Assembly: GCF_026314945.1 (NCBI RefSeq)
Contig: NZ_CP111121.1
Span: 1,488,001 to 1,552,000, forward strand
Direction of reading: 5' to 3'
Origin: Chryseobacterium fluminis
GTDB lineage: Bacteria; Bacteroidota; Bacteroidia; Flavobacteriales; Weeksellaceae
Length of the DNA: 64,000 bases
Below are positions 1-64,000 of this stretch, one piece after another. The translations under genes were made by a program, and so were the position numbers. The first letter of the stretch is position 1; each line of letters starts with the position of its first letter. The notes beneath the pieces were generated by a model that saw only the letters and a program-made list of their open reading frames with translations, made no database searches and was not told the DNA's origin.

Positions 1-265
1 GGTTTTCGCCATCTGAAATTCCTTCAATGGTAGTAATCTCAGCATCGGTTTTCATCACGCACAGACTAAGACAGCTGAGCACCCTCTTACCGTCGATAAG
101 AACCGTGCAGGCCCCGCACTGGCCGTGGTCACAGCCCTTTTTGGTTCCGGTAAAATGCAGATTTTCCCGTAAAGCATCAAGAAGCGATACCCAGGGAAGC
201 ACCTCCAGATGGTGCTCCTTTCCATTTACTTTCAGGGTAATAGATTGTTTTCCTGTATTTCTCAT
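1..265 (-). CDS. [2Fe-2S] subunit of a second molybdenum hydroxylase (C-terminus outside window)
   Basis: Only the N-terminal ~88 residues lie in the window; the gene runs off its left edge. The ATG at 263-265 opens a plant-type ferredoxin domain with GCDHGQCGACTV and a later SCLSLC, the ligand pattern of the first [2Fe-2S] cluster in xanthine dehydrogenase-family small subunits. It would pass electrons from a molybdenum subunit to FAD. Unlike the related protein at 3703-4296 it starts directly with the domain and has no twin-arginine leader, so this copy is probably cytoplasmic. A strong terminator upstream (402-439) implies its own promoter, which I could not identify. Family assignment is firm; the substrate is unknown. 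Confidence 0.85.
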   Translation of the reverse strand, partial: MRNTGKQSITLKVNGKEHHLEVLPWVSLLDALRENLHFTGTKKGCDHGQCGACTVLIDGKRVLSCLSLCVMKTDAEITTIEGISDGEN

Positions 266-401
266 ACATCTGTAAATTTGGTATAACGATGATGATACAA
301 AAAGGGAACCGTAAACCTTCAAACCGATGAGTGTTGGTGTATTAAATCATAAAAAATGCGTTAAATATATTGAATCTAAATAAGGGATTACCGATTATTA
401 A

Positions 402-439
402 TTAAAAAAATATTCTGTACCGGCCCGATACAGAATATT
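402..439 (-). terminator. Intrinsic terminator after the Pao-like operon
   Basis: Perfect 11-bp inverted repeat (409-419 with 429-439) around a 9-base GC-rich loop, followed on the minus strand by seven T. It lies ~40 bp after the stop of the molybdenum subunit and separates that operon from the [2Fe-2S] gene at 1-265. Confidence 0.85.
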
Positions 440-476
440 GATATAGTTCTACAATTGTTGCGTTTATGTTAAAAAG

Positions 477-2702
477 TCAACGGGATAATGCCATGAGGAT
501 CTTATCCGGCGTGATCGGTAAATCTCTCATCCGGACACCAATCGCATTATAGATGGCATTAGCTATTGCCGGTGCCGTCCCGATGATTCCTACCTCTCCC
601 AGACCTTTTGCCCCGGAAGGATTGATATGAGGATCAGGTTTGTTAATAAAATCTACTTCTATAATAGGTGCATCAGCATTGACTGCAAAGTGGTATCCTG
701 CCAGATCATTACCGATTAATGTCCCTAATCTGGAATCAATCTGGTTTTCCTCCATCAGTGCCATTCCGATACCTCCCACTGCTGCTCCGGACATCTGGTT
801 CGCCGCTGCCTGACTGTTGATGATTTTCCCGCCGTCTGCCATGACAGCAAGCTTTTCCACTTTTACTTTTCCGGTACGCTTATTCACCCGCACCTTACAA
901 AAATGTGCCGAGGATGAGCAGAAAGCAAATTTTTCCCGTTCGCTTCCAGGCTTTGAAGTAACTTCAAGACGTATTTCATCCAGATGATTCTTTTCAAACA
1001 GATCTGCAAAAGAGACGGTAGCATCAGAATTATTTTTTAAGCTGATGCCTGTATCGGTGAGAAGGATATTTTCGGAAACAGCACCTTTGAAACTTTCACT
1101 AAGTGATGCTGCATATTCTGCTACCTTTTGCTTAAGTTGAGTACTCGCCTCGTATACCGCCCCGCTCACAGATGATAAACCTGTACTCCCTCCCTGACTT
1201 GGTGCCGGAGGAAGGGTGGAATTTCCCAGTTCAATATGGATTTTATTTTTTGGTATTCCTGTAATTTCGTGGGCTATATTCTGCATTCCTGTTCCCGTAC
1301 CGGTCCCGATATCCGTCATCGCAGTCTGTACCATCACACTGCCGTCTTTATGCAGTACAATGGCTGCCTGCGATTCCCTTCTCCCGGCATTCCACATGCC
1401 GACAGCCATTCCGTATCCGATATACCAGTCTCCATCGGTAACGCTTGCAGGAACTGCTTTTCTGGCGTTCCATCCTATCATTTCGGCCCCTCTTTTCAAT
1501 CCTTCGTCGAGAAAGTGGGTAGACCATGGCAGGTTCGAGTCCGGGTGTTTTTCCAGGGAAATATTTTTCAGTCTCAGCTCTACAGGATCCATTTTCAGCC
1601 GATAAGACAATTCATCTATGGCAGATTCCAGAGCGAATACTCCGGTACAGTCCCCCGGACCGCGCATCCAGGTTGGGGTGCTTAAATTTAGGGGAACAGT
1701 GGCTGCTTCAGTTTTTAAGTTGGGAAATTTGTAAATCAGTCTGGTAACCCGGGTAATGCCGTCGTTAAAGTTTTCATAGACTGAAGTTTCATTCTTGGCC
1801 TGATGCAGAATTCCTAAAAGATTTCCTGACTGATCCGACCCCAATTTAATTCTCTGCCATGAAGCAGGCCTGTATCCGGTCGCAACGAACATCTGGGAAC
1901 GGGTGAGCATTAATTTTACGGGACGGTTTACCTGTTTTGCAGCCATAACGGAAGCCAGGACGTGAGGCCAGACCCTAAGTCCGGAACCGAAGCCGCCGCC
2001 TACGAATTCACTGAATACCTCAACATTTTTTTCAGGAAGCCCGAATAATTTCGCAAATGTTTTCTGAACATTGTTTACTCCCTGGTTTTTATCATACAGC
2101 CGTAAAGTATCATGTCCTGTCCAATGGGCAATGGTAGCATGCATTTCCATAGGATTGTGCACATCTGCCCTGATGTTGTATTGCTGATCGATAATCAGTG
2201 GCAGGCTCTGCCAGGTATTAAAACCTCCCCTTTCCTTTCCTTCGGCTTTCAAAGGAACTGATTCTCTGGCAGCATTAAAATCAACAGCAAAATCATCTTT
2301 CTGATATTCTGCTTCTACCAACGAGGCTGCAAAAGTAGCATCCTCTAAGGTTTCGGCAATCACCATAGCAATAGGCTGGCCCTTAAAAAAGATTTTATCC
2401 GTATGAAAAACAGGCAGCCCGAACTTGGCTTCCTTAATTTTGTCTTCCGTCGCCATACCCGGCACTGCAGGTTTGTGAAGGTGGGTAATAATATCAAGAA
2501 CGCCTTCGACCTGTTTGGCTTTATCTACTGTAATGGATTGTATTCTGCCGGAAGGAACTGTGCTGTTGACCAATACAGCATAACAGATATTTTTCACCTC
2601 ATATTCAGCCGCATACTTCCCCTTTCCGGTCACTTTTTCTACTCCTTCAACACGACCTTCCGGTCTTTTGGATTTAATTTTCAGTAATTCCAGTAATCCC
2701 AT
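477..2702 (-). CDS. Molybdopterin-binding large subunit, xanthine dehydrogenase/PaoC family
   Basis: A 741-residue molybdenum subunit, close to the length of E. coli PaoC. The N-terminal aldehyde oxidase/xanthine dehydrogenase a/b hammerhead region (about residues 15-130) is followed by the molybdopterin-binding part with GGGFGSG near residue 235. Near the C-terminus, KGLGEVGIIG (about residue 700) holds the Glu that acts as general base in this family. The enzyme would hydroxylate an aldehyde or N-heterocycle. It is last in a three-gene operon with FAD and [2Fe-2S] subunits. There is no signal peptide here, as in PaoC, which is exported with its Tat-tagged partner. The substrate cannot be read from sequence. 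Confidence 0.9.
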   Translation of the reverse strand: MGLLELLKIKSKRPEGRVEGVEKVTGKGKYAAEYEVKNICYAVLVNSTVPSGRIQSITVDKAKQVEGVLDIITHLHKPAVPGMATEDKIKEAKFGLPVFHTDKIFFKGQPIAMVIAETLEDATFAASLVEAEYQKDDFAVDFNAARESVPLKAEGKERGGFNTWQSLPLIIDQQYNIRADVHNPMEMHATIAHWTGHDTLRLYDKNQGVNNVQKTFAKLFGLPEKNVEVFSEFVGGGFGSGLRVWPHVLASVMAAKQVNRPVKLMLTRSQMFVATGYRPASWQRIKLGSDQSGNLLGILHQAKNETSVYENFNDGITRVTRLIYKFPNLKTEAATVPLNLSTPTWMRGPGDCTGVFALESAIDELSYRLKMDPVELRLKNISLEKHPDSNLPWSTHFLDEGLKRGAEMIGWNARKAVPASVTDGDWYIGYGMAVGMWNAGRRESQAAIVLHKDGSVMVQTAMTDIGTGTGTGMQNIAHEITGIPKNKIHIELGNSTLPPAPSQGGSTGLSSVSGAVYEASTQLKQKVAEYAASLSESFKGAVSENILLTDTGISLKNNSDATVSFADLFEKNHLDEIRLEVTSKPGSEREKFAFCSSSAHFCKVRVNKRTGKVKVEKLAVMADGGKIINSQAAANQMSGAAVGGIGMALMEENQIDSRLGTLIGNDLAGYHFAVNADAPIIEVDFINKPDPHINPSGAKGLGEVGIIGTAPAIANAIYNAIGVRMRDLPITPDKILMALSR

Positions 2703-2728
2703 AATTTTACTTTTTAATATATACCCAA

Positions 2729-3706
2729 TTATTGATTCATACTATTTTTTAATGCTGTTATCATAGCTCCCTGAAGCATGGGTATTTTATATCCGTTTTC
2801 AGACAGTGGTTTGAGATCTTTGACCGCTAATCTTGCCGCCTCCTCAAAGGCCTCTTCTGTCGCCCGTTTTCCCTGCAGAAATTTTTCAGCCTCAAACCAG
2901 CGCCAAGGTTTATGGGCTACGCCTCCTGATGCCAAACGGGCATCTTTTATTCTTTTCCCGTCCAGATTTAATGCTGCTGCAACGGATACTAAAGCAAAGG
3001 CATAGGAGGTACGGTCTCTTAACTTAACATAAGCGGAATGTCTGCTGAATGCATTAGCCGGAATCTCAATATGTGTAATGATAGCGTCCTGCGGTAGATT
3101 ATTATCAAGCCATGGGGTATTTTCAGGCAACTTATGAAAATCCGTAAACGGAATTTTAATTTCCTTATGATCTTTTGTCTGCGCAGTTACCGTTGCGTCC
3201 AGAGCAGCCAAAGCGATACAGAAATCTGAAGGGTGAACGGCAACACACTGCTCATTATACCCTGCCACGGCACTCATCCGGTTGGCTCCTCCGATGGCGC
3301 TGCATCCGCTGTTAGGCTTCCTCTTGTTACAGGGAGTGGTAATATCATAAAAATAAGGACATCTGGTCCGCTGCAGTAAATTTCCTGCTGTGCTTGCCAT
3401 ATTCCTGATCTGAGGGGAGGCTCCCGCAAGAATGGCTTTGGAAATAAGCGGAAATTTCTCAATCACCGCTTTGTCATCCGCCACCTTACGGTTGCTTGCC
3501 ATTGCCCCGATCTTCAGACCGGTATTCTGATCTTCAATAGTGTCAGAAAGTGCCGTGGTTATATCAATCAGTTTCTCTGGCTGAGCAATATTTTTTTTCA
3601 TCAGGTCCACCAGATTGGTTCCTCCTGCGATATACTGACTGACAGCTGATTTCATGGCAGAAGCTTCAGCAGCAGATTTTACTTTTTCAAAATTAAATGG
3701 TCTCAT
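2729..3706 (-). CDS. FAD-binding subunit, PaoB-like with extra Fe-S cysteines
   Basis: A 325-residue medium subunit of a molybdenum hydroxylase. The N-terminal FAD-binding part shows YIAGGTNLVDLMK (about residues 26-38). The middle carries RCPYFYDITTPCNKRK followed by SGC, matching the insertion that ligates an additional [4Fe-4S] cluster in E. coli PaoB and is absent from ordinary xanthine dehydrogenase FAD subunits. That is the main reason to call this complex PaoABC-like. Its start overlaps the stop of the [2Fe-2S] gene by 4 bp (ATGA), indicating translational coupling; the molybdenum subunit begins 26 bp downstream. Electron flow would be Mo to [2Fe-2S] to FAD; the final acceptor is unknown. 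Confidence 0.88.
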   Translation of the reverse strand: MRPFNFEKVKSAAEASAMKSAVSQYIAGGTNLVDLMKKNIAQPEKLIDITTALSDTIEDQNTGLKIGAMASNRKVADDKAVIEKFPLISKAILAGASPQIRNMASTAGNLLQRTRCPYFYDITTPCNKRKPNSGCSAIGGANRMSAVAGYNEQCVAVHPSDFCIALAALDATVTAQTKDHKEIKIPFTDFHKLPENTPWLDNNLPQDAIITHIEIPANAFSRHSAYVKLRDRTSYAFALVSVAAALNLDGKRIKDARLASGGVAHKPWRWFEAEKFLQGKRATEEAFEEAARLAVKDLKPLSENGYKIPMLQGAMITALKNSMNQ

Positions 3707-4296
3707 TGTGCTGCAACTTTTTGGATAGACTGAACAATACCGTTATACGCTCCGCAACGGCAGAGATTACCGCTCATAAATTCTTTAATTTCTTCCACAG
3801 AACCCGTATGACCTTCATTCACACAGGCAACGGCAGACATGATCTGGCCCGGCGTACAGTATCCGCACTGAAAGCCGTCGCATTCCACGAATGCTTTCTG
3901 CATCGGATGAAGGTCATCACCGTTAGCAAGTCCTTCAATGGTTGTAATTTCTTTTCCCTGCGCCATTGCTGCCAGGGTAAGACAACTCAATGCCCGCTCC
4001 CCGTTAATGTGTATTGTACAGGCTCCGCACTGTCCGTGGTCACAGCCTTTTTTTGAACCTGTGAGGTTCAGCTGTTCTCTGAAGAGGTCCAGTAAGGTAG
4101 TACGGGTATCTGCATACAGCGTGTGCGTCTTTTTATTGACAGAAAGCGTAAGCCTCGATACATTTTTCTTTGGAACGAGGTATTGCTTTACATCCTGATA
4201 GAATGCCTTTACTGAAGAGGGAACAGCCATAAAACCTGCCAGCAGTCCCGAAACTTTGAGGAAGTTTCTCCTACTGTATTGTCCTTTTAATTCCAT
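3703..4296 (-). CDS. [2Fe-2S] subunit with twin-arginine leader, PaoA-like
   Basis: A 197-residue small subunit. Residues 8-22 read SRRNFLKVSGLLAGF, a twin-arginine export motif, so the assembled complex is probably periplasmic as for E. coli PaoABC. The ferredoxin domain shows GCDHGQCGACT and a later SCL; the helical [2Fe-2S] domain shows CGYCTPG and GNLCRCGAY. All eight expected cysteines are present. It is the first gene of the operon and faces the cofactor operon at 4541 across a 244-bp divergent intergenic region, an arrangement that suggests joint regulation. No clear minus-strand -7 box was seen. Confidence 0.92.
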   Translation of the reverse strand: MELKGQYSRRNFLKVSGLLAGFMAVPSSVKAFYQDVKQYLVPKKNVSRLTLSVNKKTHTLYADTRTTLLDLFREQLNLTGSKKGCDHGQCGACTIHINGERALSCLTLAAMAQGKEITTIEGLANGDDLHPMQKAFVECDGFQCGYCTPGQIMSAVACVNEGHTGSVEEIKEFMSGNLCRCGAYNGIVQSIQKVAAQ

Positions 4297-4444
4297 ATAT
4301 TATTTTTATTAGTATAATGATATGCAAATATGATTTTTAACAAATATCACCAAATAAAATTAAAAAACTGCAATATATATTACCGTTTTACATACCAATA
4401 TTACGGTTTTTAAATAAAGTAATATATAAACGTTATTATTTGTG

Positions 4445-4452
4445 TAAATTTG
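4445..4452 (+). promoter_or_regulatory. Candidate -7 box (TAAATTTG) for the molybdenum cofactor operon
   Basis: Exact match to the Bacteroidota -7 consensus TAnnTTTG, about 90 bp upstream of the xdhC-like start. No convincing TTG -33 element is at the right distance, so confidence is limited. Confidence 0.4.
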
Positions 4453-4540
4453 AATATAGAGAAACTTTTTTAATGGTTTTATTTCAAGAAAATCATACCT
4501 CCCGTTAAAAATAATTACCAATTCATAAAATTATCTGCTG

Positions 4541-5659
4541 ATGAAAGAGATTAATGACATTGTAAAAGCTTATAAAAAAGCACAGATTGATGGATTAAAA
4601 ACAGCGCTGGCTACTGTAGTAAAGGTAGAGGGATCCTCTTACAGGCAGGCCGGCGCAAGAATGCTGGTAACAGAAGACGGATATCTTACCGGTGCCATCA
4701 GTGGAGGCTGTCTGGAAGGAGATGCCTTAAGGAAAGCAGTCCTTGCTATTCATCAGAAAAATAACAAACTTGTCACGTATGACACCAGCAATCCGGATGA
4801 TGTGGAATTTGGGGTACAGCTGGGCTGCAATGGGATTGTTCATATATTATTTGAATACATCAATGAAAATACTTCTCACAACCCTATTGGTCTTCTGGAA
4901 AAAACAACTGACGGAAGAGATGAATCGGTCATCGCCACCGTGTTTTCACTGGAAAACAGAAATAAGCAGACCGGAACTGTGGGACTGGTGAAAAATCAAA
5001 ACATTACGATATCAGATTCAGGCCATCTTTCTGAAAGTGAACTGAAAAGTTTTTCATCACAGGTGCTGGAGAAAAAACAAAATATGCTGACCGGTTTTTC
5101 ATCTAGTGAAATTTTGCTGCAGTATATTCCTCCGCAGACGACATTGGTGGTTGCCGGCGCGGGAAATGATGCGAAACCCTTGGTAGATACTGCCTCAATT
5201 TTAGGCTGGAAAACGGTGATCGCAGATGGCAGGGCCACCCATGCTCTGAAAAAAAGATTTCCTCTTGCCGATGAAGTTTTGCTTGGAAAGCCTGAAGAAA
5301 TCATTAATATGACAGCCATGGATGAAAACACTGTTTTTGTCCTGATGACGCATAATTACAATTATGATCTTGCTCTTTTAAAGCTTATCATTCACCAGCC
5401 GGTACGCTATATAGGGCTGCTGGGACCGAAAAAAAGACTTAACAGAATGCTGGATGATCTTAAAAATTCGGGAATTCTTTTAGGGGAAAAAGAATTAAAT
5501 AAACTTTTCGGTCCTGTTGGAATAGATATTGGTGCTGAGACTTCGGAAGAGATTGCCATCTCCATAGTTGCAGAGATCAAAGCGGTCTTAAGCGGAAAAA
5601 ACGGTTTATCCTTACGGGATAAACAAGAAAAAATACATACTGATATTCTCAGTATATAA
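4541..5659 (+). CDS. XdhC/CoxI family molybdenum cofactor maturation protein
   Basis: A 372-residue protein with the two XdhC-family domains. The N-terminal CoxI part contains GSSYRQAGARMLV and GAISGGCLEGD; the C-terminal Rossmann-like part contains TTLVVAGAGNDAK and GPVGIDIGAETSEEIAISI. XdhC proteins bind the cofactor, help add its terminal sulfido ligand and insert it into the apo-enzyme; PaoD plays this role for PaoABC. Position next to the Pao-like operon and at the head of the cofactor operon fits a dedicated chaperone. The next gene begins 7 bp after its stop. Confidence 0.88.
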   Translation: MKEINDIVKAYKKAQIDGLKTALATVVKVEGSSYRQAGARMLVTEDGYLTGAISGGCLEGDALRKAVLAIHQKNNKLVTYDTSNPDDVEFGVQLGCNGIVHILFEYINENTSHNPIGLLEKTTDGRDESVIATVFSLENRNKQTGTVGLVKNQNITISDSGHLSESELKSFSSQVLEKKQNMLTGFSSSEILLQYIPPQTTLVVAGAGNDAKPLVDTASILGWKTVIADGRATHALKKRFPLADEVLLGKPEEIINMTAMDENTVFVLMTHNYNYDLALLKLIIHQPVRYIGLLGPKKRLNRMLDDLKNSGILLGEKELNKLFGPVGIDIGAETSEEIAISIVAEIKAVLSGKNGLSLRDKQEKIHTDILSI

Positions 5660-5666
5660 ATAGATT

Positions 5667-6647
5667 ATGCTAACAGACCAATTCGGAAGAACCCATACCT
5701 ACCTTAGGATATCTTTAACGGATAACTGTAACCTGCGCTGTTTTTACTGTATGCCGGAAGAAAATTACGATTTTACTCCGCATTCAAAACTGATGCAGGC
5801 GGATGAAATTGATACTTTAGCCAGGCTTTTTGTTCATAAGGGGGTAGACAAAATCCGGCTGACCGGTGGCGAACCTTTTGTACGAAAAGATGCTTCCATG
5901 ATCATCCGCAACTTAGGAAAACTGCCCGTACAGCTGACCTGCACTACGAATGGTATCCGTATTGACGATATGATTTCCGGAATTGTCGAGGCGAATTTCC
6001 ACAGCATTAATATAAGCCTAGATACCTTGCAGAAAGAGAAATTTCTGAAGATTACCCGCCGTGACTATTTTGACCGGGTGGTCCGAAATATTGATCTTTT
6101 GCTGAAGCATGGTATAAAGACCAAAATTAATGTGGTGGCGATGAAAGGCGTTAATGATGATGAAATACCGGAATTCATAGCTTTTACAAAAAGCCATCCT
6201 GTCGAAGTAAGGTTTATAGAGTTTATGCCTTTCAGCGGGAATAAATGGAGCAGCAACCAGGTAATGACCCAAAAAGATATTCTGGATATTATCGGAGAAA
6301 AATACGATTTTTTTCCTCTGCCCGTCGGATTTCATGATACCGCGAAAGGCTATAAGATCAATGGTCACCAAGGAAGTTTTTCCATTATCAGTACCATGAG
6401 TGAACCTTTCTGCAGCGGGTGCAACAGGATCAGGCTTACGGCAGACGGAAAACTGAAAAACTGCCTTTTCTCGAAGTATGAAACCGATCTTTTAACACCG
6501 TTGCGCAAAGGTGAGGATATTGTACCGGTCATAGAGTCTGCGATCTTTTCGAAAGCAAAAATACAGGGTGGCCAGCTGGACCGGCAATTTGAAAAAATCA
6601 ATGCGTCGATCATTGAGAACAGAAGTATGATTAATATTGGCGGATAA
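5667..6647 (+). CDS. moaA: GTP 3',8-cyclase MoaA
   Basis: Radical SAM enzyme for the first step of molybdopterin synthesis, converting GTP to 3',8-cyclo-GTP. The 326 residues match the family length. The SAM cluster motif CNLRCFYC is at residues 21-28; the C-terminal GTP-binding cluster motif is CSGCNRIRLTADGKLKNC. The protein ends in Gly-Gly, the conserved MoaA tail needed for activity. Its stop overlaps the next start by one base (TAATG). Confidence 0.96.
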   Translation: MLTDQFGRTHTYLRISLTDNCNLRCFYCMPEENYDFTPHSKLMQADEIDTLARLFVHKGVDKIRLTGGEPFVRKDASMIIRNLGKLPVQLTCTTNGIRIDDMISGIVEANFHSINISLDTLQKEKFLKITRRDYFDRVVRNIDLLLKHGIKTKINVVAMKGVNDDEIPEFIAFTKSHPVEVRFIEFMPFSGNKWSSNQVMTQKDILDIIGEKYDFFPLPVGFHDTAKGYKINGHQGSFSIISTMSEPFCSGCNRIRLTADGKLKNCLFSKYETDLLTPLRKGEDIVPVIESAIFSKAKIQGGQLDRQFEKINASIIENRSMINIGG

Positions 6648-7243
6648 TGAAAAATACTGGAATTATATTACTGGCAGCAGGAAATTCTACAAGAATGGGA
6701 TCTGCAAAACAGCTTTTATTGTATCAGAATAAAACACTTCTCGAAAGAACCATAGATACCGCACTGGAAGTATTTGATACAAACCAGATCATTCTTGTGC
6801 TGGGTGCACATCATGATGACATCGCTTTTTCGATAAGAAATAAAGATATACCCACTATCGTAAATAAAGAATGGGATTCCGGAATGGCTTCATCCATTAC
6901 ATCGGGATTAATAACCTTATCTGCCCGTTATCCTGAAATGGAAAAGTGTTTTATTTCCGTTTGTGATCAGCCTTATCTTACCAGTCAGGTATTTTTGGAG
7001 ATGTTTCAGCTATACAAAACTTCCGGCAGAGGGATCGTCACCGCTAAATATGCAGATACCCTGGGCGTTCCGGCTCTGTTTTCGAAAAACTATTTTGAAG
7101 AACTCATGACTATCACAGGTGAACAGGGGGCAAAAAAGATCATTCAACAGCATCGGGAAGACGCAGAAACTTTCGGGTTTGAGGACGGAGCGATTGATAT
7201 CGACACGCCCTCAGATTATGATAATTTAAAAAATAAAAAATGA
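6647..7243 (+). CDS. MocA-like molybdopterin nucleotidyltransferase
   Basis: A 198-residue nucleotidyltransferase of the MobA/MocA superfamily. The N-terminal signature LLAAGNSTRMGSAKQLL binds the nucleotide triphosphate. Later CDQPYLT and GVPALFSK are typical of MocA, the CTP:molybdopterin cytidylyltransferase. MocA supplies the MCD cofactor used by PaoABC-type enzymes, so the neighbourhood supports MocA over the GTP-specific MobA. It overlaps moeA by 4 bp. Nucleotide specificity is inferred. Confidence 0.82.
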   Translation: MKNTGIILLAAGNSTRMGSAKQLLLYQNKTLLERTIDTALEVFDTNQIILVLGAHHDDIAFSIRNKDIPTIVNKEWDSGMASSITSGLITLSARYPEMEKCFISVCDQPYLTSQVFLEMFQLYKTSGRGIVTAKYADTLGVPALFSKNYFEELMTITGEQGAKKIIQQHREDAETFGFEDGAIDIDTPSDYDNLKNKK

Positions 7244-8418
7244 TCAGTGTACAGGAAGCACAGGAAATAATCAATCAGAATATTCCGGAAAGAAAACAGC
7301 AGATTCTGCCGTTAAAAAAAGCATTTGGATATACAACTGCTGAGGATATCTATTCCAGATACGATATTCCGAATTTTTCGCAGTCTTCAATGGACGGTTA
7401 TGCGATCCGTTTTGAAGATAAAAATTTAAAATTAAAAATCGCGGGCGAAATGCCGGCTGGCTCTACAGAATATTTCACACTTGAAAACGGCACCGCCTGC
7501 AGGATCTTTACGGGAGCACCGCTTCCTGATGGTGCAGATACGGTCGTTATGCAGGAAAAAGTGTCGGTTGAAGATCATGAATACCTGATCATCGAAGATC
7601 CCGATCTTGAAAAAGGCATGCATGTAAGAGATGCCGGAAGTGATGCCCAAGAAGGCAGCATTGCCATCAGTTCCGGAAATTATCTTTCTGCGGCGGCTAT
7701 AGGATATCTGGCAGGAATAGGATGCACTGAAGTAAAGGTTTATGCCGCACCTTCCGTATCCTTGATTTTAACGGGTAACGAACTGGTAAAACCGGGAGAA
7801 AATCTGGATTTCGGGCAGGTCTTCGAATCCAATTCCTACCAGCTGGAAAGTGTTCTGAAACAATGCGGAATAGAGACGATTGAAAGTGTTTTGGTAAAAG
7901 ATGACCTTTCAGAAGTATCAAAGGCCCTTCATTCGGCCATTTTAAAAACAGATATAGTGATCCTGGTCGGCGGCGTGAGTGTCGGTGATTATGATTACGT
8001 GATTGATGCCACCCGAAAATGTGGTGTTAAACAACGATTTCATAAAATCAGGCAAAAACCCGGAAAACCTTTCTTTTTCGGAACTAAAGAGGAGAAACTC
8101 GTTTTCGGACTGCCTGGAAATCCGTCTTCCGCACTTACCTGCTTTTATGTATACATTGCTCCTTTACTTTCAAAAATCATGATGCGTCCGGACATTACCG
8201 CAAAGACCAGCGCCCTAACAACATCTGCCTACCAGAAGAAAAGCGGCCTCATGCATTTCCTTAAAGCAACCCATCTCGACGGGCAGGTAACGCCACTTCA
8301 TGCACAGGAATCTTACCGTCTGCAGTCTTTTGCGGAAGCCAACTGTCTTATGATTCTTAAAGAAAATTCAGAAGGATGCGGGAAAGATGAGGCCGTGGAA
8401 GTCATCATATTAAAATAG
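7240..8418 (+). CDS. moeA: Molybdopterin molybdenumtransferase MoeA
   Basis: A 392-residue protein of normal MoeA length; it inserts molybdate into adenylylated molybdopterin. Visible motifs are QSSMDGYAIR near residue 47, LTGNELVKPG near 180, GGVSVGDYDYV in the MoCF-binding domain, and GLPGNPSSALTCFYVY. The start overlaps the mocA-like stop by 4 bp; 10 bp separate it from the next gene. Confidence 0.95.
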   Translation: MISVQEAQEIINQNIPERKQQILPLKKAFGYTTAEDIYSRYDIPNFSQSSMDGYAIRFEDKNLKLKIAGEMPAGSTEYFTLENGTACRIFTGAPLPDGADTVVMQEKVSVEDHEYLIIEDPDLEKGMHVRDAGSDAQEGSIAISSGNYLSAAAIGYLAGIGCTEVKVYAAPSVSLILTGNELVKPGENLDFGQVFESNSYQLESVLKQCGIETIESVLVKDDLSEVSKALHSAILKTDIVILVGGVSVGDYDYVIDATRKCGVKQRFHKIRQKPGKPFFFGTKEEKLVFGLPGNPSSALTCFYVYIAPLLSKIMMRPDITAKTSALTTSAYQKKSGLMHFLKATHLDGQVTPLHAQESYRLQSFAEANCLMILKENSEGCGKDEAVEVIILK

Positions 8419-8428
8419 AAACTTAAAA

Positions 8429-9163
8429 ATGAATGTAGAATTCTTTTACCTTATATTATTTGTAATTGCCGCTCTGTATGCAGCAGTAGGACACGGAGGC
8501 GCAAGCGGATATTTAGCGCTGATGGCTTTATATGGGGTGGCTCCGAAAGAAATGAAACCTACCGCACTTGTTCTTAATCTTTTTGTGTCCATGACGGCCT
8601 TTATACAGTATTACAGAGGTGGACATTTCAGGCTCCGGATTTTTATTCCTATAGCGCTGGCCTCTATTCCCCTGGCTTTCGTTGGCGGAATGATTCATAT
8701 TGAAGATACCTTATATAAGCGTATTCTGGGCATCTTACTGCTCTTCCCGGTCATCCGTTTTTTCTTCTTCAAGAGTCCGGATGACAGCGAGCTGAAGGAT
8801 CCTCAAATTTATCTATCCCTGATCTTCGGGGGCGTTATCGGCTTATTATCAGGAATGATCGGTATCGGCGGAGGGATCTTACTGTCGCCGGTTCTTATTC
8901 TGTTAAAATGGACCAATCAGAAACAGACCGCAGCCATCAGTGCAGCCTTTATTTTCGTTAATTCCGTGGCCGGTTTGGGTGGAATGTTTACCAAGGAGAT
9001 CGCTTTTACCCAAGACATGTGGATGTATATCGTGTGTGCCTTTGCCGGTGGGTTGCTTGGCGCCTATTTAGCTTCAAAAAAGCTTAATCAGAACGGACTG
9101 AAATATGTACTGGCTGTCGTTCTCCTGATGGCTTGCTATAAATTAATCTCAAGCACTATTTAA
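8429..9163 (+). CDS. TauE/SafE family membrane transporter
   Basis: A 244-residue, strongly hydrophobic protein with about eight membrane segments and the internal twofold repeat of TauE/SafE proteins: GHGGASGYLALMALYG near the start and GLLSGMIGIGGGILLSPV in the middle. Members export sulfite, sulfoacetate or related anions, or act in sulfur uptake. Its place inside a cofactor operon, directly before a sulfite-oxidase-like protein, suggests an oxyanion or sulfur compound as substrate, perhaps sulfite or molybdate; this is inference. Confidence 0.82.
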   Translation: MNVEFFYLILFVIAALYAAVGHGGASGYLALMALYGVAPKEMKPTALVLNLFVSMTAFIQYYRGGHFRLRIFIPIALASIPLAFVGGMIHIEDTLYKRILGILLLFPVIRFFFFKSPDDSELKDPQIYLSLIFGGVIGLLSGMIGIGGGILLSPVLILLKWTNQKQTAAISAAFIFVNSVAGLGGMFTKEIAFTQDMWMYIVCAFAGGLLGAYLASKKLNQNGLKYVLAVVLLMACYKLISSTI

Positions 9164-9172
9164 AATCATACC

Positions 9173-9661
9173 ATGAAAAATTTAACGTTATCAGCTGCTT
9201 TTCTGTTTACAACTTTTAGTTTTGCCCAATCGGCAAAAAGCATCGGGATTATTGCTCCTGATCATAGAGAAATAACAGTCACAGCAGCCGATCTGGCAAA
9301 ATATACTAAACACAAGTTAGACAGTGTTCAGATTACCAATCATCTGAAAGAGTACAAATCTACCCTCAAAAACGTGAATGGTGTTTTGCTCAGAGATGTT
9401 CTTTCAAAAATATCTTTTAACGAGAAGTCACCAAAAGTGTTGAGTGAATATTATATCACCTGTATTGCAGAAGATGGGTATAGGGTTGTTTTCTCATGGA
9501 ATGAAATTTTCAATACTTCTGTGGGGGACCATGTACTGATCATTCCGGAAGTTGAAGGCAGACCGAAAGACGGCATCTCCACCTTGTCTCCCACTGATTT
9601 TGCAACCGGAAGAAGATACGTAAAAATGTTGAAAACCATTGTCTTAAAAAAAGCAGACTAA
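9173..9661 (+). CDS. Secreted sulfite oxidase-fold (molybdopterin-binding-like) protein
   Basis: A 162-residue protein with a signal peptide ending near FSFAQ. The mature part resembles the small oxidoreductase-molybdopterin (sulfite oxidase-type) domain proteins common in Bacteroidota: an ITVTAADLAKY strand, GVLLRDVLSKI, EDGYRVVFSWNEIFN and a C-terminal GRRYVKMLKTIVL. The molybdenum-ligating cysteine of true sulfite oxidases is not at an obvious position, so it may bind cofactor without catalysis. It lies 9 bp after the TauE-like gene and overlaps moaD by one base. Confidence 0.65.
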   Translation: MKNLTLSAAFLFTTFSFAQSAKSIGIIAPDHREITVTAADLAKYTKHKLDSVQITNHLKEYKSTLKNVNGVLLRDVLSKISFNEKSPKVLSEYYITCIAEDGYRVVFSWNEIFNTSVGDHVLIIPEVEGRPKDGISTLSPTDFATGRRYVKMLKTIVLKKAD

Positions 9662-9891
9662 TGAGTAGGATAAAAATAATCAGTTTTGGCAGACTGAAAG
9701 AAATTTTAGGCTCGGATTTTGAAGCTGAAGCTGAAAATACCGATATATTAATGCATCAACTGAACGAAACATTTTCTCTTTTAAAAGATTTAAAACTGAG
9801 AATTGCAGTTAATCAGAAGATCATTTCAGAAAATACACCATTACATAACAACGACGTGGTAGCCCTGATGCCACCTTATTCAGGAGGATAA
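9661..9891 (+). CDS. moaD: Molybdopterin synthase small subunit MoaD
   Basis: A 76-residue ubiquitin-fold sulfur carrier ending PPYSGG. The C-terminal Gly-Gly is adenylylated by MoeB and then thiocarboxylated to donate sulfur to precursor Z. Its start overlaps the previous stop by one base, and the moeB-like gene starts 1 bp after its stop. The AGGAGG that encodes its last residues is likely the ribosome-binding site of that gene. Confidence 0.92.
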   Translation: MSRIKIISFGRLKEILGSDFEAEAENTDILMHQLNETFSLLKDLKLRIAVNQKIISENTPLHNNDVVALMPPYSGG

Positions 9892-9892
9892 T

Positions 9893-11002
9893 ATGTGGAA
9901 TCCGGAACGATACGACAGGCAGATAAAGCTGCAAAACTTTGGCATCCATGCTCAGGAAAAGCTGGCATCTGCCCGAATTCTTGTCATCGGAGCAGGAGGT
10001 CTGGGCTGCCCTGTCCTGCAATATCTCACCGCAGCTGGCGTTGGAAATATCGGCATTACCGATGACGATCTGGTCTCATTGAGTAACCTTCACAGACAGG
10101 TTCTTTACACATCGGATGACATTGGAACATTAAAAACCGAAGCGGCATTCAAAAGACTCGGTGCGATGAATCCGGAGGTTGCATTTGACATCATTTCTAC
10201 CCGCATCACCACAAAAAATGCGATCCGGATGATTTCGGATTATGATTTGATACTGGATTGCTCGGACAACTTTCCGACACGGTACCTGTTGGATGATGCC
10301 TGCAGACTGATGAAGAAACCGCTGATTTTCGGTGCTGTTTATCAGTATGAAGGTCAGGTTGCTGTTTTCAATGTTCCCGATAAGCAAGGACGTACTACGA
10401 ACTACAGACATCTTTTTCCGGAACCTCCGAAACCGGGAGAAGTGCCGGACTGTAACGATGCCGGTGTTTTGGGTGTTTTGCCAGGAATGATCGGGAGCAT
10501 ACAGGCCGCCGAAGCCATCAAGCTGATCACCGGGACTGGAGAACCATTAATCAATAAATTAATGACCATCAATATGTTAGATTACCAGACTGCTGTTTTT
10601 GGGATTCCTTATGAAGACCCTGTAAATGCGGACATTCCGTCTACCGTGGAAGAATTTGAAAAAATGAATTATGAACAACACTGCGGAATCTTACAGGATG
10701 GCATTAAAAACATTTCTCCTCCGGTATTTAAAGAAGCATCAAAACTTCCCGATACTCTTGTTATTGATGTCCGGGAGCCTGATGAGCATCCTAAACTTAA
10801 GATTCCTTATGTGTCGATCCCTTTATCTCAATTAAAGGAACGCTTTTGTCAAATTCACCATCGCAATATTATTTTGGTCTGTCAGTCCGGCAAAAGAAGC
10901 CTTGCAGGCGCCTTGATTCTGCAGGAATTAGCAGGCCCTGACATTACCATCAGCCATCTGGAAGGTGGTATCCAGAATTTAAACCAAGAAATAAATGAGT
11001 AA
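9893..11002 (+). CDS. MoeB-like adenylyltransferase fused to rhodanese (MoeZ/MoeBR type)
   Basis: A 369-residue two-domain protein. The N-terminal ThiF/MoeB domain has the nucleotide loop GAGGLGCPVLQYL, the LSNLHRQVLY motif and the active-site cysteine in DCNDAGVLG. The C-terminal rhodanese domain (about residues 275-365) shows VIDVREPDEHPK and the catalytic loop VCQSGKRS. It activates MoaD and transfers sulfur to it, probably from the persulfide of a cysteine desulfurase such as that at 12346-13482. The two CxxC zinc motifs of E. coli MoeB are missing. It overlaps moaE by 8 bp. Confidence 0.9.
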   Translation: MWNPERYDRQIKLQNFGIHAQEKLASARILVIGAGGLGCPVLQYLTAAGVGNIGITDDDLVSLSNLHRQVLYTSDDIGTLKTEAAFKRLGAMNPEVAFDIISTRITTKNAIRMISDYDLILDCSDNFPTRYLLDDACRLMKKPLIFGAVYQYEGQVAVFNVPDKQGRTTNYRHLFPEPPKPGEVPDCNDAGVLGVLPGMIGSIQAAEAIKLITGTGEPLINKLMTINMLDYQTAVFGIPYEDPVNADIPSTVEEFEKMNYEQHCGILQDGIKNISPPVFKEASKLPDTLVIDVREPDEHPKLKIPYVSIPLSQLKERFCQIHHRNIILVCQSGKRSLAGALILQELAGPDITISHLEGGIQNLNQEINE

Positions 11003-11432
11003 CATAAAAAATATATTTCAGCAGAGTCCCATATCGCCTCTGTTCATTGCAGAAAGTATTTCCAAACATTCTTCAAAAACGGAAATCGGGGCGCATCAGA
11101 TTTTCCTGGGCCAGGTTCGCGCGGATAAAATCGGGGATAAAACGGTAAAGGCTATCGAATATACCGCATACGAAGATCTGGCGTTGAATCAGATGTCAGC
11201 CATCCGAGAAGAGATTTTTGCCAAATATGACCTTACCTGTATGCATATTCATCACAGCCTGGGTGTCGTGAGTGCAGGAGAAATCTGCCTCTTTGTTTTT
11301 ACCTCGTCAAAGCACAGACAAGCAGCAACGCTGGCTTGTAATGAAGTGGTAGAACGTATAAAAAACGAATTGCCGATCTGGGGAAAAGAGATTTTTGAGG
11401 ACGAAACCCACCAATGGAAAACCAATCAATAA
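10995..11432 (+). CDS. moaE: Molybdopterin synthase catalytic subunit MoaE
   Basis: A 145-residue large subunit of molybdopterin synthase, which with MoaD converts cyclic pyranopterin monophosphate to molybdopterin. The GAHQIFLGQVRAD strand, the LEYTAYEDLA-like segment (here IEYTAYEDLA), the HSLGVVSAGEICLFV core and the catalytic lysine region NELPIWGKEIFED are all visible. It overlaps the rhodanese-MoeB gene by 8 bp. Confidence 0.95.
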   Translation: MSNIKNIFQQSPISPLFIAESISKHSSKTEIGAHQIFLGQVRADKIGDKTVKAIEYTAYEDLALNQMSAIREEIFAKYDLTCMHIHHSLGVVSAGEICLFVFTSSKHRQAATLACNEVVERIKNELPIWGKEIFEDETHQWKTNQ

Positions 11433-11435
11433 GCT

Positions 11436-12344
11436 ATGGTAGATATTACTTTTAAAACGTTTACGCTTCGAAAAGCAATTGCGTCTGCAACGATCAAGGC
11501 TTCAGATGCCTTAACCATAGAAGCGGTGCGAGACGGAAAAGTGCCAAAAGGTAATGTCCTGGAATTTGCCAGGGCTTCTGCTTTGCTGGCCATTAAGAAA
11601 ACCAGTGATGTTATTCCGGACTGTCATCCTCTGCCTGTGGAATATGCGGCTATTAACTATGAAATGGATGATCTGAACATCCATATCACGGTTGAAGTTC
11701 ATACCATTTACAAGACCGGCGTTGAGGTAGAAGCCATGCACGGCGCTTCTGTAGCGGCACTGGTGATTTATGATATGCTGAAACCAATCGATAAAAATGT
11801 AGAAATCGCCAACATCAGACTGCTGGAAAAACACGGCGGAAAGAGCAGCCAGAATCTGCCTGAAAATCAAAACCTTACGGCTGCAGTGATTGTCTGCAGT
11901 GATTCTGTTTCTCAGGGCCTCAAAGAGGACCGCTCAGGAAAATTCTTAACTGAAGCACTGAAGAATCAGGGAATCGGTAAGATTGATTACAATGTCGTCC
12001 CGGATGATATTCCTGCCATTCAGGAACAGATTCATTTGTTTAAGAATAAGAAATATGATCTTCTTGTCTTTACGGGAGGGACAGGGCTGTCCGATCGCGA
12101 TGTCACTCCTGAAGCGGTGAAGCCGTTTATTACCCGGGAGATTCCCGGTGTGATGGAAACGGCAAGAAATTACGGACAGGACCGGGTGAAAACGTCAATG
12201 CTTTCCCGCGGGATAGCGGGATTTTCTGATGATATGCTGATCCTTACACTTCCGGGATCGTCAGGTGCTGTAAGAGATTATATGAAGGCCCTGTTTCCAC
12301 AGATTCTGCATGTATTTTCAGTTAAAAAAGGCGAGGATCATTAA
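11436..12344 (+). CDS. moaCB: Fused MoaC/MoaB molybdenum cofactor protein
   Basis: A 302-residue fusion. Residues 1-~140 are MoaC, the cyclic pyranopterin monophosphate synthase working after MoaA, with IPDCHPLPVEY and VEVEAMHGASVAALVIYDML. Residues ~145-302 are MoaB/MogA, the molybdopterin adenylyltransferase, with VFTGGTGLSDRDVTPEAV and LPGSSGAVRDYM. This supplies both remaining activities, so the operon encodes the whole route from GTP to inserted molybdenum. It ends 1 bp from the convergent cysteine desulfurase stop; no terminator fits between. Confidence 0.94.
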   Translation: MVDITFKTFTLRKAIASATIKASDALTIEAVRDGKVPKGNVLEFARASALLAIKKTSDVIPDCHPLPVEYAAINYEMDDLNIHITVEVHTIYKTGVEVEAMHGASVAALVIYDMLKPIDKNVEIANIRLLEKHGGKSSQNLPENQNLTAAVIVCSDSVSQGLKEDRSGKFLTEALKNQGIGKIDYNVVPDDIPAIQEQIHLFKNKKYDLLVFTGGTGLSDRDVTPEAVKPFITREIPGVMETARNYGQDRVKTSMLSRGIAGFSDDMLILTLPGSSGAVRDYMKALFPQILHVFSVKKGEDH

Positions 12345-12345
12345 T

Positions 12346-13482
12346 TTACCCGTTTCTCAACTGTAATATTATTTTCTCTATTTTATGCGCAGCTATATCA
12401 ATATCGGATGGGGTAGTAAATTTTCCCAGGCTGAATCTTAGTGAGGAAAGTGCATCACGATCTTCCATTCCCATGGCCTTTAAAACATGGGAAGGCCGGG
12501 TGGTGGCCGCATTACAGGCTGAGCCGCTGGACACACAGATATTCCCTAATGACAGAATCATCTGCTCAGCATTTACCTGCGAAAAGCAGATATTGGTTGT
12601 ATTGAAGATCCTGCTGTTCTGATTTCCATTGATGGATGTACCGGAAATTTTTAAGAGTGAATTTTCCAGGCGGTTCCTGAGTTCATTACTATTTTGTGCA
12701 TCTCTCTCCATCTCAGCAAGCGCAATTTCGGCTGCCTTCCCCATTCCTATGATTCCCGGAACATTCAGCGTCCCGCTTCGCAGGTTGAACTGCTGACCGC
12801 CACCGTGAATCTGAGGATCAGTACGTTTTTTAATAGCAGAAGAAATATACAGCGCTCCGATTCCCTTCGGTCCATAGAATTTGTGGGCCGAAAAAGCCAT
12901 CACATCAATTCCAAGATCTTTAACATTCATTTCAATTTTCCCTACCGCCTGTGTGGCGTCACAAAACAGAAGACAGTCATGTTTATGGGTAATCTCTGCG
13001 ATTTGTTTTATAGGCTGAATGACACCTGTTTCGTTATTAACATACATGATACACACCATCAGGGTTTTATCACTGATCTCATTCTGCAGTTCGTCCAGAT
13101 CGAGCAGACCATCCTTTCCAGTATTAAGGTAAGTAACAGGAAATCCCTGTTCTTCCAGGTAATGACAGGTATCTAAAACGGCTTTATGCTCGGTCTTTAG
13201 GGTGATAATGTGATTTTTACCATGTGATTTTTTAATTCCTTTTAATGCGAGATTCACGGCTTCTGTTGCTCCGGAGGTATAAATGATTTCTTTTGGATTT
13301 GCAGAAATCAGTTCAGCAATATGTTCGCCGGCTTCTTCTATAGCTTCTTTTACAGTAAGTCCGAAAAGATGGGAACTGCCCGAATTGGCATAAAGAGAAT
13401 TAAAATAAGGGATCATCGCATCCACGACTCTTCTATCGACAGGTGTGGTGGCATTATAGTCTAAATACACGTAATCATTCAT
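12346..13482 (-). CDS. Cysteine desulfurase (NifS/IscS family)
   Basis: A 378-residue PLP enzyme converting cysteine to alanine while forming an enzyme persulfide. The PLP lysine is in SAHKFYGPKGIGALYI and the mobile-loop cysteine in SSGSACNAATTRPS, a class I (IscS/NifS-like) arrangement. I start it at the ATG at 13482; an upstream in-frame TTG at 13494 would add four residues before YLDYNATTP and is less likely. It faces the cofactor operon tail to tail and is a plausible sulfur donor for MoeB-rhodanese and XdhC. A general Fe-S or tRNA role cannot be excluded. Confidence 0.9.
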   Translation of the reverse strand: MNDYVYLDYNATTPVDRRVVDAMIPYFNSLYANSGSSHLFGLTVKEAIEEAGEHIAELISANPKEIIYTSGATEAVNLALKGIKKSHGKNHIITLKTEHKAVLDTCHYLEEQGFPVTYLNTGKDGLLDLDELQNEISDKTLMVCIMYVNNETGVIQPIKQIAEITHKHDCLLFCDATQAVGKIEMNVKDLGIDVMAFSAHKFYGPKGIGALYISSAIKKRTDPQIHGGGQQFNLRSGTLNVPGIIGMGKAAEIALAEMERDAQNSNELRNRLENSLLKISGTSINGNQNSRIFNTTNICFSQVNAEQMILSLGNICVSSGSACNAATTRPSHVLKAMGMEDRDALSSLRFSLGKFTTPSDIDIAAHKIEKIILQLRNG

Positions 13483-13728
13483 AGCATCTAACAAATAAAG
13501 GTCAATTTAATAATTATCCAATGATTAAACTCCTGTGAAGCCTATAAAATTGTTAAATCTCTCCTTTTTACAGTTAATTCACCACATCACTAAACAAAGA
13601 TTTTTTAAAAAGGACCTCATGAAGATAACGAGGCAATGAGTTTGGAAAAACTATCTCATATAAAACTGATAAGCTATTAAGATCAATCCTGTTTGTCGTC
13701 TGCGGGTCTAAGCTTCAATCTGCTCATT

Positions 13729-14406
13729 TCATTTGAATTTTTGAAATAAATAAATATTCCACAAGATCATTTCATATCCGTATACCGTATCTTCTAAAGG
13801 AATGGTCAGCATTCGGATTCCCATAAAATCCTGAGGATTGTAATTCACAATGGGAGACTCAAGACCTGTACCGGTGAGTATTCCGTTAACCGCCAGAAAT
13901 CCCGGCATCAGCATCAGATAAACGAATGAAACCTTACCAATCCATCGTGCTCCTAATATAAAATAAAGCACCAACATACTGACTGCCGTTGTCACGAAGG
14001 TCATCAAAGTGTAGATCCTGTCCTGAAAGTAAACCGCAATTCCAAGTGCTGAAATAATGGAGATGACAACGAATACTTTTTCCGGCAGCGGTTTCCAATC
14101 CAGCTTAAAAAATTTATTCAGACAGAAGTAAGTGAAAACACATGAGAACGGAATACAGAAGAAGAAAAGTATTTCTTCAACCGGAAGATTAAATATCCGA
14201 ATTCCTACGAGATAAGCATCATTGAACCACCAGACTCCTCTACCTGTAAACCAGATATCCCAGCAGATGAAAACAAAAGCGACTATCCCGGCTGCCTTTA
14301 AAAAAGCAGGAAAGTGTCTGTTGAATTTTATTTTCGGGTGAAAAGAAAAAATAAAACAGACGACCACCGTGAAAAAATTAATCAGAAGATAGGTGTAATG
14401 CAGCAT
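13729..14406 (-). CDS. crtY: Lycopene cyclase, fused CrtYc-CrtYd type
   Basis: A 225-residue membrane protein with about seven helices. It carries the duplicated heterodimer-type cyclase signature: FNLPVEEILFF near residue 75 and LTIPLEDTVYGYEM near 195. These acidic motifs mark the CrtYc and CrtYd halves, which in flavobacteria are joined. It converts lycopene to beta-carotene. Last gene of the carotenoid operon, 2 bp after crtZ. Confidence 0.9.
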   Translation of the reverse strand: MLHYTYLLINFFTVVVCFIFSFHPKIKFNRHFPAFLKAAGIVAFVFICWDIWFTGRGVWWFNDAYLVGIRIFNLPVEEILFFFCIPFSCVFTYFCLNKFFKLDWKPLPEKVFVVISIISALGIAVYFQDRIYTLMTFVTTAVSMLVLYFILGARWIGKVSFVYLMLMPGFLAVNGILTGTGLESPIVNYNPQDFMGIRMLTIPLEDTVYGYEMILWNIYLFQKFK

Positions 14407-14408
14407 GA

Positions 14409-14867
14409 TCAGGCTCTGTGTTTATTGAAATACATTTTAAAATATTTAACGGAAACCCACAGAAAACCAAAGCATTCTCCGCGTTCTTTTCCGGTATGCT
14501 TGTGATGCTGTTTGTGCGCCCTTCTGATGGCCAGTAAATAGGGATTCTGTGTATTGCGCAGGATTTTCATCCTTTGGTGGATAAAGATGTCATGAACGAA
14601 GAAATAAGCCATTCCGTATAAAGCGATTCCCAGGGCAATATAAAACCAATGGTTAAAATTTTGCAGAGTCCCGTAATACATCAAAAGGATTGTAGGTACT
14701 GCAAAAATCAGGAAAAAATAATCATTCTTTTCCATCGGTCCGTCATTGCTGTGGTCGTGGTGATCTTTATGCAGCATCCAAAGAAATCCGTGCATAATAT
14801 ATTTGTGAATAAGCCAGGTCATTCCCTCCATGATAAAGAACGTGGCTACGACAATCAGAAAATTCAT
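14409..14867 (-). CDS. crtZ: Beta-carotene hydroxylase CrtZ
   Basis: A 152-residue integral membrane di-iron hydroxylase of the fatty acid hydroxylase superfamily. The four histidine clusters are visible: HKYIMH, HKDHH, HDIFIH and HKQHH. It would hydroxylate both rings of beta-carotene to give zeaxanthin, the usual yellow carotenoid of marine and soil flavobacteria. It overlaps the SRPBCC gene by 4 bp. Confidence 0.93.
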   Translation of the reverse strand: MNFLIVVATFFIMEGMTWLIHKYIMHGFLWMLHKDHHDHSNDGPMEKNDYFFLIFAVPTILLMYYGTLQNFNHWFYIALGIALYGMAYFFVHDIFIHQRMKILRNTQNPYLLAIRRAHKQHHKHTGKERGECFGFLWVSVKYFKMYFNKHRA

Positions 14868-15334
14868 AAACTTATATTTTTATTGAAACGTTCTTCTAAA
14901 ACTTTATACCGATAACTGAAAACGTGCTCCAGTTTTTTTCTGACGAAGATCTTGTGGGCTACTTCTCCCAAAAATCCCAGAGGAAGTTCGTAATCTACAG
15001 TATCTCTCATCAATACCCCTTTTTCATTCACAATAAATTCATGATGATGATTCCAGAGCCTGTAAGGTCCTGCTTCCTGAAAGTCTGTAAAACTTTTCCG
15101 GAAATCGACCTGCGTGATTTTCGTTTTCCATTTCATTTTGATGCCGAAAAGCGGAGAAACATAATAATCGATGATCATTCCTTCAAATATCTCATCATCC
15201 GTGAGCTGGGTGCGAACGATAAAATTCATATCCTTCGGTGTGATTTCCGACAGGTTATTGGCAGAAGAAAAAAACTTCCATGCGGTTTCTATATCACAGT
15301 TCAGCTGCTGTTCTCTGTAAAGCTTGTGTATCAT
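14864..15334 (-). CDS. SRPBCC (START-like) protein of the carotenoid operon
   Basis: A 156-residue protein with the START/polyketide cyclase-like fold: YREQQLNCDIETAWKFFS at the N-terminus, a central ISPLFG-like (here VSPLFGIKMKW) strand and a C-terminal amphipathic helix. Such proteins bind hydrophobic ligands and often sit in flavobacterial crt operons, but their exact role is not settled. It lies 21 bp after crtB and overlaps crtZ by 4 bp. It is related to the SRPBCC protein at 57513-57983. Confidence 0.75.
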   Translation of the reverse strand: MIHKLYREQQLNCDIETAWKFFSSANNLSEITPKDMNFIVRTQLTDDEIFEGMIIDYYVSPLFGIKMKWKTKITQVDFRKSFTDFQEAGPYRLWNHHHEFIVNEKGVLMRDTVDYELPLGFLGEVAHKIFVRKKLEHVFSYRYKVLEERFNKNISL

Positions 15335-15355
15335 AGTCTGCTTTGGTTTGGTCTT

Positions 15356-16192
15356 TTACAAAAAAGACGTTTTGTATTGTACATAGCTGCTCATCATCAG
15401 GGATATTTTTTTTCCGTTGGAGATTCTTATTCTCTGGTTAATGATCTTACTGGCGGAGGTTCTCTTTATTTTCCTGAAAAGGGAAATGTAATACCGGTAA
15501 GCCAGGTAAACTCCGAATTTAGCGGAAGCCTGCAGCTTTTTTATTCCTTCCAGGGCAATTTTAAATTCTTCCTCAATTTCTCTTTCAATATGAGCTTTTA
15601 CCGTATTGTCGAAATAAGAAATATCTACATTGGGAAAGTAGCAGCGCCCCAGGATCTGGTAGTCATCCTTCATATCCCGCAGAAAGTTTACCTTCTGGAA
15701 AGCAGATCCCAGGATCATGGCGTAAGGTTTCAGCTTCTCAAATTCTGCTGTATTTCCTTCGGTAAAGATGTGAAGACACATGAGGCCCACTACTTCCGCA
15801 GATCCTACGATATATTCTTTGTATAAATCTGAATTGTAATCGATCTTCTGAAGATCCATTTCCATACTTTTCAGAAACTGGTGAATAAGAGCGTGATCTA
15901 TATTGTACCGGTGCACCGTTTCCTGAAACGACTGCAGAATAGGATTCAGCGAGATCCGGTCTTCGAGGGCTTCAAAGGTTTCCGCCTTGTACCGTGCCAG
16001 CAGTTTCTGCTTGTCACAATGGTGAAAGCTGTCTACAATTTCGTCGGCAAGGCGTACATATCCGTAAACCGCATAGATGGGATTTCTGATTTTCGGGGAA
16101 AGGGCCATTATTCCGAGAGAGAAACTGGTACTGTATTGTCTCGTTGTTTCTCGGCTCACTTTATAAGAAAGGTCGTCAAACAATTTTTTCAT
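15356..16192 (-). CDS. crtB: Phytoene synthase CrtB
   Basis: A 278-residue head-to-head prenyl synthase joining two geranylgeranyl diphosphates into phytoene. The first Asp-rich motif is RLADEIVDSF near residue 48; the second is NFLRDMKDDYQILGRCYFP near residue 168. Position between crtI and crtZ favours phytoene over squalene synthase. Two base pairs separate it from crtI. Confidence 0.93.
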   Translation of the reverse strand: MKKLFDDLSYKVSRETTRQYSTSFSLGIMALSPKIRNPIYAVYGYVRLADEIVDSFHHCDKQKLLARYKAETFEALEDRISLNPILQSFQETVHRYNIDHALIHQFLKSMEMDLQKIDYNSDLYKEYIVGSAEVVGLMCLHIFTEGNTAEFEKLKPYAMILGSAFQKVNFLRDMKDDYQILGRCYFPNVDISYFDNTVKAHIEREIEEEFKIALEGIKKLQASAKFGVYLAYRYYISLFRKIKRTSASKIINQRIRISNGKKISLMMSSYVQYKTSFL

Positions 16193-16194
16193 AG

Positions 16195-17667
16195 TTAATA
16201 TATTTTGCTGGCTTCGTTAGCGGCTATTTTTCCGGAAATAATAGAAGGCGGCACGCCGGGACCGGGTACCGTAAGCTGTCCTGTATAGAGGAGATTTTTT
16301 ATCTTTTTATTCCGGATGGAAGGCTTTAGAACAGCGGTTTGTGATAAGGTGTTGGCAAGACCGTAGGCATTGCCTTTGTAGGCATTATAATCTTCTTTAA
16401 AATCTTTAATGCAGTAGCTTTTTTTATAATCGATCTTTGTAATGATGTCTGATGCTCCGGTATGCTTCTGCAGTCTTGTGATCATCTGGTGAAAATATTT
16501 TTCTCTTATTTCTTCGGTATCTTCTATTCCGGGAGCTACCGGCATTAACAGGAATACATTTTCACTGTTCTCCGGGGCAGTTCCAGGATCTGTTTTGGAT
16601 GGACAGCACACATAGAACAGCGGCTGTGTAGGCCATTTTTTATCTTCATATATTTCGTGCGTGTGAAGGTCGAGATCATTTTCAAAGAAAAGCGTATGAT
16701 GCTTCAGATTTGGCACCTTTTCGCTGATTCCCAGGTAATAAATGAGACATGACGGGGCAAATGTTTTTTTCTCCCAGTAAGAATCTTTATAATTTCTGTA
16801 TTCTTCAGGCAGGAGCTGATCTTCGGTATGATGGTAATCTGAGGAAGCAATAATCACATCAAATTTCACCGTTTCGCCGTTTACGATCACAGCGTTGGCT
16901 TTATTATGTTCTACCGTAATTTTTTCTACGGGCGAATTGAAATGAAAATGAGCTCCCTGCCCCTTCGCGATCTTCATCATCGCATCGGTAACTTTCGAAA
17001 AGCCACCCATCGGATACCAGGTGCCCAGTTTATAGCCGCCATAATTCATGAGGCTGTACAGCGCAGGAATATCCTTTGGTGCCGCACCCAGAAAAATCAC
17101 GGGAAACTCCATCAGCATAATCAGTTTAGGGTTTTGAAAATATTTTCTCACAAAACGGCTGAAGTTGGTAAGCAGATCCAGTTTCATCGCATTCTTTGCC
17201 ATCTTGGGAGATATAAACTCAAACCAGGAATGGCAGGGCTTATTCACAAAATCTTTCATCCCGATCTCATACTTTACCTGCGCATCATTCATAAACTCTT
17301 CAAGCTTTTGTCCCGCACCTTTTTCGATGCTTTCAAATAAAGTTTTCATCTCCTCGTAACGCCCGGGTATATTCATCACACCGTCTGAAAATACCATTTC
17401 AAACTGGGGATCCAGGGGAATAAGCTCATAGAAATCAGATGACTTCTTTCCGAAGTCTTCAAAGTAAGCCTCAATAATATCCGGCATCCAGTACCAGCTT
17501 GGTCCCATATCAAAAACATAGCCTTCATCGGTACTCCATTTTCTTGCTCTGCCTCCTGCCGTGCTGTTTTTTTCGAATACATGCACCTCATTGCCCTCTT
17601 TAGCTAAATAAGACGCGGCTGACAACCCGGAAAAACCAGATCCTATAATGGCTATTTTTTTACTCAT
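16195..17667 (-). CDS. crtI: Phytoene desaturase CrtI
   Basis: A 490-residue FAD enzyme of normal family length. The N-terminal dinucleotide fold is IAIIGSGFSGLSAASYLA followed by EKNSTAGGRARKW. The C-terminal carotenoid-desaturase signature TGQLTVPGPGVPPSIISGK is intact. It converts phytoene to lycopene. It is the first enzyme gene after the MarR regulator, 2 bp downstream. Confidence 0.95.
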   Translation of the reverse strand: MSKKIAIIGSGFSGLSAASYLAKEGNEVHVFEKNSTAGGRARKWSTDEGYVFDMGPSWYWMPDIIEAYFEDFGKKSSDFYELIPLDPQFEMVFSDGVMNIPGRYEEMKTLFESIEKGAGQKLEEFMNDAQVKYEIGMKDFVNKPCHSWFEFISPKMAKNAMKLDLLTNFSRFVRKYFQNPKLIMLMEFPVIFLGAAPKDIPALYSLMNYGGYKLGTWYPMGGFSKVTDAMMKIAKGQGAHFHFNSPVEKITVEHNKANAVIVNGETVKFDVIIASSDYHHTEDQLLPEEYRNYKDSYWEKKTFAPSCLIYYLGISEKVPNLKHHTLFFENDLDLHTHEIYEDKKWPTQPLFYVCCPSKTDPGTAPENSENVFLLMPVAPGIEDTEEIREKYFHQMITRLQKHTGASDIITKIDYKKSYCIKDFKEDYNAYKGNAYGLANTLSQTAVLKPSIRNKKIKNLLYTGQLTVPGPGVPPSIISGKIAANEASKIY

Positions 17668-17669
17668 AA

Positions 17670-18344
17670 TTAATTTTTCGTGAATGAATATTCTTTACTG
17701 ACGATGTCTAAAAGCTTTTCTGACTCTATATTTCTAGTGAATATCGGGTAATGAAATTTGTCCAGCTTATTCAGAAGACGGATCAGATGCATCTTTTCGG
17801 AATAACTTAAGTTACCCGATACCACATGAGTGGCTTTTCTGATCTTATGCATCTGATTTTCCAAAGCCAGAAGCCCGGATTCTGTAATATGGATGATTTT
17901 CATTCTCCTGTCGGTATCGGAATCTGCCTGTGCAATCCACCCTTGTCTGATCAATCTGTTGATGATAAGCATCCCGGCAGGTTTTTCATGTACATTCTTT
18001 CTGATGAGATCTATTTTGGTCATTGCGCCGAAAGACTTCAGCGTAATCAGATAAATAAAGTCTTCCTGAGTTGTAAAATCCGATCCTGAAATCGCCGATT
18101 TTGAATAGGTTTTTGCATACCTGCTGAGATGAACCAAAAAAGTACTTATTACACTTTCTGGACTTCTGCCCTCTTCCTTTCCCTCCCAGTACGGTTCGTC
18201 CACTTCATTTCTTAATCTGTAGGATTCTTTGGCACACACCCATGCCTTAAAACCAGCAAGGTCTGAACTGTAAGAATTTCCCGTATTTTCATTATCAAAG
18301 TCTTCGAGTAATGTGATGACTTCTTTCATCATAGTGTAATCCAT
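17670..18344 (-). CDS. MarR-family regulator of the carotenoid operon
   Basis: A winged-helix regulator of about 224 residues. The DNA-binding core includes GAMTKIDLIRKN, a recognition-helix region around RLIRQGWIAQ and the wing DTDRRMKIIHITESG, as in MarR proteins. A C-terminal extension (last ~45 residues) is longer than usual. I place the start at the ATG at 18344 (or the ATG pair at 18329-18332); a TTG at 18374 would lie inside the promoter palindrome and upstream of the predicted transcript start. As first gene of the crt operon it probably represses its own operon through the palindrome at 18351-18378. Confidence 0.82.
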   Translation of the reverse strand: MDYTMMKEVITLLEDFDNENTGNSYSSDLAGFKAWVCAKESYRLRNEVDEPYWEGKEEGRSPESVISTFLVHLSRYAKTYSKSAISGSDFTTQEDFIYLITLKSFGAMTKIDLIRKNVHEKPAGMLIINRLIRQGWIAQADSDTDRRMKIIHITESGLLALENQMHKIRKATHVVSGNLSYSEKMHLIRLLNKLDKFHYPIFTRNIESEKLLDIVSKEYSFTKN

Positions 18345-18350
18345 GTGATT

Positions 18351-18378
18351 TAATTTGGTATACAAATATACCAAATTA
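18351..18378 (-). promoter_or_regulatory. crt operon promoter inside a perfect palindrome (candidate MarR operator)
   Basis: A perfect 12-bp inverted repeat (18351-18362 and 18367-18378) with a 4-base spacer. The minus strand of 18363-18370 reads TATATTTG, an exact Bacteroidota -7 box, so the promoter core lies across the dyad. The start codon follows at 18344. A protein bound here would block RNA polymerase, which fits autorepression by the MarR gene. No clear -33 TTG was found. Confidence 0.75.
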
Positions 18379-18629
18379 ATTAAATATAATATATTAATAT
18401 ACTAAAATTATTTATATAAAAATAAATACGGTACAGTCGGAGAAGATAACGCAATAACAGGACCACAAATGTGTAAGGGTTGATATTTGATCCATCGTGG
18501 AGGATTGCTGGTCTGATTTATATAGCGATCTGATTTATTTACCTCTGGATAAGCCGTAAAAGGCGTACACCACAATAGTATAATGGTATGTTTGATTGTA
18601 CTAATTGTTAAGCAATATTTTCACTGCTA

Positions 18630-18774
18630 CCGCACAAATCTTTCATGTAGTTGTCTGTACCACCCCTCAAATATTTTTAAAAAAAACAACAATATTTTAT
18701 TTTTTTTCAGAATCTATTATTGAGGTTGCAAAAGTGATTGAATAAAAACTACACCACACGATAGAATCGTGCGG
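18630..18774. repeat. BIME-like unit: degenerate inverted REP, linker and direct REP
   Basis: A degenerate inverted copy (18630-18650, CCGCACAAAT..CATGTAG) faces an intact copy (18754-18774), which has 9-base arms ACACGAT/ATCGTGC with flanking CC/GG, an AGA loop and a trailing TAGC. The ~100-bp linker contains the TTCAGAATCTATT and GGTTGCAAAAG segments shared with the array at 20218-20757. The rest of the 18379-18784 intergenic region shows no gene. Confidence 0.75.
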
Positions 18775-18784
18775 TAGCAGGTAT

Positions 18785-19327
18785 TTATTTTTGTAAAGAA
18801 TATTCTCTCTTTCTGCTTCTTTCCAGAACCAGATAGGCAGCATCCAGCATTTTCATCAGATGGATGTACGGGTTGATGATATTTTTTTCGGGTATGTGAT
18901 CCGAGGTGCCCATCGACAAATAAAACATCCCGGACATAAAGTAGTCGAACTCCTTGATGGTGTATTCCTTATAGGCCTGACTGAATACCAATAGCGGATC
19001 CAGGTATTCCTGCTCCGAAAGCAAGCCAAACACCACAGGAACGGAGTTCTCCGGCAGTCTGCTGAAACGATGTTTCTTTTTCTTCAGCATCAGAAGATAC
19101 CCTGCCCGCACAAACGAGCGCATCGACTGGTGAAACTGAAAGAGCACCGACGGATCTTCCGCAATGAAACCATCCTTTTTTATGGCGTAGCGAATGATGT
19201 CGTTTAGCCTTTTTTTAGTGGTTACCAGATCATTGAACTGGAAGAAGTTCTCCAACAGCTGTAACCCAGCACGTTTCTTAGGGCCTGTCCAAAAGAGGGT
19301 TTCTGGATCTGCTGTATTTTTTTTCAT
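18785..19327 (-). CDS. Hypothetical protein
   Basis: A 180-residue soluble, basic, helix-rich protein I do not recognise. It has no signal peptide or membrane segment. It contains the run KKKKHRF in the middle and several aromatic residues in the C-terminal half (KEFDYFMSGMFYL). It stands alone between a REP pair and an intergenic region rich in hairpins, with its stop 10 bp from the intact REP copy at 18754-18774. The start ATG at 19327 follows AT-rich DNA and nothing suggests another start. Coding is credible from length and composition; function unknown. Confidence 0.6.
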   Translation of the reverse strand: MKKNTADPETLFWTGPKKRAGLQLLENFFQFNDLVTTKKRLNDIIRYAIKKDGFIAEDPSVLFQFHQSMRSFVRAGYLLMLKKKKHRFSRLPENSVPVVFGLLSEQEYLDPLLVFSQAYKEYTIKEFDYFMSGMFYLSMGTSDHIPEKNIINPYIHLMKMLDAAYLVLERSRKREYSLQK

Positions 19328-19429
19328 AAAGTTTTTGCATTTTTTTTGAATAATGTAAAAGAGCTGTCATTGATATCCTCTTCCATTACTGCATGGAATT
19401 CGTTTGATTTCACTTGCCTGGTAAAAACA

Positions 19430-19453
19430 TCCGGCGTACACCGGTACGCCGGA
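19430..19453. repeat. GC-rich perfect hairpin
   Basis: Perfect 9-bp inverted repeat (19430-19438 with 19445-19453, core CCGGCGTA) around a 6-base loop, conspicuously GC-rich in an AT-rich intergenic region (19328-19892). No T-run follows on either strand, so it does not look like a terminator. Confidence 0.6.
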
Positions 19454-19664
19454 GTTCCACACTTAACAGATTAAAATAATAAATAACATTTGTGTCCCGT
19501 GAAAGCCCTGAAGCCGCAATGGATTGTACACTCCACTGTATCGTATCATGATATTTGTATGTTGTGAAGCGGCTTAGAAAAGATGATTGTAGAAAGACAG
19601 AACAGCATGAAATAAAACGGCATGGGACTCTACATTATCAGTAATAGGGGTACTGGTATACCTT

Positions 19665-19724
19665 ACACACAAATAAGAGAGCCCACGCCTAGGTCGTGAG
19701 CTTCTTGCCTATTGTCTTGTGTGT
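19665..19724. repeat. 60-bp two-tier inverted repeat
   Basis: An outer 8-bp stem (19665-19672 ACACACAA with 19717-19724 TTGTGTGT) encloses an inner 8-bp stem AGCCCACG/CGTGAGCT with one mismatch, centred on CCTAGG. The two tiers are separated by unpaired segments of 7 and 14 bases. It could be a structured RNA or a hairpin element; it is unrelated in sequence to the REP copies nearby. Confidence 0.55.
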
Positions 19725-19843
19725 TTAAAAATTACCAGTTTTCTATTACAAGATTCTAAGCAATAGCTTCTTTTATTTTTTGAAGTATCGCAAAGCTACT
19801 TTATTGTAGCTTATTTTACAAATGTAATACTTTTTTTGAAACT

Positions 19844-19883
19844 GTGACATATTTGTCAATGAAAGTTTTGACAAATATGTCAC
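19844..19883 (+). promoter_or_regulatory. Nested double operator upstream of the XRE gene
   Basis: A perfect 16-bp inverted repeat (19844-19859 and 19868-19883) with an 8-base spacer. Each arm is itself a dyad, TGACA-N4-TGTCA, at 19845-19858 and 19869-19882, centres 24 bp apart. The second site ends 10 bp before the ATG at 19893. This is what two dimer sites for the following XRE protein would look like. Confidence 0.7.
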
Positions 19884-19892
19884 TTTTATTTA

Positions 19893-20186
19893 ATGGAATA
19901 CATTCAAGATAAATATTTTATTGCAATAGCTGATTATGTGAAAGAATTTATTAATGAAAAAGGAATTGATGTTTCAGATTTGGCAGCAGCAGCTAATGTT
20001 GACAGAAAACAAATCTACAGGTTATTAAATAAGGAAAATATACCTAAATTATCTACGCTGGTAAGAATATTATTAGCAGCTGGACTAGAACCTTCAAAAC
20101 TTTTCTCAATCAAATTTGATTTTGAAACATATATGGTTGATAATAATATTTTAAAAGCTGTTCCTAAAAAGAAGAAAACCAGTTAA
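19893..20186 (+). CDS. XRE-family helix-turn-helix regulator
   Basis: A 97-residue protein with a Cro/CI-type helix-turn-helix in residues ~22-70: VSDLAAAANVDRKQIYRLLN followed by IPKLSTLVRILLAAGLEPSK. The N-terminal helix and the short basic tail PKKKKTS flank the domain. It is monocistronic; the next element downstream is the REP array. Two TGACA-N4-TGTCA dyads immediately upstream suggest autorepression. No toxin-like partner gene is present on either side, so a toxin-antitoxin role is not supported. Confidence 0.82.
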   Translation: MEYIQDKYFIAIADYVKEFINEKGIDVSDLAAAANVDRKQIYRLLNKENIPKLSTLVRILLAAGLEPSKLFSIKFDFETYMVDNNILKAVPKKKKTS

Positions 20187-20217
20187 CTGATAATAGGTAA
20201 GTATATATACCCCGCTA

Positions 20218-20757
20218 CCGCACGAATCCTTTCGTGTGGTTGTTTATAATACACAGTAAATATTCAGTAACAACATTATTTTAAAACTTTTTTCAGAATC
20301 TATTGTCTAGTTTGCAAAAGCTATTGTATAAAAGTACTACACCACACGATAGAATCGTGCGGCAGCGGTTGTCTGTACCACACCGCAAATATTTCAAAAA
20401 AACAGCATTATTTTTTAAAGCTTTTTCAGAATCTACTATTTAGGTTGCAAAAGTGATTGAATAAATACACTACACCACACGATAGAATCGTGCGGCAGCG
20501 GTTGTCTGTACCACACCGCAAATATTTCAAAAAAACAGCATTATTTTTTAAAGCTTTTTCAGAATCTACTATTTAGGTTGCAAAAGTGATTGAATAAATA
20601 CACTGCACCACACGATAGAATCGTGCGGCAGCGGTTGTCTGTACCACACCGCAAACAATCTAAAACAACAATATTTTTAATTTTTTTCCAGAATCTATTG
20701 TCTAGGTTGCAAAAGCTATTGTATAAAAGTATTACACCACACGATAGAATCGTGCGG
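20218..20757. repeat. REP/BIME array: one inverted and four direct REP hairpins
   Basis: Inverted REP at 20218-20239; direct REPs of identical 21-nt sequence at 20342-20362, 20475-20495, 20608-20628 and 20737-20757. Spacings are 133, 133 and 129 bp. The 133-bp units 20363-20495 and 20496-20628 differ by about one base, showing recent tandem duplication. On the minus strand the stem pairs with a G-U wobble where the plus strand has an A-C mismatch. GTAG or GCAG follows each stem. The linkers share TTCAGAATCTA and TTGCAAAAG. The array ends 18 bp from the RAYT stop codon. Confidence 0.88.
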
Positions 20758-20775
20758 TAGCGGTAGTTATTAGCA

Positions 20776-21342
20776 TTAGACATTAAAGATTCTAAAAACA
20801 ACAATATCATCCAAGAGCCCTTTTTCATCACAATAATCTTTTGCACTACTGTATTTATATTCTTCTGCGCGCGAAACCAAGCCTGCCTTTACCGGATTTT
20901 GATGGATGTAATTAATCTTCTGGTTAATCACTTTGTTGCTCCATAACTCAATAGGTTTATTATCATGTCTCCAAAACTGATATTGGGCAACATTTGAATT
21001 TTTTGAACCCTCTGTAAGGAAGAAATTTAATAAAAATTCTTTTCTGCTTTCTGTCGGATTCTCTCTAATTGCTGCAACGAGCGCTTTGCTGGTAAATCTT
21101 TTAAAATCACCCAGCAGAAATTCCGGTTTTTGCCCATTTATACTTCTGAAAACCAGATGCACATGATTTGACATGATACACCAGGCATGTATTTCCATTC
21201 CTTTACTCTTTTGGCAAAAACTTAAACTTTTCAGAAGTATTTCTTTATATTCATCTTTAATAAAGACATCCAGCCAGCCCACGACAGCAAAACTTACGAA
21301 GTATAGCCCATTAGGATTATGGAATTTGTAATTTCGACTCAT
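20776..21342 (-). CDS. REP-associated tyrosine transposase (RAYT, Y1_Tnp family)
   Basis: A 188-residue IS200-like single-strand transposase domesticated for REP elements. The HUH motif is in CIMSNHVHLVF (about residues 56-66) and the catalytic-tyrosine region in NYIHQNPVKAGLVSRAEEYKYSSA near the C-terminus, both typical of TnpA_REP proteins. The N-terminal YFVSFAVVGWLDVF strand is also characteristic. The gene lies between the REP array (18 bp after its stop) and a further REP hairpin (21396-21416) upstream of its start, so it is the likely agent that spread these repeats. RAYTs are normally single-copy and not self-mobile like IS200. Confidence 0.9.
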   Translation of the reverse strand: MSRNYKFHNPNGLYFVSFAVVGWLDVFIKDEYKEILLKSLSFCQKSKGMEIHAWCIMSNHVHLVFRSINGQKPEFLLGDFKRFTSKALVAAIRENPTESRKEFLLNFFLTEGSKNSNVAQYQFWRHDNKPIELWSNKVINQKINYIHQNPVKAGLVSRAEEYKYSSAKDYCDEKGLLDDIVVFRIFNV

Positions 21343-21395
21343 CAGATATGTTTTTTATAAAGATAAAAATTTTGTGAGAAATGGATAAATAAAAA

Positions 21396-21416
21396 CCACA
21401 CGATAGAATCGTGCGG
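21396..21416 (+). repeat. REP hairpin upstream of the RAYT gene
   Basis: The same 21-nt hairpin as in the array, followed by TAGC, 53 bp before the RAYT start. Together with 20737-20757 it brackets the transposase gene. Confidence 0.85.
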
Positions 21417-21448
21417 TAGCGGGTGTATTAAAGTTCTATAATTACCAC

Positions 21449-21496
21449 ATTAAACTATTAAACTATTAAACTATTAAACTATCAAACTATTAAACT
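21449..21496. repeat. Tandem repeat of ATTAAACT (six copies)
   Basis: Six consecutive 8-bp units, the fifth with one T-to-C change, followed by a degenerate seventh. The repeat lies in the 21343-21742 intergenic region between the RAYT REP and the terminator at 21685. No reading frame crosses it. Confidence 0.85.
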
Positions 21497-21684
21497 ATTT
21501 AATAACAAGCAATTGTAATAAAATCCATCCTGCCCGGTAATAACTCCACATTTTGATTAATTCAATTTTTCGGCTTTTTTTCACGAAAGTTCCTTGATAC
21601 GGTTTTTCTGTTTTTTTACATCATTACTTTATTTACATTTAGCTCCGCCTAGTAAAAGACTTCGAAAAATATGTTTTAAATAAA

Positions 21685-21713
21685 ATAAGCATCGTTATAA
21701 CAATGATGCTTAT
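21685..21713 (-). terminator. Terminator after the 415-residue secreted protein
   Basis: A 9-bp stem (21685-21693 with 21705-21713) followed on the minus strand by TTTTATTT, 30 bp after the stop codon at 21743. Confidence 0.7.
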
Positions 21714-21742
21714 ATTTATCAATTCTTATCCTCTATTCCTGC

Positions 21743-22990
21743 CTACTCATACTTCGAAAAATCTACCGCAAAGATACAGCGGTTGACCTGGCTGCCATTC
21801 TGTGCTCCGGCGTTGGGTTCGTATTCTGTGAGGCTCCACAGATAGCCGTATTGGGATTCATAGTACAGAGATTCTGCACCATAAGGCCATCGGTAGCGTA
21901 CGGTATCATCGGCTCCGTCGGTATACCGGGCCAGTCTGGCATTGGAACCGTAAGAGTTACTGGGTGATCCCGTGCACGAAAGCCAGGTCCTGTTTCCTTT
22001 TCTGAATACGCCCTGGATACCGTGGGCATGGTTATCGGCAAAAAGGCTGTTTTTGGGAGCTACGGAAACAATTCCCGTGTTCTGAAGCATTCCGCCGGCA
22101 TCCACAGGAAAACCAAAGACCTGAGGAACAATGGAAGCATCGGCACTGCCTGCATAGTATTGGCCAGTCCATAGCTGCGTTCCTTCATTATTGACCTGCA
22201 CGGTCGAGAAAGGACTGGCGTTATTGATTTTTTGATATCCTGTCTGAGGCAATATATAGCGGTAATTAAAAGCAAATAAATTACCATTGGCATCTTTACC
22301 GCACTTTTCATTAGTAGTGTCTCCTGTACTGACTTCAATTATTTTATCCAGATCGAATATCCGCACCCCCAGATTTGTGCTGCTGAGATAAATTTTCCCT
22401 TTAAAATAGGCGATACCTCCGGCATGGACATTCAGCGGCGCGTAAGAACCATATTGGGTATACGTGGCAGTCGTAACAGGAATATCGGGCTGCACCAGCA
22501 AAATATGCCGATAGGTTAGATAAGTGGGCGAACTTGGGCTGATGTCCATCAGTGTAATGCGGGAGCCTTTATATTCGGCGGCATCCTTTGCGTACCAGCT
22601 GATCAGGAGGTAACGGACGCCATCTTTTGAGAATCCGGCAATGCCCTGCGGCCGCCAGATAGAGGTGGTTTCATCGTCAGTATTCCAGCGGATTCCCCGT
22701 ACGCGGTTTTCCTCAGGGATATTGAATCCGTACACCTCGGTGTAAGAATTTCCGCCAATGGCCTGCCGGTTTTTATTAATTTCAGAAGGATTTAAAAAGC
22801 TAAAGCCTGAGCTGATATATTGGCTCGTGTCTACAAAAGGATTCACACTCACTTCTGCAGCTGCTTTGTCTGTACTGAGTTTTGACGAAAGTTCTTCTTC
22901 TGCCGTTACTGAAGTCATTCCGTTATTTTGGCATCCGATGCCCGTGATGGCAAGCAGAAGCATCCATCCAAGAATTGGTTTTTGAATCAT
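21743..22990 (-). CDS. Secreted or lipid-anchored hypothetical protein
   Basis: A 415-residue protein with a hydrophobic N-terminal signal ending ITGIGC, so it may be a lipoprotein although the residue at -3 is not canonical. The mature part is rich in beta-strand, Gly, Tyr and Trp, with segments such as PQGIAGFSKDGVRYLLISWY, HAGGIAYFKGKIYLSSTNLGV and HAHGIQGVFRKGNRTWLSCTG that read like blades of a beta-propeller. No catalytic motif is recognised. It is transcribed alone: a terminator follows, and the upstream 364 bp before it hold only the terminator of the next operon. Function unknown. Confidence 0.65.
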   Translation of the reverse strand: MIQKPILGWMLLLAITGIGCQNNGMTSVTAEEELSSKLSTDKAAAEVSVNPFVDTSQYISSGFSFLNPSEINKNRQAIGGNSYTEVYGFNIPEENRVRGIRWNTDDETTSIWRPQGIAGFSKDGVRYLLISWYAKDAAEYKGSRITLMDISPSSPTYLTYRHILLVQPDIPVTTATYTQYGSYAPLNVHAGGIAYFKGKIYLSSTNLGVRIFDLDKIIEVSTGDTTNEKCGKDANGNLFAFNYRYILPQTGYQKINNASPFSTVQVNNEGTQLWTGQYYAGSADASIVPQVFGFPVDAGGMLQNTGIVSVAPKNSLFADNHAHGIQGVFRKGNRTWLSCTGSPSNSYGSNARLARYTDGADDTVRYRWPYGAESLYYESQYGYLWSLTEYEPNAGAQNGSQVNRCIFAVDFSKYE

Positions 22991-23245
22991 AATTAATTTT
23001 TTAAAAAGATAATAGAATCATAGGTTTAACAGTCTGTAAAACTGCTGACGAAACTACCGGATTCCCCTGTTATTGGGATGACCTCAGCATTAATTCTGTA
23101 TTAAATTTATGATTATGTTATTGTCCAAAGCTTGACAAAATTAAGATTATAATATTCGAGATTTAAGATGTTTCCTGTCTACTGCTTTTATAAAAACGTA
23201 ATGCTGCTGTTCAAATGATCAGAGCTTTAAAATATTAAGATAAAA

Positions 23246-23278
23246 AACAGCGCCACCTAAAAAATAAGTGACGCTGTT
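23246..23278 (-). terminator. Terminator after the 1066-residue RCC1 protein
   Basis: An 11-bp stem (23246-23256 with 23268-23278) with one G-U pair in the minus-strand RNA, followed by TTTTTTATC. It ends the transcript of the gene at 23355-26555. The rest of the 22991-23354 gap shows nothing else. Confidence 0.8.
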
Positions 23279-23354
23279 CTTTTATAAATACGGTGAGGTC
23301 ATGTTAGAATTTTCTTAGACCTCATAAGATATACTAATGCACTGTCATGCAAGT

Positions 23355-26300
23355 TTAACGCTTGATAACTTTTACTGTTTTTACCGTATTGTTATCTGAA
23401 TGTACGTTAACCAGATAAACTCCCGAGGTAAGAGCTGAAAAATCAACCGTTCCTCTGGTATCATTGATTATTGTAGTAGTGACCAGCTGACCTGCCGCAC
23501 TGTAAACAGTCACGGAAAGAATCTTCTGATCATACGTAATATTCAGGATATCCTGTACGGGATTCGGGAATACCTTAAGATGATCTGATGCAGCAGAAGT
23601 TTCATTAACAGCCAGACTGCTCGTAGGACAGGCAACAGGGATAAAGATTTTCTTACTGATGCTTGTATTGTCACCTAACTGTCCATACATATTGCTGCCA
23701 CAGCTTGATAAGAACCCACTGGCATTTATTACAAGCGTATTATCCACGTTTGCGGCAACGCTTTGTCTGTCTGTTGCACTTCCGATCAGGGTTGGAATCT
23801 TTCTGTTGACTCCCGTACCTTCACCTAACTGGCCGGAATCATTTTTACCCCATGCCCAAAGGGTATTATCTGTTTTTATTGCAAAAGAAGTGTAATCATA
23901 GTTTGCCGCTACACTTCGCCAGTCCGTCTCCGTTCCGATCTGAGCCGGGGTATAGCTGTTCGATAATATCCCGCTACCTAATTGCCCATAATAATTATCT
24001 CCCCATGTCCAGAGGGTTCCATCTGTTTTTACCCCCAGAGAATGGGAAACTCCTCCTGCCACACTTTTCCAGTTGGTGGCTGTTCCGATTTGAGTAGGAA
24101 CCGGATTTGATATAGTAGACGTTCCGCTGCCGAGCTGTCCGGATGTATTATATCCCCAGCCCCATAGGGTTCCGTCTGTTTTTATAGCCAGTGTGTGTTG
24201 AGATGCGGGTGCTATGGTCTGCCAGTTGGTGGCTGTTCCGATCTGAATGGGGAAACTCTTGTTGACCGTGGTTCCGTCTCCCAGCTGACCTCTTAAGTTA
24301 CTGCCCCAGGCCCAAAGGGTGCCATTTGATTTCAGAGCCATAATATAATTATCCCCACTGGCAACACTTACCCAGTCTGTGGCATTTCCGAGCTGTACCG
24401 GAGCTGTCCTGTCGACGGATGTTCCGTCACCGATCTGTCCATAATCGTTTCTGCCCCAAGTCCATATTGTTCCGTTGGTTTTTAAAGCTATGGAGTGATA
24501 ATTTCCGGTTGCTATTTTCTGCCAGTTATTGGCAGTTCCTATTTGAGTTGGGGTACTTTTAGAACCGGCGGATCCGATTCCCAGCTGTCCGTAACTATTA
24601 TTTCCCCAGGCCCAGAGGGTACCGTCTGTTTTAAGTGCCACGGAATGAATGTATCCCGAACTAACGCTTTGCCAGCAGCCTGTTGAAACCGCAGGAAGCG
24701 TAGTAAAACTTCCGCCTAATGTCCAATTTCCTCTGCTGGATCCACATTGAGATGCCACCCACCAGTAGTACTTGGTATTGGGTAATAAATTGGTCAGATT
24801 TTTAGTCGGAGATACAGTTGTCCCATCAATACCACCAACCAGAGAGTTGGTACTGTAAAAATACAGATATCCTCCAATAGGAGCCGATCCTGACGCTGCC
24901 CAACTGATAGTAGCCGTTGATAAGGTGATATTGGTTGTCGAGAATTGTGTTGTAGAAGCACAATTGGAAGGACAGGCTATAGGAGTAAATATATTTCTTT
25001 GAACAAAGGTTCCATCGCCTAACTGACCCGAAACATTTTGTCCACCTGCTTTCAAAAAGCCATCAATATTCAGGGCTACTGCATGAACAGTTCCGGCAGA
25101 AATCAGCACATTATCAGAGGAGGACCCCACCTGTACGGGTGAGAGCGCAGGTACATTTCCACTGGTCCCGATGCCCAGCTGGCCGTAGTAATTGCTGCCC
25201 CATGCCCACAGGGTACCATCTGTTTTAATAGCATAAGTGGAAATAGCCCCGGCGGTCGTACTGAGCCAGTTGGTGCCCGTTCCTATCTGGGTCGGAATAT
25301 ATTTATTCACATTAGTACCGTCACCCAGTTCCCCTGCATCATTCAGCCCCCAACCCCAGAGCGTTCCATTGTTCTTCATTCCTATAGTATGGTAATCACC
25401 GACACTTACATTTTTCCAGTCTGTCTCTGTTCCTATCTGAACCGGATTGGTCTTTATCATCGATGTATTGCCCGCTTGACCATAGGTATTGTGACCCCAT
25501 TCCCAGAGGGTACCATTAGTTTTAACAGCCACATTATAAAACGATCCTGCTTCGACGCTCTGCCAGTTCGTTGCTGTTCCTACCTGAGTAGGTATGAGTT
25601 TTTCGGCTGTTGTTCCGTTGCCTAACTGCCCGTTCACATTATATCCCCAGCTCCATAGCGTGCCATCTGTTCTAAGGGCTACAGTATGCCCCCATCCTGT
25701 TGTAACACTTCTCCAGTTCGCTGCCGTTCCTATCTGAGTGGGACTCAGTTTATCTGTTTTGGTTCCGTCACCTAATTGCCCATAATCATTCACTCCCCAT
25801 GCCCATAGCGTTCCGTCTGTTTTGATGCCGAAGGTATAATGGTTTCCTGCAAATATTTTCACCCAGTCGTTTGATGTCCCTATCTGAATTGGAACATTGG
25901 TCGTAACAGTAGTACCGTCACCGAGCTGTCCATAATAATTACTTCCCCACGCCCATAAAGTTCCGTCTGTTTTGATGCCTGCAGAATGGTCTATTCCTGC
26001 GCTCAGCGTTTGCCAGCACCCCGTAGAAGCGGGATTCTGTACACCAATTACATTTCTGAAGACAGGTCCCCAGACTCCGGTATTATCTTTAACACGAATA
26101 TTGAATACGTGTAATCCGCCCGTGGGCAATGCAATTCCTGTTTTTGTCAGCTGTTCGAAAGAGCTGTTAAAATTACCATCAGCAGCCAATACCGGCGTTC
26201 CGTTTCCTGCTCCCGGGTCGTTATCCCAGAAATACTCGGCCTGTGCAATCGCCATCGGCGCTGAGGTCTGATTTTGCTGCACATTGATAATATTGGTGAA

Positions 26301-26555
26301 AACAGGACCCCAGACGCCGGTATTATCTTTAATACGGATGCATAATTTATGCAGACCGCTCCCTGGTGTGGTGACTCCTGTTTTGGTGAGCTGTTCGAAA
26401 GCACTGTTGAAATTTCCGTCGGCAGCCAAAACCGCAGTTCCGTTTCCTGCTCCCGGGTCGTTATCCCAAAAGTACTCGGCCTGGCTCACGAACATCTGTG
26501 CCGGACACAGCATGATCATAAGCAAAGCAATGATACTGTAAATATATTTGTTCAT
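23355..26555 (-). CDS. Secreted double RCC1 beta-propeller protein with T9SS sorting tail
   Basis: A 1066-residue exported protein. After a signal peptide come two near-identical ~75-residue repeats built on AEYFWDNDPGAGNGT. A first set of seven RCC1 repeats (about residues 180-535, each with TLWAWGxNxYGQLGDGT) is followed by a fibronectin type III domain (about 535-625), a second set of seven RCC1 repeats (about 628-970) and a C-terminal type A Por sorting domain beginning LKVFPNPVQDILN and ending in basic residues. Two seven-bladed propellers are expected. It is secreted by the type IX system; the ligand is unknown. The gene at 26575 lies 19 bp upstream and may be cotranscribed. Confidence 0.85.
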   Translation of the reverse strand: MNKYIYSIIALLMIMLCPAQMFVSQAEYFWDNDPGAGNGTAVLAADGNFNSAFEQLTKTGVTTPGSGLHKLCIRIKDNTGVWGPVFTNIINVQQNQTSAPMAIAQAEYFWDNDPGAGNGTPVLAADGNFNSSFEQLTKTGIALPTGGLHVFNIRVKDNTGVWGPVFRNVIGVQNPASTGCWQTLSAGIDHSAGIKTDGTLWAWGSNYYGQLGDGTTVTTNVPIQIGTSNDWVKIFAGNHYTFGIKTDGTLWAWGVNDYGQLGDGTKTDKLSPTQIGTAANWRSVTTGWGHTVALRTDGTLWSWGYNVNGQLGNGTTAEKLIPTQVGTATNWQSVEAGSFYNVAVKTNGTLWEWGHNTYGQAGNTSMIKTNPVQIGTETDWKNVSVGDYHTIGMKNNGTLWGWGLNDAGELGDGTNVNKYIPTQIGTGTNWLSTTAGAISTYAIKTDGTLWAWGSNYYGQLGIGTSGNVPALSPVQVGSSSDNVLISAGTVHAVALNIDGFLKAGGQNVSGQLGDGTFVQRNIFTPIACPSNCASTTQFSTTNITLSTATISWAASGSAPIGGYLYFYSTNSLVGGIDGTTVSPTKNLTNLLPNTKYYWWVASQCGSSRGNWTLGGSFTTLPAVSTGCWQSVSSGYIHSVALKTDGTLWAWGNNSYGQLGIGSAGSKSTPTQIGTANNWQKIATGNYHSIALKTNGTIWTWGRNDYGQIGDGTSVDRTAPVQLGNATDWVSVASGDNYIMALKSNGTLWAWGSNLRGQLGDGTTVNKSFPIQIGTATNWQTIAPASQHTLAIKTDGTLWGWGYNTSGQLGSGTSTISNPVPTQIGTATNWKSVAGGVSHSLGVKTDGTLWTWGDNYYGQLGSGILSNSYTPAQIGTETDWRSVAANYDYTSFAIKTDNTLWAWGKNDSGQLGEGTGVNRKIPTLIGSATDRQSVAANVDNTLVINASGFLSSCGSNMYGQLGDNTSISKKIFIPVACPTSSLAVNETSAASDHLKVFPNPVQDILNITYDQKILSVTVYSAAGQLVTTTIINDTRGTVDFSALTSGVYLVNVHSDNNTVKTVKVIKR

Positions 26556-26574
26556 CTTGTTGTATGATTAAGAA

Positions 26575-27756
26575 TTATTTGGAAAAAGCAGATCCGGTGA
26601 TATTCAACGTACCGCTGCTCATGGTTCTCGGCGTCAGCAGATAATTTACCTGAGGCTTGCCTCCGCTGTCTATTGGCCAGTAATTTGCCCAACTGTTGGA
26701 ACCACCATAGTGACCTGCGTCATTTCTTGTTAAGTCTAAATCGGTATAATCTACCACAGGACTTCCTGCATTTACATTCATACCTGTCACGGTGTATGCT
26801 GCATTATCAAAATTCATGTTTACCTGTCCGGAATTGTTGCTTTGCGTCATCGTCCCCTGTGTTACAAAAGCATTGGTAAATACATTGTAGCTTGCCGTAA
26901 CGTTAGCATTACTACTGTTGTTCTGAATGCAGACTGCAGTCTGACCCACCACAAAAGAAGAAGCATTATTCATAATGCTGATATTTCCCGTGATCGTATT
27001 GCTGTTTAAGCTGATGTAGAAAGGCGGGATATCACCAGGATTCGGATCATACACCGTATTGTTAAGAATTTCGTTTGAACTGCCATCCTTAATGCCATTA
27101 ACCATAATATGAGAACAGAAATTATTATAGAACTTAAAGTTATAGTTGGATTGATAGTTGGATAATACATTCCTAATTGCGTTACCGTAAACTTCGACAT
27201 CCGGTGATGCAACAGAAGTATCTGCGGCAAAAGAATAAACGCCAATAGACTCTGCTTTATTAGAGGTAATTCTTCCATGAGAAATGGTAATACCTCCCTG
27301 AAGCGTATTTCCGGACATATTGGTGGTTGTATTGACCAGACCGGCAGAGACACTATTCAATAAGCTGTTATAAATATTAACCGTAGTTCGGCCCCCTGAG
27401 GTAGCCCCGCTTACTGTCAGGTTATAATTCGAATTATTCACTAAACTCATATTGCTTATGGTTACGACTCTCCCAGCTGCAGGACTGATGGTAACGCTTC
27501 CCTGAATTAAGTATTTGTTATAAATGGTTTCTGAGACAAAAGTCAGGGATTTGTTAACGGTAAGGTTTTCTACATAAGCAGTTCCATTCGTTTTGGGTTG
27601 AATAATGATCCGGTCTCCATCTGAAGCAGCTGTGATTGCAGCACTAATGGTAGCGTACGCTCCGCCGGTTCCGGCATTTCTAACATACAGGTCAGCAGCA
27701 AATGCCGTTGTGCTGAACATACCTGTCAGAACAATAGCTAATAGTTTTTTTGTCAT
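26575..27756 (-). CDS. Secreted beta-helix-like protein
   Basis: A 393-residue protein with a clear signal peptide ending AFAAD. The mature start LYVRNAGTGGAYATISAAI with DGDRIIIQP resembles the entry of pectate-lyase-like right-handed beta-helices. The body is rich in Asn, Ser, Thr and Val with recurring short turns (NNSSNANVTASYNVF). No catalytic residues can be assigned, and the Por sorting tail of its neighbours is absent. It lies 19 bp upstream of the large RCC1 gene on the same strand. Possibly a surface adhesin or carbohydrate-binding protein; uncertain. Confidence 0.65.
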   Translation of the reverse strand: MTKKLLAIVLTGMFSTTAFAADLYVRNAGTGGAYATISAAITAASDGDRIIIQPKTNGTAYVENLTVNKSLTFVSETIYNKYLIQGSVTISPAAGRVVTISNMSLVNNSNYNLTVSGATSGGRTTVNIYNSLLNSVSAGLVNTTTNMSGNTLQGGITISHGRITSNKAESIGVYSFAADTSVASPDVEVYGNAIRNVLSNYQSNYNFKFYNNFCSHIMVNGIKDGSSNEILNNTVYDPNPGDIPPFYISLNSNTITGNISIMNNASSFVVGQTAVCIQNNSSNANVTASYNVFTNAFVTQGTMTQSNNSGQVNMNFDNAAYTVTGMNVNAGSPVVDYTDLDLTRNDAGHYGGSNSWANYWPIDSGGKPQVNYLLTPRTMSSGTLNITGSAFSK

Positions 27757-28226
27757 AATAGTAGTAAAAAATTGATTGGTTAAATGTTAAATAAGAACTT
27801 TGATTACAGAGATATTCATTGGTATTTTCTACCGTACCCTTTTAATCCGGAAAGTATTTATTCCAGATCATACAGGATTATACCGATAAAATCATAATTC
27901 CTCCGGTATTGTTGCAGATACTTTTTTTGATAAACCTTTAATAACTGATATTGTGTTTATGAAAAATAAATCCTGCAGATTACAGACAGATGATATCTCT
28001 AAAAAATTTCAAAGACTTAATGATGTTTTGGATGGTTGGAAAAATTAAGTTCCGATGAGTAGATAGATTCGAAATAAGGCAAAGTGTTTTTGTGTGTCAT
28101 GTTGTAACTGATTTTCAGGTTTGATTAGTTTTTTAAAAAAACAAGACCCCATCATTGATGCTATTTTGTTTTCGGTTGCAAAAGTATTGCTTTCTTATGA
28201 ATCATCAAACAATTATCAAAAAATAA
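27757..28226. other. Intergenic region without a supported gene
   Basis: About 470 AT-rich bases upstream of the beta-helix gene. A possible 29-codon plus-strand reading frame (27959-28048) is too weak to call. Bases 28150-28226 resemble 31193-31270 (shared TGCAAAA and ATCAAACAA..CAAAAAATAAT segments). Confidence 0.5.
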
Positions 28227-28252
28227 TGGCGCCACTACATCAAGTGACGCCA
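28227..28252 (-). terminator. Terminator after the 849-residue propeller protein
   Basis: A 9-bp stem (28227-28235 with 28244-28252) with one G-U pair in the minus-strand RNA, followed by ATTATTTTTTG. It lies about 50 bp after the stop at 28305. Confidence 0.8.
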
Positions 28253-28304
28253 ATATTATCTCAAGTTCCAAATCTTTTAACTTATTATTACAGTCTGTGT
28301 CTTT

Positions 28305-30827
28305 TTATCGTTTGATCACTTTTACCGTTTTTACCGTATTATCGTTCATATTTACTTTAACCATATAAACCCCTGACGGTAAGGCGGAGACATCCACCGA
28401 TCCTCTTTTGTCATCAATAGATTTTGTAAGGACCTGTTGTCCGGCTCCACTGTAGACTGCTACTGAAGTAATTTTCTGATCAGATGAAATATACAGAATA
28501 TCCTGTACCGGGTTCGGGAAAACTTTAAGGTTATCTGACGTTGATGAAATTTCATCCACTGCTAAACTGCTTGTCGGGCAGGCAAGAGGAGTAAGTGTAA
28601 CTTTATTAGCCGTAGATCCGATTCCCAGATAACCCTGATCGTTGGCGCCGCATGCCTTTAGCACCCCGCTTGTATTGATTGAAAAAGAAAAGTCTCCTCC
28701 AGCAGAAATTAAATGGTGATCATTGGCATTTCCTATAAGGACAAAGCTGTTTTTATGAGTCGTGGTACCATCTCCTAATTGTCCAAAAGTATTTTCGCCA
28801 CAAGCTAACATCTGACCTAATGTGTTTATGATCATGCTGGTATTACGCCCGGCATCAATTTTTTGAACACCCTGAAACACCAGTGTAGGAATACTTCGGT
28901 CCATATTGGTTCCATCACCTAACTGCCCTACAGAATTGGATCCCCAGGCATACAGTAAACTCCCTGTTTTAAGTGCAAGTGAGTGCTCGCGTCCGGCTGC
29001 CACATTTTCCCAGGTCGTATCGGTTCCTATTTGGGTAGGTACAGTTCGGGTCATGGTCGTACCGTCTCCTAACTGGCTAAATCCATTGCCTCCCCAGGCC
29101 CATAGTGTTCCATTAGCTTTAATAGCCAATGAAAAACCTGCGCCTGCTGAAATTTTCTGCCAGTCTGTTGCTGCTCCTATTGGGGTAGGCACATACCTCG
29201 TAATATTTGTTCCGTCACCCAGCTGACGACCGGAATTATTTCCCCACGCCCATAGTGTTCCGTTGGTCCTGATGGCTAACACGTGATTAAGCCCTGCAGT
29301 TATATTTTCCCAATTGGTATCTGTTCCTATCTGAAGCATCATATTTCTGTCATTATTACTGCCGTCACCTAGCTGCCCGAGAAGATTATTTCCCCAGGTC
29401 CAGAGGGTTCCATCTGTTTTAATTCCTACAGAAAAATACTCTCCTGCTGCTATTTTTTTCCAGGTCGAATTCAATCCTATCTGTTTTGGAACAAAACGGG
29501 ATATATTGGTACCGTCCCCTAATTGTCCATAGCCATTATTTCCCCATGCCCAAAGTGTTCCATCAGTCTTTATCCCGAGAGAATGGGTACTGCCTGCGCT
29601 GATACTTTGCCAGCAACCTGTTACGGCACCAGGCAGTGTCGTGAAAGATCCTCCGGAAACCCAGGTGCTCTGACTGGACACGCAATTCGCCGTCACCCAC
29701 CAATAGTATGTTGTATTAGGCTGTAAATTGGATATATTCGCTGTTGTAGAAGCAGCAGCTGTACCTGAACCTGTCATGGTCGGGCTGGTACTGTACACGT
29801 AGTAATAGCCTCCGTTGGGTGTTGATGTTGATGGTAACCAGTTAAGAGTCGCTGTTGACGAAGTAATATTGGAAGTATACATCTGGCTTGGCGGATTACA
29901 GACCGCAACAGCCGGTGTCATTTTCACCAGACCAAGCTGTAATGTGCCTAGCCAGATGATTCCCGAACTTTGTGTTTTAACAGCACTGAAATAGTCATCC
30001 GGCAATCCCTGATTGGTATTGGCTTTAGTGTATGTCGTACAATCGGTAAAATTTTGCAGACCGGCACCGTTAAATCCAATCCAAACTTTGCTGTTGCTGT
30101 CAACATCCAGAGCATTCGGGTTGGATCCCGCAAGACAGGAATTATTCTGGTACGTAAATGTGATGTTGGTTCCGCTTGTCGTTAAAGTGATTAAGCTGTC
30201 AAAACCTTTAACATATACCGTATTATTGGCAATTCTTAAAATACGGTCGGTTCCCTGTGCGATAAAATTAAAATCGGTCCCGTTAAACTTGTACAGTACC
30301 CCGCCATTGGTAACCCATATACCATTATTACTGTCGGTGGCTACTGAATTCAGATTCGTGACAGAATTATAAGTGGTCCAGGTCGTTCCGTTGAATTTTG
30401 TAAGGCCCGAATCTGTTGCAATCCAAAGATTATTCTGACCGTCAACCGCTATATCATGAATTTCATTACCCGGCAATCCCGAATTGGAGGTTGTATAATT
30501 TGTCCATGCAGTTCCGTTGTACAGGATGATCCCATTAAATTGAGACGCAAACCATTTTCGGCCCAATCCGTCAATCTGAACTTTTAAAATTGCGTTAGAA
30601 GCAATGCCTGAATTCCCGGTATTATAATTGGCAAAAGCTGTTCCGTTAAAGGTAGAAACCCCGTTGTAAGTAGCCAGCCAAAGCATCCCGTTTGAATCCG
30701 TTTTAATATCAGCAATATAATTGCTTCCTATTCCAGAATTTGACGTATCGTACCTGGTATACGTGTACGATTGCGCAAAGGCGGAAATTGAAATGATGAT
30801 CAGGAGTAAAAAGTAAAGTTTTTTCAT
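28305..30827 (-). CDS. Secreted propeller/RCC1 protein with T9SS sorting tail
   Basis: An exported protein of about 840 residues. I use the ATG at 30827, which opens a clean signal peptide (MKKLYFLLL..AFAQS); an ATG at 30854 would add nine residues. Residues ~20-300 contain two-component-regulator-type propeller repeats (NNLWIATDSGLTKFNGTTW and similar). A fibronectin type III domain follows (about 300-400), then seven RCC1 repeats (TLWAWGNNGYGQLGDGT type, about 405-755) and a type A Por sorting domain starting LKVFPNPVQDILY. It shares the FN3-RCC1-sorting part with the protein at 23355-26555. Transcribed alone; ligand unknown. Confidence 0.85.
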   Translation of the reverse strand: MKKLYFLLLIIISISAFAQSYTYTRYDTSNSGIGSNYIADIKTDSNGMLWLATYNGVSTFNGTAFANYNTGNSGIASNAILKVQIDGLGRKWFASQFNGIILYNGTAWTNYTTSNSGLPGNEIHDIAVDGQNNLWIATDSGLTKFNGTTWTTYNSVTNLNSVATDSNNGIWVTNGGVLYKFNGTDFNFIAQGTDRILRIANNTVYVKGFDSLITLTTSGTNITFTYQNNSCLAGSNPNALDVDSNSKVWIGFNGAGLQNFTDCTTYTKANTNQGLPDDYFSAVKTQSSGIIWLGTLQLGLVKMTPAVAVCNPPSQMYTSNITSSTATLNWLPSTSTPNGGYYYVYSTSPTMTGSGTAAASTTANISNLQPNTTYYWWVTANCVSSQSTWVSGGSFTTLPGAVTGCWQSISAGSTHSLGIKTDGTLWAWGNNGYGQLGDGTNISRFVPKQIGLNSTWKKIAAGEYFSVGIKTDGTLWTWGNNLLGQLGDGSNNDRNMMLQIGTDTNWENITAGLNHVLAIRTNGTLWAWGNNSGRQLGDGTNITRYVPTPIGAATDWQKISAGAGFSLAIKANGTLWAWGGNGFSQLGDGTTMTRTVPTQIGTDTTWENVAAGREHSLALKTGSLLYAWGSNSVGQLGDGTNMDRSIPTLVFQGVQKIDAGRNTSMIINTLGQMLACGENTFGQLGDGTTTHKNSFVLIGNANDHHLISAGGDFSFSINTSGVLKACGANDQGYLGIGSTANKVTLTPLACPTSSLAVDEISSTSDNLKVFPNPVQDILYISSDQKITSVAVYSGAGQQVLTKSIDDKRGSVDVSALPSGVYMVKVNMNDNTVKTVKVIKR

Positions 30828-31359
30828 AGTTTTAGATAAAATAATTCTCTTCATGTTTAAGTTGTATCGTGTTTCCTACTCGTTTAGCTTTTCGGTTCCG
30901 CTTCGTTTGAATGGTTTCTGAACTCCATAAATACATACTGTAAAATCAACTGATCCAAAAAAATGCAGCGCCGGTATAGGCAGACCTTATTTTTCCGCTG
31001 ATTTAACGGTCATTCGTTAAGTTATATCGGTGCCTACGAACAGGCTAAAATATCAGGAGGAATAATTGCTGTTTTTTCCATGGCCGGAAACAATTATCAA
31101 TGAATTGACAGAATGAAATGCAGTTCCGTTTTTTACGTTCATGGTTTAATTAATTTTCAGTTAGTTTTTAGTTTTTTTAATAGAAATAATATTCATCGTG
31201 GATGATGCTATATTTCGCTGGCAAAAATATAGTATTCTTTCGGATGATCAAACAAACAACAAAAAATAATCCTGGTTTTTATCCTGTTGTGGTATAGAAA
31301 CACCATCTGAAACAGGTGCCCGCTATCCTTTTGGAACAGAAGGTATAATATATTAAAAA
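30828..31359. other. Intergenic region without a supported gene
   Basis: About 530 bases between the propeller gene start and the terminator of the catabolic locus. I see no reading frame of conserved character and no exact TAnnTTTG box on the minus strand. The 31193-31270 part resembles 28150-28226. Confidence 0.5.
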
Positions 31360-31394
31360 TCAATGGCACCACTTTAACCCAGTGATGCCATTGA
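31360..31394 (-). terminator. Terminator of the fucose catabolic locus
   Basis: A 13-bp stem (31360-31372 with 31382-31394) containing one G-U pair in the minus-strand RNA and followed by TTTTTAATA, about 50 bp after the stop at 31443. Confidence 0.82.
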
Positions 31395-31442
31395 TCTGAA
31401 CTTACAGATTTTTATAATCAAGCCTTATCATTAAATTATAGT

Positions 31443-32225
31443 TTATCCTAAGCTTCTGTCCAGATGTACATATCCGCCATCTACATGAATCAGCTGCCCG
31501 GTGGTATGCGATGATTTTTCTGATAAGAGAAATGCTGTCATATTCGCAATTTCTTCAGAAGTCGTCATGCGTTTTTCCAGCGGAATTTTAGCGGTGACGC
31601 TTTTGAGCTTTTCATCCGGATTTTCAAAAGTAGAAATCCAGTTCTCATAAAGGGGTGTCCAGGCTTCTGCGACAATAATAGCATTAACGCGGATACTGTA
31701 AGGCAGAAGTTCGACCGCCCATTCTCTCGTCAGGGCGTTTCTGGCTCCGTTGGCAGCCGCGTAACCCGAGGTTCCACCCTGTCCCGTTTCTGCGGTTTTA
31801 CTCCCAATATTTACGATGGCACCTCTGCTTTTTTTAAGATGGGGAAGCGCATGATGTACCAAGAGATAATAATGCACTACATTTTTGTGGTAAGACGCTA
31901 TGAATCCGTCGTAAGACCCGTTTTCCAGCCCTACTCCATCATTCACCCCGGCATTATTAACAATGCCATCGATTCTTCCATACTTTTTTACCACTTCACC
32001 GATCGCTATTCTGCATTCATCCGGTTCTGATAGCTCTGCAGTAACAAAATCTGCCGTTCCTCCGCGCTCCAGAATTTCCTGAATGGCTCTTTTATTGTCG
32101 TCTTTATTTCTGCCAATGATAACCGGCAGTGCGTTTTCTTCTGCCAGAATTTTTGCAATGGCGTTTCCGATGCCTTTCGCGCCACCGCTTACAATGATAA
32201 TTTTATGGTCGAGATTTAAGTTCAT
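31443..32225 (-). CDS. SDR-family dehydrogenase, probably L-fucose dehydrogenase
   Basis: A 260-residue short-chain dehydrogenase. The NAD(P) loop is SGGAKGIGNAIAKILAEEN, the NNAG motif is present, and the active site reads NIGSKTAETGQGGTSGYAAANGA with Ser and YxxxN in place of the usual YxxxK (here Y-A-A-A-N). This loss of the catalytic lysine is worth noting. By position with a lactonase, mutarotase, dehydratase and second dehydrogenase it would oxidise L-fucose to the lactone. It is the last gene of the locus, separated from the lactonase by a 503-bp repeat-containing gap. Substrate is inferred. Confidence 0.75.
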   Translation of the reverse strand: MNLNLDHKIIIVSGGAKGIGNAIAKILAEENALPVIIGRNKDDNKRAIQEILERGGTADFVTAELSEPDECRIAIGEVVKKYGRIDGIVNNAGVNDGVGLENGSYDGFIASYHKNVVHYYLLVHHALPHLKKSRGAIVNIGSKTAETGQGGTSGYAAANGARNALTREWAVELLPYSIRVNAIIVAEAWTPLYENWISTFENPDEKLKSVTAKIPLEKRMTTSEEIANMTAFLLSEKSSHTTGQLIHVDGGYVHLDRSLG

Positions 32226-32334
32226 ATTTAGGTATAATTGATTTCATGTTATCTTTATGCAAGCGCAACAGTTTTTATTATTTTATTCTTATTCCGGCGG
32301 AATAGGTTTTAAAATTCCGAAGTATTGCCAATAA

Positions 32335-32700
32335 ATTTATATTAACACATAAGTCACATCAGATTTTAATGTATTGCGTGAAAATAGTAGATCACATAAG
32401 AAAAAAATCGAAGATTTTTAAAACTAAAGTGATCTTCTCTACAGTATTATGTTCATCTTAAAATTCTTAAGTGTTGAAATTACGTACTTGTTATCATCAC
32501 ATTTATATTAACACATGAGTCACATCAGATTTTAATGCAATGCTGAAAATATTTAGAACACATAAGAAAAAAATCGAAGATTTTTAAAACTAAAGTGCTC
32601 TTCTCTACAGTATAATGCTCATCTTAAAATTCTTAAGTGTTAAAATTACGTAGTTGTTATCAACATATTTATTAATCCATAAGTCACATTAGATTTTATT
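32335..32700. repeat. Array of ~166-bp repeats (two full copies, one partial)
   Basis: Copies begin at 32335 and 32501, with a third truncated copy from about 32667. Each starts ATTTATATTAACACATAAGTC-like, contains AAAATCGAAGATTTT and ends TTCTTAAGTGTT. The array sits between the lactonase and fucose-dehydrogenase genes of one apparent operon. The reverse complement of the same repeat family occupies 55825-56460. No coding potential seen. Confidence 0.82.
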
Positions 32701-32728
32701 ATGATTCATGGATGGTCTACTCTTGCCA

Positions 32729-33553
32729 TTATTCCAAATTATAAAATGTAACAGCATTTCCGGAGAAAAACAGCTGCTGTTCTTCTGTCGAAAACTGACT
32801 TACATATTTTGATATCAATTCCAGCCACAAAGCATAATTACCTCCTAATAACATGACCGGCCAGTCACTTCCGAAAACCACCCGTTGGATACCGAATTGC
32901 GAAAAAGTAAAATCTAGAATTTCAAAAATCGATCTTTCATCAGGCTTCTTCCGGTTTCCTTCGGTTAAAAGTCCTGAAGTCTTGCAGTATACATCAGGGT
33001 TTTGTGCAAGTTCTGAAATCATACATTTCCAGTCTTTCAGGTTATTGGTCTTAAGATCCGGTTTTCCGCAGTGATCCAGAATAAAAGGTTGGCTGGGCAA
33101 TTTTTCCGAAAGTTGTACGGCATCCGAAAGTTGGTTTTGTCTTAATAAAATATCGAAAGTATAGCCATATCGACGGAGCGCAGCAATTCCTTCGAGCACC
33201 TGTTTTTGGAGTAAAAAACCGGAGCCTTCGCCTTCAGCAATAACTCTGAAACCTTTAAGTGATTTTTCAGCCTGATATTTCTGAAGAAATTCTTCCCGTT
33301 TTTCAGAATTCAGATCAATCCAGCCGACAACCCCTTTGATAAATGGGTTTTCTTTGGCCAAATTAACCAGAAATTCAGTTTCCTTATCACTTTGATCAGC
33401 CTGAACGGCAATACAGCCATCTATATAATTTTTTTGCAGGAACAAAGAAAAATCTTCGGGCATAAAATCTTTTCGGATGGCCTCCATATCCTTTGTAATC
33501 CAGGCATCACGAACCGGATCATATTTCCAAAAATGTACGTGAGAATCAATCAT
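32729..33553 (-). CDS. Amidohydrolase-family lactonase, probably L-fuconolactonase
   Basis: A 274-residue TIM-barrel hydrolase of the amidohydrolase 2 family. MIDSHVHFWKYDPVRDAW at the N-terminus supplies the HxH metal motif; FILDHCGKP and the final VVFGSDWPVMLLGG are typical of the sugar lactonase branch of COG3618. It would open L-fucono-1,5-lactone to L-fuconate. It lies 17 bp after the mutarotase gene. The exact sugar is inferred from context. Confidence 0.83.
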   Translation of the reverse strand: MIDSHVHFWKYDPVRDAWITKDMEAIRKDFMPEDFSLFLQKNYIDGCIAVQADQSDKETEFLVNLAKENPFIKGVVGWIDLNSEKREEFLQKYQAEKSLKGFRVIAEGEGSGFLLQKQVLEGIAALRRYGYTFDILLRQNQLSDAVQLSEKLPSQPFILDHCGKPDLKTNNLKDWKCMISELAQNPDVYCKTSGLLTEGNRKKPDERSIFEILDFTFSQFGIQRVVFGSDWPVMLLGGNYALWLELISKYVSQFSTEEQQLFFSGNAVTFYNLE

Positions 33554-33570
33554 CTTTTTCTGAAATGAAT

Positions 33571-33900
33571 TTACAGTGAAAATATTTTATCCATCAGCTG
33601 CCATTTTTCTCCAGGCTTGGAATTGGGTAACGGTTGTTGAAATTTCGACATCAGTTCTTCCCATTCCTGAACTTTCGGATTGTTTTTATCCAATTCATCT
33701 TTAGCTTCAAAAGAAAAATGATCATTAACCTCGATTATCATCATCAATCGATTTTGAATCCGGTAGATTTCCATACATGTAATTCCGGAATCCAAAATAC
33801 TTTGCTTTATCTGTGGCCAGACATTTTGGTGATATTTCTCATATTCGGCAATCGATTGAGGATCATCGATCAGATCAAGGGCGAGACAGAATTTTTTCAT
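33571..33900 (-). CDS. L-rhamnose/L-fucose mutarotase family protein
   Basis: A 109-residue protein of the RhaM (DUF718) family, which interconverts sugar anomers. IAEYEKYHQNVWPQIKQSI near residue 20, ITCMEIYRI and the EWEELMSKFQQPLP segment near the C-terminus match the family. It would provide the beta-anomer to the dehydrogenase. Its start overlaps the FAH-family stop by 4 bp. Confidence 0.85.
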   Translation of the reverse strand: MKKFCLALDLIDDPQSIAEYEKYHQNVWPQIKQSILDSGITCMEIYRIQNRLMMIIEVNDHFSFEAKDELDKNNPKVQEWEELMSKFQQPLPNSKPGEKWQLMDKIFSL

Positions 33901-34748
33901 TCTCCGTATGCTTTTACTTTCTGCGTGCTGCTTCCTAAACCATCTATACCCAATTCCACTACATCACCCGGTTTCAGATACCAGGGCTCAGGCTTTTGTC
34001 CCAAACCGACCCCTGCCGGGGTACCTGTAGAGATGATATCTCCCGGAAGCAGCGTCATAAACTGACTGATGTAGCTTATCATATAAGGTACATTAAAAAT
34101 AAGGTTGGATGTATTTCCGTCCTGAAGAATCTGTCCGTTAACTTTCAGCCACAGACGAAGACGGTGCACATCCTCGATTTCATCGGATGTAGCTATGAAT
34201 GGACCGATCGGCGCAAATGTATCACAGCTTTTTCCCTTTACCCACTGTCCGTTTCTTTCCAACTGGAATTCTCTTTCGCTGTAATCGTTGTGCAAAACAT
34301 ATCCTGCTACATGTTCAAGCGCATTTTCCTCAGAAACATAGCTTGCTTTTTTTCCGATGACAATGGCTAATTCTACTTCCCAGTCGGTTTTTGTACTGTT
34401 TTTAGGAATCATCAGATCATCATCCGGACCCACGATGGCGGTCGTAGCCTTAAAAAACAAGATAGGTTCCTGGGGAATCGGAGCATTCGTCTCTGCGGCA
34501 TGATCTTTATAATTCAGCCCGACACAGATAATTTTGGATGGTCTGGACAAGGGAGCACCCAGTCTTTCCTCTGGAGAAACTTCGGATAAATTTTGTGTAT
34601 TGATTTCAGATTTTAAATTTTCTATAGCATCACCGGAAAAAAAGTTTTCATCATAATCTTTCACCAGATGAGAGACATCGTATCTTTTTTCGCCGATAAT
34701 GACCCCGGGCTTTTCCTGTCCAGGTTTTCCGAATCTTATTAGTTTCAT
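33897..34748 (-). CDS. Fumarylacetoacetate hydrolase family, probably 2,4-diketo-3-deoxy-L-fuconate hydrolase
   Basis: A 283-residue FAH-fold enzyme. CVGLNYKDHAAE near residue 78, the metal site KTDWEVELAIVIG, HNDYSERE and ISTGTPAGVGLG are all typical of the family. In the non-phosphorylated L-fucose route an enzyme of this fold splits 2,4-diketo-3-deoxy-L-fuconate to pyruvate and L-lactate. Placement between two SDR-type steps supports that. The alternative is the closely related L-rhamnose pathway. Confidence 0.82.
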   Translation of the reverse strand: MKLIRFGKPGQEKPGVIIGEKRYDVSHLVKDYDENFFSGDAIENLKSEINTQNLSEVSPEERLGAPLSRPSKIICVGLNYKDHAAETNAPIPQEPILFFKATTAIVGPDDDLMIPKNSTKTDWEVELAIVIGKKASYVSEENALEHVAGYVLHNDYSEREFQLERNGQWVKGKSCDTFAPIGPFIATSDEIEDVHRLRLWLKVNGQILQDGNTSNLIFNVPYMISYISQFMTLLPGDIISTGTPAGVGLGQKPEPWYLKPGDVVELGIDGLGSSTQKVKAYGE

Positions 34749-34842
34749 ATTCTTTTAATTTTTTAGACGTCAAGCTCTTAAAAGTGTTTCACTTTATAAA
34801 AACTACAGAGCTTTATAATTTATTGTAAAATGTGCTTTATTT

Positions 34843-35607
34843 TTAATTATTTAAAGTGGTGAAACCACCGTCAATAGGATAGTCCACTCCGGTGATAAAT
34901 GATGCTTCATCACTGCAGAGATACAGTGCTAAGGAGGCCACTTCTTGCGGTTGGGCCATTCGTCCGATCGGTTGGGTTTTAGATAGTTTTTCGAACATTT
35001 CATCGATATTACCGGGATAATTTTTCTGTAAAAATCCATCTACGAAAGGGGTATGGACCCGTGCCGGGGAGATGGAGTTGCAACGGATATTTTCATGAAT
35101 ATAATCTTTCGCCACACTCATAGTCATGGCCTTTACAGCGCCTTTTGCCGTGCTGTAAGCAAAACGGTCGGGAATACCGACCAATGCCGCAATGGAAGCC
35201 ATATTGATAATGACACCGCCCCCTGATTTTCTGATCTGCGGAATACCTGCAAACAGACAATTATAGACGCCCTTGATATTCACGTTGTAAATCCTGTCAA
35301 AATCTTCCTCTGAAGTGGTATCAGCCTTCCCGATATGAGCGATTCCGGCATTATTAATCAGAATATGGATCGGACCTATCTGCTCAAAAACGGCTAGAAC
35401 ATCTTTTTGTTTTGAAACATCACAGACATAAATTTTTGCATTTCCTTCCGAAGATTCTATTTTTCCGAGGGTTTCTTCTCCGTTTTGTGCGGTAATTTCA
35501 AGAATGCTGACTTCAGCGCCGCTGGCTGCAAGCTGGACCGCAATGGCCTGCCCGATTCCGCTTCCGCCACCTGTTACCACAGCTTTTTTATTTTTTAATG
35601 AAAACAT
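34843..35607 (-). CDS. SDR dehydrogenase, probably 2-keto-3-deoxy-L-fuconate dehydrogenase
   Basis: A 254-residue classical short-chain dehydrogenase. The cofactor loop is TGGGSGIGQAIAVQLAASG, followed by INNAGIAHIG, the active site NMASIAALVGIPDRFAYSTAKGA (catalytic Ser, Tyr, Lys all present) and the closing GVDYPIDGGF. It would oxidise the C4 hydroxyl of 2-keto-3-deoxy-L-fuconate ahead of the FAH hydrolase. It lies 94 bp upstream of that gene on the same strand. Confidence 0.82.
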   Translation of the reverse strand: MFSLKNKKAVVTGGGSGIGQAIAVQLAASGAEVSILEITAQNGEETLGKIESSEGNAKIYVCDVSKQKDVLAVFEQIGPIHILINNAGIAHIGKADTTSEEDFDRIYNVNIKGVYNCLFAGIPQIRKSGGGVIINMASIAALVGIPDRFAYSTAKGAVKAMTMSVAKDYIHENIRCNSISPARVHTPFVDGFLQKNYPGNIDEMFEKLSKTQPIGRMAQPQEVASLALYLCSDEASFITGVDYPIDGGFTTLNN

Positions 35608-35725
35608 TTTATCTTATTAAATTTGTTGTTATGTTCATACATAGGGTGCTGATCTTTTTCTGACTCTGCTCCTCTTAAGTTTGCAAAGGCCTTTTACTTA
35701 AGTGATAATCTTTGAAAAATAGGTA

Positions 35726-37366
35726 TTAAAGACTGACCCCTCTCTTCCAAGGGATGAAATCATCCTGGTTCAGGGCAACCGCTTTGGGAATAATATTGCC
35801 GCTGGCAACTTCGATACAGAAGTCCAGAATATCCTCTCCCATTTCCTGAATGGTTTTTTCGCCACGCACAATGGCTCCGGTATCAATATCGATGATATCA
35901 GACATTTTCGTTGCTAATGCTGTATTGGTCGCTACCTTAATAACAGGACAAACGGGATTTCCGGTTGGGGTTCCCAAACCTGTTGTAAAAAGAATTAAAG
36001 TCGCTCCTGCTGCGGCTTTACCGGTGGTGGCTTCTACATCATTTCCTGGTGTACATACCAGGCTGAGACCCGGTTTAGTAGCCGGTTCTGTATAATCCAA
36101 AACATCTACAACAGGTGACGAACCGCCTTTCTTTGCTGCTCCGGCAGATTTTATGGCATCGGTGATGAGCCCGTCTTTAATATTTCCCGGTGAAGGATTC
36201 ATATAAAATCCTGAACCTACGGCATGGGCAAGTTCATCATATTCCGTCATGAGCTTAATGAACTTTTCGGCGGTTGCCCGGTCTGCAGCCCGGTCTATTA
36301 ATTCCTGTTCGGCACCACAGAGTTCCGGAAACTCTGCCAGTAAAACCTTCGCCCCCAAAACGGAGAGTATGTCGGCAAGATGGCCCACCGCAGGGTTTGC
36401 AGAGATACCACTGAACCCATCACTTCCTCCACATTTTACGCCAACACTAAGTTTGCTGAGCGGGGCATCCTCCCGTTCGATTTTATTAATCTCCATAAGC
36501 CCTTTCAGGGTCTCAAAGATGGCATTTTTGATCATGGTTTCTTCACTGACTGCTTTTTGCTGTTCAAAAACGAGTAAAGGTTTATCAAAATCAGGATTTC
36601 TGCTGTACAGATCTTTTTTAAAGTGATCAATCTGCAAATGCTGGCATCCCAAACTCAACAAAGTTACCCCGGCAACGTTTGGATGGTCTGCATAAGATGC
36701 CAAAAGCTTACTCAGGGTATCTGCGTCCTGTCGTGTTCCTCCGCATCCTCCGGTGTGATTGAGAAATTTGATACCGTCTACATTTTTAAAAACTCTTTCT
36801 GCGGAAGGGATAGCTGACGGAGAAAATTCAACGTCATCCAGATTCCCGCCTTTAGAAATTGCTTCGACCAGCAGATGCGTGTAGCTTTTGTATTTGGCAT
36901 CAACGGCATATCCTAATTCGTTATACAGGGCTTCTTTAATCATATCAAGATTCCGGTTTTCACAAAAAACAGTGGGGATAAACAGCCAGTAATTTGCCGT
37001 CCCCACATCTCCGTTCGAACGATGATATCCTTTAAAAGTTTTATGCAGAAATTTTGAGACATCAGGCTTTGTCCAATGGTAGTCGACATCACGATAATAA
37101 TAGGGCTCGGCCGCATGTTTGGTATTATCTGTCGTCATGCGGGATCCTGAAGGCAGATCGTACTGCACTTTCCCGACAAGGACACCGTACATAAAGATTT
37201 CGTCCCCCTGCTTCATGTCATTCATAAAAAATTTATGTTTAGCAGGGATTGCTTCCACCGTAGTATAGGTAATCCCATCAAAAATGATCTCAGTGCCTGC
37301 CGGGATATCCTGCAAAGCGACTAAAACATTATCTTTATTATTTATTTTTAAAATTAACCGGCTCAT
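35726..37366 (-). CDS. UxaA/altronate dehydratase family, probably L-fuconate dehydratase
   Basis: A 546-residue full-length UxaA-family dehydratase. The N-terminal SAF domain (residues ~1-100) is followed by the catalytic region with HTGGCGGTRQDADTL near residue 205, SVGVKCGGSDGFSGISANP near 307 and a C-terminal GLGTPTGNPVCPVIKVATN segment. In family members cysteines in these motifs ligate iron. Between the permease and 3-deoxy-keto-acid dehydrogenase genes it would dehydrate L-fuconate. Characterised L-fuconate dehydratases are enolase-superfamily enzymes, so this would be an analogous replacement. A hexuronate role remains possible. Confidence 0.78.
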   Translation of the reverse strand: MSRLILKINNKDNVLVALQDIPAGTEIIFDGITYTTVEAIPAKHKFFMNDMKQGDEIFMYGVLVGKVQYDLPSGSRMTTDNTKHAAEPYYYRDVDYHWTKPDVSKFLHKTFKGYHRSNGDVGTANYWLFIPTVFCENRNLDMIKEALYNELGYAVDAKYKSYTHLLVEAISKGGNLDDVEFSPSAIPSAERVFKNVDGIKFLNHTGGCGGTRQDADTLSKLLASYADHPNVAGVTLLSLGCQHLQIDHFKKDLYSRNPDFDKPLLVFEQQKAVSEETMIKNAIFETLKGLMEINKIEREDAPLSKLSVGVKCGGSDGFSGISANPAVGHLADILSVLGAKVLLAEFPELCGAEQELIDRAADRATAEKFIKLMTEYDELAHAVGSGFYMNPSPGNIKDGLITDAIKSAGAAKKGGSSPVVDVLDYTEPATKPGLSLVCTPGNDVEATTGKAAAGATLILFTTGLGTPTGNPVCPVIKVATNTALATKMSDIIDIDTGAIVRGEKTIQEMGEDILDFCIEVASGNIIPKAVALNQDDFIPWKRGVSL

Positions 37367-37456
37367 AGTACGCTTTAAATTTTAATATTATTTTGGAGTT
37401 CAATGCTTGATTATAATCAGGATTATACTTCCGCTCACTTATTGTCATGTTGCTGC

Positions 37457-38725
37457 CTACCTGAGTTTAAACCTTAATGAAAACAGAAGCACAATGACAA
37501 AACAGATCAACGGAACCACATATGAGAAATGAATATTTCCTGAAATATCTGTGATCTTACTGGCTAAAGGGGGGATGATTGCCCCTCCAACAATCGACAT
37601 AATCAGTAGACTGGAGGCTGATTTTGTTTCTGATCCTGCCCCGTCAATTCCTAAAGCAAAAATCGTAGGAAACATGATCGACATAAAGAAAGTAAGCGTC
37701 ACAAGTGCATACAAGGTTGAAACCCCTGATCCGATAATCACCCAAATACTGAGAATAATACTGATGACGCTATAGATCGCCAGCAATTTCTGAGGAACGA
37801 TATATTTCATCAGAAAAGTTCCGGCAAAGCGCCCGATCATAAATAAAAATCCGGCCATTCCCGCATAATATTTAGCATCCTGACCTTTCATCTGAATGGC
37901 GTCTTCGGCAAAAACCAGCAGAAAACTGAATACATAGATTTGTGCCCCGATATAAAAAAACTGGGCGAGAACACCCCATCCGACATTTTTCAGTCTTAAA
38001 ACCTGAAGGAAGTTCTTTGTTGACTTTTCTGTGCCTTCTTTCACTTCCGGCAGTTTTACGAATAAAAACAGGAACATCACCAGCAGAATAATCAGTCCCA
38101 GTATGATATAAGGTCCTTTTACCAATGACGTTTCAGCCTGAATATAGGCTAATTTGGCAGTTTGGGTAAGTCGGGAAAGCTCGTCCTGTGTTTTAGGCTC
38201 TTCACCCAGAATAAACACACCGCCGATAATAGGCGCCACAGATGCGGCCAAACCATTGAAAGACTGTGCAAAATTTAATCTTTGAGGTGCCTTTTCAGGG
38301 TCGCCTAAAATCGTGATATAAGGATTGGCTGCTGTTTCTAAAACCGCCAGGCCGCATGACAGCACAAAAAGCGCTCCCAGGAAAAAAGGATAACTTACTG
38401 TATTGGCAGCTGGAACAAACATAAAACATCCGGCGGCAAAAAAGAACAGTCCTACCAGAATTCCGGTCTTATACCCATATTTCTGAATAATTAGTCCTGC
38501 CGGTATAGCCAATAAAAAATATGCAGCAAATACAGCTGAATCTACTAAGGAAGCCTGAAAATGGCTCAGTTGAAAGGCACTTCGCAGGTGTTTAATAAGA
38601 ATGGGATCCAAATTATGGATAAATCCCCAAAAGAAAAACAGACTGGTGATAAGAATAAGCGGAAGGCTGAAGCTTTTCTTTTTTAAGGGTGTAGAAATAG
38701 GGTTTCCTGTTCGGGTATCATTCAT
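37457..38725 (-). CDS. fucP: FucP-like major facilitator sugar permease
   Basis: A 422-residue protein with about twelve membrane segments. The N-terminal LFFFWGFIHNLDPILIKHLR matches the FucP-type signature, and ETAANPYITILGDPEKAPQRLNFAQSFNGL is characteristic of the FHS (fucose/glucose/galactose) family (the first 14 residues ETAANPYITILGDP hold a conserved Asn-Pro-Tyr). It would import L-fucose with protons across the inner membrane. It is the first catabolic gene after SusD, 406 bp downstream of it. Confidence 0.88.
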   Translation of the reverse strand: MNDTRTGNPISTPLKKKSFSLPLILITSLFFFWGFIHNLDPILIKHLRSAFQLSHFQASLVDSAVFAAYFLLAIPAGLIIQKYGYKTGILVGLFFFAAGCFMFVPAANTVSYPFFLGALFVLSCGLAVLETAANPYITILGDPEKAPQRLNFAQSFNGLAASVAPIIGGVFILGEEPKTQDELSRLTQTAKLAYIQAETSLVKGPYIILGLIILLVMFLFLFVKLPEVKEGTEKSTKNFLQVLRLKNVGWGVLAQFFYIGAQIYVFSFLLVFAEDAIQMKGQDAKYYAGMAGFLFMIGRFAGTFLMKYIVPQKLLAIYSVISIILSIWVIIGSGVSTLYALVTLTFFMSIMFPTIFALGIDGAGSETKSASSLLIMSIVGGAIIPPLASKITDISGNIHFSYVVPLICFVIVLLFSLRFKLR

Positions 38726-39086
38726 GGGTTTGGTTTATGATCATTAATATTTCCTGACTTGCATAACTTTAAAAGATTAGCGGACCGGCCAGTATATTTC
38801 AAACTGGATATGCAGCTCATTGCGGTCTTTGTCTACATATTTTTTATTTTTTAAAAGTATAAAAATTTTACAAAATAAAAAGTGTTCGGACAGGATAGCA
38901 CAAGACAGTGTAAATATTTCTTAATTTTATTAATTATTCGATATTAAATTCTTAATTTAAATTAAACGGATGAAACTGAATCTTCTATTACAATTTAATT
39001 CCTTGACGCAAACTTTATTGTCAGGACATTTTTTTTAAAAAATAAGCCAGCAGAAATTGTAAATCCATATAGTGCTTGATAATGAC
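38726..39086. other. Intergenic region between permease and SusD genes
   Basis: About 360 very AT-rich bases without a reading frame. As the gap before the permease it probably holds the promoter of the catabolic genes, but no exact minus-strand TAnnTTTG box is visible. Confidence 0.4.
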
Positions 39087-39112
39087 AAGAGCTGCAAAAT
39101 ACTGCAGCTCTT
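39087..39112 (-). terminator. Hairpin after the SusD gene
   Basis: A perfect 10-bp stem (39087-39096 with 39103-39112, AAGAGCTGCA) 20 bp after the SusD stop. The T-run after it is poor, so it may attenuate or protect the 3' end rather than fully terminate. Confidence 0.6.
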
Positions 39113-39131
39113 ATTCAACATATTAAAAGTT

Positions 39132-40670
39132 TTACGGATTTTGCTCATATCCTGCTACCTGAATTTGGGATAAAGGAATCTGATACAGATAATCATTCGT
39201 GGTGATCGTAAAATTGTAGTTTAAATCTGCTGCAGCCTGATTAATGACCGCTACGGCAATATTCCAACGTACCAAATCGTGCCAGTAAACTCCCTCTCCG
39301 GCAAATTCCACTCTTCTTTCTTTACGAAGGGCGGTGGTAAAGTCGCCTGCGGTCATCGATGTCGAAAGTGGAGCCAATCCCGCTCTTTGACGGATCCTGT
39401 TCACATACGGAACTGCAGCAGAAGTATTGCCCTCATTATTCAAGACTTCTGCATACATGAGAAGCACATCTTCATACCGGATCACCGGGAAATTAATTGG
39501 CCAGTCATAACGGTTCGTCAATACGACACCCGGCTCCCGGAATTTCACAAAATAATTGGCATAATCTACCTGTCCGTTTTGTGCGATAAACTGGGTTTTT
39601 ACCGTTAAAGGACGCCTCAGGTCTCCTGTCTCATAAGAATTGATCAAAGATTGCGAGACTCCTAATTCCGCGGCACTGTATAAACTGCCCTGCGGGTTGT
39701 ACAGAGGGTCATTAACACCAAAAGTGGGTGAAACGTAACTCGGCAGATAAGAACCCTGGGATAAGCCTCCGCTGATATGCTGGATCTCAAAAATATGGTA
39801 TTTATTATCATTGGCACTCTTAAACAGGTCTGCATAATTGGCAGCAAAAGTAACGTACTGACCTTCTCCCTGAATAACGGTGTTTAAATGGCTTTTTGCT
39901 TTTTGCAGATAAGAGCCGTTATTTAAGGGAAATCCGCTTCCGGTCAGGTATATTCTCCCCAACATCGCATGGGCAGCCGATTTCGTAACTCTTCCTTTAT
40001 TTTTGGCATCATAGGCGTTTTTTAAACCTGCGACAGAAGCTTCAATTTCTGAAGTTACAAATTCATACAGTGTGGCTAAGTCTGTCCTGGGAATGGAAAC
40101 CGCCTCTTCGGGAGTCACAGGATGATCTACAAGCGGAACTTTTCCAAAATTCCGCATCAGTTCGAAATAAGCATACGCTCTTAAAAAACGCGTTTCGGAG
40201 CGGTACTGTTCCTTTGTCGCCTGATCTGCAAAAGGAACGGCATCTATCCTTGCCAGAATGGTATTGGCATAGGAAATCAGCTGATAGGCATCTTCCCAGA
40301 GGATTTCCACCTCTTCTGTTGATGAAGTATCCTGAAAACGGTTGATGGCATAATAATCCCTGTTTCCGTTCTGTGAAATCGCATTAAAATTATTGGAACG
40401 GACTTCTGATGCCAGCAGATAAAAATTGACATCAAAACCTCCTCTGGAAGAGGCATTCACCATTGCTGAATACACTCCTGATACGGCCTGGCTGATCTGC
40501 AGCTCGGTCGTATAAAAAGAAGTCTGGGTAATATTATTTTCGGGCTCCAGCATCAGATCTTTTTCACAGCTCAGCGTTGCGAATGTTAAAGTTCCCCATA
40601 GTAATGCTTTTCCAAAGGTTTTAAAATATCCAGGAAAGAGATTTGTATTTTTATTGTATGTTGTTTTCAT
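39132..40670 (-). CDS. SusD/RagB-family outer membrane lipoprotein
   Basis: A 512-residue nutrient-binding lipoprotein. An unusually long N-terminal leader ends in the lipobox TFATLSC with Cys at residue 35. The mature part has the SusD helical repeats (YFELMRNFGKVPLVDHPV, ALRKERRVEFAGEGVYWHDLVRW) and ends short of the barrel. It sits 10 bp after the SusC gene and forms the lid of the SusCD transporter. Neighbouring catabolic genes point to fucose or a fucosylated glycan. Confidence 0.92.
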   Translation of the reverse strand: MKTTYNKNTNLFPGYFKTFGKALLWGTLTFATLSCEKDLMLEPENNITQTSFYTTELQISQAVSGVYSAMVNASSRGGFDVNFYLLASEVRSNNFNAISQNGNRDYYAINRFQDTSSTEEVEILWEDAYQLISYANTILARIDAVPFADQATKEQYRSETRFLRAYAYFELMRNFGKVPLVDHPVTPEEAVSIPRTDLATLYEFVTSEIEASVAGLKNAYDAKNKGRVTKSAAHAMLGRIYLTGSGFPLNNGSYLQKAKSHLNTVIQGEGQYVTFAANYADLFKSANDNKYHIFEIQHISGGLSQGSYLPSYVSPTFGVNDPLYNPQGSLYSAAELGVSQSLINSYETGDLRRPLTVKTQFIAQNGQVDYANYFVKFREPGVVLTNRYDWPINFPVIRYEDVLLMYAEVLNNEGNTSAAVPYVNRIRQRAGLAPLSTSMTAGDFTTALRKERRVEFAGEGVYWHDLVRWNIAVAVINQAAADLNYNFTITTNDYLYQIPLSQIQVAGYEQNP

Positions 40671-40680
40671 TTTAAAAAGA

Positions 40681-43600
40681 TTAGAAGTTAAAGTTTAGCC
40701 CCATCATACATACTTTTGCATTGGGATATGCGCCATAGTCGGTACCGTCCGACTGTACAGACTCCGGATTATAACCGCCATAGTAGTGATCATTTCTCCA
40801 GACATTTTCAAGACTGAAATAAATTCTGAGATTGGAAATTTGCAGTTTGCTTACCAGGTCTTTAGGAAAGCTGTATCCTAAGGTCACATTCTTAAGCTGA
40901 ATATAGGTGGCGTCATACAGCCATCTTGTATCCAGAAGACTGCCCGTGGTGCCATCCAGCCTAGGCGTTTTTCCATCTCCGGGATTGTCGTCGGAGCGCC
41001 AGCGGTTGGCCCAGTTTCCCATCACGTTGGTGGTAGTACCCATACCCGTGCGATCGATTGCACGACCTAGTAAGGCATAGCTGTATCCTCCTTTCTGTCC
41101 CTGGAAAAACACTGACAAATCGAAGCCTTTATAGGAAAATGTATTGGTAAATCCCCAGTAATAATCCGGGGTAGGTCCTCCGATGATGTGACGGTCTTTC
41201 TCATCGATCACTCCATCTCCATTGGCATCTCGGTATTTGACATCGCCTGCGATCGCCCCGTTTGTTTTAGCCACACCGGCATTGCTGATGTCTGCTGATG
41301 ACAATACCCCAATGGCTTCATAAAGATAAAAGGAGTTCAGTTCTTCCCCTACTTTTATAATATTGGTACTGCTGCTGAAACCTGTGTAAATGGGAGCATT
41401 ATCACTTCCCAACTGCAGCACTTTATTATTATTGAATGAGATATTAGCTGAGGTGTTCCACTTGAACGCTCCTGTTAAATTTTTGGTGCTTAATTCCAGT
41501 TCCAACCCTGTATTCTGCACGGAGCCTACATTTTTCCACATGGTAGTGTAGCCCGTTACCGAAGGGATCGGCAGCTCCAGGAGTAGATCTTTCGTTTTTT
41601 TGATGTAGTAGTCTGCTGTGAAGTCAATCCGGTTAAAAAGTCCCAGTTCAAAACCAAAATCCGATGACTGCGTTTTTTCCCATGTCAGATCCTGGTTGGC
41701 AATGGTGTTGGGAATCAAACCGTTCGATAAGTTTCCTCCAAAAGAATAGTTTCCACCCGCCAGTGTTCCGAATGCTCTGTAATCACCGATCGAATTGTTC
41801 CCGTTTTCTCCCCAGCTGTATCGGAATTTCAGATTATTCAGCCATTTCGCCTCTTTCAGAAAATTTTCTTCATCTGCTTTCCAGGCTGTTCCGAAAGCGG
41901 CAAACGTTCCCCACAGATTGTTCCAGCCAAACCTGGAGGATCCGTCCCGGCGAATGCTTGCCGACAGCATATACTTTTTCTTATAATCGTAATTAACACG
42001 GCCAAACATCGAGATCAGCATCCATTCTGAAGCGGTATATTCTGAATTGAGCACAGATGCCGATTGGGTGAAATTGAATGTTTTTAAATCATCATTCGGA
42101 AAACCCTTGTTTCGGTTGTACTGTGAGGTTGTCCGGTAGTTTTCTGCACTGTACCCTGCAATCGCATTGATATTATGGTCACCAAAAGACTTTTTATACG
42201 ACAGCAGAGCCTCTCCCAGATACCGGTTATAATTTACGGTTCTGCGGCTGGCAATACTTACCTGTCCGGGTATATTGGTGATCAGGTCGAAAGTAGGAGT
42301 ATATCCGTTGTTAAGGTTAAAATTATTTGTGGCCCCGCCGGAAATTTTAAAATTCAGATCAGGTAAAATGTCATAAGACATATAGAGGCTGGAGAACAGT
42401 CTGAATTCATTTGTATCATTTGTAGTCTGTTCCATCACTCCGACAGGGCTCTGCGTGGAACCGGCCCACCTGTACCGGGTGTTGTTTCCGAAATTGGTAT
42501 AAAGCCCGGCATTAAGTTCTGCTACAGGAACCATAGAAAGCATTTTATGAGCTAGATTATCTTTTCCGTCCACAGTAGCCCCATAACTCTGTGAATAGCT
42601 CGGGCGCAATGTGATCCCCGCTTTCCATTTATCTGAGATATTCACATCAATCACTGCACTCAGATTGAACCGGCTAAAACCTGTATTAATGGCCAGGCCT
42701 TCCTGATCAAAATAAGCTCCGGAAATCAGGTATTTCACGTTTTTATTTCCACCGCGGACGGCTAACTGATAATTCTGAATGGGGGCCGGACGGTAAAATG
42801 CATCCTGCCAGTCGATATAAGCGACCTGGCCGGTCCCCCATCTGGGATCCTTCATATAATTGATATTCGCAAGATTATAGTCGGTGGTATTGGCGAGATT
42901 GAAATAATTTGCCCTCACAGCATAACTATCTGATGCGGAATTTCCCGGTGCCAGGGCAACCCATCTTTTATCAATCGCTTCAGAAGCATAATCGATCCAT
43001 TCTGCACTGGTCATGATGTCAAGCTTTTTTTCAATAGTCTGCACACCGTAGTACTGAGAAAAACTAAAGGACGGTTTTCCCGAGGTTCCTTTTTTTGTTG
43101 TCACGATGACCACACCATTTGAACCTCTGGATCCATACATGGCTGTAGAAGCAGCATCTTTTAAAACCTCAATAGACTGGATATCATCGGATGAAATATT
43201 CCCCAGATCATCAACCACCATTCCGTCTACTACATAAACCGGAGAATTGCTGGCTGATATCGAAGCTGTCCCACGAACTCTGATTTCTAACGGTTCTCCC
43301 GGTTTTCCGGTAGTAGAACGTGTTTTCACCCCTGCAATCTGCCCCGTTAATGCCTGGTCAGCTCTGGCAATGGGACGGTTTTTAAAACTTTCAGGATCTA
43401 CTCTTCCCACTGCGCCGGTAACTTCTCCTCTTTTTTGTGTCCCGTAGGCAATAATAACGACCTCATCGATGCTTTTTACTTTATCATTGGGATCAGGCTG
43501 CAGCGTAATTTTCACATTTTCCTGATCCGAGACATCTACCTTTCTGCTGAGATAGCCTTCATGAGAAATGGCAAGCTCCGGTTTACTGATGCTTTCGGTA

Positions 43601-43788
43601 AGCGGGATACTGAAGCTTCCATCAGAATTGGTAGTTACCTCCTGGGAAGTATTATTCAGCTTCACGACAGCATTCTGAACAGGCTTAGCATCCTGGCCTA
43701 AGACTACTCCGGATATTTGTTTTTCCTGTCCGAAAACAAATCCCGCTGCACCTATTAAGAGACCTAACGTTAATATAGAATTCTTCAT
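40681..43788 (-). CDS. SusC/RagA-family TonB-dependent transporter
   Basis: A 1035-residue outer membrane transporter. After the signal peptide (ends near GFVFGQ) comes a carboxypeptidase-regulatory-like domain (about 22-95), a plug domain with the TonB box-like VVIIAYGTQKRGEVTG, the conserved SPVYVVDGMVVDD and LKDAASTAMYGSRGSNGVV, and then the beta-barrel ending in MGLNFNF. It imports the ligand captured by SusD. It begins the locus; 900 bp of non-coding DNA lie upstream. No sigma/anti-sigma regulator pair is adjacent. Confidence 0.93.
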   Translation of the reverse strand: MKNSILTLGLLIGAAGFVFGQEKQISGVVLGQDAKPVQNAVVKLNNTSQEVTTNSDGSFSIPLTESISKPELAISHEGYLSRKVDVSDQENVKITLQPDPNDKVKSIDEVVIIAYGTQKRGEVTGAVGRVDPESFKNRPIARADQALTGQIAGVKTRSTTGKPGEPLEIRVRGTASISASNSPVYVVDGMVVDDLGNISSDDIQSIEVLKDAASTAMYGSRGSNGVVIVTTKKGTSGKPSFSFSQYYGVQTIEKKLDIMTSAEWIDYASEAIDKRWVALAPGNSASDSYAVRANYFNLANTTDYNLANINYMKDPRWGTGQVAYIDWQDAFYRPAPIQNYQLAVRGGNKNVKYLISGAYFDQEGLAINTGFSRFNLSAVIDVNISDKWKAGITLRPSYSQSYGATVDGKDNLAHKMLSMVPVAELNAGLYTNFGNNTRYRWAGSTQSPVGVMEQTTNDTNEFRLFSSLYMSYDILPDLNFKISGGATNNFNLNNGYTPTFDLITNIPGQVSIASRRTVNYNRYLGEALLSYKKSFGDHNINAIAGYSAENYRTTSQYNRNKGFPNDDLKTFNFTQSASVLNSEYTASEWMLISMFGRVNYDYKKKYMLSASIRRDGSSRFGWNNLWGTFAAFGTAWKADEENFLKEAKWLNNLKFRYSWGENGNNSIGDYRAFGTLAGGNYSFGGNLSNGLIPNTIANQDLTWEKTQSSDFGFELGLFNRIDFTADYYIKKTKDLLLELPIPSVTGYTTMWKNVGSVQNTGLELELSTKNLTGAFKWNTSANISFNNNKVLQLGSDNAPIYTGFSSSTNIIKVGEELNSFYLYEAIGVLSSADISNAGVAKTNGAIAGDVKYRDANGDGVIDEKDRHIIGGPTPDYYWGFTNTFSYKGFDLSVFFQGQKGGYSYALLGRAIDRTGMGTTTNVMGNWANRWRSDDNPGDGKTPRLDGTTGSLLDTRWLYDATYIQLKNVTLGYSFPKDLVSKLQISNLRIYFSLENVWRNDHYYGGYNPESVQSDGTDYGAYPNAKVCMMGLNFNF

Positions 43789-44603
43789 TTTTCAGTTATT
43801 AATTATTTAAAAAAATTACTGTTACGTTTAATTATTTTTAATTGAACACACAAAGTCTGATAAAATCATGTCCGATTCTGTTGTTTGTTTATTTTTATAA
43901 AAGTATACTTATCGGAAAATTCTGCTATCCTGTAGTCACCTGTTAATATTCTCTTAACAGAGAAATACCGACGATTTTTATGAATTGGGATGGAAGACTA
44001 TAATATCGAGCAGGCAAAAAAGCTAAAATAACGATGTTCTTAAGCACAGAGAATCCGGATCACCAACAGCAGGAATAGAAAATAGCCGGTAAATTAATGA
44101 TGCGTTCTACGTTGTCAGGCTCATGGATGATAACCTAGCTCCTAATTAAAGACCTTAAAGAAATTAAGAAAGTATCCATTTTTGAGAAATTATTTTTTGA
44201 TTAACTTTACCCCTTTAATTTTAAATATACACAATGAAAAAAAATTCAATCTACCATCTTTATGCATCCCCGGAAGAACCGTGGAGATCACGATCATCAG
44301 TTCTTCATGTATTCATCCCAATGATCCGTTAAATAATCAACAGGTCCCTCAATTCATATTAAACAGATTTAATATATATTTTTTAAATCATCCACACAGC
44401 CGAATGCGAATGATTCGTTAATTCACTACATACCAATAGATTACAGAAAACAAAAAGTTCTTTTTTTAGTGATGCCTACTAAACGAATAATTCACTGTTC
44501 TTTGTATAATATTCTTGCAATCAAACATTTAAATGAGCATTCTGATTGCAATGGTCTGCATAGTTTCGCACTTTCACGGATGACAGATATTAAAAAAAAG
44601 TAT
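43789..44603. other. Long intergenic region upstream of SusC
   Basis: About 800 AT-rich bases between divergent genes. Only very short open frames are found (for example a 32-codon one starting ATG near 44234) and none resembles a known protein. It presumably carries the SusC promoter and possibly a small RNA, but I identified neither. Confidence 0.45.
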
Positions 44604-44611
44604 TACTTTTG
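44604..44611 (+). promoter_or_regulatory. Candidate -7 box TACTTTTG
   Basis: Exact TAnnTTTG match about 80 bp before the start of the secreted protein at 44690. No good -33 TTG was found. Confidence 0.4.
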
Positions 44612-44689
44612 TTTTAAAATAAAATTGGTTTTAACTTTTTTTATGATTAGATTTAGGTGCACCAATTATAAACATTAAAATAAGTTCTA

Positions 44690-45256
44690 ATGAGAAAAAT
44701 ACTTTTACTATTTACCTTCATGTTCGGTATTTCAGTTTTCTCACAAATTAAAGTGTTGAAAAACGAAAGTTTAGTGGAAATTGGTAAAGATAATTCCGTT
44801 GGTTTATATAAAAAAGACGATACATTTACTATTAATTATCAGGATCTTAACACAGCCAATCTAAATACCTTCAGATCTTTTTCTTTCAAAAATCTTAACG
44901 GGGACGTGTCGGGTCTTTATACCATGATCACAAACGGCTTTATCGATGCACCGGAAAGCAACATTATTCTGGAGCTTCCTAACGACATTATCGAGCTGCA
45001 TTATGAGAAAAATTTCGGACAGCCGACCGTACAGTTTATTCAGTACATTAACAAAAACAGAAAGTATGTGGGAAAATCGCAGTTTCTGAATAAGAAACAG
45101 GTGGATAAGGTCTTTGGGAAAAGTAACGGCAAAGCGGCCTTATATGAAAGGTCGGCTGCCATAAACAATAGTAACAGCAGCAGACCGGTAACCAATAGTT
45201 CTTCTACAGCAGCCTCCCCTGCTTCCAGCGGAAAGACTAAAAAGACAAGAAAATAA
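44690..45256 (+). CDS. Secreted hypothetical protein
   Basis: A 188-residue protein with a signal peptide (ends near SVFSQ), a globular middle and a low-complexity Ser/Asn/Ala tail ending in KTKKTRK. No known domain is recognised. A terminator immediately downstream makes it a single-gene unit. Its role in the envelope or periplasm is unknown. Confidence 0.7.
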   Translation: MRKILLLFTFMFGISVFSQIKVLKNESLVEIGKDNSVGLYKKDDTFTINYQDLNTANLNTFRSFSFKNLNGDVSGLYTMITNGFIDAPESNIILELPNDIIELHYEKNFGQPTVQFIQYINKNRKYVGKSQFLNKKQVDKVFGKSNGKAALYERSAAINNSNSSRPVTNSSSTAASPASSGKTKKTRK

Positions 45257-45280
45257 TAAGAATTTAAAATATAATCTGAG

Positions 45281-45305
45281 CTCATTCATCCGAATGAGTT
45301 TTTTT
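45281..45305 (+). terminator. Terminator after the secreted protein
   Basis: Perfect 7-bp stem CTCATTC/GAATGAG with ATCC loop (45281-45298), followed by seven T. Confidence 0.88.
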
Positions 45306-45309
45306 ATTT

Positions 45310-45317
45310 TATTTTTG
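45310..45317 (+). promoter_or_regulatory. Candidate -7 box TATTTTTG for the ABC ATPase gene
   Basis: Exact TAnnTTTG match immediately after the preceding terminator and 20 bp before the ATG at 45337, giving a short leader. Confidence 0.45.
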
Positions 45318-45336
45318 CAAAAAGATCATTACCATT

Positions 45337-46044
45337 ATGGCTCTTCAAATAAATCAGCTCACAAAAAAGTTCGGTGAACAGACCGCTCTTAACAATATCA
45401 ATATTTCTATAGACAAAAATGAAATTATAGGTCTTCTGGGTCCGAACGGCGCTGGGAAGTCTACGCTGATGAAATCTATTGTCGGTGCTTTAAAAATTGA
45501 TGAAGGTGAGATCATTTTTAACGGCAGAAGCATTGCTGAAAGCGAAATTGATGCTAAGAAAAAAATAGGTTTCCTTCCGGAAAACAATCCGCTTTACCTG
45601 GAAATGTACGTGAGAGAGTATCTGCATTTTGTAGCCAATATTCATAATATTCCCTTTTCCAGAGTCGATGAGGTAATAGAGCTGGTCGGCATTACCCCGG
45701 AAAAATCAAAAAAAATAAGTCAGCTTTCGAAAGGATATAAGCAGAGGGTAGGTTTGGCCCAGGCTATTATCCATCAGCCGGATCTTTTAATACTGGACGA
45801 GCCTACCAACGGGCTGGATCCTAATCAGATCCTTGAGATAAGAAATGTAGTAAAACAAATCGGACAGCAAAAGACCGTTCTGCTCTCAACCCATATTATG
45901 CAGGAGGTAGAGGCACTGTGCTCGCGTGTTATTCTTATTCATAAGGGGAATATACTCCGCGATTGTCCGATCGATGAGTTTAAAGGTAAGTTTGAAAGTC
46001 TGGAAGAAGCTTTTGCCGCATATACCCAGACTCAGCCTGTTTAA
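45337..46044 (+). CDS. ABC transporter ATP-binding protein (GldA-like)
   Basis: A 235-residue ABC ATPase with Walker A GPNGAGKST near residue 35, the signature LSKGYKQRVGLAQAI, Walker B LLILDEPTNGLDP and the H-loop STHIM. The sequence resembles GldA, the ATPase of the flavobacterial gliding-associated transporter, but full-length GldA is about 300 residues and the C-terminal region is missing here. No permease gene is adjacent; the partner would be elsewhere. A generic drug or copper-type exporter ATPase remains possible. Confidence 0.8.
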   Translation: MALQINQLTKKFGEQTALNNINISIDKNEIIGLLGPNGAGKSTLMKSIVGALKIDEGEIIFNGRSIAESEIDAKKKIGFLPENNPLYLEMYVREYLHFVANIHNIPFSRVDEVIELVGITPEKSKKISQLSKGYKQRVGLAQAIIHQPDLLILDEPTNGLDPNQILEIRNVVKQIGQQKTVLLSTHIMQEVEALCSRVILIHKGNILRDCPIDEFKGKFESLEEAFAAYTQTQPV

Positions 46045-46092
46045 TTGGCTTTAAATTTGATTAAAGGTTAATGTAACTTATAAACATTAAAC

Positions 46093-46527
46093 ATGATCAG
46101 AAAAATCTTGCTCGGAACATTCTGCATAGCTCAGCTCTCGGTAATTTCCGCTAAGGAATCAGGAAATATCCATTCACATCCGGTCAGCAGTGAGTATTTC
46201 CAGAAAGCCCCTAAGACCGTTATTATTAAAACCAAGAAGTTTAAGATCAAACTCGATCTGCAGCCTAACGGACAATATCTTTACCAGTCCTGGAATGCTA
46301 ATGCCAAGGTTACTTCGAAACCCAGCATGATCATCAGCAACGGAGATCTTATTCCGGATGGCACAGGCGGTAATTATTACTATGAATTTTCAAATGACGG
46401 ATATACGTATCAGGTCTGGAGAAATTACCTGACCACGTCAGCTAATAAGGCACCGTATACGCTGGTTGTAATGGATCAGAACGGTAAAACGATCGCCAAC
46501 CAGGATGGATGGGTCGTAAAGAATTAA
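46093..46527 (+). CDS. Secreted hypothetical protein
   Basis: A 144-residue protein with a likely signal peptide ending near VISAK. The mature part is predicted mainly beta: KIKLDLQPNGQYLYQSWN, GGNYYYEFSNDGYTYQVWRN and YTLVVMDQNGKTI. It resembles no family I can name. A TAAATTTG -7 match lies at 46052-46059 and a terminator follows, so it is probably expressed alone. Confidence 0.65.
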   Translation: MIRKILLGTFCIAQLSVISAKESGNIHSHPVSSEYFQKAPKTVIIKTKKFKIKLDLQPNGQYLYQSWNANAKVTSKPSMIISNGDLIPDGTGGNYYYEFSNDGYTYQVWRNYLTTSANKAPYTLVVMDQNGKTIANQDGWVVKN

Positions 46528-46534
46528 TATACAG

Positions 46535-46563
46535 CTCTCACTTAAAAGTGAGAGTTCTTTTTT
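46535..46563 (+). terminator. Terminator after the 144-residue secreted protein
   Basis: Perfect 9-bp stem CTCTCACTT/AAGTGAGAG with a 2-base loop, then TTCTTTTTT. It also lies right at the patatin stop codon and could act on that convergent transcript less efficiently. Confidence 0.88.
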
Positions 46564-47362
46564 ATGTACCGGACTGCTTGAGTTCCGTTAAAAAATGACT
46601 TTCGGAAAAGCTTTCTTTCGCAGCTTTGTAGCCAATGTTAAATATTTCTTCCAACCGGTCTTTCCGTCTTTCAAAAGTTCCGTAACTTGATAAGGCCTGT
46701 GATGAGATAAACCAATCACAATAGTCAAACTTAATTCTCTCAATCCTGTAAGATAACAAATCATAAGAGCGGGAAACAACAGCCTTAATGGTTCTGAGAT
46801 CATCCATCTTAATCTCGTGCGGGGGAGAAACAAATACACCGATGAGTTTATCGCATTTATCCCGGATAATATCTGCGGGAAAATTATTCAGAACCCCTCC
46901 GTCACAGTACATTTCGTCACCAATAATATAAGGGGTTGTAATTCCGGGAATGGAGCACGATGCAATGATGGCATCAACTACCTTGAAATTTTCATCAAAG
47001 ATCTTCTCTGTACCTCCTACCAGTTCGGTAGCTACAATTTTCACTTCTTTATCCAGGTCTCCCAGTTTCATCCCCTGAAAAATAGGGCTGAGATAGTTTC
47101 TGAAGATCAGTGAAGAAACTAATCCCGGCTGGTTGAACGCAAAATGTTTCCAATTGAAAAAATAAACCGAATTAAAGAATTCCAGAATTTCCTCCGGAGT
47201 CTTACCGACTGCATAGAGGCAACCTACAATAGAGCCCGCACTGCAGCATGACAAAATATCGATATTGATGTTCTTCTCTCTCAGGAATTTTAAAACTCCT
47301 GCGTGGGCAATACCTTTGGTACCGCCTCCTGATAAAACAAGCCCTGTTTTTTCAAAATTCAT
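46562..47362 (-). CDS. Patatin-like phospholipase
   Basis: A 266-residue lipid acyl hydrolase. The oxyanion-hole motif is GGGTKGIAHAGVLKFL, the nucleophile serine lies in CCSAGSIVG, and the dyad aspartate in YCDGGVLNNFP. The first Gly of the usual GxSxG is Cys here. No signal peptide is present, so it is probably cytoplasmic or membrane-peripheral. Convergent with the small secreted-protein gene and probably monocistronic. Confidence 0.87.
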   Translation of the reverse strand: MNFEKTGLVLSGGGTKGIAHAGVLKFLREKNINIDILSCCSAGSIVGCLYAVGKTPEEILEFFNSVYFFNWKHFAFNQPGLVSSLIFRNYLSPIFQGMKLGDLDKEVKIVATELVGGTEKIFDENFKVVDAIIASCSIPGITTPYIIGDEMYCDGGVLNNFPADIIRDKCDKLIGVFVSPPHEIKMDDLRTIKAVVSRSYDLLSYRIERIKFDYCDWFISSQALSSYGTFERRKDRLEEIFNIGYKAAKESFSESHFLTELKQSGT

Positions 47363-47533
47363 AGAATAAAAGTACTAAAACAGACTGAGAAAATCGGATT
47401 AATTTTCAAGAACCGTTTAATTTTAAACTTATTTTAATATATAAATGTGATGATTCCCTTTTAAAATTTATCATCCTTCTTTAGCTCCTTTTTATCGGAG
47501 AATAACGGCGAGCGAGAGCTGGTGTACAGAAAA

Positions 47534-48133
47534 TTATTTTTGGTCGTACAGCCTGAGGATCTTCACAAGATCTTTGTCATCTACAATATTATTGATCATT
47601 GCAGAAAGATCAGGATAATTATTAAATTTCTCCTTCAGCTGGAAAATAGCACCGGGCAGCCTGAAATGCAGTTCTGTAATACTTTTATCTTTATGAAACA
47701 GTAAGTAATCCGTATCCTTTGTCTTATAAGTGTAGATAGGTCCCGAATAATAGCTTTTCCGGTACCAGGCTGTCTTTCTTCCGCTATACATTACCTGAAT
47801 AAGGCCTGTATCTTTTGAAAAGACAGGCTTAGCCTCTGCAAATTTTCTTTTTACCTTTTTAAGATCTGTAATTTCCATATACCTGATCTCATTTTCAGGA
47901 ACTTTGATTTTTTTTCCCGCAGGATCCAAAACGGTCATCTGCCGGAGGTATGTTGCAGGTGAAAATTCTTCGTTGGTGTACATCCCTACGTTCAGAACTT
48001 TTGTTTTGACGGTATCTTTTGAGCTTTTCAATACATATTTTACGGGGAAATAGACTTCATGATACAATTCTTCTTTCTGAGAGAACAGAAAACCGAAGCA
48101 GAAAACGGAAAGTAATAAAGTTATTTTTTTCAT
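47534..48133 (-). CDS. Secreted hypothetical protein, paralogue A
   Basis: A 199-residue protein with a signal peptide (ends near GFLFSQ). The mature domain has a beta-rich middle (VKYVLKSSKDTVKTKVLNVG, KVPENEIRYMEITD) and a helical end (NNYPDLSAMINNIVDDKDLVKILRLYDQK shortened: ..YPDLSAMINN..). It is a diverged duplicate of the next gene, sharing signal peptide, DT(V/I) strand and the YPDL...ILxLYD tail. Function unknown. Confidence 0.7.
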   Translation of the reverse strand: MKKITLLLSVFCFGFLFSQKEELYHEVYFPVKYVLKSSKDTVKTKVLNVGMYTNEEFSPATYLRQMTVLDPAGKKIKVPENEIRYMEITDLKKVKRKFAEAKPVFSKDTGLIQVMYSGRKTAWYRKSYYSGPIYTYKTKDTDYLLFHKDKSITELHFRLPGAIFQLKEKFNNYPDLSAMINNIVDDKDLVKILRLYDQK

Positions 48134-48228
48134 AGTTATTCTTTTATAGAAAAAGGGCAGAATTCCTAGCTTTAAATATGGTACAATTTAATATTCAAAT
48201 AAGATTTTCTAAATGAGCTAATAATGTA

Positions 48229-48822
48229 TTACTGTTTATCCAACCTTACATCATATAGTTTTAAAATATCAATATAATCTTCGTCCGTTCTAAGAGACTT
48301 GACCTTTTCCTGCAAATCCGGATAATCTTTGAACAATTTCTTAAATCTATTTTTAGAATCTTCAAAGTAATATTCGTCGATAATATTTTTATTTTTATCA
48401 ACAATATAGCCCTTGAAAGTAATATTAGTAAGGAGTTTAGGATTATCAAAACTCTGATACCAATTTATATTTTTACCTTCATATATAACTCTCACCAGAC
48501 CCTCTTCTTTCAAAAATTTCTCGTTTGAATCAAAATACTCATACTCAACATTTTCATTATCAGTAATTTTAATATATTTTATTTCCTTAGGTTTAATCCA
48601 AATCGTGTTTCCATCACTATCAACCATCTTCATTTTCATCAAAATCGTATACAATGAATATTTTTTATTGCTATAAATTCCTGTATTTCTAATTTTAGCC
48701 CTTATCGTATCATTAGAATTTTTCAGTATATATTGTGTCGAAAAATATCTTTTATTCTCCTTATTCTGAGATAAAAAGAAAGTAAAACAAAATATAGCAA
48801 TTGCAAATGTAATTTTTTTCAT
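48229..48822 (-). CDS. Secreted hypothetical protein, paralogue B
   Basis: A 197-residue protein starting at the ATG at 48822, which opens MKKITFAIAIFCFTFFLSQ, a clean signal peptide nearly identical to that of paralogue A. The frame is open 52 codons further upstream, but that part covers the terminator at 48841-48864 and is not credible. It shares ILKNSNDTIRAKIRNTGIYS and the KDYPDL...ILKLYD tail with paralogue A. The leader sequences before both start codons are also alike, showing the whole unit was duplicated. Function unknown. Confidence 0.7.
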   Translation of the reverse strand: MKKITFAIAIFCFTFFLSQNKENKRYFSTQYILKNSNDTIRAKIRNTGIYSNKKYSLYTILMKMKMVDSDGNTIWIKPKEIKYIKITDNENVEYEYFDSNEKFLKEEGLVRVIYEGKNINWYQSFDNPKLLTNITFKGYIVDKNKNIIDEYYFEDSKNRFKKLFKDYPDLQEKVKSLRTDEDYIDILKLYDVRLDKQ

Positions 48823-48840
48823 AGTTATTCTTTTACAGAA

Positions 48841-48864
48841 AAAGCCCAGAGAATTCCGGGCTTT
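48841..48864 (-). terminator. Terminator after the PH-domain gene
   Basis: 7-bp stem AAAGCCC/GGGCTTT with a 10-base loop, followed on the minus strand by TTTTTCTGT. It lies about 22 bp after the stop of 48887-49501 and 19 bp before the start of paralogue B. Confidence 0.75.
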
Positions 48865-48886
48865 AAATATAGTGTAAATTAATATT

Positions 48887-49501
48887 TTAGTTATTAATAT
48901 ACTTTTCAAAAATTCTTGAAAAATCTTTCTGATTATATTTATCAAAGCTGGTGGTATTCCATGCAAAAATATATTCATTGATCGTTCTTAATTCCTGACT
49001 TTTCGAAACATTCTCCTGCTTTCCTGATGCCACAGTTGCTACTGCTTTCTGCAGGCTGTCATTGGCAAAGTTCAGCAGTGAATGATTGTGATGTACTTCC
49101 TGCTGGATCGCCAGAAGTGCTTTATACAGATCTTTTAACTGATCAATCTGACCTTTTGCCACACTGATCATCAACGGAACATTTCCGATATTAAAAGAAA
49201 TTTCAACATCCAAATCAATAGTCCCTGCAGTTTGTAAAGCAATATTCGAAAAAGGAAACTGGTAATATTCGTATCTTTTCAATACTCTTTTTCTATCCAG
49301 AGCACTTGCCCCGTCAATATGAATCAGAGCTCTGTTTGTAAAGCAGTATTCATCTCTTTTAGATTTGATCAGGAAAAAGATTTTCTCCTGATCTTCCGAC
49401 ATGATATAATCATCCGAGTCTACTTTATCATAATCCTGAGCAGGAATGATTTTACCGATATCTCCAAGACCTAATGCTTCTGCAGCTAATTTTTTAAACA
49501 T
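48887..49501 (-). CDS. Bacterial PH-domain-like protein
   Basis: A 204-residue cytoplasmic protein. Residues ~30-130 (DDYIMSEDQEKIFFLIKSKR, EYCFTNRALIHIDG, YEYYQFPFSNIALQT, VEISFNIGNVPLMISVA) match the bacterial PH-domain type seen in YvbH/DUF proteins. The C-terminal ~70 residues are helical. It lies 22 bp after the lipoamide dehydrogenase gene and may share its transcript. Role unknown. Confidence 0.75.
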   Translation of the reverse strand: MFKKLAAEALGLGDIGKIIPAQDYDKVDSDDYIMSEDQEKIFFLIKSKRDEYCFTNRALIHIDGASALDRKRVLKRYEYYQFPFSNIALQTAGTIDLDVEISFNIGNVPLMISVAKGQIDQLKDLYKALLAIQQEVHHNHSLLNFANDSLQKAVATVASGKQENVSKSQELRTINEYIFAWNTTSFDKYNQKDFSRIFEKYINN

Positions 49502-49523
49502 TGTCTGTATGTATTTAAGTATG

Positions 49524-50912
49524 TTAAATATGAATCACTTCTCCGTACGCAGCAGCGGCAGCCTCCATGATCGCTTCAGAAACAGTCGGGTGCGGGTGGA
49601 TGGATTTAATGATCTCATGACCTGTCGTTTCCAGTTTTCTGGCTACAACTGCTTCCGCAACCATATCCGTAACTCCTTCACCGATCATGTGACAACCTAA
49701 CCATTCACCATATTTAGCATCGAAAATCACTTTAATGAATCCGTCCGTATTTCCGTTGGCTGTTGCTTTTCCACTTGCAGAAAGAGGAAATTTACCTACT
49801 TTGATTTCGTATCCTTTTTCTTTAGCCTGCTTTTCGGTAAGACCTACGGAAGCTACTTCAGGATGGCAGTAGGTACAACCCGGAATATTGCCGTAATCGA
49901 TTTTCTCAACGTGCATTCCTTTGATTTTCTCAACGCAGGTGATTCCTTCAGCAGAAGCCACGTGTGCCAAAGCCTGAGTCGGGATGATATCTCCGATGGC
50001 ATAGTAACCTGGTACTGAAGTTTCGTACCATTCGTTTACCAATACTCTTCCTTTATCTGTCTGGATTCCCACTTCTTCTAAACCGATATTCTCGATATTT
50101 GCTGCAATACCTACAGCAGACAATAAGATATCCGCTTCAAGCGTAATGTTTCCTTTCGCTGTCTTTACGGTAGCTTTCACGCCTTCGCCGCTTGTATCCA
50201 CGCTTTCTACAGAAGCATTAGTCATAATCTCGATTCCTGTCTTTTTCAAAGATTTTTCCAGGTGTTTGGAAATTTCTTCGTCTTCTACGGGAACGATGTT
50301 TGGCATAAATTCAACAACCGTAACTTTGGTACCCATTGTGTTATAAAAATCAGCGAATTCTACCCCGATGGCCCCGGAACCTACGACAATCATAGATTTC
50401 GGCTGCTCAGGAAGAGATAATGCCTGTCTGTATCCGATTACTTTTTTACCATCCTGAGGCAGGTTTGGTAATTCTCTAGAACGTGCGCCTGTAGCAATAA
50501 TGATGTTAGTTCCTGTATATTCAGTTACTTTACCTTCTTTATCAGTAACAGAAACTTTTTTACCTTTCTGAACTTTCGCAGTACCCAAAATCACATCGAT
50601 CTTGTTCTTTTTCATTAAGAACTCTATCCCTTTGCTCATTTTATTAGCAACTCCGCGACTTCTCTGGATTACGTTCGGAAACTCGAAACCAGCTTCCACT
50701 TTATTCAAACCATAATCTTCAGCGTGGTTGATATAATGAAATACCTGAGCAGACTTCAACAAAGCTTTGGTTGGAATACATCCCCAGTTAAGGCAGATTC
50801 CTCCTAAGTTTTCTTTCTCGATAATGGCAGTTTTAAAACCCAACTGTGCTGCTCTGATTGCGGTAACATATCCACCAGGACCACTTCCGATGACAATAAT
50901 ATCGTAGTTCAT
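49524..50912 (-). CDS. lpdA: Dihydrolipoyl dehydrogenase
   Basis: A 462-residue FAD disulfide oxidoreductase, the E3 component of 2-oxoacid dehydrogenase and glycine cleavage complexes. MNYDIIVIGSGPGGYVTAIRA opens the FAD domain (first 20 residues); the redox disulfide is in GGICLNWGCIPTKALL, the NAD fold in MIVVGSGAIGVEFA and the catalytic His-Glu pair in SIHPHPTVSEAI. I start it at 50912; the frame is open 51 codons upstream but that part is low quality and unconserved in character. Confidence 0.96.
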   Translation of the reverse strand: MNYDIIVIGSGPGGYVTAIRAAQLGFKTAIIEKENLGGICLNWGCIPTKALLKSAQVFHYINHAEDYGLNKVEAGFEFPNVIQRSRGVANKMSKGIEFLMKKNKIDVILGTAKVQKGKKVSVTDKEGKVTEYTGTNIIIATGARSRELPNLPQDGKKVIGYRQALSLPEQPKSMIVVGSGAIGVEFADFYNTMGTKVTVVEFMPNIVPVEDEEISKHLEKSLKKTGIEIMTNASVESVDTSGEGVKATVKTAKGNITLEADILLSAVGIAANIENIGLEEVGIQTDKGRVLVNEWYETSVPGYYAIGDIIPTQALAHVASAEGITCVEKIKGMHVEKIDYGNIPGCTYCHPEVASVGLTEKQAKEKGYEIKVGKFPLSASGKATANGNTDGFIKVIFDAKYGEWLGCHMIGEGVTDMVAEAVVARKLETTGHEIIKSIHPHPTVSEAIMEAAAAAYGEVIHI

Positions 50913-51189
50913 TAGTATAAAATTTTTATGCGAATTTAAGGAAAAATATTTGGATAACCGAGATTCGGTAAAGGTATTGGGTAAAGCTCTTGTGTGATCA
51001 TTTTGAAACTGTGATCCACCTGCACTGCCTGAACGGTTCCTTGTGAAGATCATGATTATCAACATTAAAGATTTTTATTCTGCGATCCTCATTTTTCGTT
51101 TGATAAGTGGAGGTAATAAGTCAGCAGACAGCAGACTCTTCAGGTGGGTGAAAGAATCACTGAAACGCTTTAGGAGTATAGCCGAAAAA

Positions 51190-51211
51190 AGAGAATACCT
51201 GAGCATTCTCT
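51190..51211 (-). terminator. Terminator after the small secreted protein
   Basis: 7-bp stem AGAGAAT/ATTCTCT with an 8-base loop and TTTTTT on the minus strand, 30 bp after the stop at 51241. The remaining 50913-51189 gap shows nothing else. Confidence 0.8.
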
Positions 51212-51240
51212 TATAAAATCAAATTATTTCCTAAAGGATA

Positions 51241-51504
51241 TTATCTTGCACTTCGCAGCAGTTTCTTTTCATTCTGGTATCTTATATTCAGTGCTTTCAG
51301 CTGATCCTGCTTCATCTTTTTTGTCGCCAGCGGGTGATTCAAAATCAACTTTTTTTCTGTATTGTATTTTTTCTGTAATTCCTGGGCTTTGCTGTTTTTC
51401 AGCTCAGTTCTGGAAGGATGTGGAGGAGCCGGCGGACGTCTTTGTCCGTATGCGCTCACTGATAAACCTAATAATAAAACGGTTGATATGAATAATTTTT
51501 TCAT
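51241..51504 (-). CDS. Small secreted basic protein
   Basis: An 87-residue protein with a signal peptide ending SAYGQ, then a Pro-rich stretch (RRPPAPPHPS) and a charged helix (LKNSKAQELQKKYNTEKKL, MKQDQLKALNIRYQNEKKL). The two helical segments look like a heptad-type repeat, as in small periplasmic chaperone-like proteins of the Spy/CpxP type, but similarity is only general. Monocistronic with its own terminator. Confidence 0.65.
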   Translation of the reverse strand: MKKLFISTVLLLGLSVSAYGQRRPPAPPHPSRTELKNSKAQELQKKYNTEKKLILNHPLATKKMKQDQLKALNIRYQNEKKLLRSAR

Positions 51505-51583
51505 GATATTTTACTTTTATGAATGAGAACACCATTCAGGTTCTTTAAAATATTACATATATCATACCACAGTATTAATAATA

Positions 51584-54241
51584 TTAATTAACCTCTATGT
51601 TTTGCTTTAACGGAAGATTTTTGGAAGAATTCCCGACAAAAATTCTGTAGGTTCCTTTCTCGACGGTCCATTTCATTGCTGAATCCAGGAACTGTAATTC
51701 CTTTACAGGAACTTCGATGATAATCTGCTTTGACTCGCCTGGTTTCAAATCTATTTTTTTAAAACCTTTCAGTTCCAGAACCGGTCTTGAAACCGAGGCC
51801 AACAGGTCTTTTACGTATAACTGAATAACCTCGCTTCCTGCTGTTGACCCTGTATTTTTAATCTTTACTTTTGCCACGACTGTATCCTGCTCCGAATAGC
51901 TCGTTTTATTTAATTGTAAATCAGAAATCTCAAAAGTGGTATAACTCAGTCCGAAACCAAACGGATATAATGGCTCGCCGCTCAGATCATAATAATCATT
52001 TCCACGTCCTGTCGGATGATGATGGTACGTCAAAGGCAACTGCCCTTCTTCAACCGGAAAAGTGACCGGTAATTTCCCGGACGGATTTTCTAATCCGAAA
52101 AGGACTTTCGCCACTGCATTTCCGCCTTCCTCTCCAGGATACCAGATATCCAGGATAGCCCCTGTCTTATTCTGCCAGTCTGTGGTTTTTATGGCTGATC
52201 CGCCAACCAGAACAACGGTGGTCGGTTTATTTAATTTTGAAATTTCTTCAATGAATTTTTCCTGATTTCCTGGAAGGCTCAGTGAAGAGCGATCCTGAAA
52301 TTCACCTTCGTGAATTCCAGCGGTTATGATGATATATTCTGCATGCTGTGCCTGTTGTAAAGCTTCATTAAAATCTTTTTGGTAATCATGCAGGCCATAA
52401 TTCCAGATCAGCTCGATATTCGCTTCACCCCTGTTTTCATGAAATTCTACCACAATATTATATTTCTGACCTTTGATAAAATCAACATCAATCGTTTTTG
52501 TGGAATAACTCACCTTCTCCCAATGATCAATTATTAATTTTCCGTTTAAATACATTTTGAAACCATCATTGCCACGAAGTCCCAACTGATACGTTCCTGA
52601 ATCCGGAGCTTCCAGTTTTCCGGTCCAGCGGATACTGTAACTGTCGGGTTGTAATTTTTCAGGATCCGGGGAATATAAGGTCCATTTAAAATTTAATTGT
52701 TCATCCTGTTTTTCAAATGCGGAGTTCCCTGTTAAATCAGGATTGGAAAAATACGTTCCTTTCAGCCCTTTTTGATTTCCGGAAGATAAAAATTCAGCGG
52801 GAACGGTTACAAAATCCTTTAAATTCCAGTCGATCCCTTTTGAGTAAGTGATTTCAATATTTTTATTTTTAACCAAATTTTTAATCCCGTCCAGAATACT
52901 CACTTTTTTATTTCCCGGTCCGGAGTAGCCGCCCAGTCGGGCGTCCACGGCATCGGGTCCGACCACTAAAATCTTTTTGTAATTTTCGGAAATCGGGAGC
53001 GTCCTGTTATTATTCTGAAGCAAAACAAAGGATTCCACGGCTGTTTTCTCTGCCAGCGGTTTATGGTTGATCTTCTTTAGCGCAGAGATATCTTTATCGG
53101 AAACATATGGATTTTCAAACAGACCTAATTCAAACTTTGCTCTCAGCACTCTGGCCACCGCATCATCAATCCTTTCCTTTGAAATCCTGCCATCCAGAAA
53201 AGGCGGAATAAAAAGTTTATAATGCTGATATTCGGTCTGAAAGATCACGTCCAGTCCGGCATTTATCGCCTGTGCCGAAGCATCACCATAGTCTTTTGCC
53301 GTAAAATGGAGAACGTTGGCACCACCCACCGCACTGGCATCACTGATGACAAAACCTTTGAAATTCCATTCATTTTTTAATTTTTCGGTTAACAGCCAGT
53401 GACTGGCGGTCGAAGGTCTTCCGTCCAGCAAATTATATGAGGTCATCACCGATCGGCTTTTCCCCTGAATAAAAGCTTTCTGAAAAGGAATCAGATGCGT
53501 TTCCTCCAAATATCTTTTGCTCCAGTGAATCGGATATGAGTCTCTTCCGCCTTCGCCCACATTGGCTAAAAAATGTTTCGGCGTTGTAATAATTCCCTGT
53601 TGTTCAAATGAACTGATAAAACTGACTCCCATCACAGACGTCAGAAACGGGTCTTCGCCATAGGTTTCCTCTGTCCTGCCCCACCGGACATCACTTGCCA
53701 GGTTCACTACCGGAGTCAGAATCTGGCGGATTCCCCTTAGTCGGGATTCTTTAGCAATCGCAGCAGATACTTCCTTCATTAATTCGGGGTTGAAGGTCGC
53801 CGATAAACCGATTGCCTGGGGAAAAGCGGTCGCTCCTTCACGCATTAATCCGTGTAAAGCTTCATCAAAGGGAATTATCGGGATTCCCAGCCGGGATTCT
53901 TCGACAAAATATTTTTGAACGGCATTGATTTTTTTTACCAATCTTCCGGCATCTTCACCGGCATTATATTTCAATAATTGTCCTGCCACTCCTCCACCCT
54001 GATTTCCTGCACTGACCTGCAGTCCGAAAATCCCGTGTGAATACTGACCTTTCGGTACGTTATCCAGATCTCCCGGAATCATAAAACACTGCCAGAACTT
54101 TTCTTCGGGAGTCATTCTTTGCAGCAGATCCTGAACTCTTGCCTCCACAGGCTGTGCGGGATCCTTGTATATTGGTTTTTGGGCAGCAATACAAACTGAA
54201 CTCAGGAGTGAAACTGCCATCAATTTTAACATAAGCTTCAT
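51584..54241 (-). CDS. Glycoside hydrolase family 3 enzyme with inserted PA14 domain
   Basis: An 885-residue exported enzyme (signal peptide ends near VCIAAQ). The GH3 N-terminal barrel carries the nucleophile region GFVISDASAVGG near residue 300. The second GH3 domain is interrupted by a PA14 carbohydrate-binding domain (about 490-617, GTYFSNPDLTGN to ANIELIWNYG). A fibronectin type III-like domain closes the protein (PFGFGLSYTTFEI onward). Typical activities are beta-glucosidase or beta-xylosidase. The start overlaps the fucosidase stop by one base, so the two are cotranscribed and probably act on the same fucosylated glycan, such as xyloglucan. Confidence 0.9.
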   Translation of the reverse strand: MKLMLKLMAVSLLSSVCIAAQKPIYKDPAQPVEARVQDLLQRMTPEEKFWQCFMIPGDLDNVPKGQYSHGIFGLQVSAGNQGGGVAGQLLKYNAGEDAGRLVKKINAVQKYFVEESRLGIPIIPFDEALHGLMREGATAFPQAIGLSATFNPELMKEVSAAIAKESRLRGIRQILTPVVNLASDVRWGRTEETYGEDPFLTSVMGVSFISSFEQQGIITTPKHFLANVGEGGRDSYPIHWSKRYLEETHLIPFQKAFIQGKSRSVMTSYNLLDGRPSTASHWLLTEKLKNEWNFKGFVISDASAVGGANVLHFTAKDYGDASAQAINAGLDVIFQTEYQHYKLFIPPFLDGRISKERIDDAVARVLRAKFELGLFENPYVSDKDISALKKINHKPLAEKTAVESFVLLQNNNRTLPISENYKKILVVGPDAVDARLGGYSGPGNKKVSILDGIKNLVKNKNIEITYSKGIDWNLKDFVTVPAEFLSSGNQKGLKGTYFSNPDLTGNSAFEKQDEQLNFKWTLYSPDPEKLQPDSYSIRWTGKLEAPDSGTYQLGLRGNDGFKMYLNGKLIIDHWEKVSYSTKTIDVDFIKGQKYNIVVEFHENRGEANIELIWNYGLHDYQKDFNEALQQAQHAEYIIITAGIHEGEFQDRSSLSLPGNQEKFIEEISKLNKPTTVVLVGGSAIKTTDWQNKTGAILDIWYPGEEGGNAVAKVLFGLENPSGKLPVTFPVEEGQLPLTYHHHPTGRGNDYYDLSGEPLYPFGFGLSYTTFEISDLQLNKTSYSEQDTVVAKVKIKNTGSTAGSEVIQLYVKDLLASVSRPVLELKGFKKIDLKPGESKQIIIEVPVKELQFLDSAMKWTVEKGTYRIFVGNSSKNLPLKQNIEVN

Positions 54242-55683
54242 TATTGCGTGAGTTGAATGACAGTTGAATATTTTAATTGAGTTCTTTCCTGGGGTAATTG
54301 TATTTCAAGTAAATTCCCGGAACGCTTCCACTGAATTTTACCTTGTAACCCCAATATTTTCACTGATTTTATTTTAAAATTTTCAGGAACCGGAAAATGT
54401 ACGGCAGAGGGAGCCCGGTAAGTACTTTTTTCATCGATATGAAAGATATTTACGGTTTTCCCATCTTTACTTTGGGTATAATAAAAATTTCCGTCGTGGT
54501 AAGGTGCTGCCGCTCTGGTTGCAAAAACGGCCGAGCCATTTTTTTCCATCCAGCCCGAAATTTCGCTCAATCTGTCATAGACTACGGCATCATAGTCTCC
54601 GGTAGGCCCGGGCGCAATGTTCATCAGATAATTTCCGCCTCCTGAAATAATTTTAACTAATGTTTCGATGATTTTCTGGGATGATTTATAATTATCATTC
54701 GGAACATACGAAAACGAATCGCCCATCGTGATACAGCTTTCCCAGGGAATTGAAAGCGCCTTTTCCGGAACAGCCTGTTCAGGAGTTACATAATTTTCCC
54801 ATTTTCCGGGAACCGTGCGGTCAACAATAATGATTCCCGGCTGATTCCTGCGGGCCATGGTTCCTATTTTATCCATATCAATATCCTGTTCGACCTTGAT
54901 GGTTCTCTGCCACTCAACATTAGGATCTATGGTATGAAACGGGCGTACCCAGCCTCCGTCCAACCACAGAATATCTATTTTACCGTAATTTGACGTAATT
55001 TCATTTAACTGGTTACATGTGAATTTTTTGAAATCGTTCCATCTTTCGGGATACTTTTTCGGATCATAGTTAACATTCCGGTCTTTTGGCGGGAAATAAG
55101 GCCACCAGTAATCGTCAGAATGCCAATCGGGTTTTGAAAAATAAGCTCCTATTTTGAAGCCTTCTTTTCGAAAGGTGCTGAAGATCTCCTTTGTTACATC
55201 TGCTTTCGGATTCTTAGAAAACGGTGTTTTTGTAGAGGTAATCTTATAATCCGACTATTGGGTATCATACATCGCAAAACCATCATGATGCTTCGTTGTA
55301 AAGACCACGTACTTCATTCCTGCTTTTTTGGCAGCATCCGCCCATTTTTGAGGATTGAACTGAGTGGGATTGAAAGTCTTCTGAAGATTTTCATAGTTTT
55401 CTACATATTCGTTATAGGATTTTCCGTGTTCCGGTTTACGCTGGGTCCATGATTCATCTTCCGGACAAAGGCTCCAGCTTTCAACAATCCCCCATTGGCT
55501 GTATGTCCCCCAATGCATAAAAAGTCCAAATTTTAAATCCTGCCAGTCCTCAAGATTCTGCACGACAAGTGGGTCCGTCGGTTTCTGATAGCCTTCCGAG
55601 ACATTGTGTGCCTGTGAAAAAAAGGTCGTTGAAAGCAGTAATGATGAGAGAAATATGGTTTTCGTTTTTGGCTTGATGAACAT
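54241..55683 (-). pseudogene. Alpha-L-fucosidase (GH29) interrupted by one in-frame TAG
   Basis: A 480-codon frame with a signal peptide (ends near TTFFSQA). The first 142 codons give the GH29 start with KFGLFMHWGTYSQWG and TTKHHDGFAMYDTQ; a TAG follows at 55255-55257. The same frame then continues without further stop or frameshift through SDYKITSTKTPF, WHSDDYWWPYFPP and the nucleophile region ILWLDGGWV to the normal end at 54241. Both halves are conserved in character, so this is a single recent nonsense change, a read-through case, or a sequencing error. A functional fucosidase would feed the fucose locus. Confidence 0.85.
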
Positions 55684-55824
55684 TGACGCTTAGTTTTTGG
55701 CTAATTTAATCATCATTTGATGAATGCGCAAACGGTTTGTGCCCTGTCATTTTAAGCTTAAAAATAAAAACTTATTGCATTTTAACGCCTTAGAATCTTA
55801 CATCTCATGTGAATGTGGATTTTT

Positions 55825-56460
55825 TTTAACACTTTAGAAATTTTAAGATGAATATCAATTGCATAGAAGAGCACTTGAGTTTGAAAAATCTTTGATTTTC
55901 TTCTTATGTGATCTGAATATTTTCAAACAATACATTAATCTAATGTGACTGATGTGGTTAAATATTTTTTAACACTTTAGAATGGTAAGATGAGTATTAC
56001 ACTGCATAGAAGAACACTTTAGGTTTAAAATCTTTGATTTTTTTTCTCATATGATCTGAATATTTTCGCAACATTACATCTAATGTGACTGATCTGGTTA
56101 AAAGATTTTTTTTTAGCACTTTAGAGTTTTAAGATGAGTATCAAACTGCATAGAAGAACAATTTAGTTTGAAAAATCTTTGATTTTTTCTTATGTGATCT
56201 GAATATTTTCAAACAATACATTAAAATCTAATGTGACTGATGTGGTTAAAAATTTTTTAACACTTTAGAAGTGTTAGATGAGTATTACACTGCATAGAAG
56301 AACAATTTAGTTTGAAAAATCTTTGATTTATCTTATATGATCTGAATATTCTCACAGCATTACATCTAATGTGACTGATGTGGTTAAAAGATTTTTTTTA
56401 AGACTTTAGAATTGTAAGATGAGTATTACACTGCAAAGAAGAGCACTTTAGTTTTTAAAA
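55825..56460. repeat. Array of ~140-146-bp repeats (five copies), reverse of 32335-32700
   Basis: Copies start with TTTTTTAACACTTTAGA-like sequence near 55825, 55965, 56108, 56254 and 56393, the last partial. Each contains GCATAGAAGAACA, AAAATCTTTGATTTT, TGATCTGAATATT and TAATGTGACTGATGTGGTT. The reverse complement matches the array at 32335-32700. The array fills the gap between the fucosidase start and the TIGR01777 gene, whose last codons lie in the repeat. Confidence 0.85.
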
Positions 56461-57381
56461 ATCTTTGGTTTTAGCTGATGTGAAAGGTTGAAGTAAGTTT
56501 TTAAACGCAGATTCGATGTTGGGATACAGAAACCGAAAACCGCTCGTTATAAGCCTTTCTGGGTATACATTTCTGCTTTTTAATAATAATTCTGTTTCGG
56601 TTTTTAAGAAAACAGAGGCGAGTTCCAATTGCCAGACCGCTGCATTCAACCCAAAGGAGATTTTTATTTGCTTCCTTAATTCCATCATCAGTTCTTCATT
56701 AGACAAAGGATTTGGGGCTGTTATATTGATTATTCCTGATATGTTTTCATGGTCAATAATATGATCAATTGCTTTGCAGAAATCAACAATATGAATCCAG
56801 CTTACCTTTTGATTTCCGTTTCCCTGCTTACCACCCAGTCCTGCTTTTGTGATCAATTTCAATTTCGGGAATGCACCGCCATTATTACCTAAAACAATTG
56901 AGGTCCGTAATGCCACTTTTCTCACATCTTCATGGTCAGGGCTAAAAAATTCCTTTTCCCAGCTTTTACAGATATTCATTGAAAAATCATCACCTATAAT
57001 CCCGTTTTCTTCTGTGTTCATCTGTGTTTCGGAATGGATGTAGATGGTTGCCGAACTTGCATTCAGCCAGAGTTTGGGTTTATTGGTACAATAATCAACG
57101 GCTTTCCGGAGAACTTTTGTGCTGTTGATTCTTGAAGAATAGATTTCCCGTTTGCTTTTCTCCGTGTACCGGCAATCGACCGATTTACCCGTGAGATTGA
57201 TAAGAACATCGGCATTTTCAAGCAAATTTTTCCATTCACCCAGCGTTTTGGCGTCCCAATGAAATTCGTTTTTACGTTTTGGTTTCCTGGTCAGAATATA
57301 CACCTGATTTCCTTTTTCTTTAAAATACTCTTCCAGGTTTCTTCCCAGAAATCCGGTTCCGGCAGCGATGATGATTTTCAT
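56455..57381 (-). CDS. TIGR01777-family NAD(P)-dependent epimerase/oxidoreductase
   Basis: A 308-residue extended-SDR-like protein. The cofactor loop is IIAAGTGFLGRNLEEYFKEKG; LINLTGKSVDCRY near residue 62 and the C-terminal ITAPNPLSNEELMMEL and YPERLITSGF are typical of TIGR01777 proteins, once called cell division inhibitors. Reaction unknown. The last six residues and stop codon are encoded by the end of the repeat array. It appears to be last in a unit with an SRPBCC protein and membrane proteins under GbsR control. Confidence 0.85.
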   Translation of the reverse strand: MKIIIAAGTGFLGRNLEEYFKEKGNQVYILTRKPKRKNEFHWDAKTLGEWKNLLENADVLINLTGKSVDCRYTEKSKREIYSSRINSTKVLRKAVDYCTNKPKLWLNASSATIYIHSETQMNTEENGIIGDDFSMNICKSWEKEFFSPDHEDVRKVALRTSIVLGNNGGAFPKLKLITKAGLGGKQGNGNQKVSWIHIVDFCKAIDHIIDHENISGIINITAPNPLSNEELMMELRKQIKISFGLNAAVWQLELASVFLKTETELLLKSRNVYPERLITSGFRFLYPNIESAFKNLLQPFTSAKTKDF

Positions 57382-57437
57382 GTTTGTTTTTGGTTTTTAT
57401 GTATTTTGGTTTTAGGTCTATTAAGATTTTGTTTTGT

Positions 57438-57515
57438 TGAGATGCTTCGACAAGGTCAGAATAGTATCGCTGATACTAACTGTTTTGACGCTCGCTTCGC
57501 TCGCGCTTTACCTTA
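57438..57515. repeat. Intergenic dyad and GC-rich segment
   Basis: GATGCTTCGACAAGGTCAG is followed by the perfect dyad AGTATC-GCT-GATACT (57463-57477) and GCTCGCTTCGCTCGCG. The composition differs from the surrounding DNA, and the GCTTCGACAAG phrase looks like a dispersed intergenic element of Bacteroidota genomes; that identity is from memory and unverified. It overlaps the end of the SRPBCC gene. Confidence 0.4.
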
Positions 57516-57983
57516 TTCTTCAATCAAGTTTTTATTATTTTCTGCGGTAGTTTTAATTAATTTATTTCTTTCCAGCAGAAAGTTCTTCATATAGTTTTTG
57601 AGAAAAAAACGGTTGAAAAGTTTTCCGATGATCCCAAACGGAGACTCAAATTCAAAAATATCGGTCATGATTGTACATTTACCTTCCTGACTGAAAATAT
57701 GCTGATGTTTTAAGGACTTGAAAGTTCCTTTTACCATAATATCTGTGAATTGATAAGATTTGTCCATATTGATGATCCTGGAAGTGTGGGTCTGATAAAA
57801 ACCTAAATGTTTTGCTCTCCAGGTCACCGTTTCTCCTTCTTCAATCAATCCTGTAGTTCTTCCTGCAATGGCTTTTTCTCCTGTTTTGAACGTTGATTTC
57901 TGATGTAAATCGATATCTCTTGCCATGTCAAAAACGGTGCAGATATCGGCTTTGATCTTTATTTTTAAATAAATTCTTGACAT
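57513..57983 (-). CDS. SRPBCC-family protein
   Basis: A 156-residue START-like ligand-binding protein: IYLKIKIKADICTVFDMARD at the N-terminus (first 20), the GETVTWRAKHLGFYQTHTS strand and FEFESPFGIIGKLFNRF before the C-terminal helix. It belongs to the same broad family as the crt-operon protein at 14864-15334. Next to a TIGR01777 oxidoreductase it may bind a lipid or isoprenoid. Role unproven. Confidence 0.75.
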   Translation of the reverse strand: MSRIYLKIKIKADICTVFDMARDIDLHQKSTFKTGEKAIAGRTTGLIEEGETVTWRAKHLGFYQTHTSRIINMDKSYQFTDIMVKGTFKSLKHQHIFSQEGKCTIMTDIFEFESPFGIIGKLFNRFFLKNYMKNFLLERNKLIKTTAENNKNLIEE

Positions 57984-58140
57984 TTTTTCAGTGTTTTAAA
58001 GATTAATCCGGAGCCAAATTTTAAAGGTGTCTTTTTGAGATCGTATTTGAAAAAAGTTTTCATGGTCATCGTTTTAAAGGTTTAAAAAATCGCCTCTTGT
58101 TCTTTTATTCTGAAATCTGAAAGTGAAATACATCCAAATT

Positions 58141-58542
58141 TTAAAGATCAGTGTTTTCATTTTGTATTGGTTTTATTTTGTTTATTGCATGTTTACGGCC
58201 TTTTAAAAAAAGCAGGAGGTTTAGAAGCATCATTACTCCCAGATAGATGGAGAATCCTCCTATTTTTTTACGTAAAGCGACGACCAGTCTTTCTACAGTT
58301 TCGATCTGAAAGAATTCAATAATGCAAAGGGCAAAGCCTATATTCAGGAGGTAAAAACCTATTTTAAAAAGTGAGTTGGTGGCCATGGCAATATCTTCTT
58401 TCTGATGAAAAATATCAATCATAAAAGTTTTTGAATTTTTAAATAAAAACTGGGAAACCAGAACTGTAAGTGCTATGACGACAGGTAAATAGATCATATA
58501 TGCCTGAAAGTTGTACGTTGTCGTAAGGATGGTTGCGTTCAT
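58141..58542 (-). CDS. Small membrane protein, paralogue of 58550-58894
   Basis: A 133-residue protein with about three membrane segments and a soluble tail. The central part LFKIGFYLLNIGFALCI, then ERLVVALRKKIGGFSIYLGV, aligns with ILLGCYYLINLGYIA and EQMVTVTSMRIGYIILML of the upstream gene 7 bp away, so the two are a tandem pair. No known domain. Its start immediately follows the upstream stop, suggesting coupled expression and possibly a heteromeric complex. Confidence 0.65.
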   Translation of the reverse strand: MNATILTTTYNFQAYMIYLPVVIALTVLVSQFLFKNSKTFMIDIFHQKEDIAMATNSLFKIGFYLLNIGFALCIIEFFQIETVERLVVALRKKIGGFSIYLGVMMLLNLLLFLKGRKHAINKIKPIQNENTDL

Positions 58543-58549
58543 CGGATTA

Positions 58550-58894
58550 TTATTTTATAGTTAAATTTTTTCTTAAAAAATAAAGAGCGAACATGTTCAT
58601 AAAGTGTAAAAAACAAAGCATCAAAATGATGTATCCTATTCTCATGGAAGTGACGGTCACCATTTGTTCCACAGAATTTACTTTTTCCCAATTTGCCAGA
58701 CTGGCTGCGATATATCCGAGATTGATGAGATAATAGCATCCCAACAGGATTCTGTTAATCGTAAGACATAAATCAGCATCGAGAATCAGATACTCCAGAT
58801 AATATTTTCCGGCATTGTAGCATCTTCTTCCCACATCTACCGTAATGTACGAGCTGATGGCCAGAAAAAGCAGGTATGAAAGAATATTGAACAT
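58550..58894 (-). CDS. Small membrane protein, paralogue of 58141-58542
   Basis: A 114-residue protein with about three hydrophobic helices and a short N-terminal hydrophobic segment (LSYLLFLAISSYITVDVG). It shares the G-x-YLxNxG and EQ/ER-x-V patterns with the downstream gene. No known domain. It lies 32 bp after the next membrane gene; a near-copy of the GbsR operator motif occurs in that gap. Confidence 0.62.
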   Translation of the reverse strand: MFNILSYLLFLAISSYITVDVGRRCYNAGKYYLEYLILDADLCLTINRILLGCYYLINLGYIAASLANWEKVNSVEQMVTVTSMRIGYIILMLCFLHFMNMFALYFLRKNLTIK

Positions 58895-58926
58895 GGTATA
58901 CTTTAATATTTCAGTAATTTTGAATA

Positions 58927-59319
58927 TCAGCTGAAAAAATTATCTTTCTTTTTTGTCTTGTTTTGTTTTGTAATCAGATAAAAACCATAAGCCAGATAAT
59001 ACAGATTAAAAAGTACGCCTCCCGTTCCCATAAAATAAATGATATAGTCTATTCTGGAATCTGCATTCTGTGCTGCCATCAGAAAAATCAGCAGAAAAAA
59101 CAAAATGACCCCAAAGAAGTAATACCGGTTAAATTTACTTGCCATAACAGAGATTCTTATTAAAAAGCCCAGTAAATTTGAAACACCGACAAAGAAAAGG
59201 ACTATAAAAAATTCTGTCCCCTGGGTTGTCCCAGTATAATCAGAAATAATGTACAGCAGGCCTACCAAGCTTACTATGGTCTGTAATACCACTTCTCCTT
59301 TTAAAATATTAAGTTTCAT
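58927..59319 (-). CDS. Four-helix membrane protein
   Basis: A 130-residue protein with four predicted membrane segments (VLQTIVSLVGLLYIISDY, FFIVLFFVGVSNLLGFLI, YFFGVILFFLLIFLMAA, YIIYFMGTGGVLFNLYYL) and a basic C-terminal tail KQNKTKKKDN. No family recognised. First structural gene after the regulator, with a TTTCA-N8-TGAAA dyad (59346-59363) just upstream. Confidence 0.62.
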   Translation of the reverse strand: MKLNILKGEVVLQTIVSLVGLLYIISDYTGTTQGTEFFIVLFFVGVSNLLGFLIRISVMASKFNRYYFFGVILFFLLIFLMAAQNADSRIDYIIYFMGTGGVLFNLYYLAYGFYLITKQNKTKKKDNFFS

Positions 59320-59345
59320 GATTAAAGTTTTTAATGTTATTATAT

Positions 59346-59363
59346 TTTCAATAATTTTTGAAA
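59346..59363 (-). promoter_or_regulatory. Candidate GbsR operator, second site
   Basis: TTTCA-N8-TGAAA, the same dyad as at 59945-59968, located 27 bp upstream of the membrane-protein start at 59319. A shared site before both regulator and structural genes suggests one regulon. Confidence 0.55.
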
Positions 59364-59377
59364 GTTTGTCTGAAATA

Positions 59378-59400
59378 AAAAAGGATCTGAAGTCCTTTTT
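59378..59400 (-). terminator. Terminator overlapping the GbsR gene end
   Basis: 8-bp stem AAAAAGGA/TCCTTTTT with a 7-base loop, T-rich on the minus strand, overlapping the stop codon at 59399. It would separate the regulator transcript from the membrane-protein genes. Confidence 0.7.
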
Positions 59401-59902
59401 ATTTTAATAGGTTGGTAATTTTTCCAACCAGCCAGTGGTCGTCACTTTTAATCGCCAGATCCATGATATTATTTATTTTTCCTGTTACAGAACTGAAATC
59501 TTCCATCAATTTAATAAATTCCTTTGCCCCTTCTGTATCTTTGTCTTCAATATTCTTAAGCTCTTCCAGAAAATTAATGACAGGTTCTATTTCCCTTTTT
59601 CTCCGTTCTTTTGTGATCTGCTTAAACAGATACCAGACATCTTTTTCTGCTATAAAATATTCTTTTCTTTCTCCTTTTACAAATTCTTTTCTTACAATAC
59701 CCCAATCCATCAGCGCCCGAAGATTCATATTGGCGTTTCCTCTTGAGATTTCCAGCTGCTCCATCACCTCATCGGTAGAAAGTGCCTTTCCGCTGGCCAG
59801 GAGTAAGGCATGAACCTGCGCCATCGTACGGTTGATCCCCCAATTGGTGGCAAACGCACCCCAGGTCTGAATATATTTTTCTTTGGCTTCTGAAAGTTGC
59901 AT
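59399..59902 (-). CDS. GbsR/MarR-family transcriptional regulator
   Basis: A 167-residue regulator from the ATG at 59902; an upstream TTG at 59926 overlaps the -7 box and is rejected. The winged helix shows WGINRTMAQVHALLLASGK, a recognition helix in LEISRGNANMNLRALMDWG and the wing VKGERKEYFIAEKD, all typical of the GbsR branch. The C-terminal helices mediate dimerisation. It probably controls itself and the membrane-protein/SRPBCC/TIGR01777 genes downstream through TTTCA-N8-TGAAA dyads. Confidence 0.85.
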   Translation of the reverse strand: MQLSEAKEKYIQTWGAFATNWGINRTMAQVHALLLASGKALSTDEVMEQLEISRGNANMNLRALMDWGIVRKEFVKGERKEYFIAEKDVWYLFKQITKERRKREIEPVINFLEELKNIEDKDTEGAKEFIKLMEDFSSVTGKINNIMDLAIKSDDHWLVGKITNLLK

Positions 59903-59923
59903 ACTGTTTTGTCTTTTCTGATA

Positions 59924-59931
59924 CAAATATA
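59924..59931 (-). promoter_or_regulatory. -7 box of the gbsR-like gene
   Basis: The minus strand reads TATATTTG, an exact TAnnTTTG match 22 bp before the ATG at 59902. The operator dyad at 59945-59968 lies just upstream, in the -7 to -33 spacer. Confidence 0.6.
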
Positions 59932-59944
59932 ATTATTATTTTTG

Positions 59945-59968
59945 AACTTTCAGTAATTATTGAAAGTT
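59945..59968 (-). promoter_or_regulatory. Candidate GbsR operator, first site
   Basis: Perfect 8-bp inverted repeat AACTTTCA/TGAAAGTT with an 8-base spacer, upstream of the -7 box at 59924. Binding would block the promoter. Confidence 0.65.
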
Positions 59969-60131
59969 TATTTTGTTTTTTTTCCTTTTATTGATGAAGA
60001 GGTGCTGCCGGTGGCTTTCAATAGTCATTTTCAGATCATCATGAATTTCTTATTCCGACTTGTCATTTAAAAAATGATCCTGCTCAACACTGATGCAGGG
60101 ATCGGGAATATATAGACGTTTATTAGTTTAA

Positions 60132-63100
60132 TCAAGGTTCTATGGTCGTGGTAATTCCCTGGTTCCAGTATTTCGCCTCCGGCATATAGTACAGATAAAC
60201 ATTGCTGGATTTTCCGGTGTATGCCCCGCCAAATTCGGCTTTCAGATCAAGATTGATGACTTTCGTTTCATTGGCAGCAAAATATTCCCAGTACAACACC
60301 AGATAGTTATCGAAAATCTCATAGTAGGAAATCTGTTTTTTATCCAGCAGGTCTTTCAGCAAAGCATTTTGCAGGGTCAACCCGGCAGGAATTCCAATTT
60401 TGGCTGTTGTCATGGGCAGCCGGCCGTTGATTTTATTTTTAATGGTGATGGTCATCCTCTTGGTTTCCCCTACTTTCGAGACCGGCGATTTCAGTTTAGT
60501 TTCCATGGTTAAAGGAATATCAGCACTTTGCGGAGCCTGTAAAGTGAAATACTGATAATCCATTTTGTAAGGCAGGCCCTTTCCTGTGGAATACTTTATC
60601 TGGATCTCATTATCTCCTGATTTAAAAGCAGAGGCCAATGAATTGTTGGCTGTAGTTTCCGATCCGTTTATCATGATTTTGGGTTTTGCCGTACCGTATA
60701 ATTTTTCGTTATTCGTAAAAAACTTAGCGAGTGCCTCCAGAGCTAAAGAGGTTGCCTGTGTTGATCCAAAACCATAATATCCGTTGTAAGTAATTAATTC
60801 ATCAGCAACCTGTGCCATTTTTAACTGGTTGATCTTTTCATTCTTCTGCAATGCCATCATATACAGGGAGAGGGTCTCCGAATCGGCAGAAATCCCCCTG
60901 GAACCTGTGAAAGTAGTCTGTGTTTTTACGTTTTTATTCTGGTATTGAAGGTTCAGAAAATCCATCAGTGTTTCATATTCTTTATTTTTCCCTAGATAGA
61001 ATGAGGTATTCGCCATGAGGGCCAGCTGATAGGAATCTTTAGTGGCCAGGACTTTTTTGAGACTGGCCTGATAGGCATCTTCCAGTTCGTCTTTTAATCC
61101 TGTTTTGGATAAAGCGTAGAGCACATACATATTTCTGGACCATGCGTAATCCGAATAAGGGCTGCTCATTTCGTAATTTCTTCTTATTTCAAAAATTCCG
61201 TTCCGGTTTTTCTTTGAAAGAATAAAAGAGGTCAGATCCCGGATGAGTTTTGCATCAATATTTACATATTTCTTAAGATCTCTGAACTCCAGTAAAGCAA
61301 AAGCCGACAGTGCCACATCAGACTCTGACGAGCCAAAATAGGAGAATCCGCCGTCCGGATTTTTATAGCTAAGCATTTTCTGATATCCTTTTTTTAAATT
61401 TCTGATGACCATACTTTCCGTATCGGGAGTAATTTTTTTCACCGACTTCACATAATCCAGAACAAAAATATTAGGATAAACCGTTGATGACAGCTGTTCA
61501 AAACATCCGTGAGGCTCTTTCTTTAACCTTTCAATATCTTCAAACAACTGTAAAGCGGTGTTTTCATATACGTAATACGACGAGAAGAGACTTCCGCTGA
61601 TAACCTCCGGAATATGAATTTTTAAACTGTCCGACCGGTTATTAATGAGCGAATAATAATGAGGAAATCCTTTTTCTTCTACGGTGAAAGGAAGGATCAT
61701 GGTTTCCCTGAAATCCCCGGACGTTACGGTAAACTGAATATTGGAATTGATAATCTGATCTGTCTGCAGCGTCACCAGTAGCCTGCCGGATTCCAGAGGT
61801 TTTAAGCTGATGACACTGTCCTGCTTTATAACCTTTACCCGATTGGGAGCGATGATATTCAATTCCATTTTTCTGCTTTCCGGAGCATTGTTCTTAATCA
61901 CCACGGGAATGGTCATTTGATCGGTCCGGGTGAGATATTGAGGAATTTTAGCATCTACTGAAATAAGACTCTGAGCGGCATAGGTTGTTTCATCTCTCCC
62001 GATTAAACCAGAAGAAGAAATCCCTTCTGTTATAATCCTGAAAGCAGAACTGGCATCGGAATTATAAAATTCAACCTGTGCTTTTCCGTACTGATCGGTC
62101 TCCACTACCGGATTCCAGTATAAAGTTTCCCTGTAATCATGGCGGTAGGAAGTAGCGGTAGTCTCATAAACCGGATAATAAAAGCTTCGCGTGTAGGAAT
62201 AGGCAGTAAGGCTGTCTCCGGGAATCGATAATGTTGCGTAATATGATTTCCGGGTCACGTTGAATTTTATATTCGACCTGTTACTTTTAAAAGAGGTGAT
62301 GACCACTACTCCGTTTGCACCACGGCTGCCATATACTGAGGTTGCCGCCGCATCTTTTAATATGGTAATGCTGTTGATGTCATTAGGATTAATCATTGTT
62401 TTCATGTTTTCAACAGGAATACCATCCACCACGTACAGTGGTGTTTTATTGGAAATCGAAGCATTTCCCCTGATCTGAACATTAAGAAAGCCACTTCCCG
62501 GCTGACCCGCCGGACTTATTTCTATTCCGGCTGCCCGGCCATTTAAAACAGCACTCATGCTTGAATTTTGAAATTCATTGGATACCGTAACCAAAGAACC
62601 CGTAGATTTAGCATTCGTTCTGGAGGAAGAGTATCCCATCACGACAACACCTTCTAATTCCTGTGAGTTTAATGATCTTGAACTGTCACTGATATTGTTA
62701 TTCGGTCTTCTCAGCATTGAAGTATTGGGACGGTTTTCGCTTACTTCCTTATTTTGGGTCTCTTCCGGTTTCCGGCCTTCTACTTCCTGTAATACTTTTT
62801 TCCCGGATTCATTTACCGCTTCCTTTACAACTTCTTCTATATTGACATTACCGGGAGATTTTTTTGACAGCGGATTCACAGCCAGCTTATATGATAAAAT
62901 TCTGATTTTCACTTCCTGCCTTGGCTGGAAAGATTTTGCAATCAGCTGATTGGAACCATTACCCTGAAGATCTGAAAAATAGAACGTTCCGTCATCGGAA
63001 GTGACCTGCTTCAGAATCATTGAGCCGGAAATCAGATAGACCTCAGCTTTTATGGGATTTTTATTTTCATCTTCTACAATCCCATAGATGGGATTCTTTT

Positions 63101-64000
63101 TCTCAGGCAAATAGCTGTATTTCTGATCTTTAATCACTTCAGGAGTCAGTTCAAAATACCGGTAGCCGTTGGTCAGCATTAATAAGTCGAGACTTTCCGT
63201 GGCTTTTTCTTCTTTTTTGTCAAAATAAAACTGAGGTCTTTCAATTTTCCCTCTCAGTTCAGAATCCATCAGTAACCAGGAAAGAATATGGTTTTGTCTG
63301 TCATCTGCATAGGTCCATAGCTTGTCATCGACCACGCTTATTCCCAGGTTGGCAGGGACCGGTTTATTATTTTCATCCGTTGTTTCAATGGTGACCACTA
63401 CTTTCTCGCGAGGCTGATAATTTTGCTTTACCGGTTTTACTTTTACATTCAGCTGCTTATTTTCATGGGTAAAAACAAGCCGTTCAGCCAATGGAATTCC
63501 GTTTTCCGAAACGGTAAACCGGCAAATTCCGATAGGAAGTCCGTTTTCATCAATTTCCAGAGAATTCAGTCCTTTTTTTAACGACAGGGTTTTGGTGTAC
63601 TTTTCTTTTTCGCGAAAGCTTCCCTGAATAACTACCTCTTTTTCATCCGTTGACTGAATGCTCAAATGGATCTTTCCCTTACTTTTACGCGCCGAAAATA
63701 CAATACCTTCTTCCTGGACAGCCGGAAACCGATATATCTGCGTAATATTCTCCGGCTTTATGACTTTGGCATAATAAGTCTCACCTCGTCTGGGTGTAAA
63801 AAGGAAACTACCCATTCCGAAATTATACGCTGCTGCCTCAGCCATTTTTTCATGATTCTGATTGAACACTGCTACCACAGCATCAACCGGTTTTTCATAT
63901 TCATCCAAAGCTTTAAAGGCGATATTCTGTTCTAATCCATTGATAAAAGTTCCTCCTTCAGGCATCAGTTTCACATCGACACGGTTCAGGACAATCGGAA
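60132..64000 (-). CDS. Alpha-2-macroglobulin-like protein with SusC-type plug domain (N-terminus outside window)
   Basis: The frame is open to the window edge, so the start lies beyond 64000; about 1289 codons are present. Numbering from 63974: macroglobulin-like domains come first, a carboxypeptidase-regulatory-like segment near 290-345, then a TonB plug module (about 440-565) with TPLYVVDGIPVEN and LKDAAATSVYGSRGANGVVV, and then the macroglobulin core. The thioester motif GCFEQ near residue 823 keeps the Cys and Gln. The C-terminal helical domain follows. Bacterial macroglobulins trap proteases; the embedded plug suggests outer-membrane or TonB association. No barrel is present after the plug. 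Confidence 0.85.
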   Translation of the reverse strand, partial: PIVLNRVDVKLMPEGGTFINGLEQNIAFKALDEYEKPVDAVVAVFNQNHEKMAEAAAYNFGMGSFLFTPRRGETYYAKVIKPENITQIYRFPAVQEEGIVFSARKSKGKIHLSIQSTDEKEVVIQGSFREKEKYTKTLSLKKGLNSLEIDENGLPIGICRFTVSENGIPLAERLVFTHENKQLNVKVKPVKQNYQPREKVVVTIETTDENNKPVPANLGISVVDDKLWTYADDRQNHILSWLLMDSELRGKIERPQFYFDKKEEKATESLDLLMLTNGYRYFELTPEVIKDQKYSYLPEKKNPIYGIVEDENKNPIKAEVYLISGSMILKQVTSDDGTFYFSDLQGNGSNQLIAKSFQPRQEVKIRILSYKLAVNPLSKKSPGNVNIEEVVKEAVNESGKKVLQEVEGRKPEETQNKEVSENRPNTSMLRRPNNNISDSSRSLNSQELEGVVVMGYSSSRTNAKSTGSLVTVSNEFQNSSMSAVLNGRAAGIEISPAGQPGSGFLNVQIRGNASISNKTPLYVVDGIPVENMKTMINPNDINSITILKDAAATSVYGSRGANGVVVITSFKSNRSNIKFNVTRKSYYATLSIPGDSLTAYSYTRSFYYPVYETTATSYRHDYRETLYWNPVVETDQYGKAQVEFYNSDASSAFRIITEGISSSGLIGRDETTYAAQSLISVDAKIPQYLTRTDQMTIPVVIKNNAPESRKMELNIIAPNRVKVIKQDSVISLKPLESGRLLVTLQTDQIINSNIQFTVTSGDFRETMILPFTVEEKGFPHYYSLINNRSDSLKIHIPEVISGSLFSSYYVYENTALQLFEDIERLKKEPHGCFEQLSSTVYPNIFVLDYVKSVKKITPDTESMVIRNLKKGYQKMLSYKNPDGGFSYFGSSESDVALSAFALLEFRDLKKYVNIDAKLIRDLTSFILSKKNRNGIFEIRRNYEMSSPYSDYAWSRNMYVLYALSKTGLKDELEDAYQASLKKVLATKDSYQLALMANTSFYLGKNKEYETLMDFLNLQYQNKNVKTQTTFTGSRGISADSETLSLYMMALQKNEKINQLKMAQVADELITYNGYYGFGSTQATSLALEALAKFFTNNEKLYGTAKPKIMINGSETTANNSLASAFKSGDNEIQIKYSTGKGLPYKMDYQYFTLQAPQSADIPLTMETKLKSPVSKVGETKRMTITIKNKINGRLPMTTAKIGIPAGLTLQNALLKDLLDKKQISYYEIFDNYLVLYWEYFAANETKVINLDLKAEFGGAYTGKSSNVYLYYMPEAKYWNQGITTTIEP

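Follow-up and report, generated by a model that had tools for sequence, protein, structure and literature searches.

The window analysed here, a 64,000-nucleotide stretch of the Chryseobacterium fluminis genome, carries a gene that is, judged by its protein sequence, a REP-associated tyrosine transposase (RAYT), and this gene lies amid hairpins on both sides, exactly where the earlier note had placed it (Table 1). The protein contains the HUH motif NHVH at residues 59-62 and the Y motif YIHQNP with the catalytic Tyr145, and it scores above the curated REP_Tyr_transpos cut-off of the NCBIfam profile NF047646 (REP-associated tyrosine transposase; 93.3 bits versus 80), which bears out the proposed identity. 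Across 20 aligned proteins, Tyr145 and the first histidine are invariant, and the second histidine is replaced in one. Three of the four motifs of TnpA_REP subclass 2.6 (NH[LIV]H, WQ, YIH[QN]NP, and an SS tail) fit, with WR standing for WQ, and the IS200/IS605 profile NF033573 reached 22 of 55 bits, far below its cut-off. A predicted structure of low confidence (mean pLDDT 62) resembles IS200-type and REP transposases, with matches to 4er8 (TMq 0.53) and ISDra2 (E 7e-5).

The genome encodes four further RAYT-like genes, one of them weak, and the hairpin of the window was absent from the fetched surroundings of all four. The nearest of these paralogues, 42% identical to the RAYT, adjoins a hairpin of its own. 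The RAYT subfamily studied here is present in a single copy in this genome, whereas several near-identical copies would be expected of an insertion sequence.

The sequence CCACACGATAGAATCGTGCGG occurs in six exact copies on the plus strand of the window (at 18754, 20342, 20475, 20608, 20737, and 21396), compared to none in 100 dinucleotide shuffles, and is accompanied by two inverted relatives, one intact with a variant loop (20218-20239) and one decayed (18624-18651). The described cluster of six intact and two inverted hairpins is therefore real and not expected by chance. The linker common to facing pairs measures about 100 bp, and the two 133-bp units are near-identical, both as claimed before. 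Inverted REP pairs around a linker form a repeated unit in the window and in relatives (for example, at locus L105), as in REPINs and in agreement with the suggested BIME-like arrangement. By comparison with relatives, the canonical partners of the RAYT are the outer pair (20214-20239 and 21396-21420), and four linker+REP units lie between the left outer REP and the gene. This left outer REP lies 27 bp behind the stop codon of an HTH gene. Its tag side is one of three in the window that lie close behind a stop codon, the others being those at the RAYT gene and at ORF 18785-19327, towards whose stop the tag side of the REP at 18754 is directed.

Table 1. Features of the locus in window coordinates; the strand given for REPs is the better-folding one.
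Feature	Positions	Strand	Basis or remark
RAYT / TnpA_REP gene, 188 aa	20776..21342	-	ORF, profile, motifs
Outer left REP, 4-nt-loop class	20214..20239	+	better-folding strand: tag GCTA, then hairpin
Outer right REP, 3-nt-loop class, upstream of RAYT, tag outward	21396..21420	-	exact copy, relatives
REP, 3-nt-loop class, first of four multiplied copies	20342..20366	-	exact copy
REP, second multiplied copy	20475..20499	-	exact copy
REP, third multiplied copy	20608..20632	-	exact copy
REP, fourth multiplied copy, tag side towards RAYT stop codon	20737..20761	-	exact copy
REP, right half of separate REPIN-like pair 18624-18778	18754..18778	-	exact copy
Decayed inverted REP, left half of pair 18624-18778	18624..18651	+	
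Linker of separate pair (18624-18778)	18652..18753	.	
Linker of pair beside RAYT	20240..20341	.	
133-bp linker+REP unit	20368..20500	.	
133-bp linker+REP unit, near-identical to 20368..20500	20501..20633	.	

When the linker was compared with its own genome (40 of 68 candidates scored), five matches fell below E 1e-10, all within the locus of Table 1, and the remaining 17 had E values of 0.04-0.9. A derivation of the linker from a decayed RAYT was rejected, since no similarity to the RAYT region emerged from this comparison. An Rfam search of positions 18300-22000 returned nothing near a gathering score.

Strand, tag, and conservation of the hairpin

DNA folding of the strand beginning GCTACCGCACGA gave -7.7 kcal/mol for the 3-nt loop and -8.2 kcal/mol for the 4-nt loop, compared to -4.9 and -5.7 kcal/mol for the opposite strand, which is the one used in the earlier reading. 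The GCTACCGCACGA strand folds better because an A-C mismatch turns into a G.T wobble, and we therefore write the tag as 5'-GCTR, located at the 5' foot of the hairpin. The same asymmetry was seen with one oligonucleotide pair of a second REP family (-8.7 versus -6.8). The earlier note had placed GTAG/GCAG on the 3' side of the stem, which holds for the strand as it was read there but not for the better-folding strand, with GCTR at its 5' foot; the geometry is thus that of E. coli REPs and not, as had been claimed, unlike it, and it is the tag sequence that differs. A 5' GT[AG]G at the hairpin foot, as in canonical GTAG-tagged REPs, was not found on this strand. The protein would presumably act on the 5'-GCTR strand. 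In a weak alignment to E. coli TnpA_REP, the GTAG-reading residues W94, E100, and R104 stand opposite A119, R125, and W134 of the RAYT, and Q95 and H101 are kept. The two hairpin classes differ by a swapped base pair (GAT...ATC versus GAA...TTC).

Confinement of the hairpin to this locus, which the earlier note had named as refuting its reading, was not seen. In the own genome (5.07 Mb, two contigs), in which copies were located by pattern and in fetched stretches, 71 distinct places match with at most one mismatch, 27 with a 3-nt and 44 with a 4-nt loop. The exact gapped pattern gave 65 matches, a count in which at least one fully symmetrical site is registered on both strands, and its reversed control gave none. 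At 35 fetched loci, the copies are mostly intergenic, with a few overlapping small doubtful ORFs, and they are thus dispersed extragenic palindromes of the host genome, as is typical of a REP family. Many full copies carry tandem half-copies, consisting of the tag and one arm, on the tag side with periods of 17-24 bp.

Among 148 Chryseobacterium genomes, 71 have a RAYT match at E <= 1e-10, and 21 carry this subfamily as a long copy, which contains a stop in two of them. In relatives, the RAYT typically lies between an upstream and a downstream hairpin with tags outward, and a subfamily with 53-57% identity adjoins other hairpins. With RAYT classes assigned by hand from the match table, the hairpin counts were as follows: mean 8.4 and median 3 with a long copy (n=21, the own genome with 65 included), mean 4.4 with RAYT remnants (n=22), mean 1.1 with other RAYT subfamilies only (n=28), and mean 1.75 and median 0 without any match (n=77). 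The expectation that copy number tracks the RAYT was upheld in part: counts are higher than in genomes without a match both with a long copy (one-sided p = 1e-4) and with remnants (one-sided p = 3e-6), but once the two flanking copies are removed, the median with a long copy is 1 and the difference becomes borderline (one-sided p = 0.047). Equal abundance in genomes without a RAYT, which the earlier note had named as speaking against its reading, was not seen on average, yet 33 of these 77 genomes have at least one copy, and G083 has 25. Three genomes whose stems are changed to CGCG score zero by the hairpin pattern; this variant occurs in 8 of the 148 genomes, and in G008, G128, and G117 it is confined to the RAYT flanks.

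For the phylum, at least 440 related loci were available, of which we analysed the best 80 (RAYT identity 54-83%), counting as a match an outward GCTN hairpin with at most three substitutions. Among these best 80 loci, the hairpin was found upstream in 60 of 79, downstream in 60 of 77, and on both sides in 53 of 76, and inward-only hairpins were seen in none upstream and two downstream. As controls, 800 shuffled flanks and 70 stretches located 1.2-1.5 kb away from the same loci gave no match. RAYTs with less than 63% identity account for 13 of the 19 upstream and 13 of the 17 downstream misses in this set, and several of them show other hairpins, beginning GCTGGCGC or GCTAGCGC. The 60 upstream hairpins of the best 80 loci have the tag GCTN or close variants, and 51 of them have three or more C among the six bases outside the tag. 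In 48 distinct hairpins, selected by row for their resemblance to the stem, three measures (covariation score, paired cells, and doubly changed cells) exceeded all 500 shuffles; two others, the doubly changed pairs (reached by 46 of 500 shuffles) and the pair types (95 of 500), did not stand out. One stem pair switches between A-T (24 of 48) and G-C (23 of 48).

Mobility and gene neighbourhood

We favour, with a probability of roughly 0.75, the reading that the locus is a REPtron of the Bacteroidota TnpA_REP subclass 2.6, accompanied by non-autonomous REP pairs and single REPs with the same ends. In this system, two outward-facing REPs would bracket the small gene of an HUH-Y1 nuclease. When the 5'-C(n)GCTR-hairpin strand is single-stranded, for example as lagging-strand template, it would form a 9-bp hairpin with a G.T wobble near the foot, and the RAYT may then bind hairpin and tag and cut at or near the tag with Tyr145. 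Joining of the cut ends elsewhere would move the DNA between two outward tags. In the own genome, the family has grown to about 70 copies, and next to the RAYT a linker+REP unit was amplified as a tandem array. The RAYT probably assisted in producing the copies. Of 12 fetched loci with the HTH module, 10 were readable past the HTH gene and none was a clean empty site with exact ends: in G033 the RAYT unit is present, and the other nine differ straight after the stop codon. At the RAYT site of G070, the relative G141 keeps an apparent RAYT scrap and a decayed REP, and G015 and G046, which have no unit, are too diverged for an exact junction. We infer transposition, and with it binding, cutting, the position of the cut, and the choice of target. 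The lack of a clean empty site speaks against the favoured reading, as do the 25 copies of G083, the small number of copies that most RAYT genomes have besides the flanking pair, and the two covariation measures that did not stand out.

It is unlikely, in our view, that the family spread mainly by tandem or segmental duplication and recombination, with the RAYT as a passenger or only a historical source. The tandem linker+REP units in the window would fit such a course, as would a tandem unit in G085 that includes the end of the RAYT gene, a 535-bp repeat in G002 that includes a REP, a terminator, and an Rhs leader, and the many copies of G083 in a genome without a RAYT match. Some arrays repeat a stretch that extends well past the hairpin, as expected from duplication. 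The many single copies at unrelated intergenic places of the own genome, and the outward bracket around the gene that is kept across the phylum, argue against duplication as the main route. A similarly low likelihood is given to the view that the hairpins persist because they act as transcription terminators or as RNA hairpins at 3' ends, so that their position has little to do with mobility. Of 81 copies scored at 48 REP loci in other genomes, 64 have their tag side towards the 3' end of a gene (60 of 78 after removal of the three that flank a RAYT), 29 of these 64 lie within 40 bp of the stop codon, and the inner side is directed towards a 5' end in 46 of 64. Moreover, a T-run directly follows the hairpin, read from the tag side, in 29 of 86 copies, and an intrinsic-terminator-like hairpin follows 9-18 nt further on in 13 of 86, compared to 0.2% in shuffles. 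However, T-poor copies show the 3' bias no less strongly (25 of 28) than T-rich ones do (35 of 50), which weakens termination as a full explanation of the orientation, the own genome has no such bias (19 versus 20), and a terminator role calls for neither a RAYT bracket nor a constant tag.

The arrays of other Chryseobacterium genomes suggest another role, which we consider still less probable than the two preceding views, namely that the hairpin is an end mark of toxin-immunity modules, which are gained, lost, or swapped by the RAYT or by recombination between copies. An Rhs core motif lies within 3 kb of 19 of 40 REP sites in 14 of 22 of these genomes, whereas about 0.7 of 40 sites would be expected from the core density (mean 13.4 cores per genome). 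At random control sites, a core was found in 0 of 20 by motif and in 1 of 20 by profile (19/40 versus 1/20, p = 0.001); the motif is home-made and misses cores, such as the TIGR03696 match at G024:C1:4602245 that overlaps random locus L172. The 40 sites were chosen from among the matches listed without regard to their genes, exclude copies at RAYT flanks and at a contig end as well as many of the other places listed, and include some genomes in which the Rhs pattern was first noticed. Eight clusters (L105-L112) stand apart from this count and are pooled in a count of 23 of 48 loci with the motif, as well as in the 48-locus orientation count; other side sets gave 2 of 29, 1 of 30, and 0 of 12 loci. 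The fixed orientation behind ORFs would also agree with an end mark, as would the observation that the region common to neighbouring modules begins at the REP tag edge in L112, L107, and L108. The second REP family has the same orientation, with the tag side towards a 3' end in 19 of 22 copies (recounted on 24 copies away from a RAYT, 22 of which have a tag-side neighbour), and 7 of its 30 loci have Rhs motifs at a distance of up to 1.5 kb, RAYT neighbours included.

Against an end mark, none of the 35 own REP loci showed the motif, in stretches of only about 1.1 kb on each side (for own copy L017, a listed Rhs core is about 1.3 kb away), G059 has a REP array and no Rhs core, and RAYT units lie beside Rhs in 0 of 23 cases in the genus (1.5 kb) and 1 of 80 in the phylum (2.5 kb). 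Counts of REPs and of Rhs show hardly any correlation (rho 0.14, p 0.09), and the same picture would result if the hairpins simply favoured variable 3' ends. More doubtful still is the specific form in which the hairpin would have been adopted as a module end mark a few bases behind the last gene, with the same face to it, and exchange would proceed by RAYT cutting or recombination. If true, such hairpins would be a single-strand counterpart of integron cassettes, built from selfish DNA, and the Rhs link suggests a route by which selfish hairpins could shape interbacterial weapons. In the literature searched (open-access papers, among the matches listed), we found neither a link of RAYTs or REPs to Rhs arrays nor an association with toxin-immunity arrays in print.

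Relation to known systems

Integron attC cassettes have single-strand hairpins behind gene modules, in fixed orientation and in arrays. The hairpins described here may be regarded as analogous in being placed behind modules, in fixed orientation and in arrays, but their nuclease belongs to another superfamily, and exchange is only proposed. With IS200/IS605 elements, the locus shares a small HUH-Y1 transposase gene, about 0.7 kb in size and flanked by a hairpin on either side, and, according to the structure model, a related fold; unlike in these elements, the hairpins are mutually inverted and the gene is mostly single-copy, and the poor NF033573 score sets the protein apart.

In E. coli, REPs usually number hundreds of copies. 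The REPtron reported here resembles that of E. coli TnpA_REP (PDB 4er8) in that the RAYT lies among its REPs, which occur as inverted pairs with a 5'-foot tag and an imperfect hairpin, and differs from it in the tag, GCTR instead of GTAG, and in its far fewer copies. As in the Pseudomonas REPINs, according to the parts of PMC3116915 considered here, the repeated unit consists of two inverted REPs and a linker, but the linker is restricted here to one locus, and mobility would have to be of the inferred kind described above.

A close counterpart is subclass 2.6 of TnpA_REP, which the sections of PMC6006769 considered here characterise by the four motifs given above and by its occurrence mostly in Bacteroidetes, with no GT[AG]G tag and with flanking 'atypical secondary structures'. 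The RAYT of the window agrees with this description in NH[LIV]H, YIH[QN]NP, the SS in the tail, its Bacteroidota host, the lack of a GT[AG]G tag, and a gene flanked by hairpins with copies elsewhere, and departs from it in the W motif, WR here and WQ there; those sections give neither a tag sequence nor a link to Rhs arrays for the subclass. According to the same sections, the best-known REPs are those of gammaproteobacteria, in which the tag is GTAG and the hairpin varies with the RAYT (PMC6006769). What is described here is a REP family together with its RAYT, a Bacteroidota version whose tag and constancy distinguish it from the textbook one: one differently tagged hairpin is near-constant beside its nuclease across much of the Bacteroidota, and this constancy makes tag recognition and coevolution testable.

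A conserved element within an apparent REP-flanked module

The non-coding element of about 350 bp is highly conserved in sequence. Of 148 Chryseobacterium genomes, many contain it among the matches listed, several of them in two copies. An alignment of ten copies gave a consensus fold of 77 pairs, of which 10 were changed on both sides, and the covariation term was small. A search of the element against Rfam returned no family at its threshold; possibly, it is an undescribed structured RNA. The ORF of about 180 aa, which had no match in Pfam and NCBIfam, occurs again in the same genome, close to REPs (the 21-nt hairpins). Together, this ORF, the element, and the HTH gene look like a module that is capped by REPs at either side.

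Positions of the features (L, fetched loci; G, genomes)
Feature	Position	Setting
Non-coding conserved element, ~350 bp	window 19481-19829	between two divergent genes
ORF, ~180 aa	window 18785-19327; G000:C2:1392630-1393652; L013 3104-3676; L014 583-1119	
HTH gene	window 19893-20186	
REP-pair series	L105 2600-9600 (G083)	between genes
Tandem half-REPs	L020 1125-1190; L043 1105-1157; L018 1047-1200; L001	adjoining full REPs

REP pairs and half-REPs

G083, which has no RAYT match, contains a run of successive different genes set apart by REP pairs that are about 110 bp long and nearly identical to one another. Immediately past the outer right REP of the window, a short stretch (21449-21504) is repetitive in tandem, its period being 8 bp.

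Full REP copies are also adjoined by half-REPs, each consisting of the tag and one arm, which are repeated in tandem with a period of 17-24 bp. A similar series is located behind the different hairpin of the 42% identical RAYT, the nearest paralogue in the same genome.
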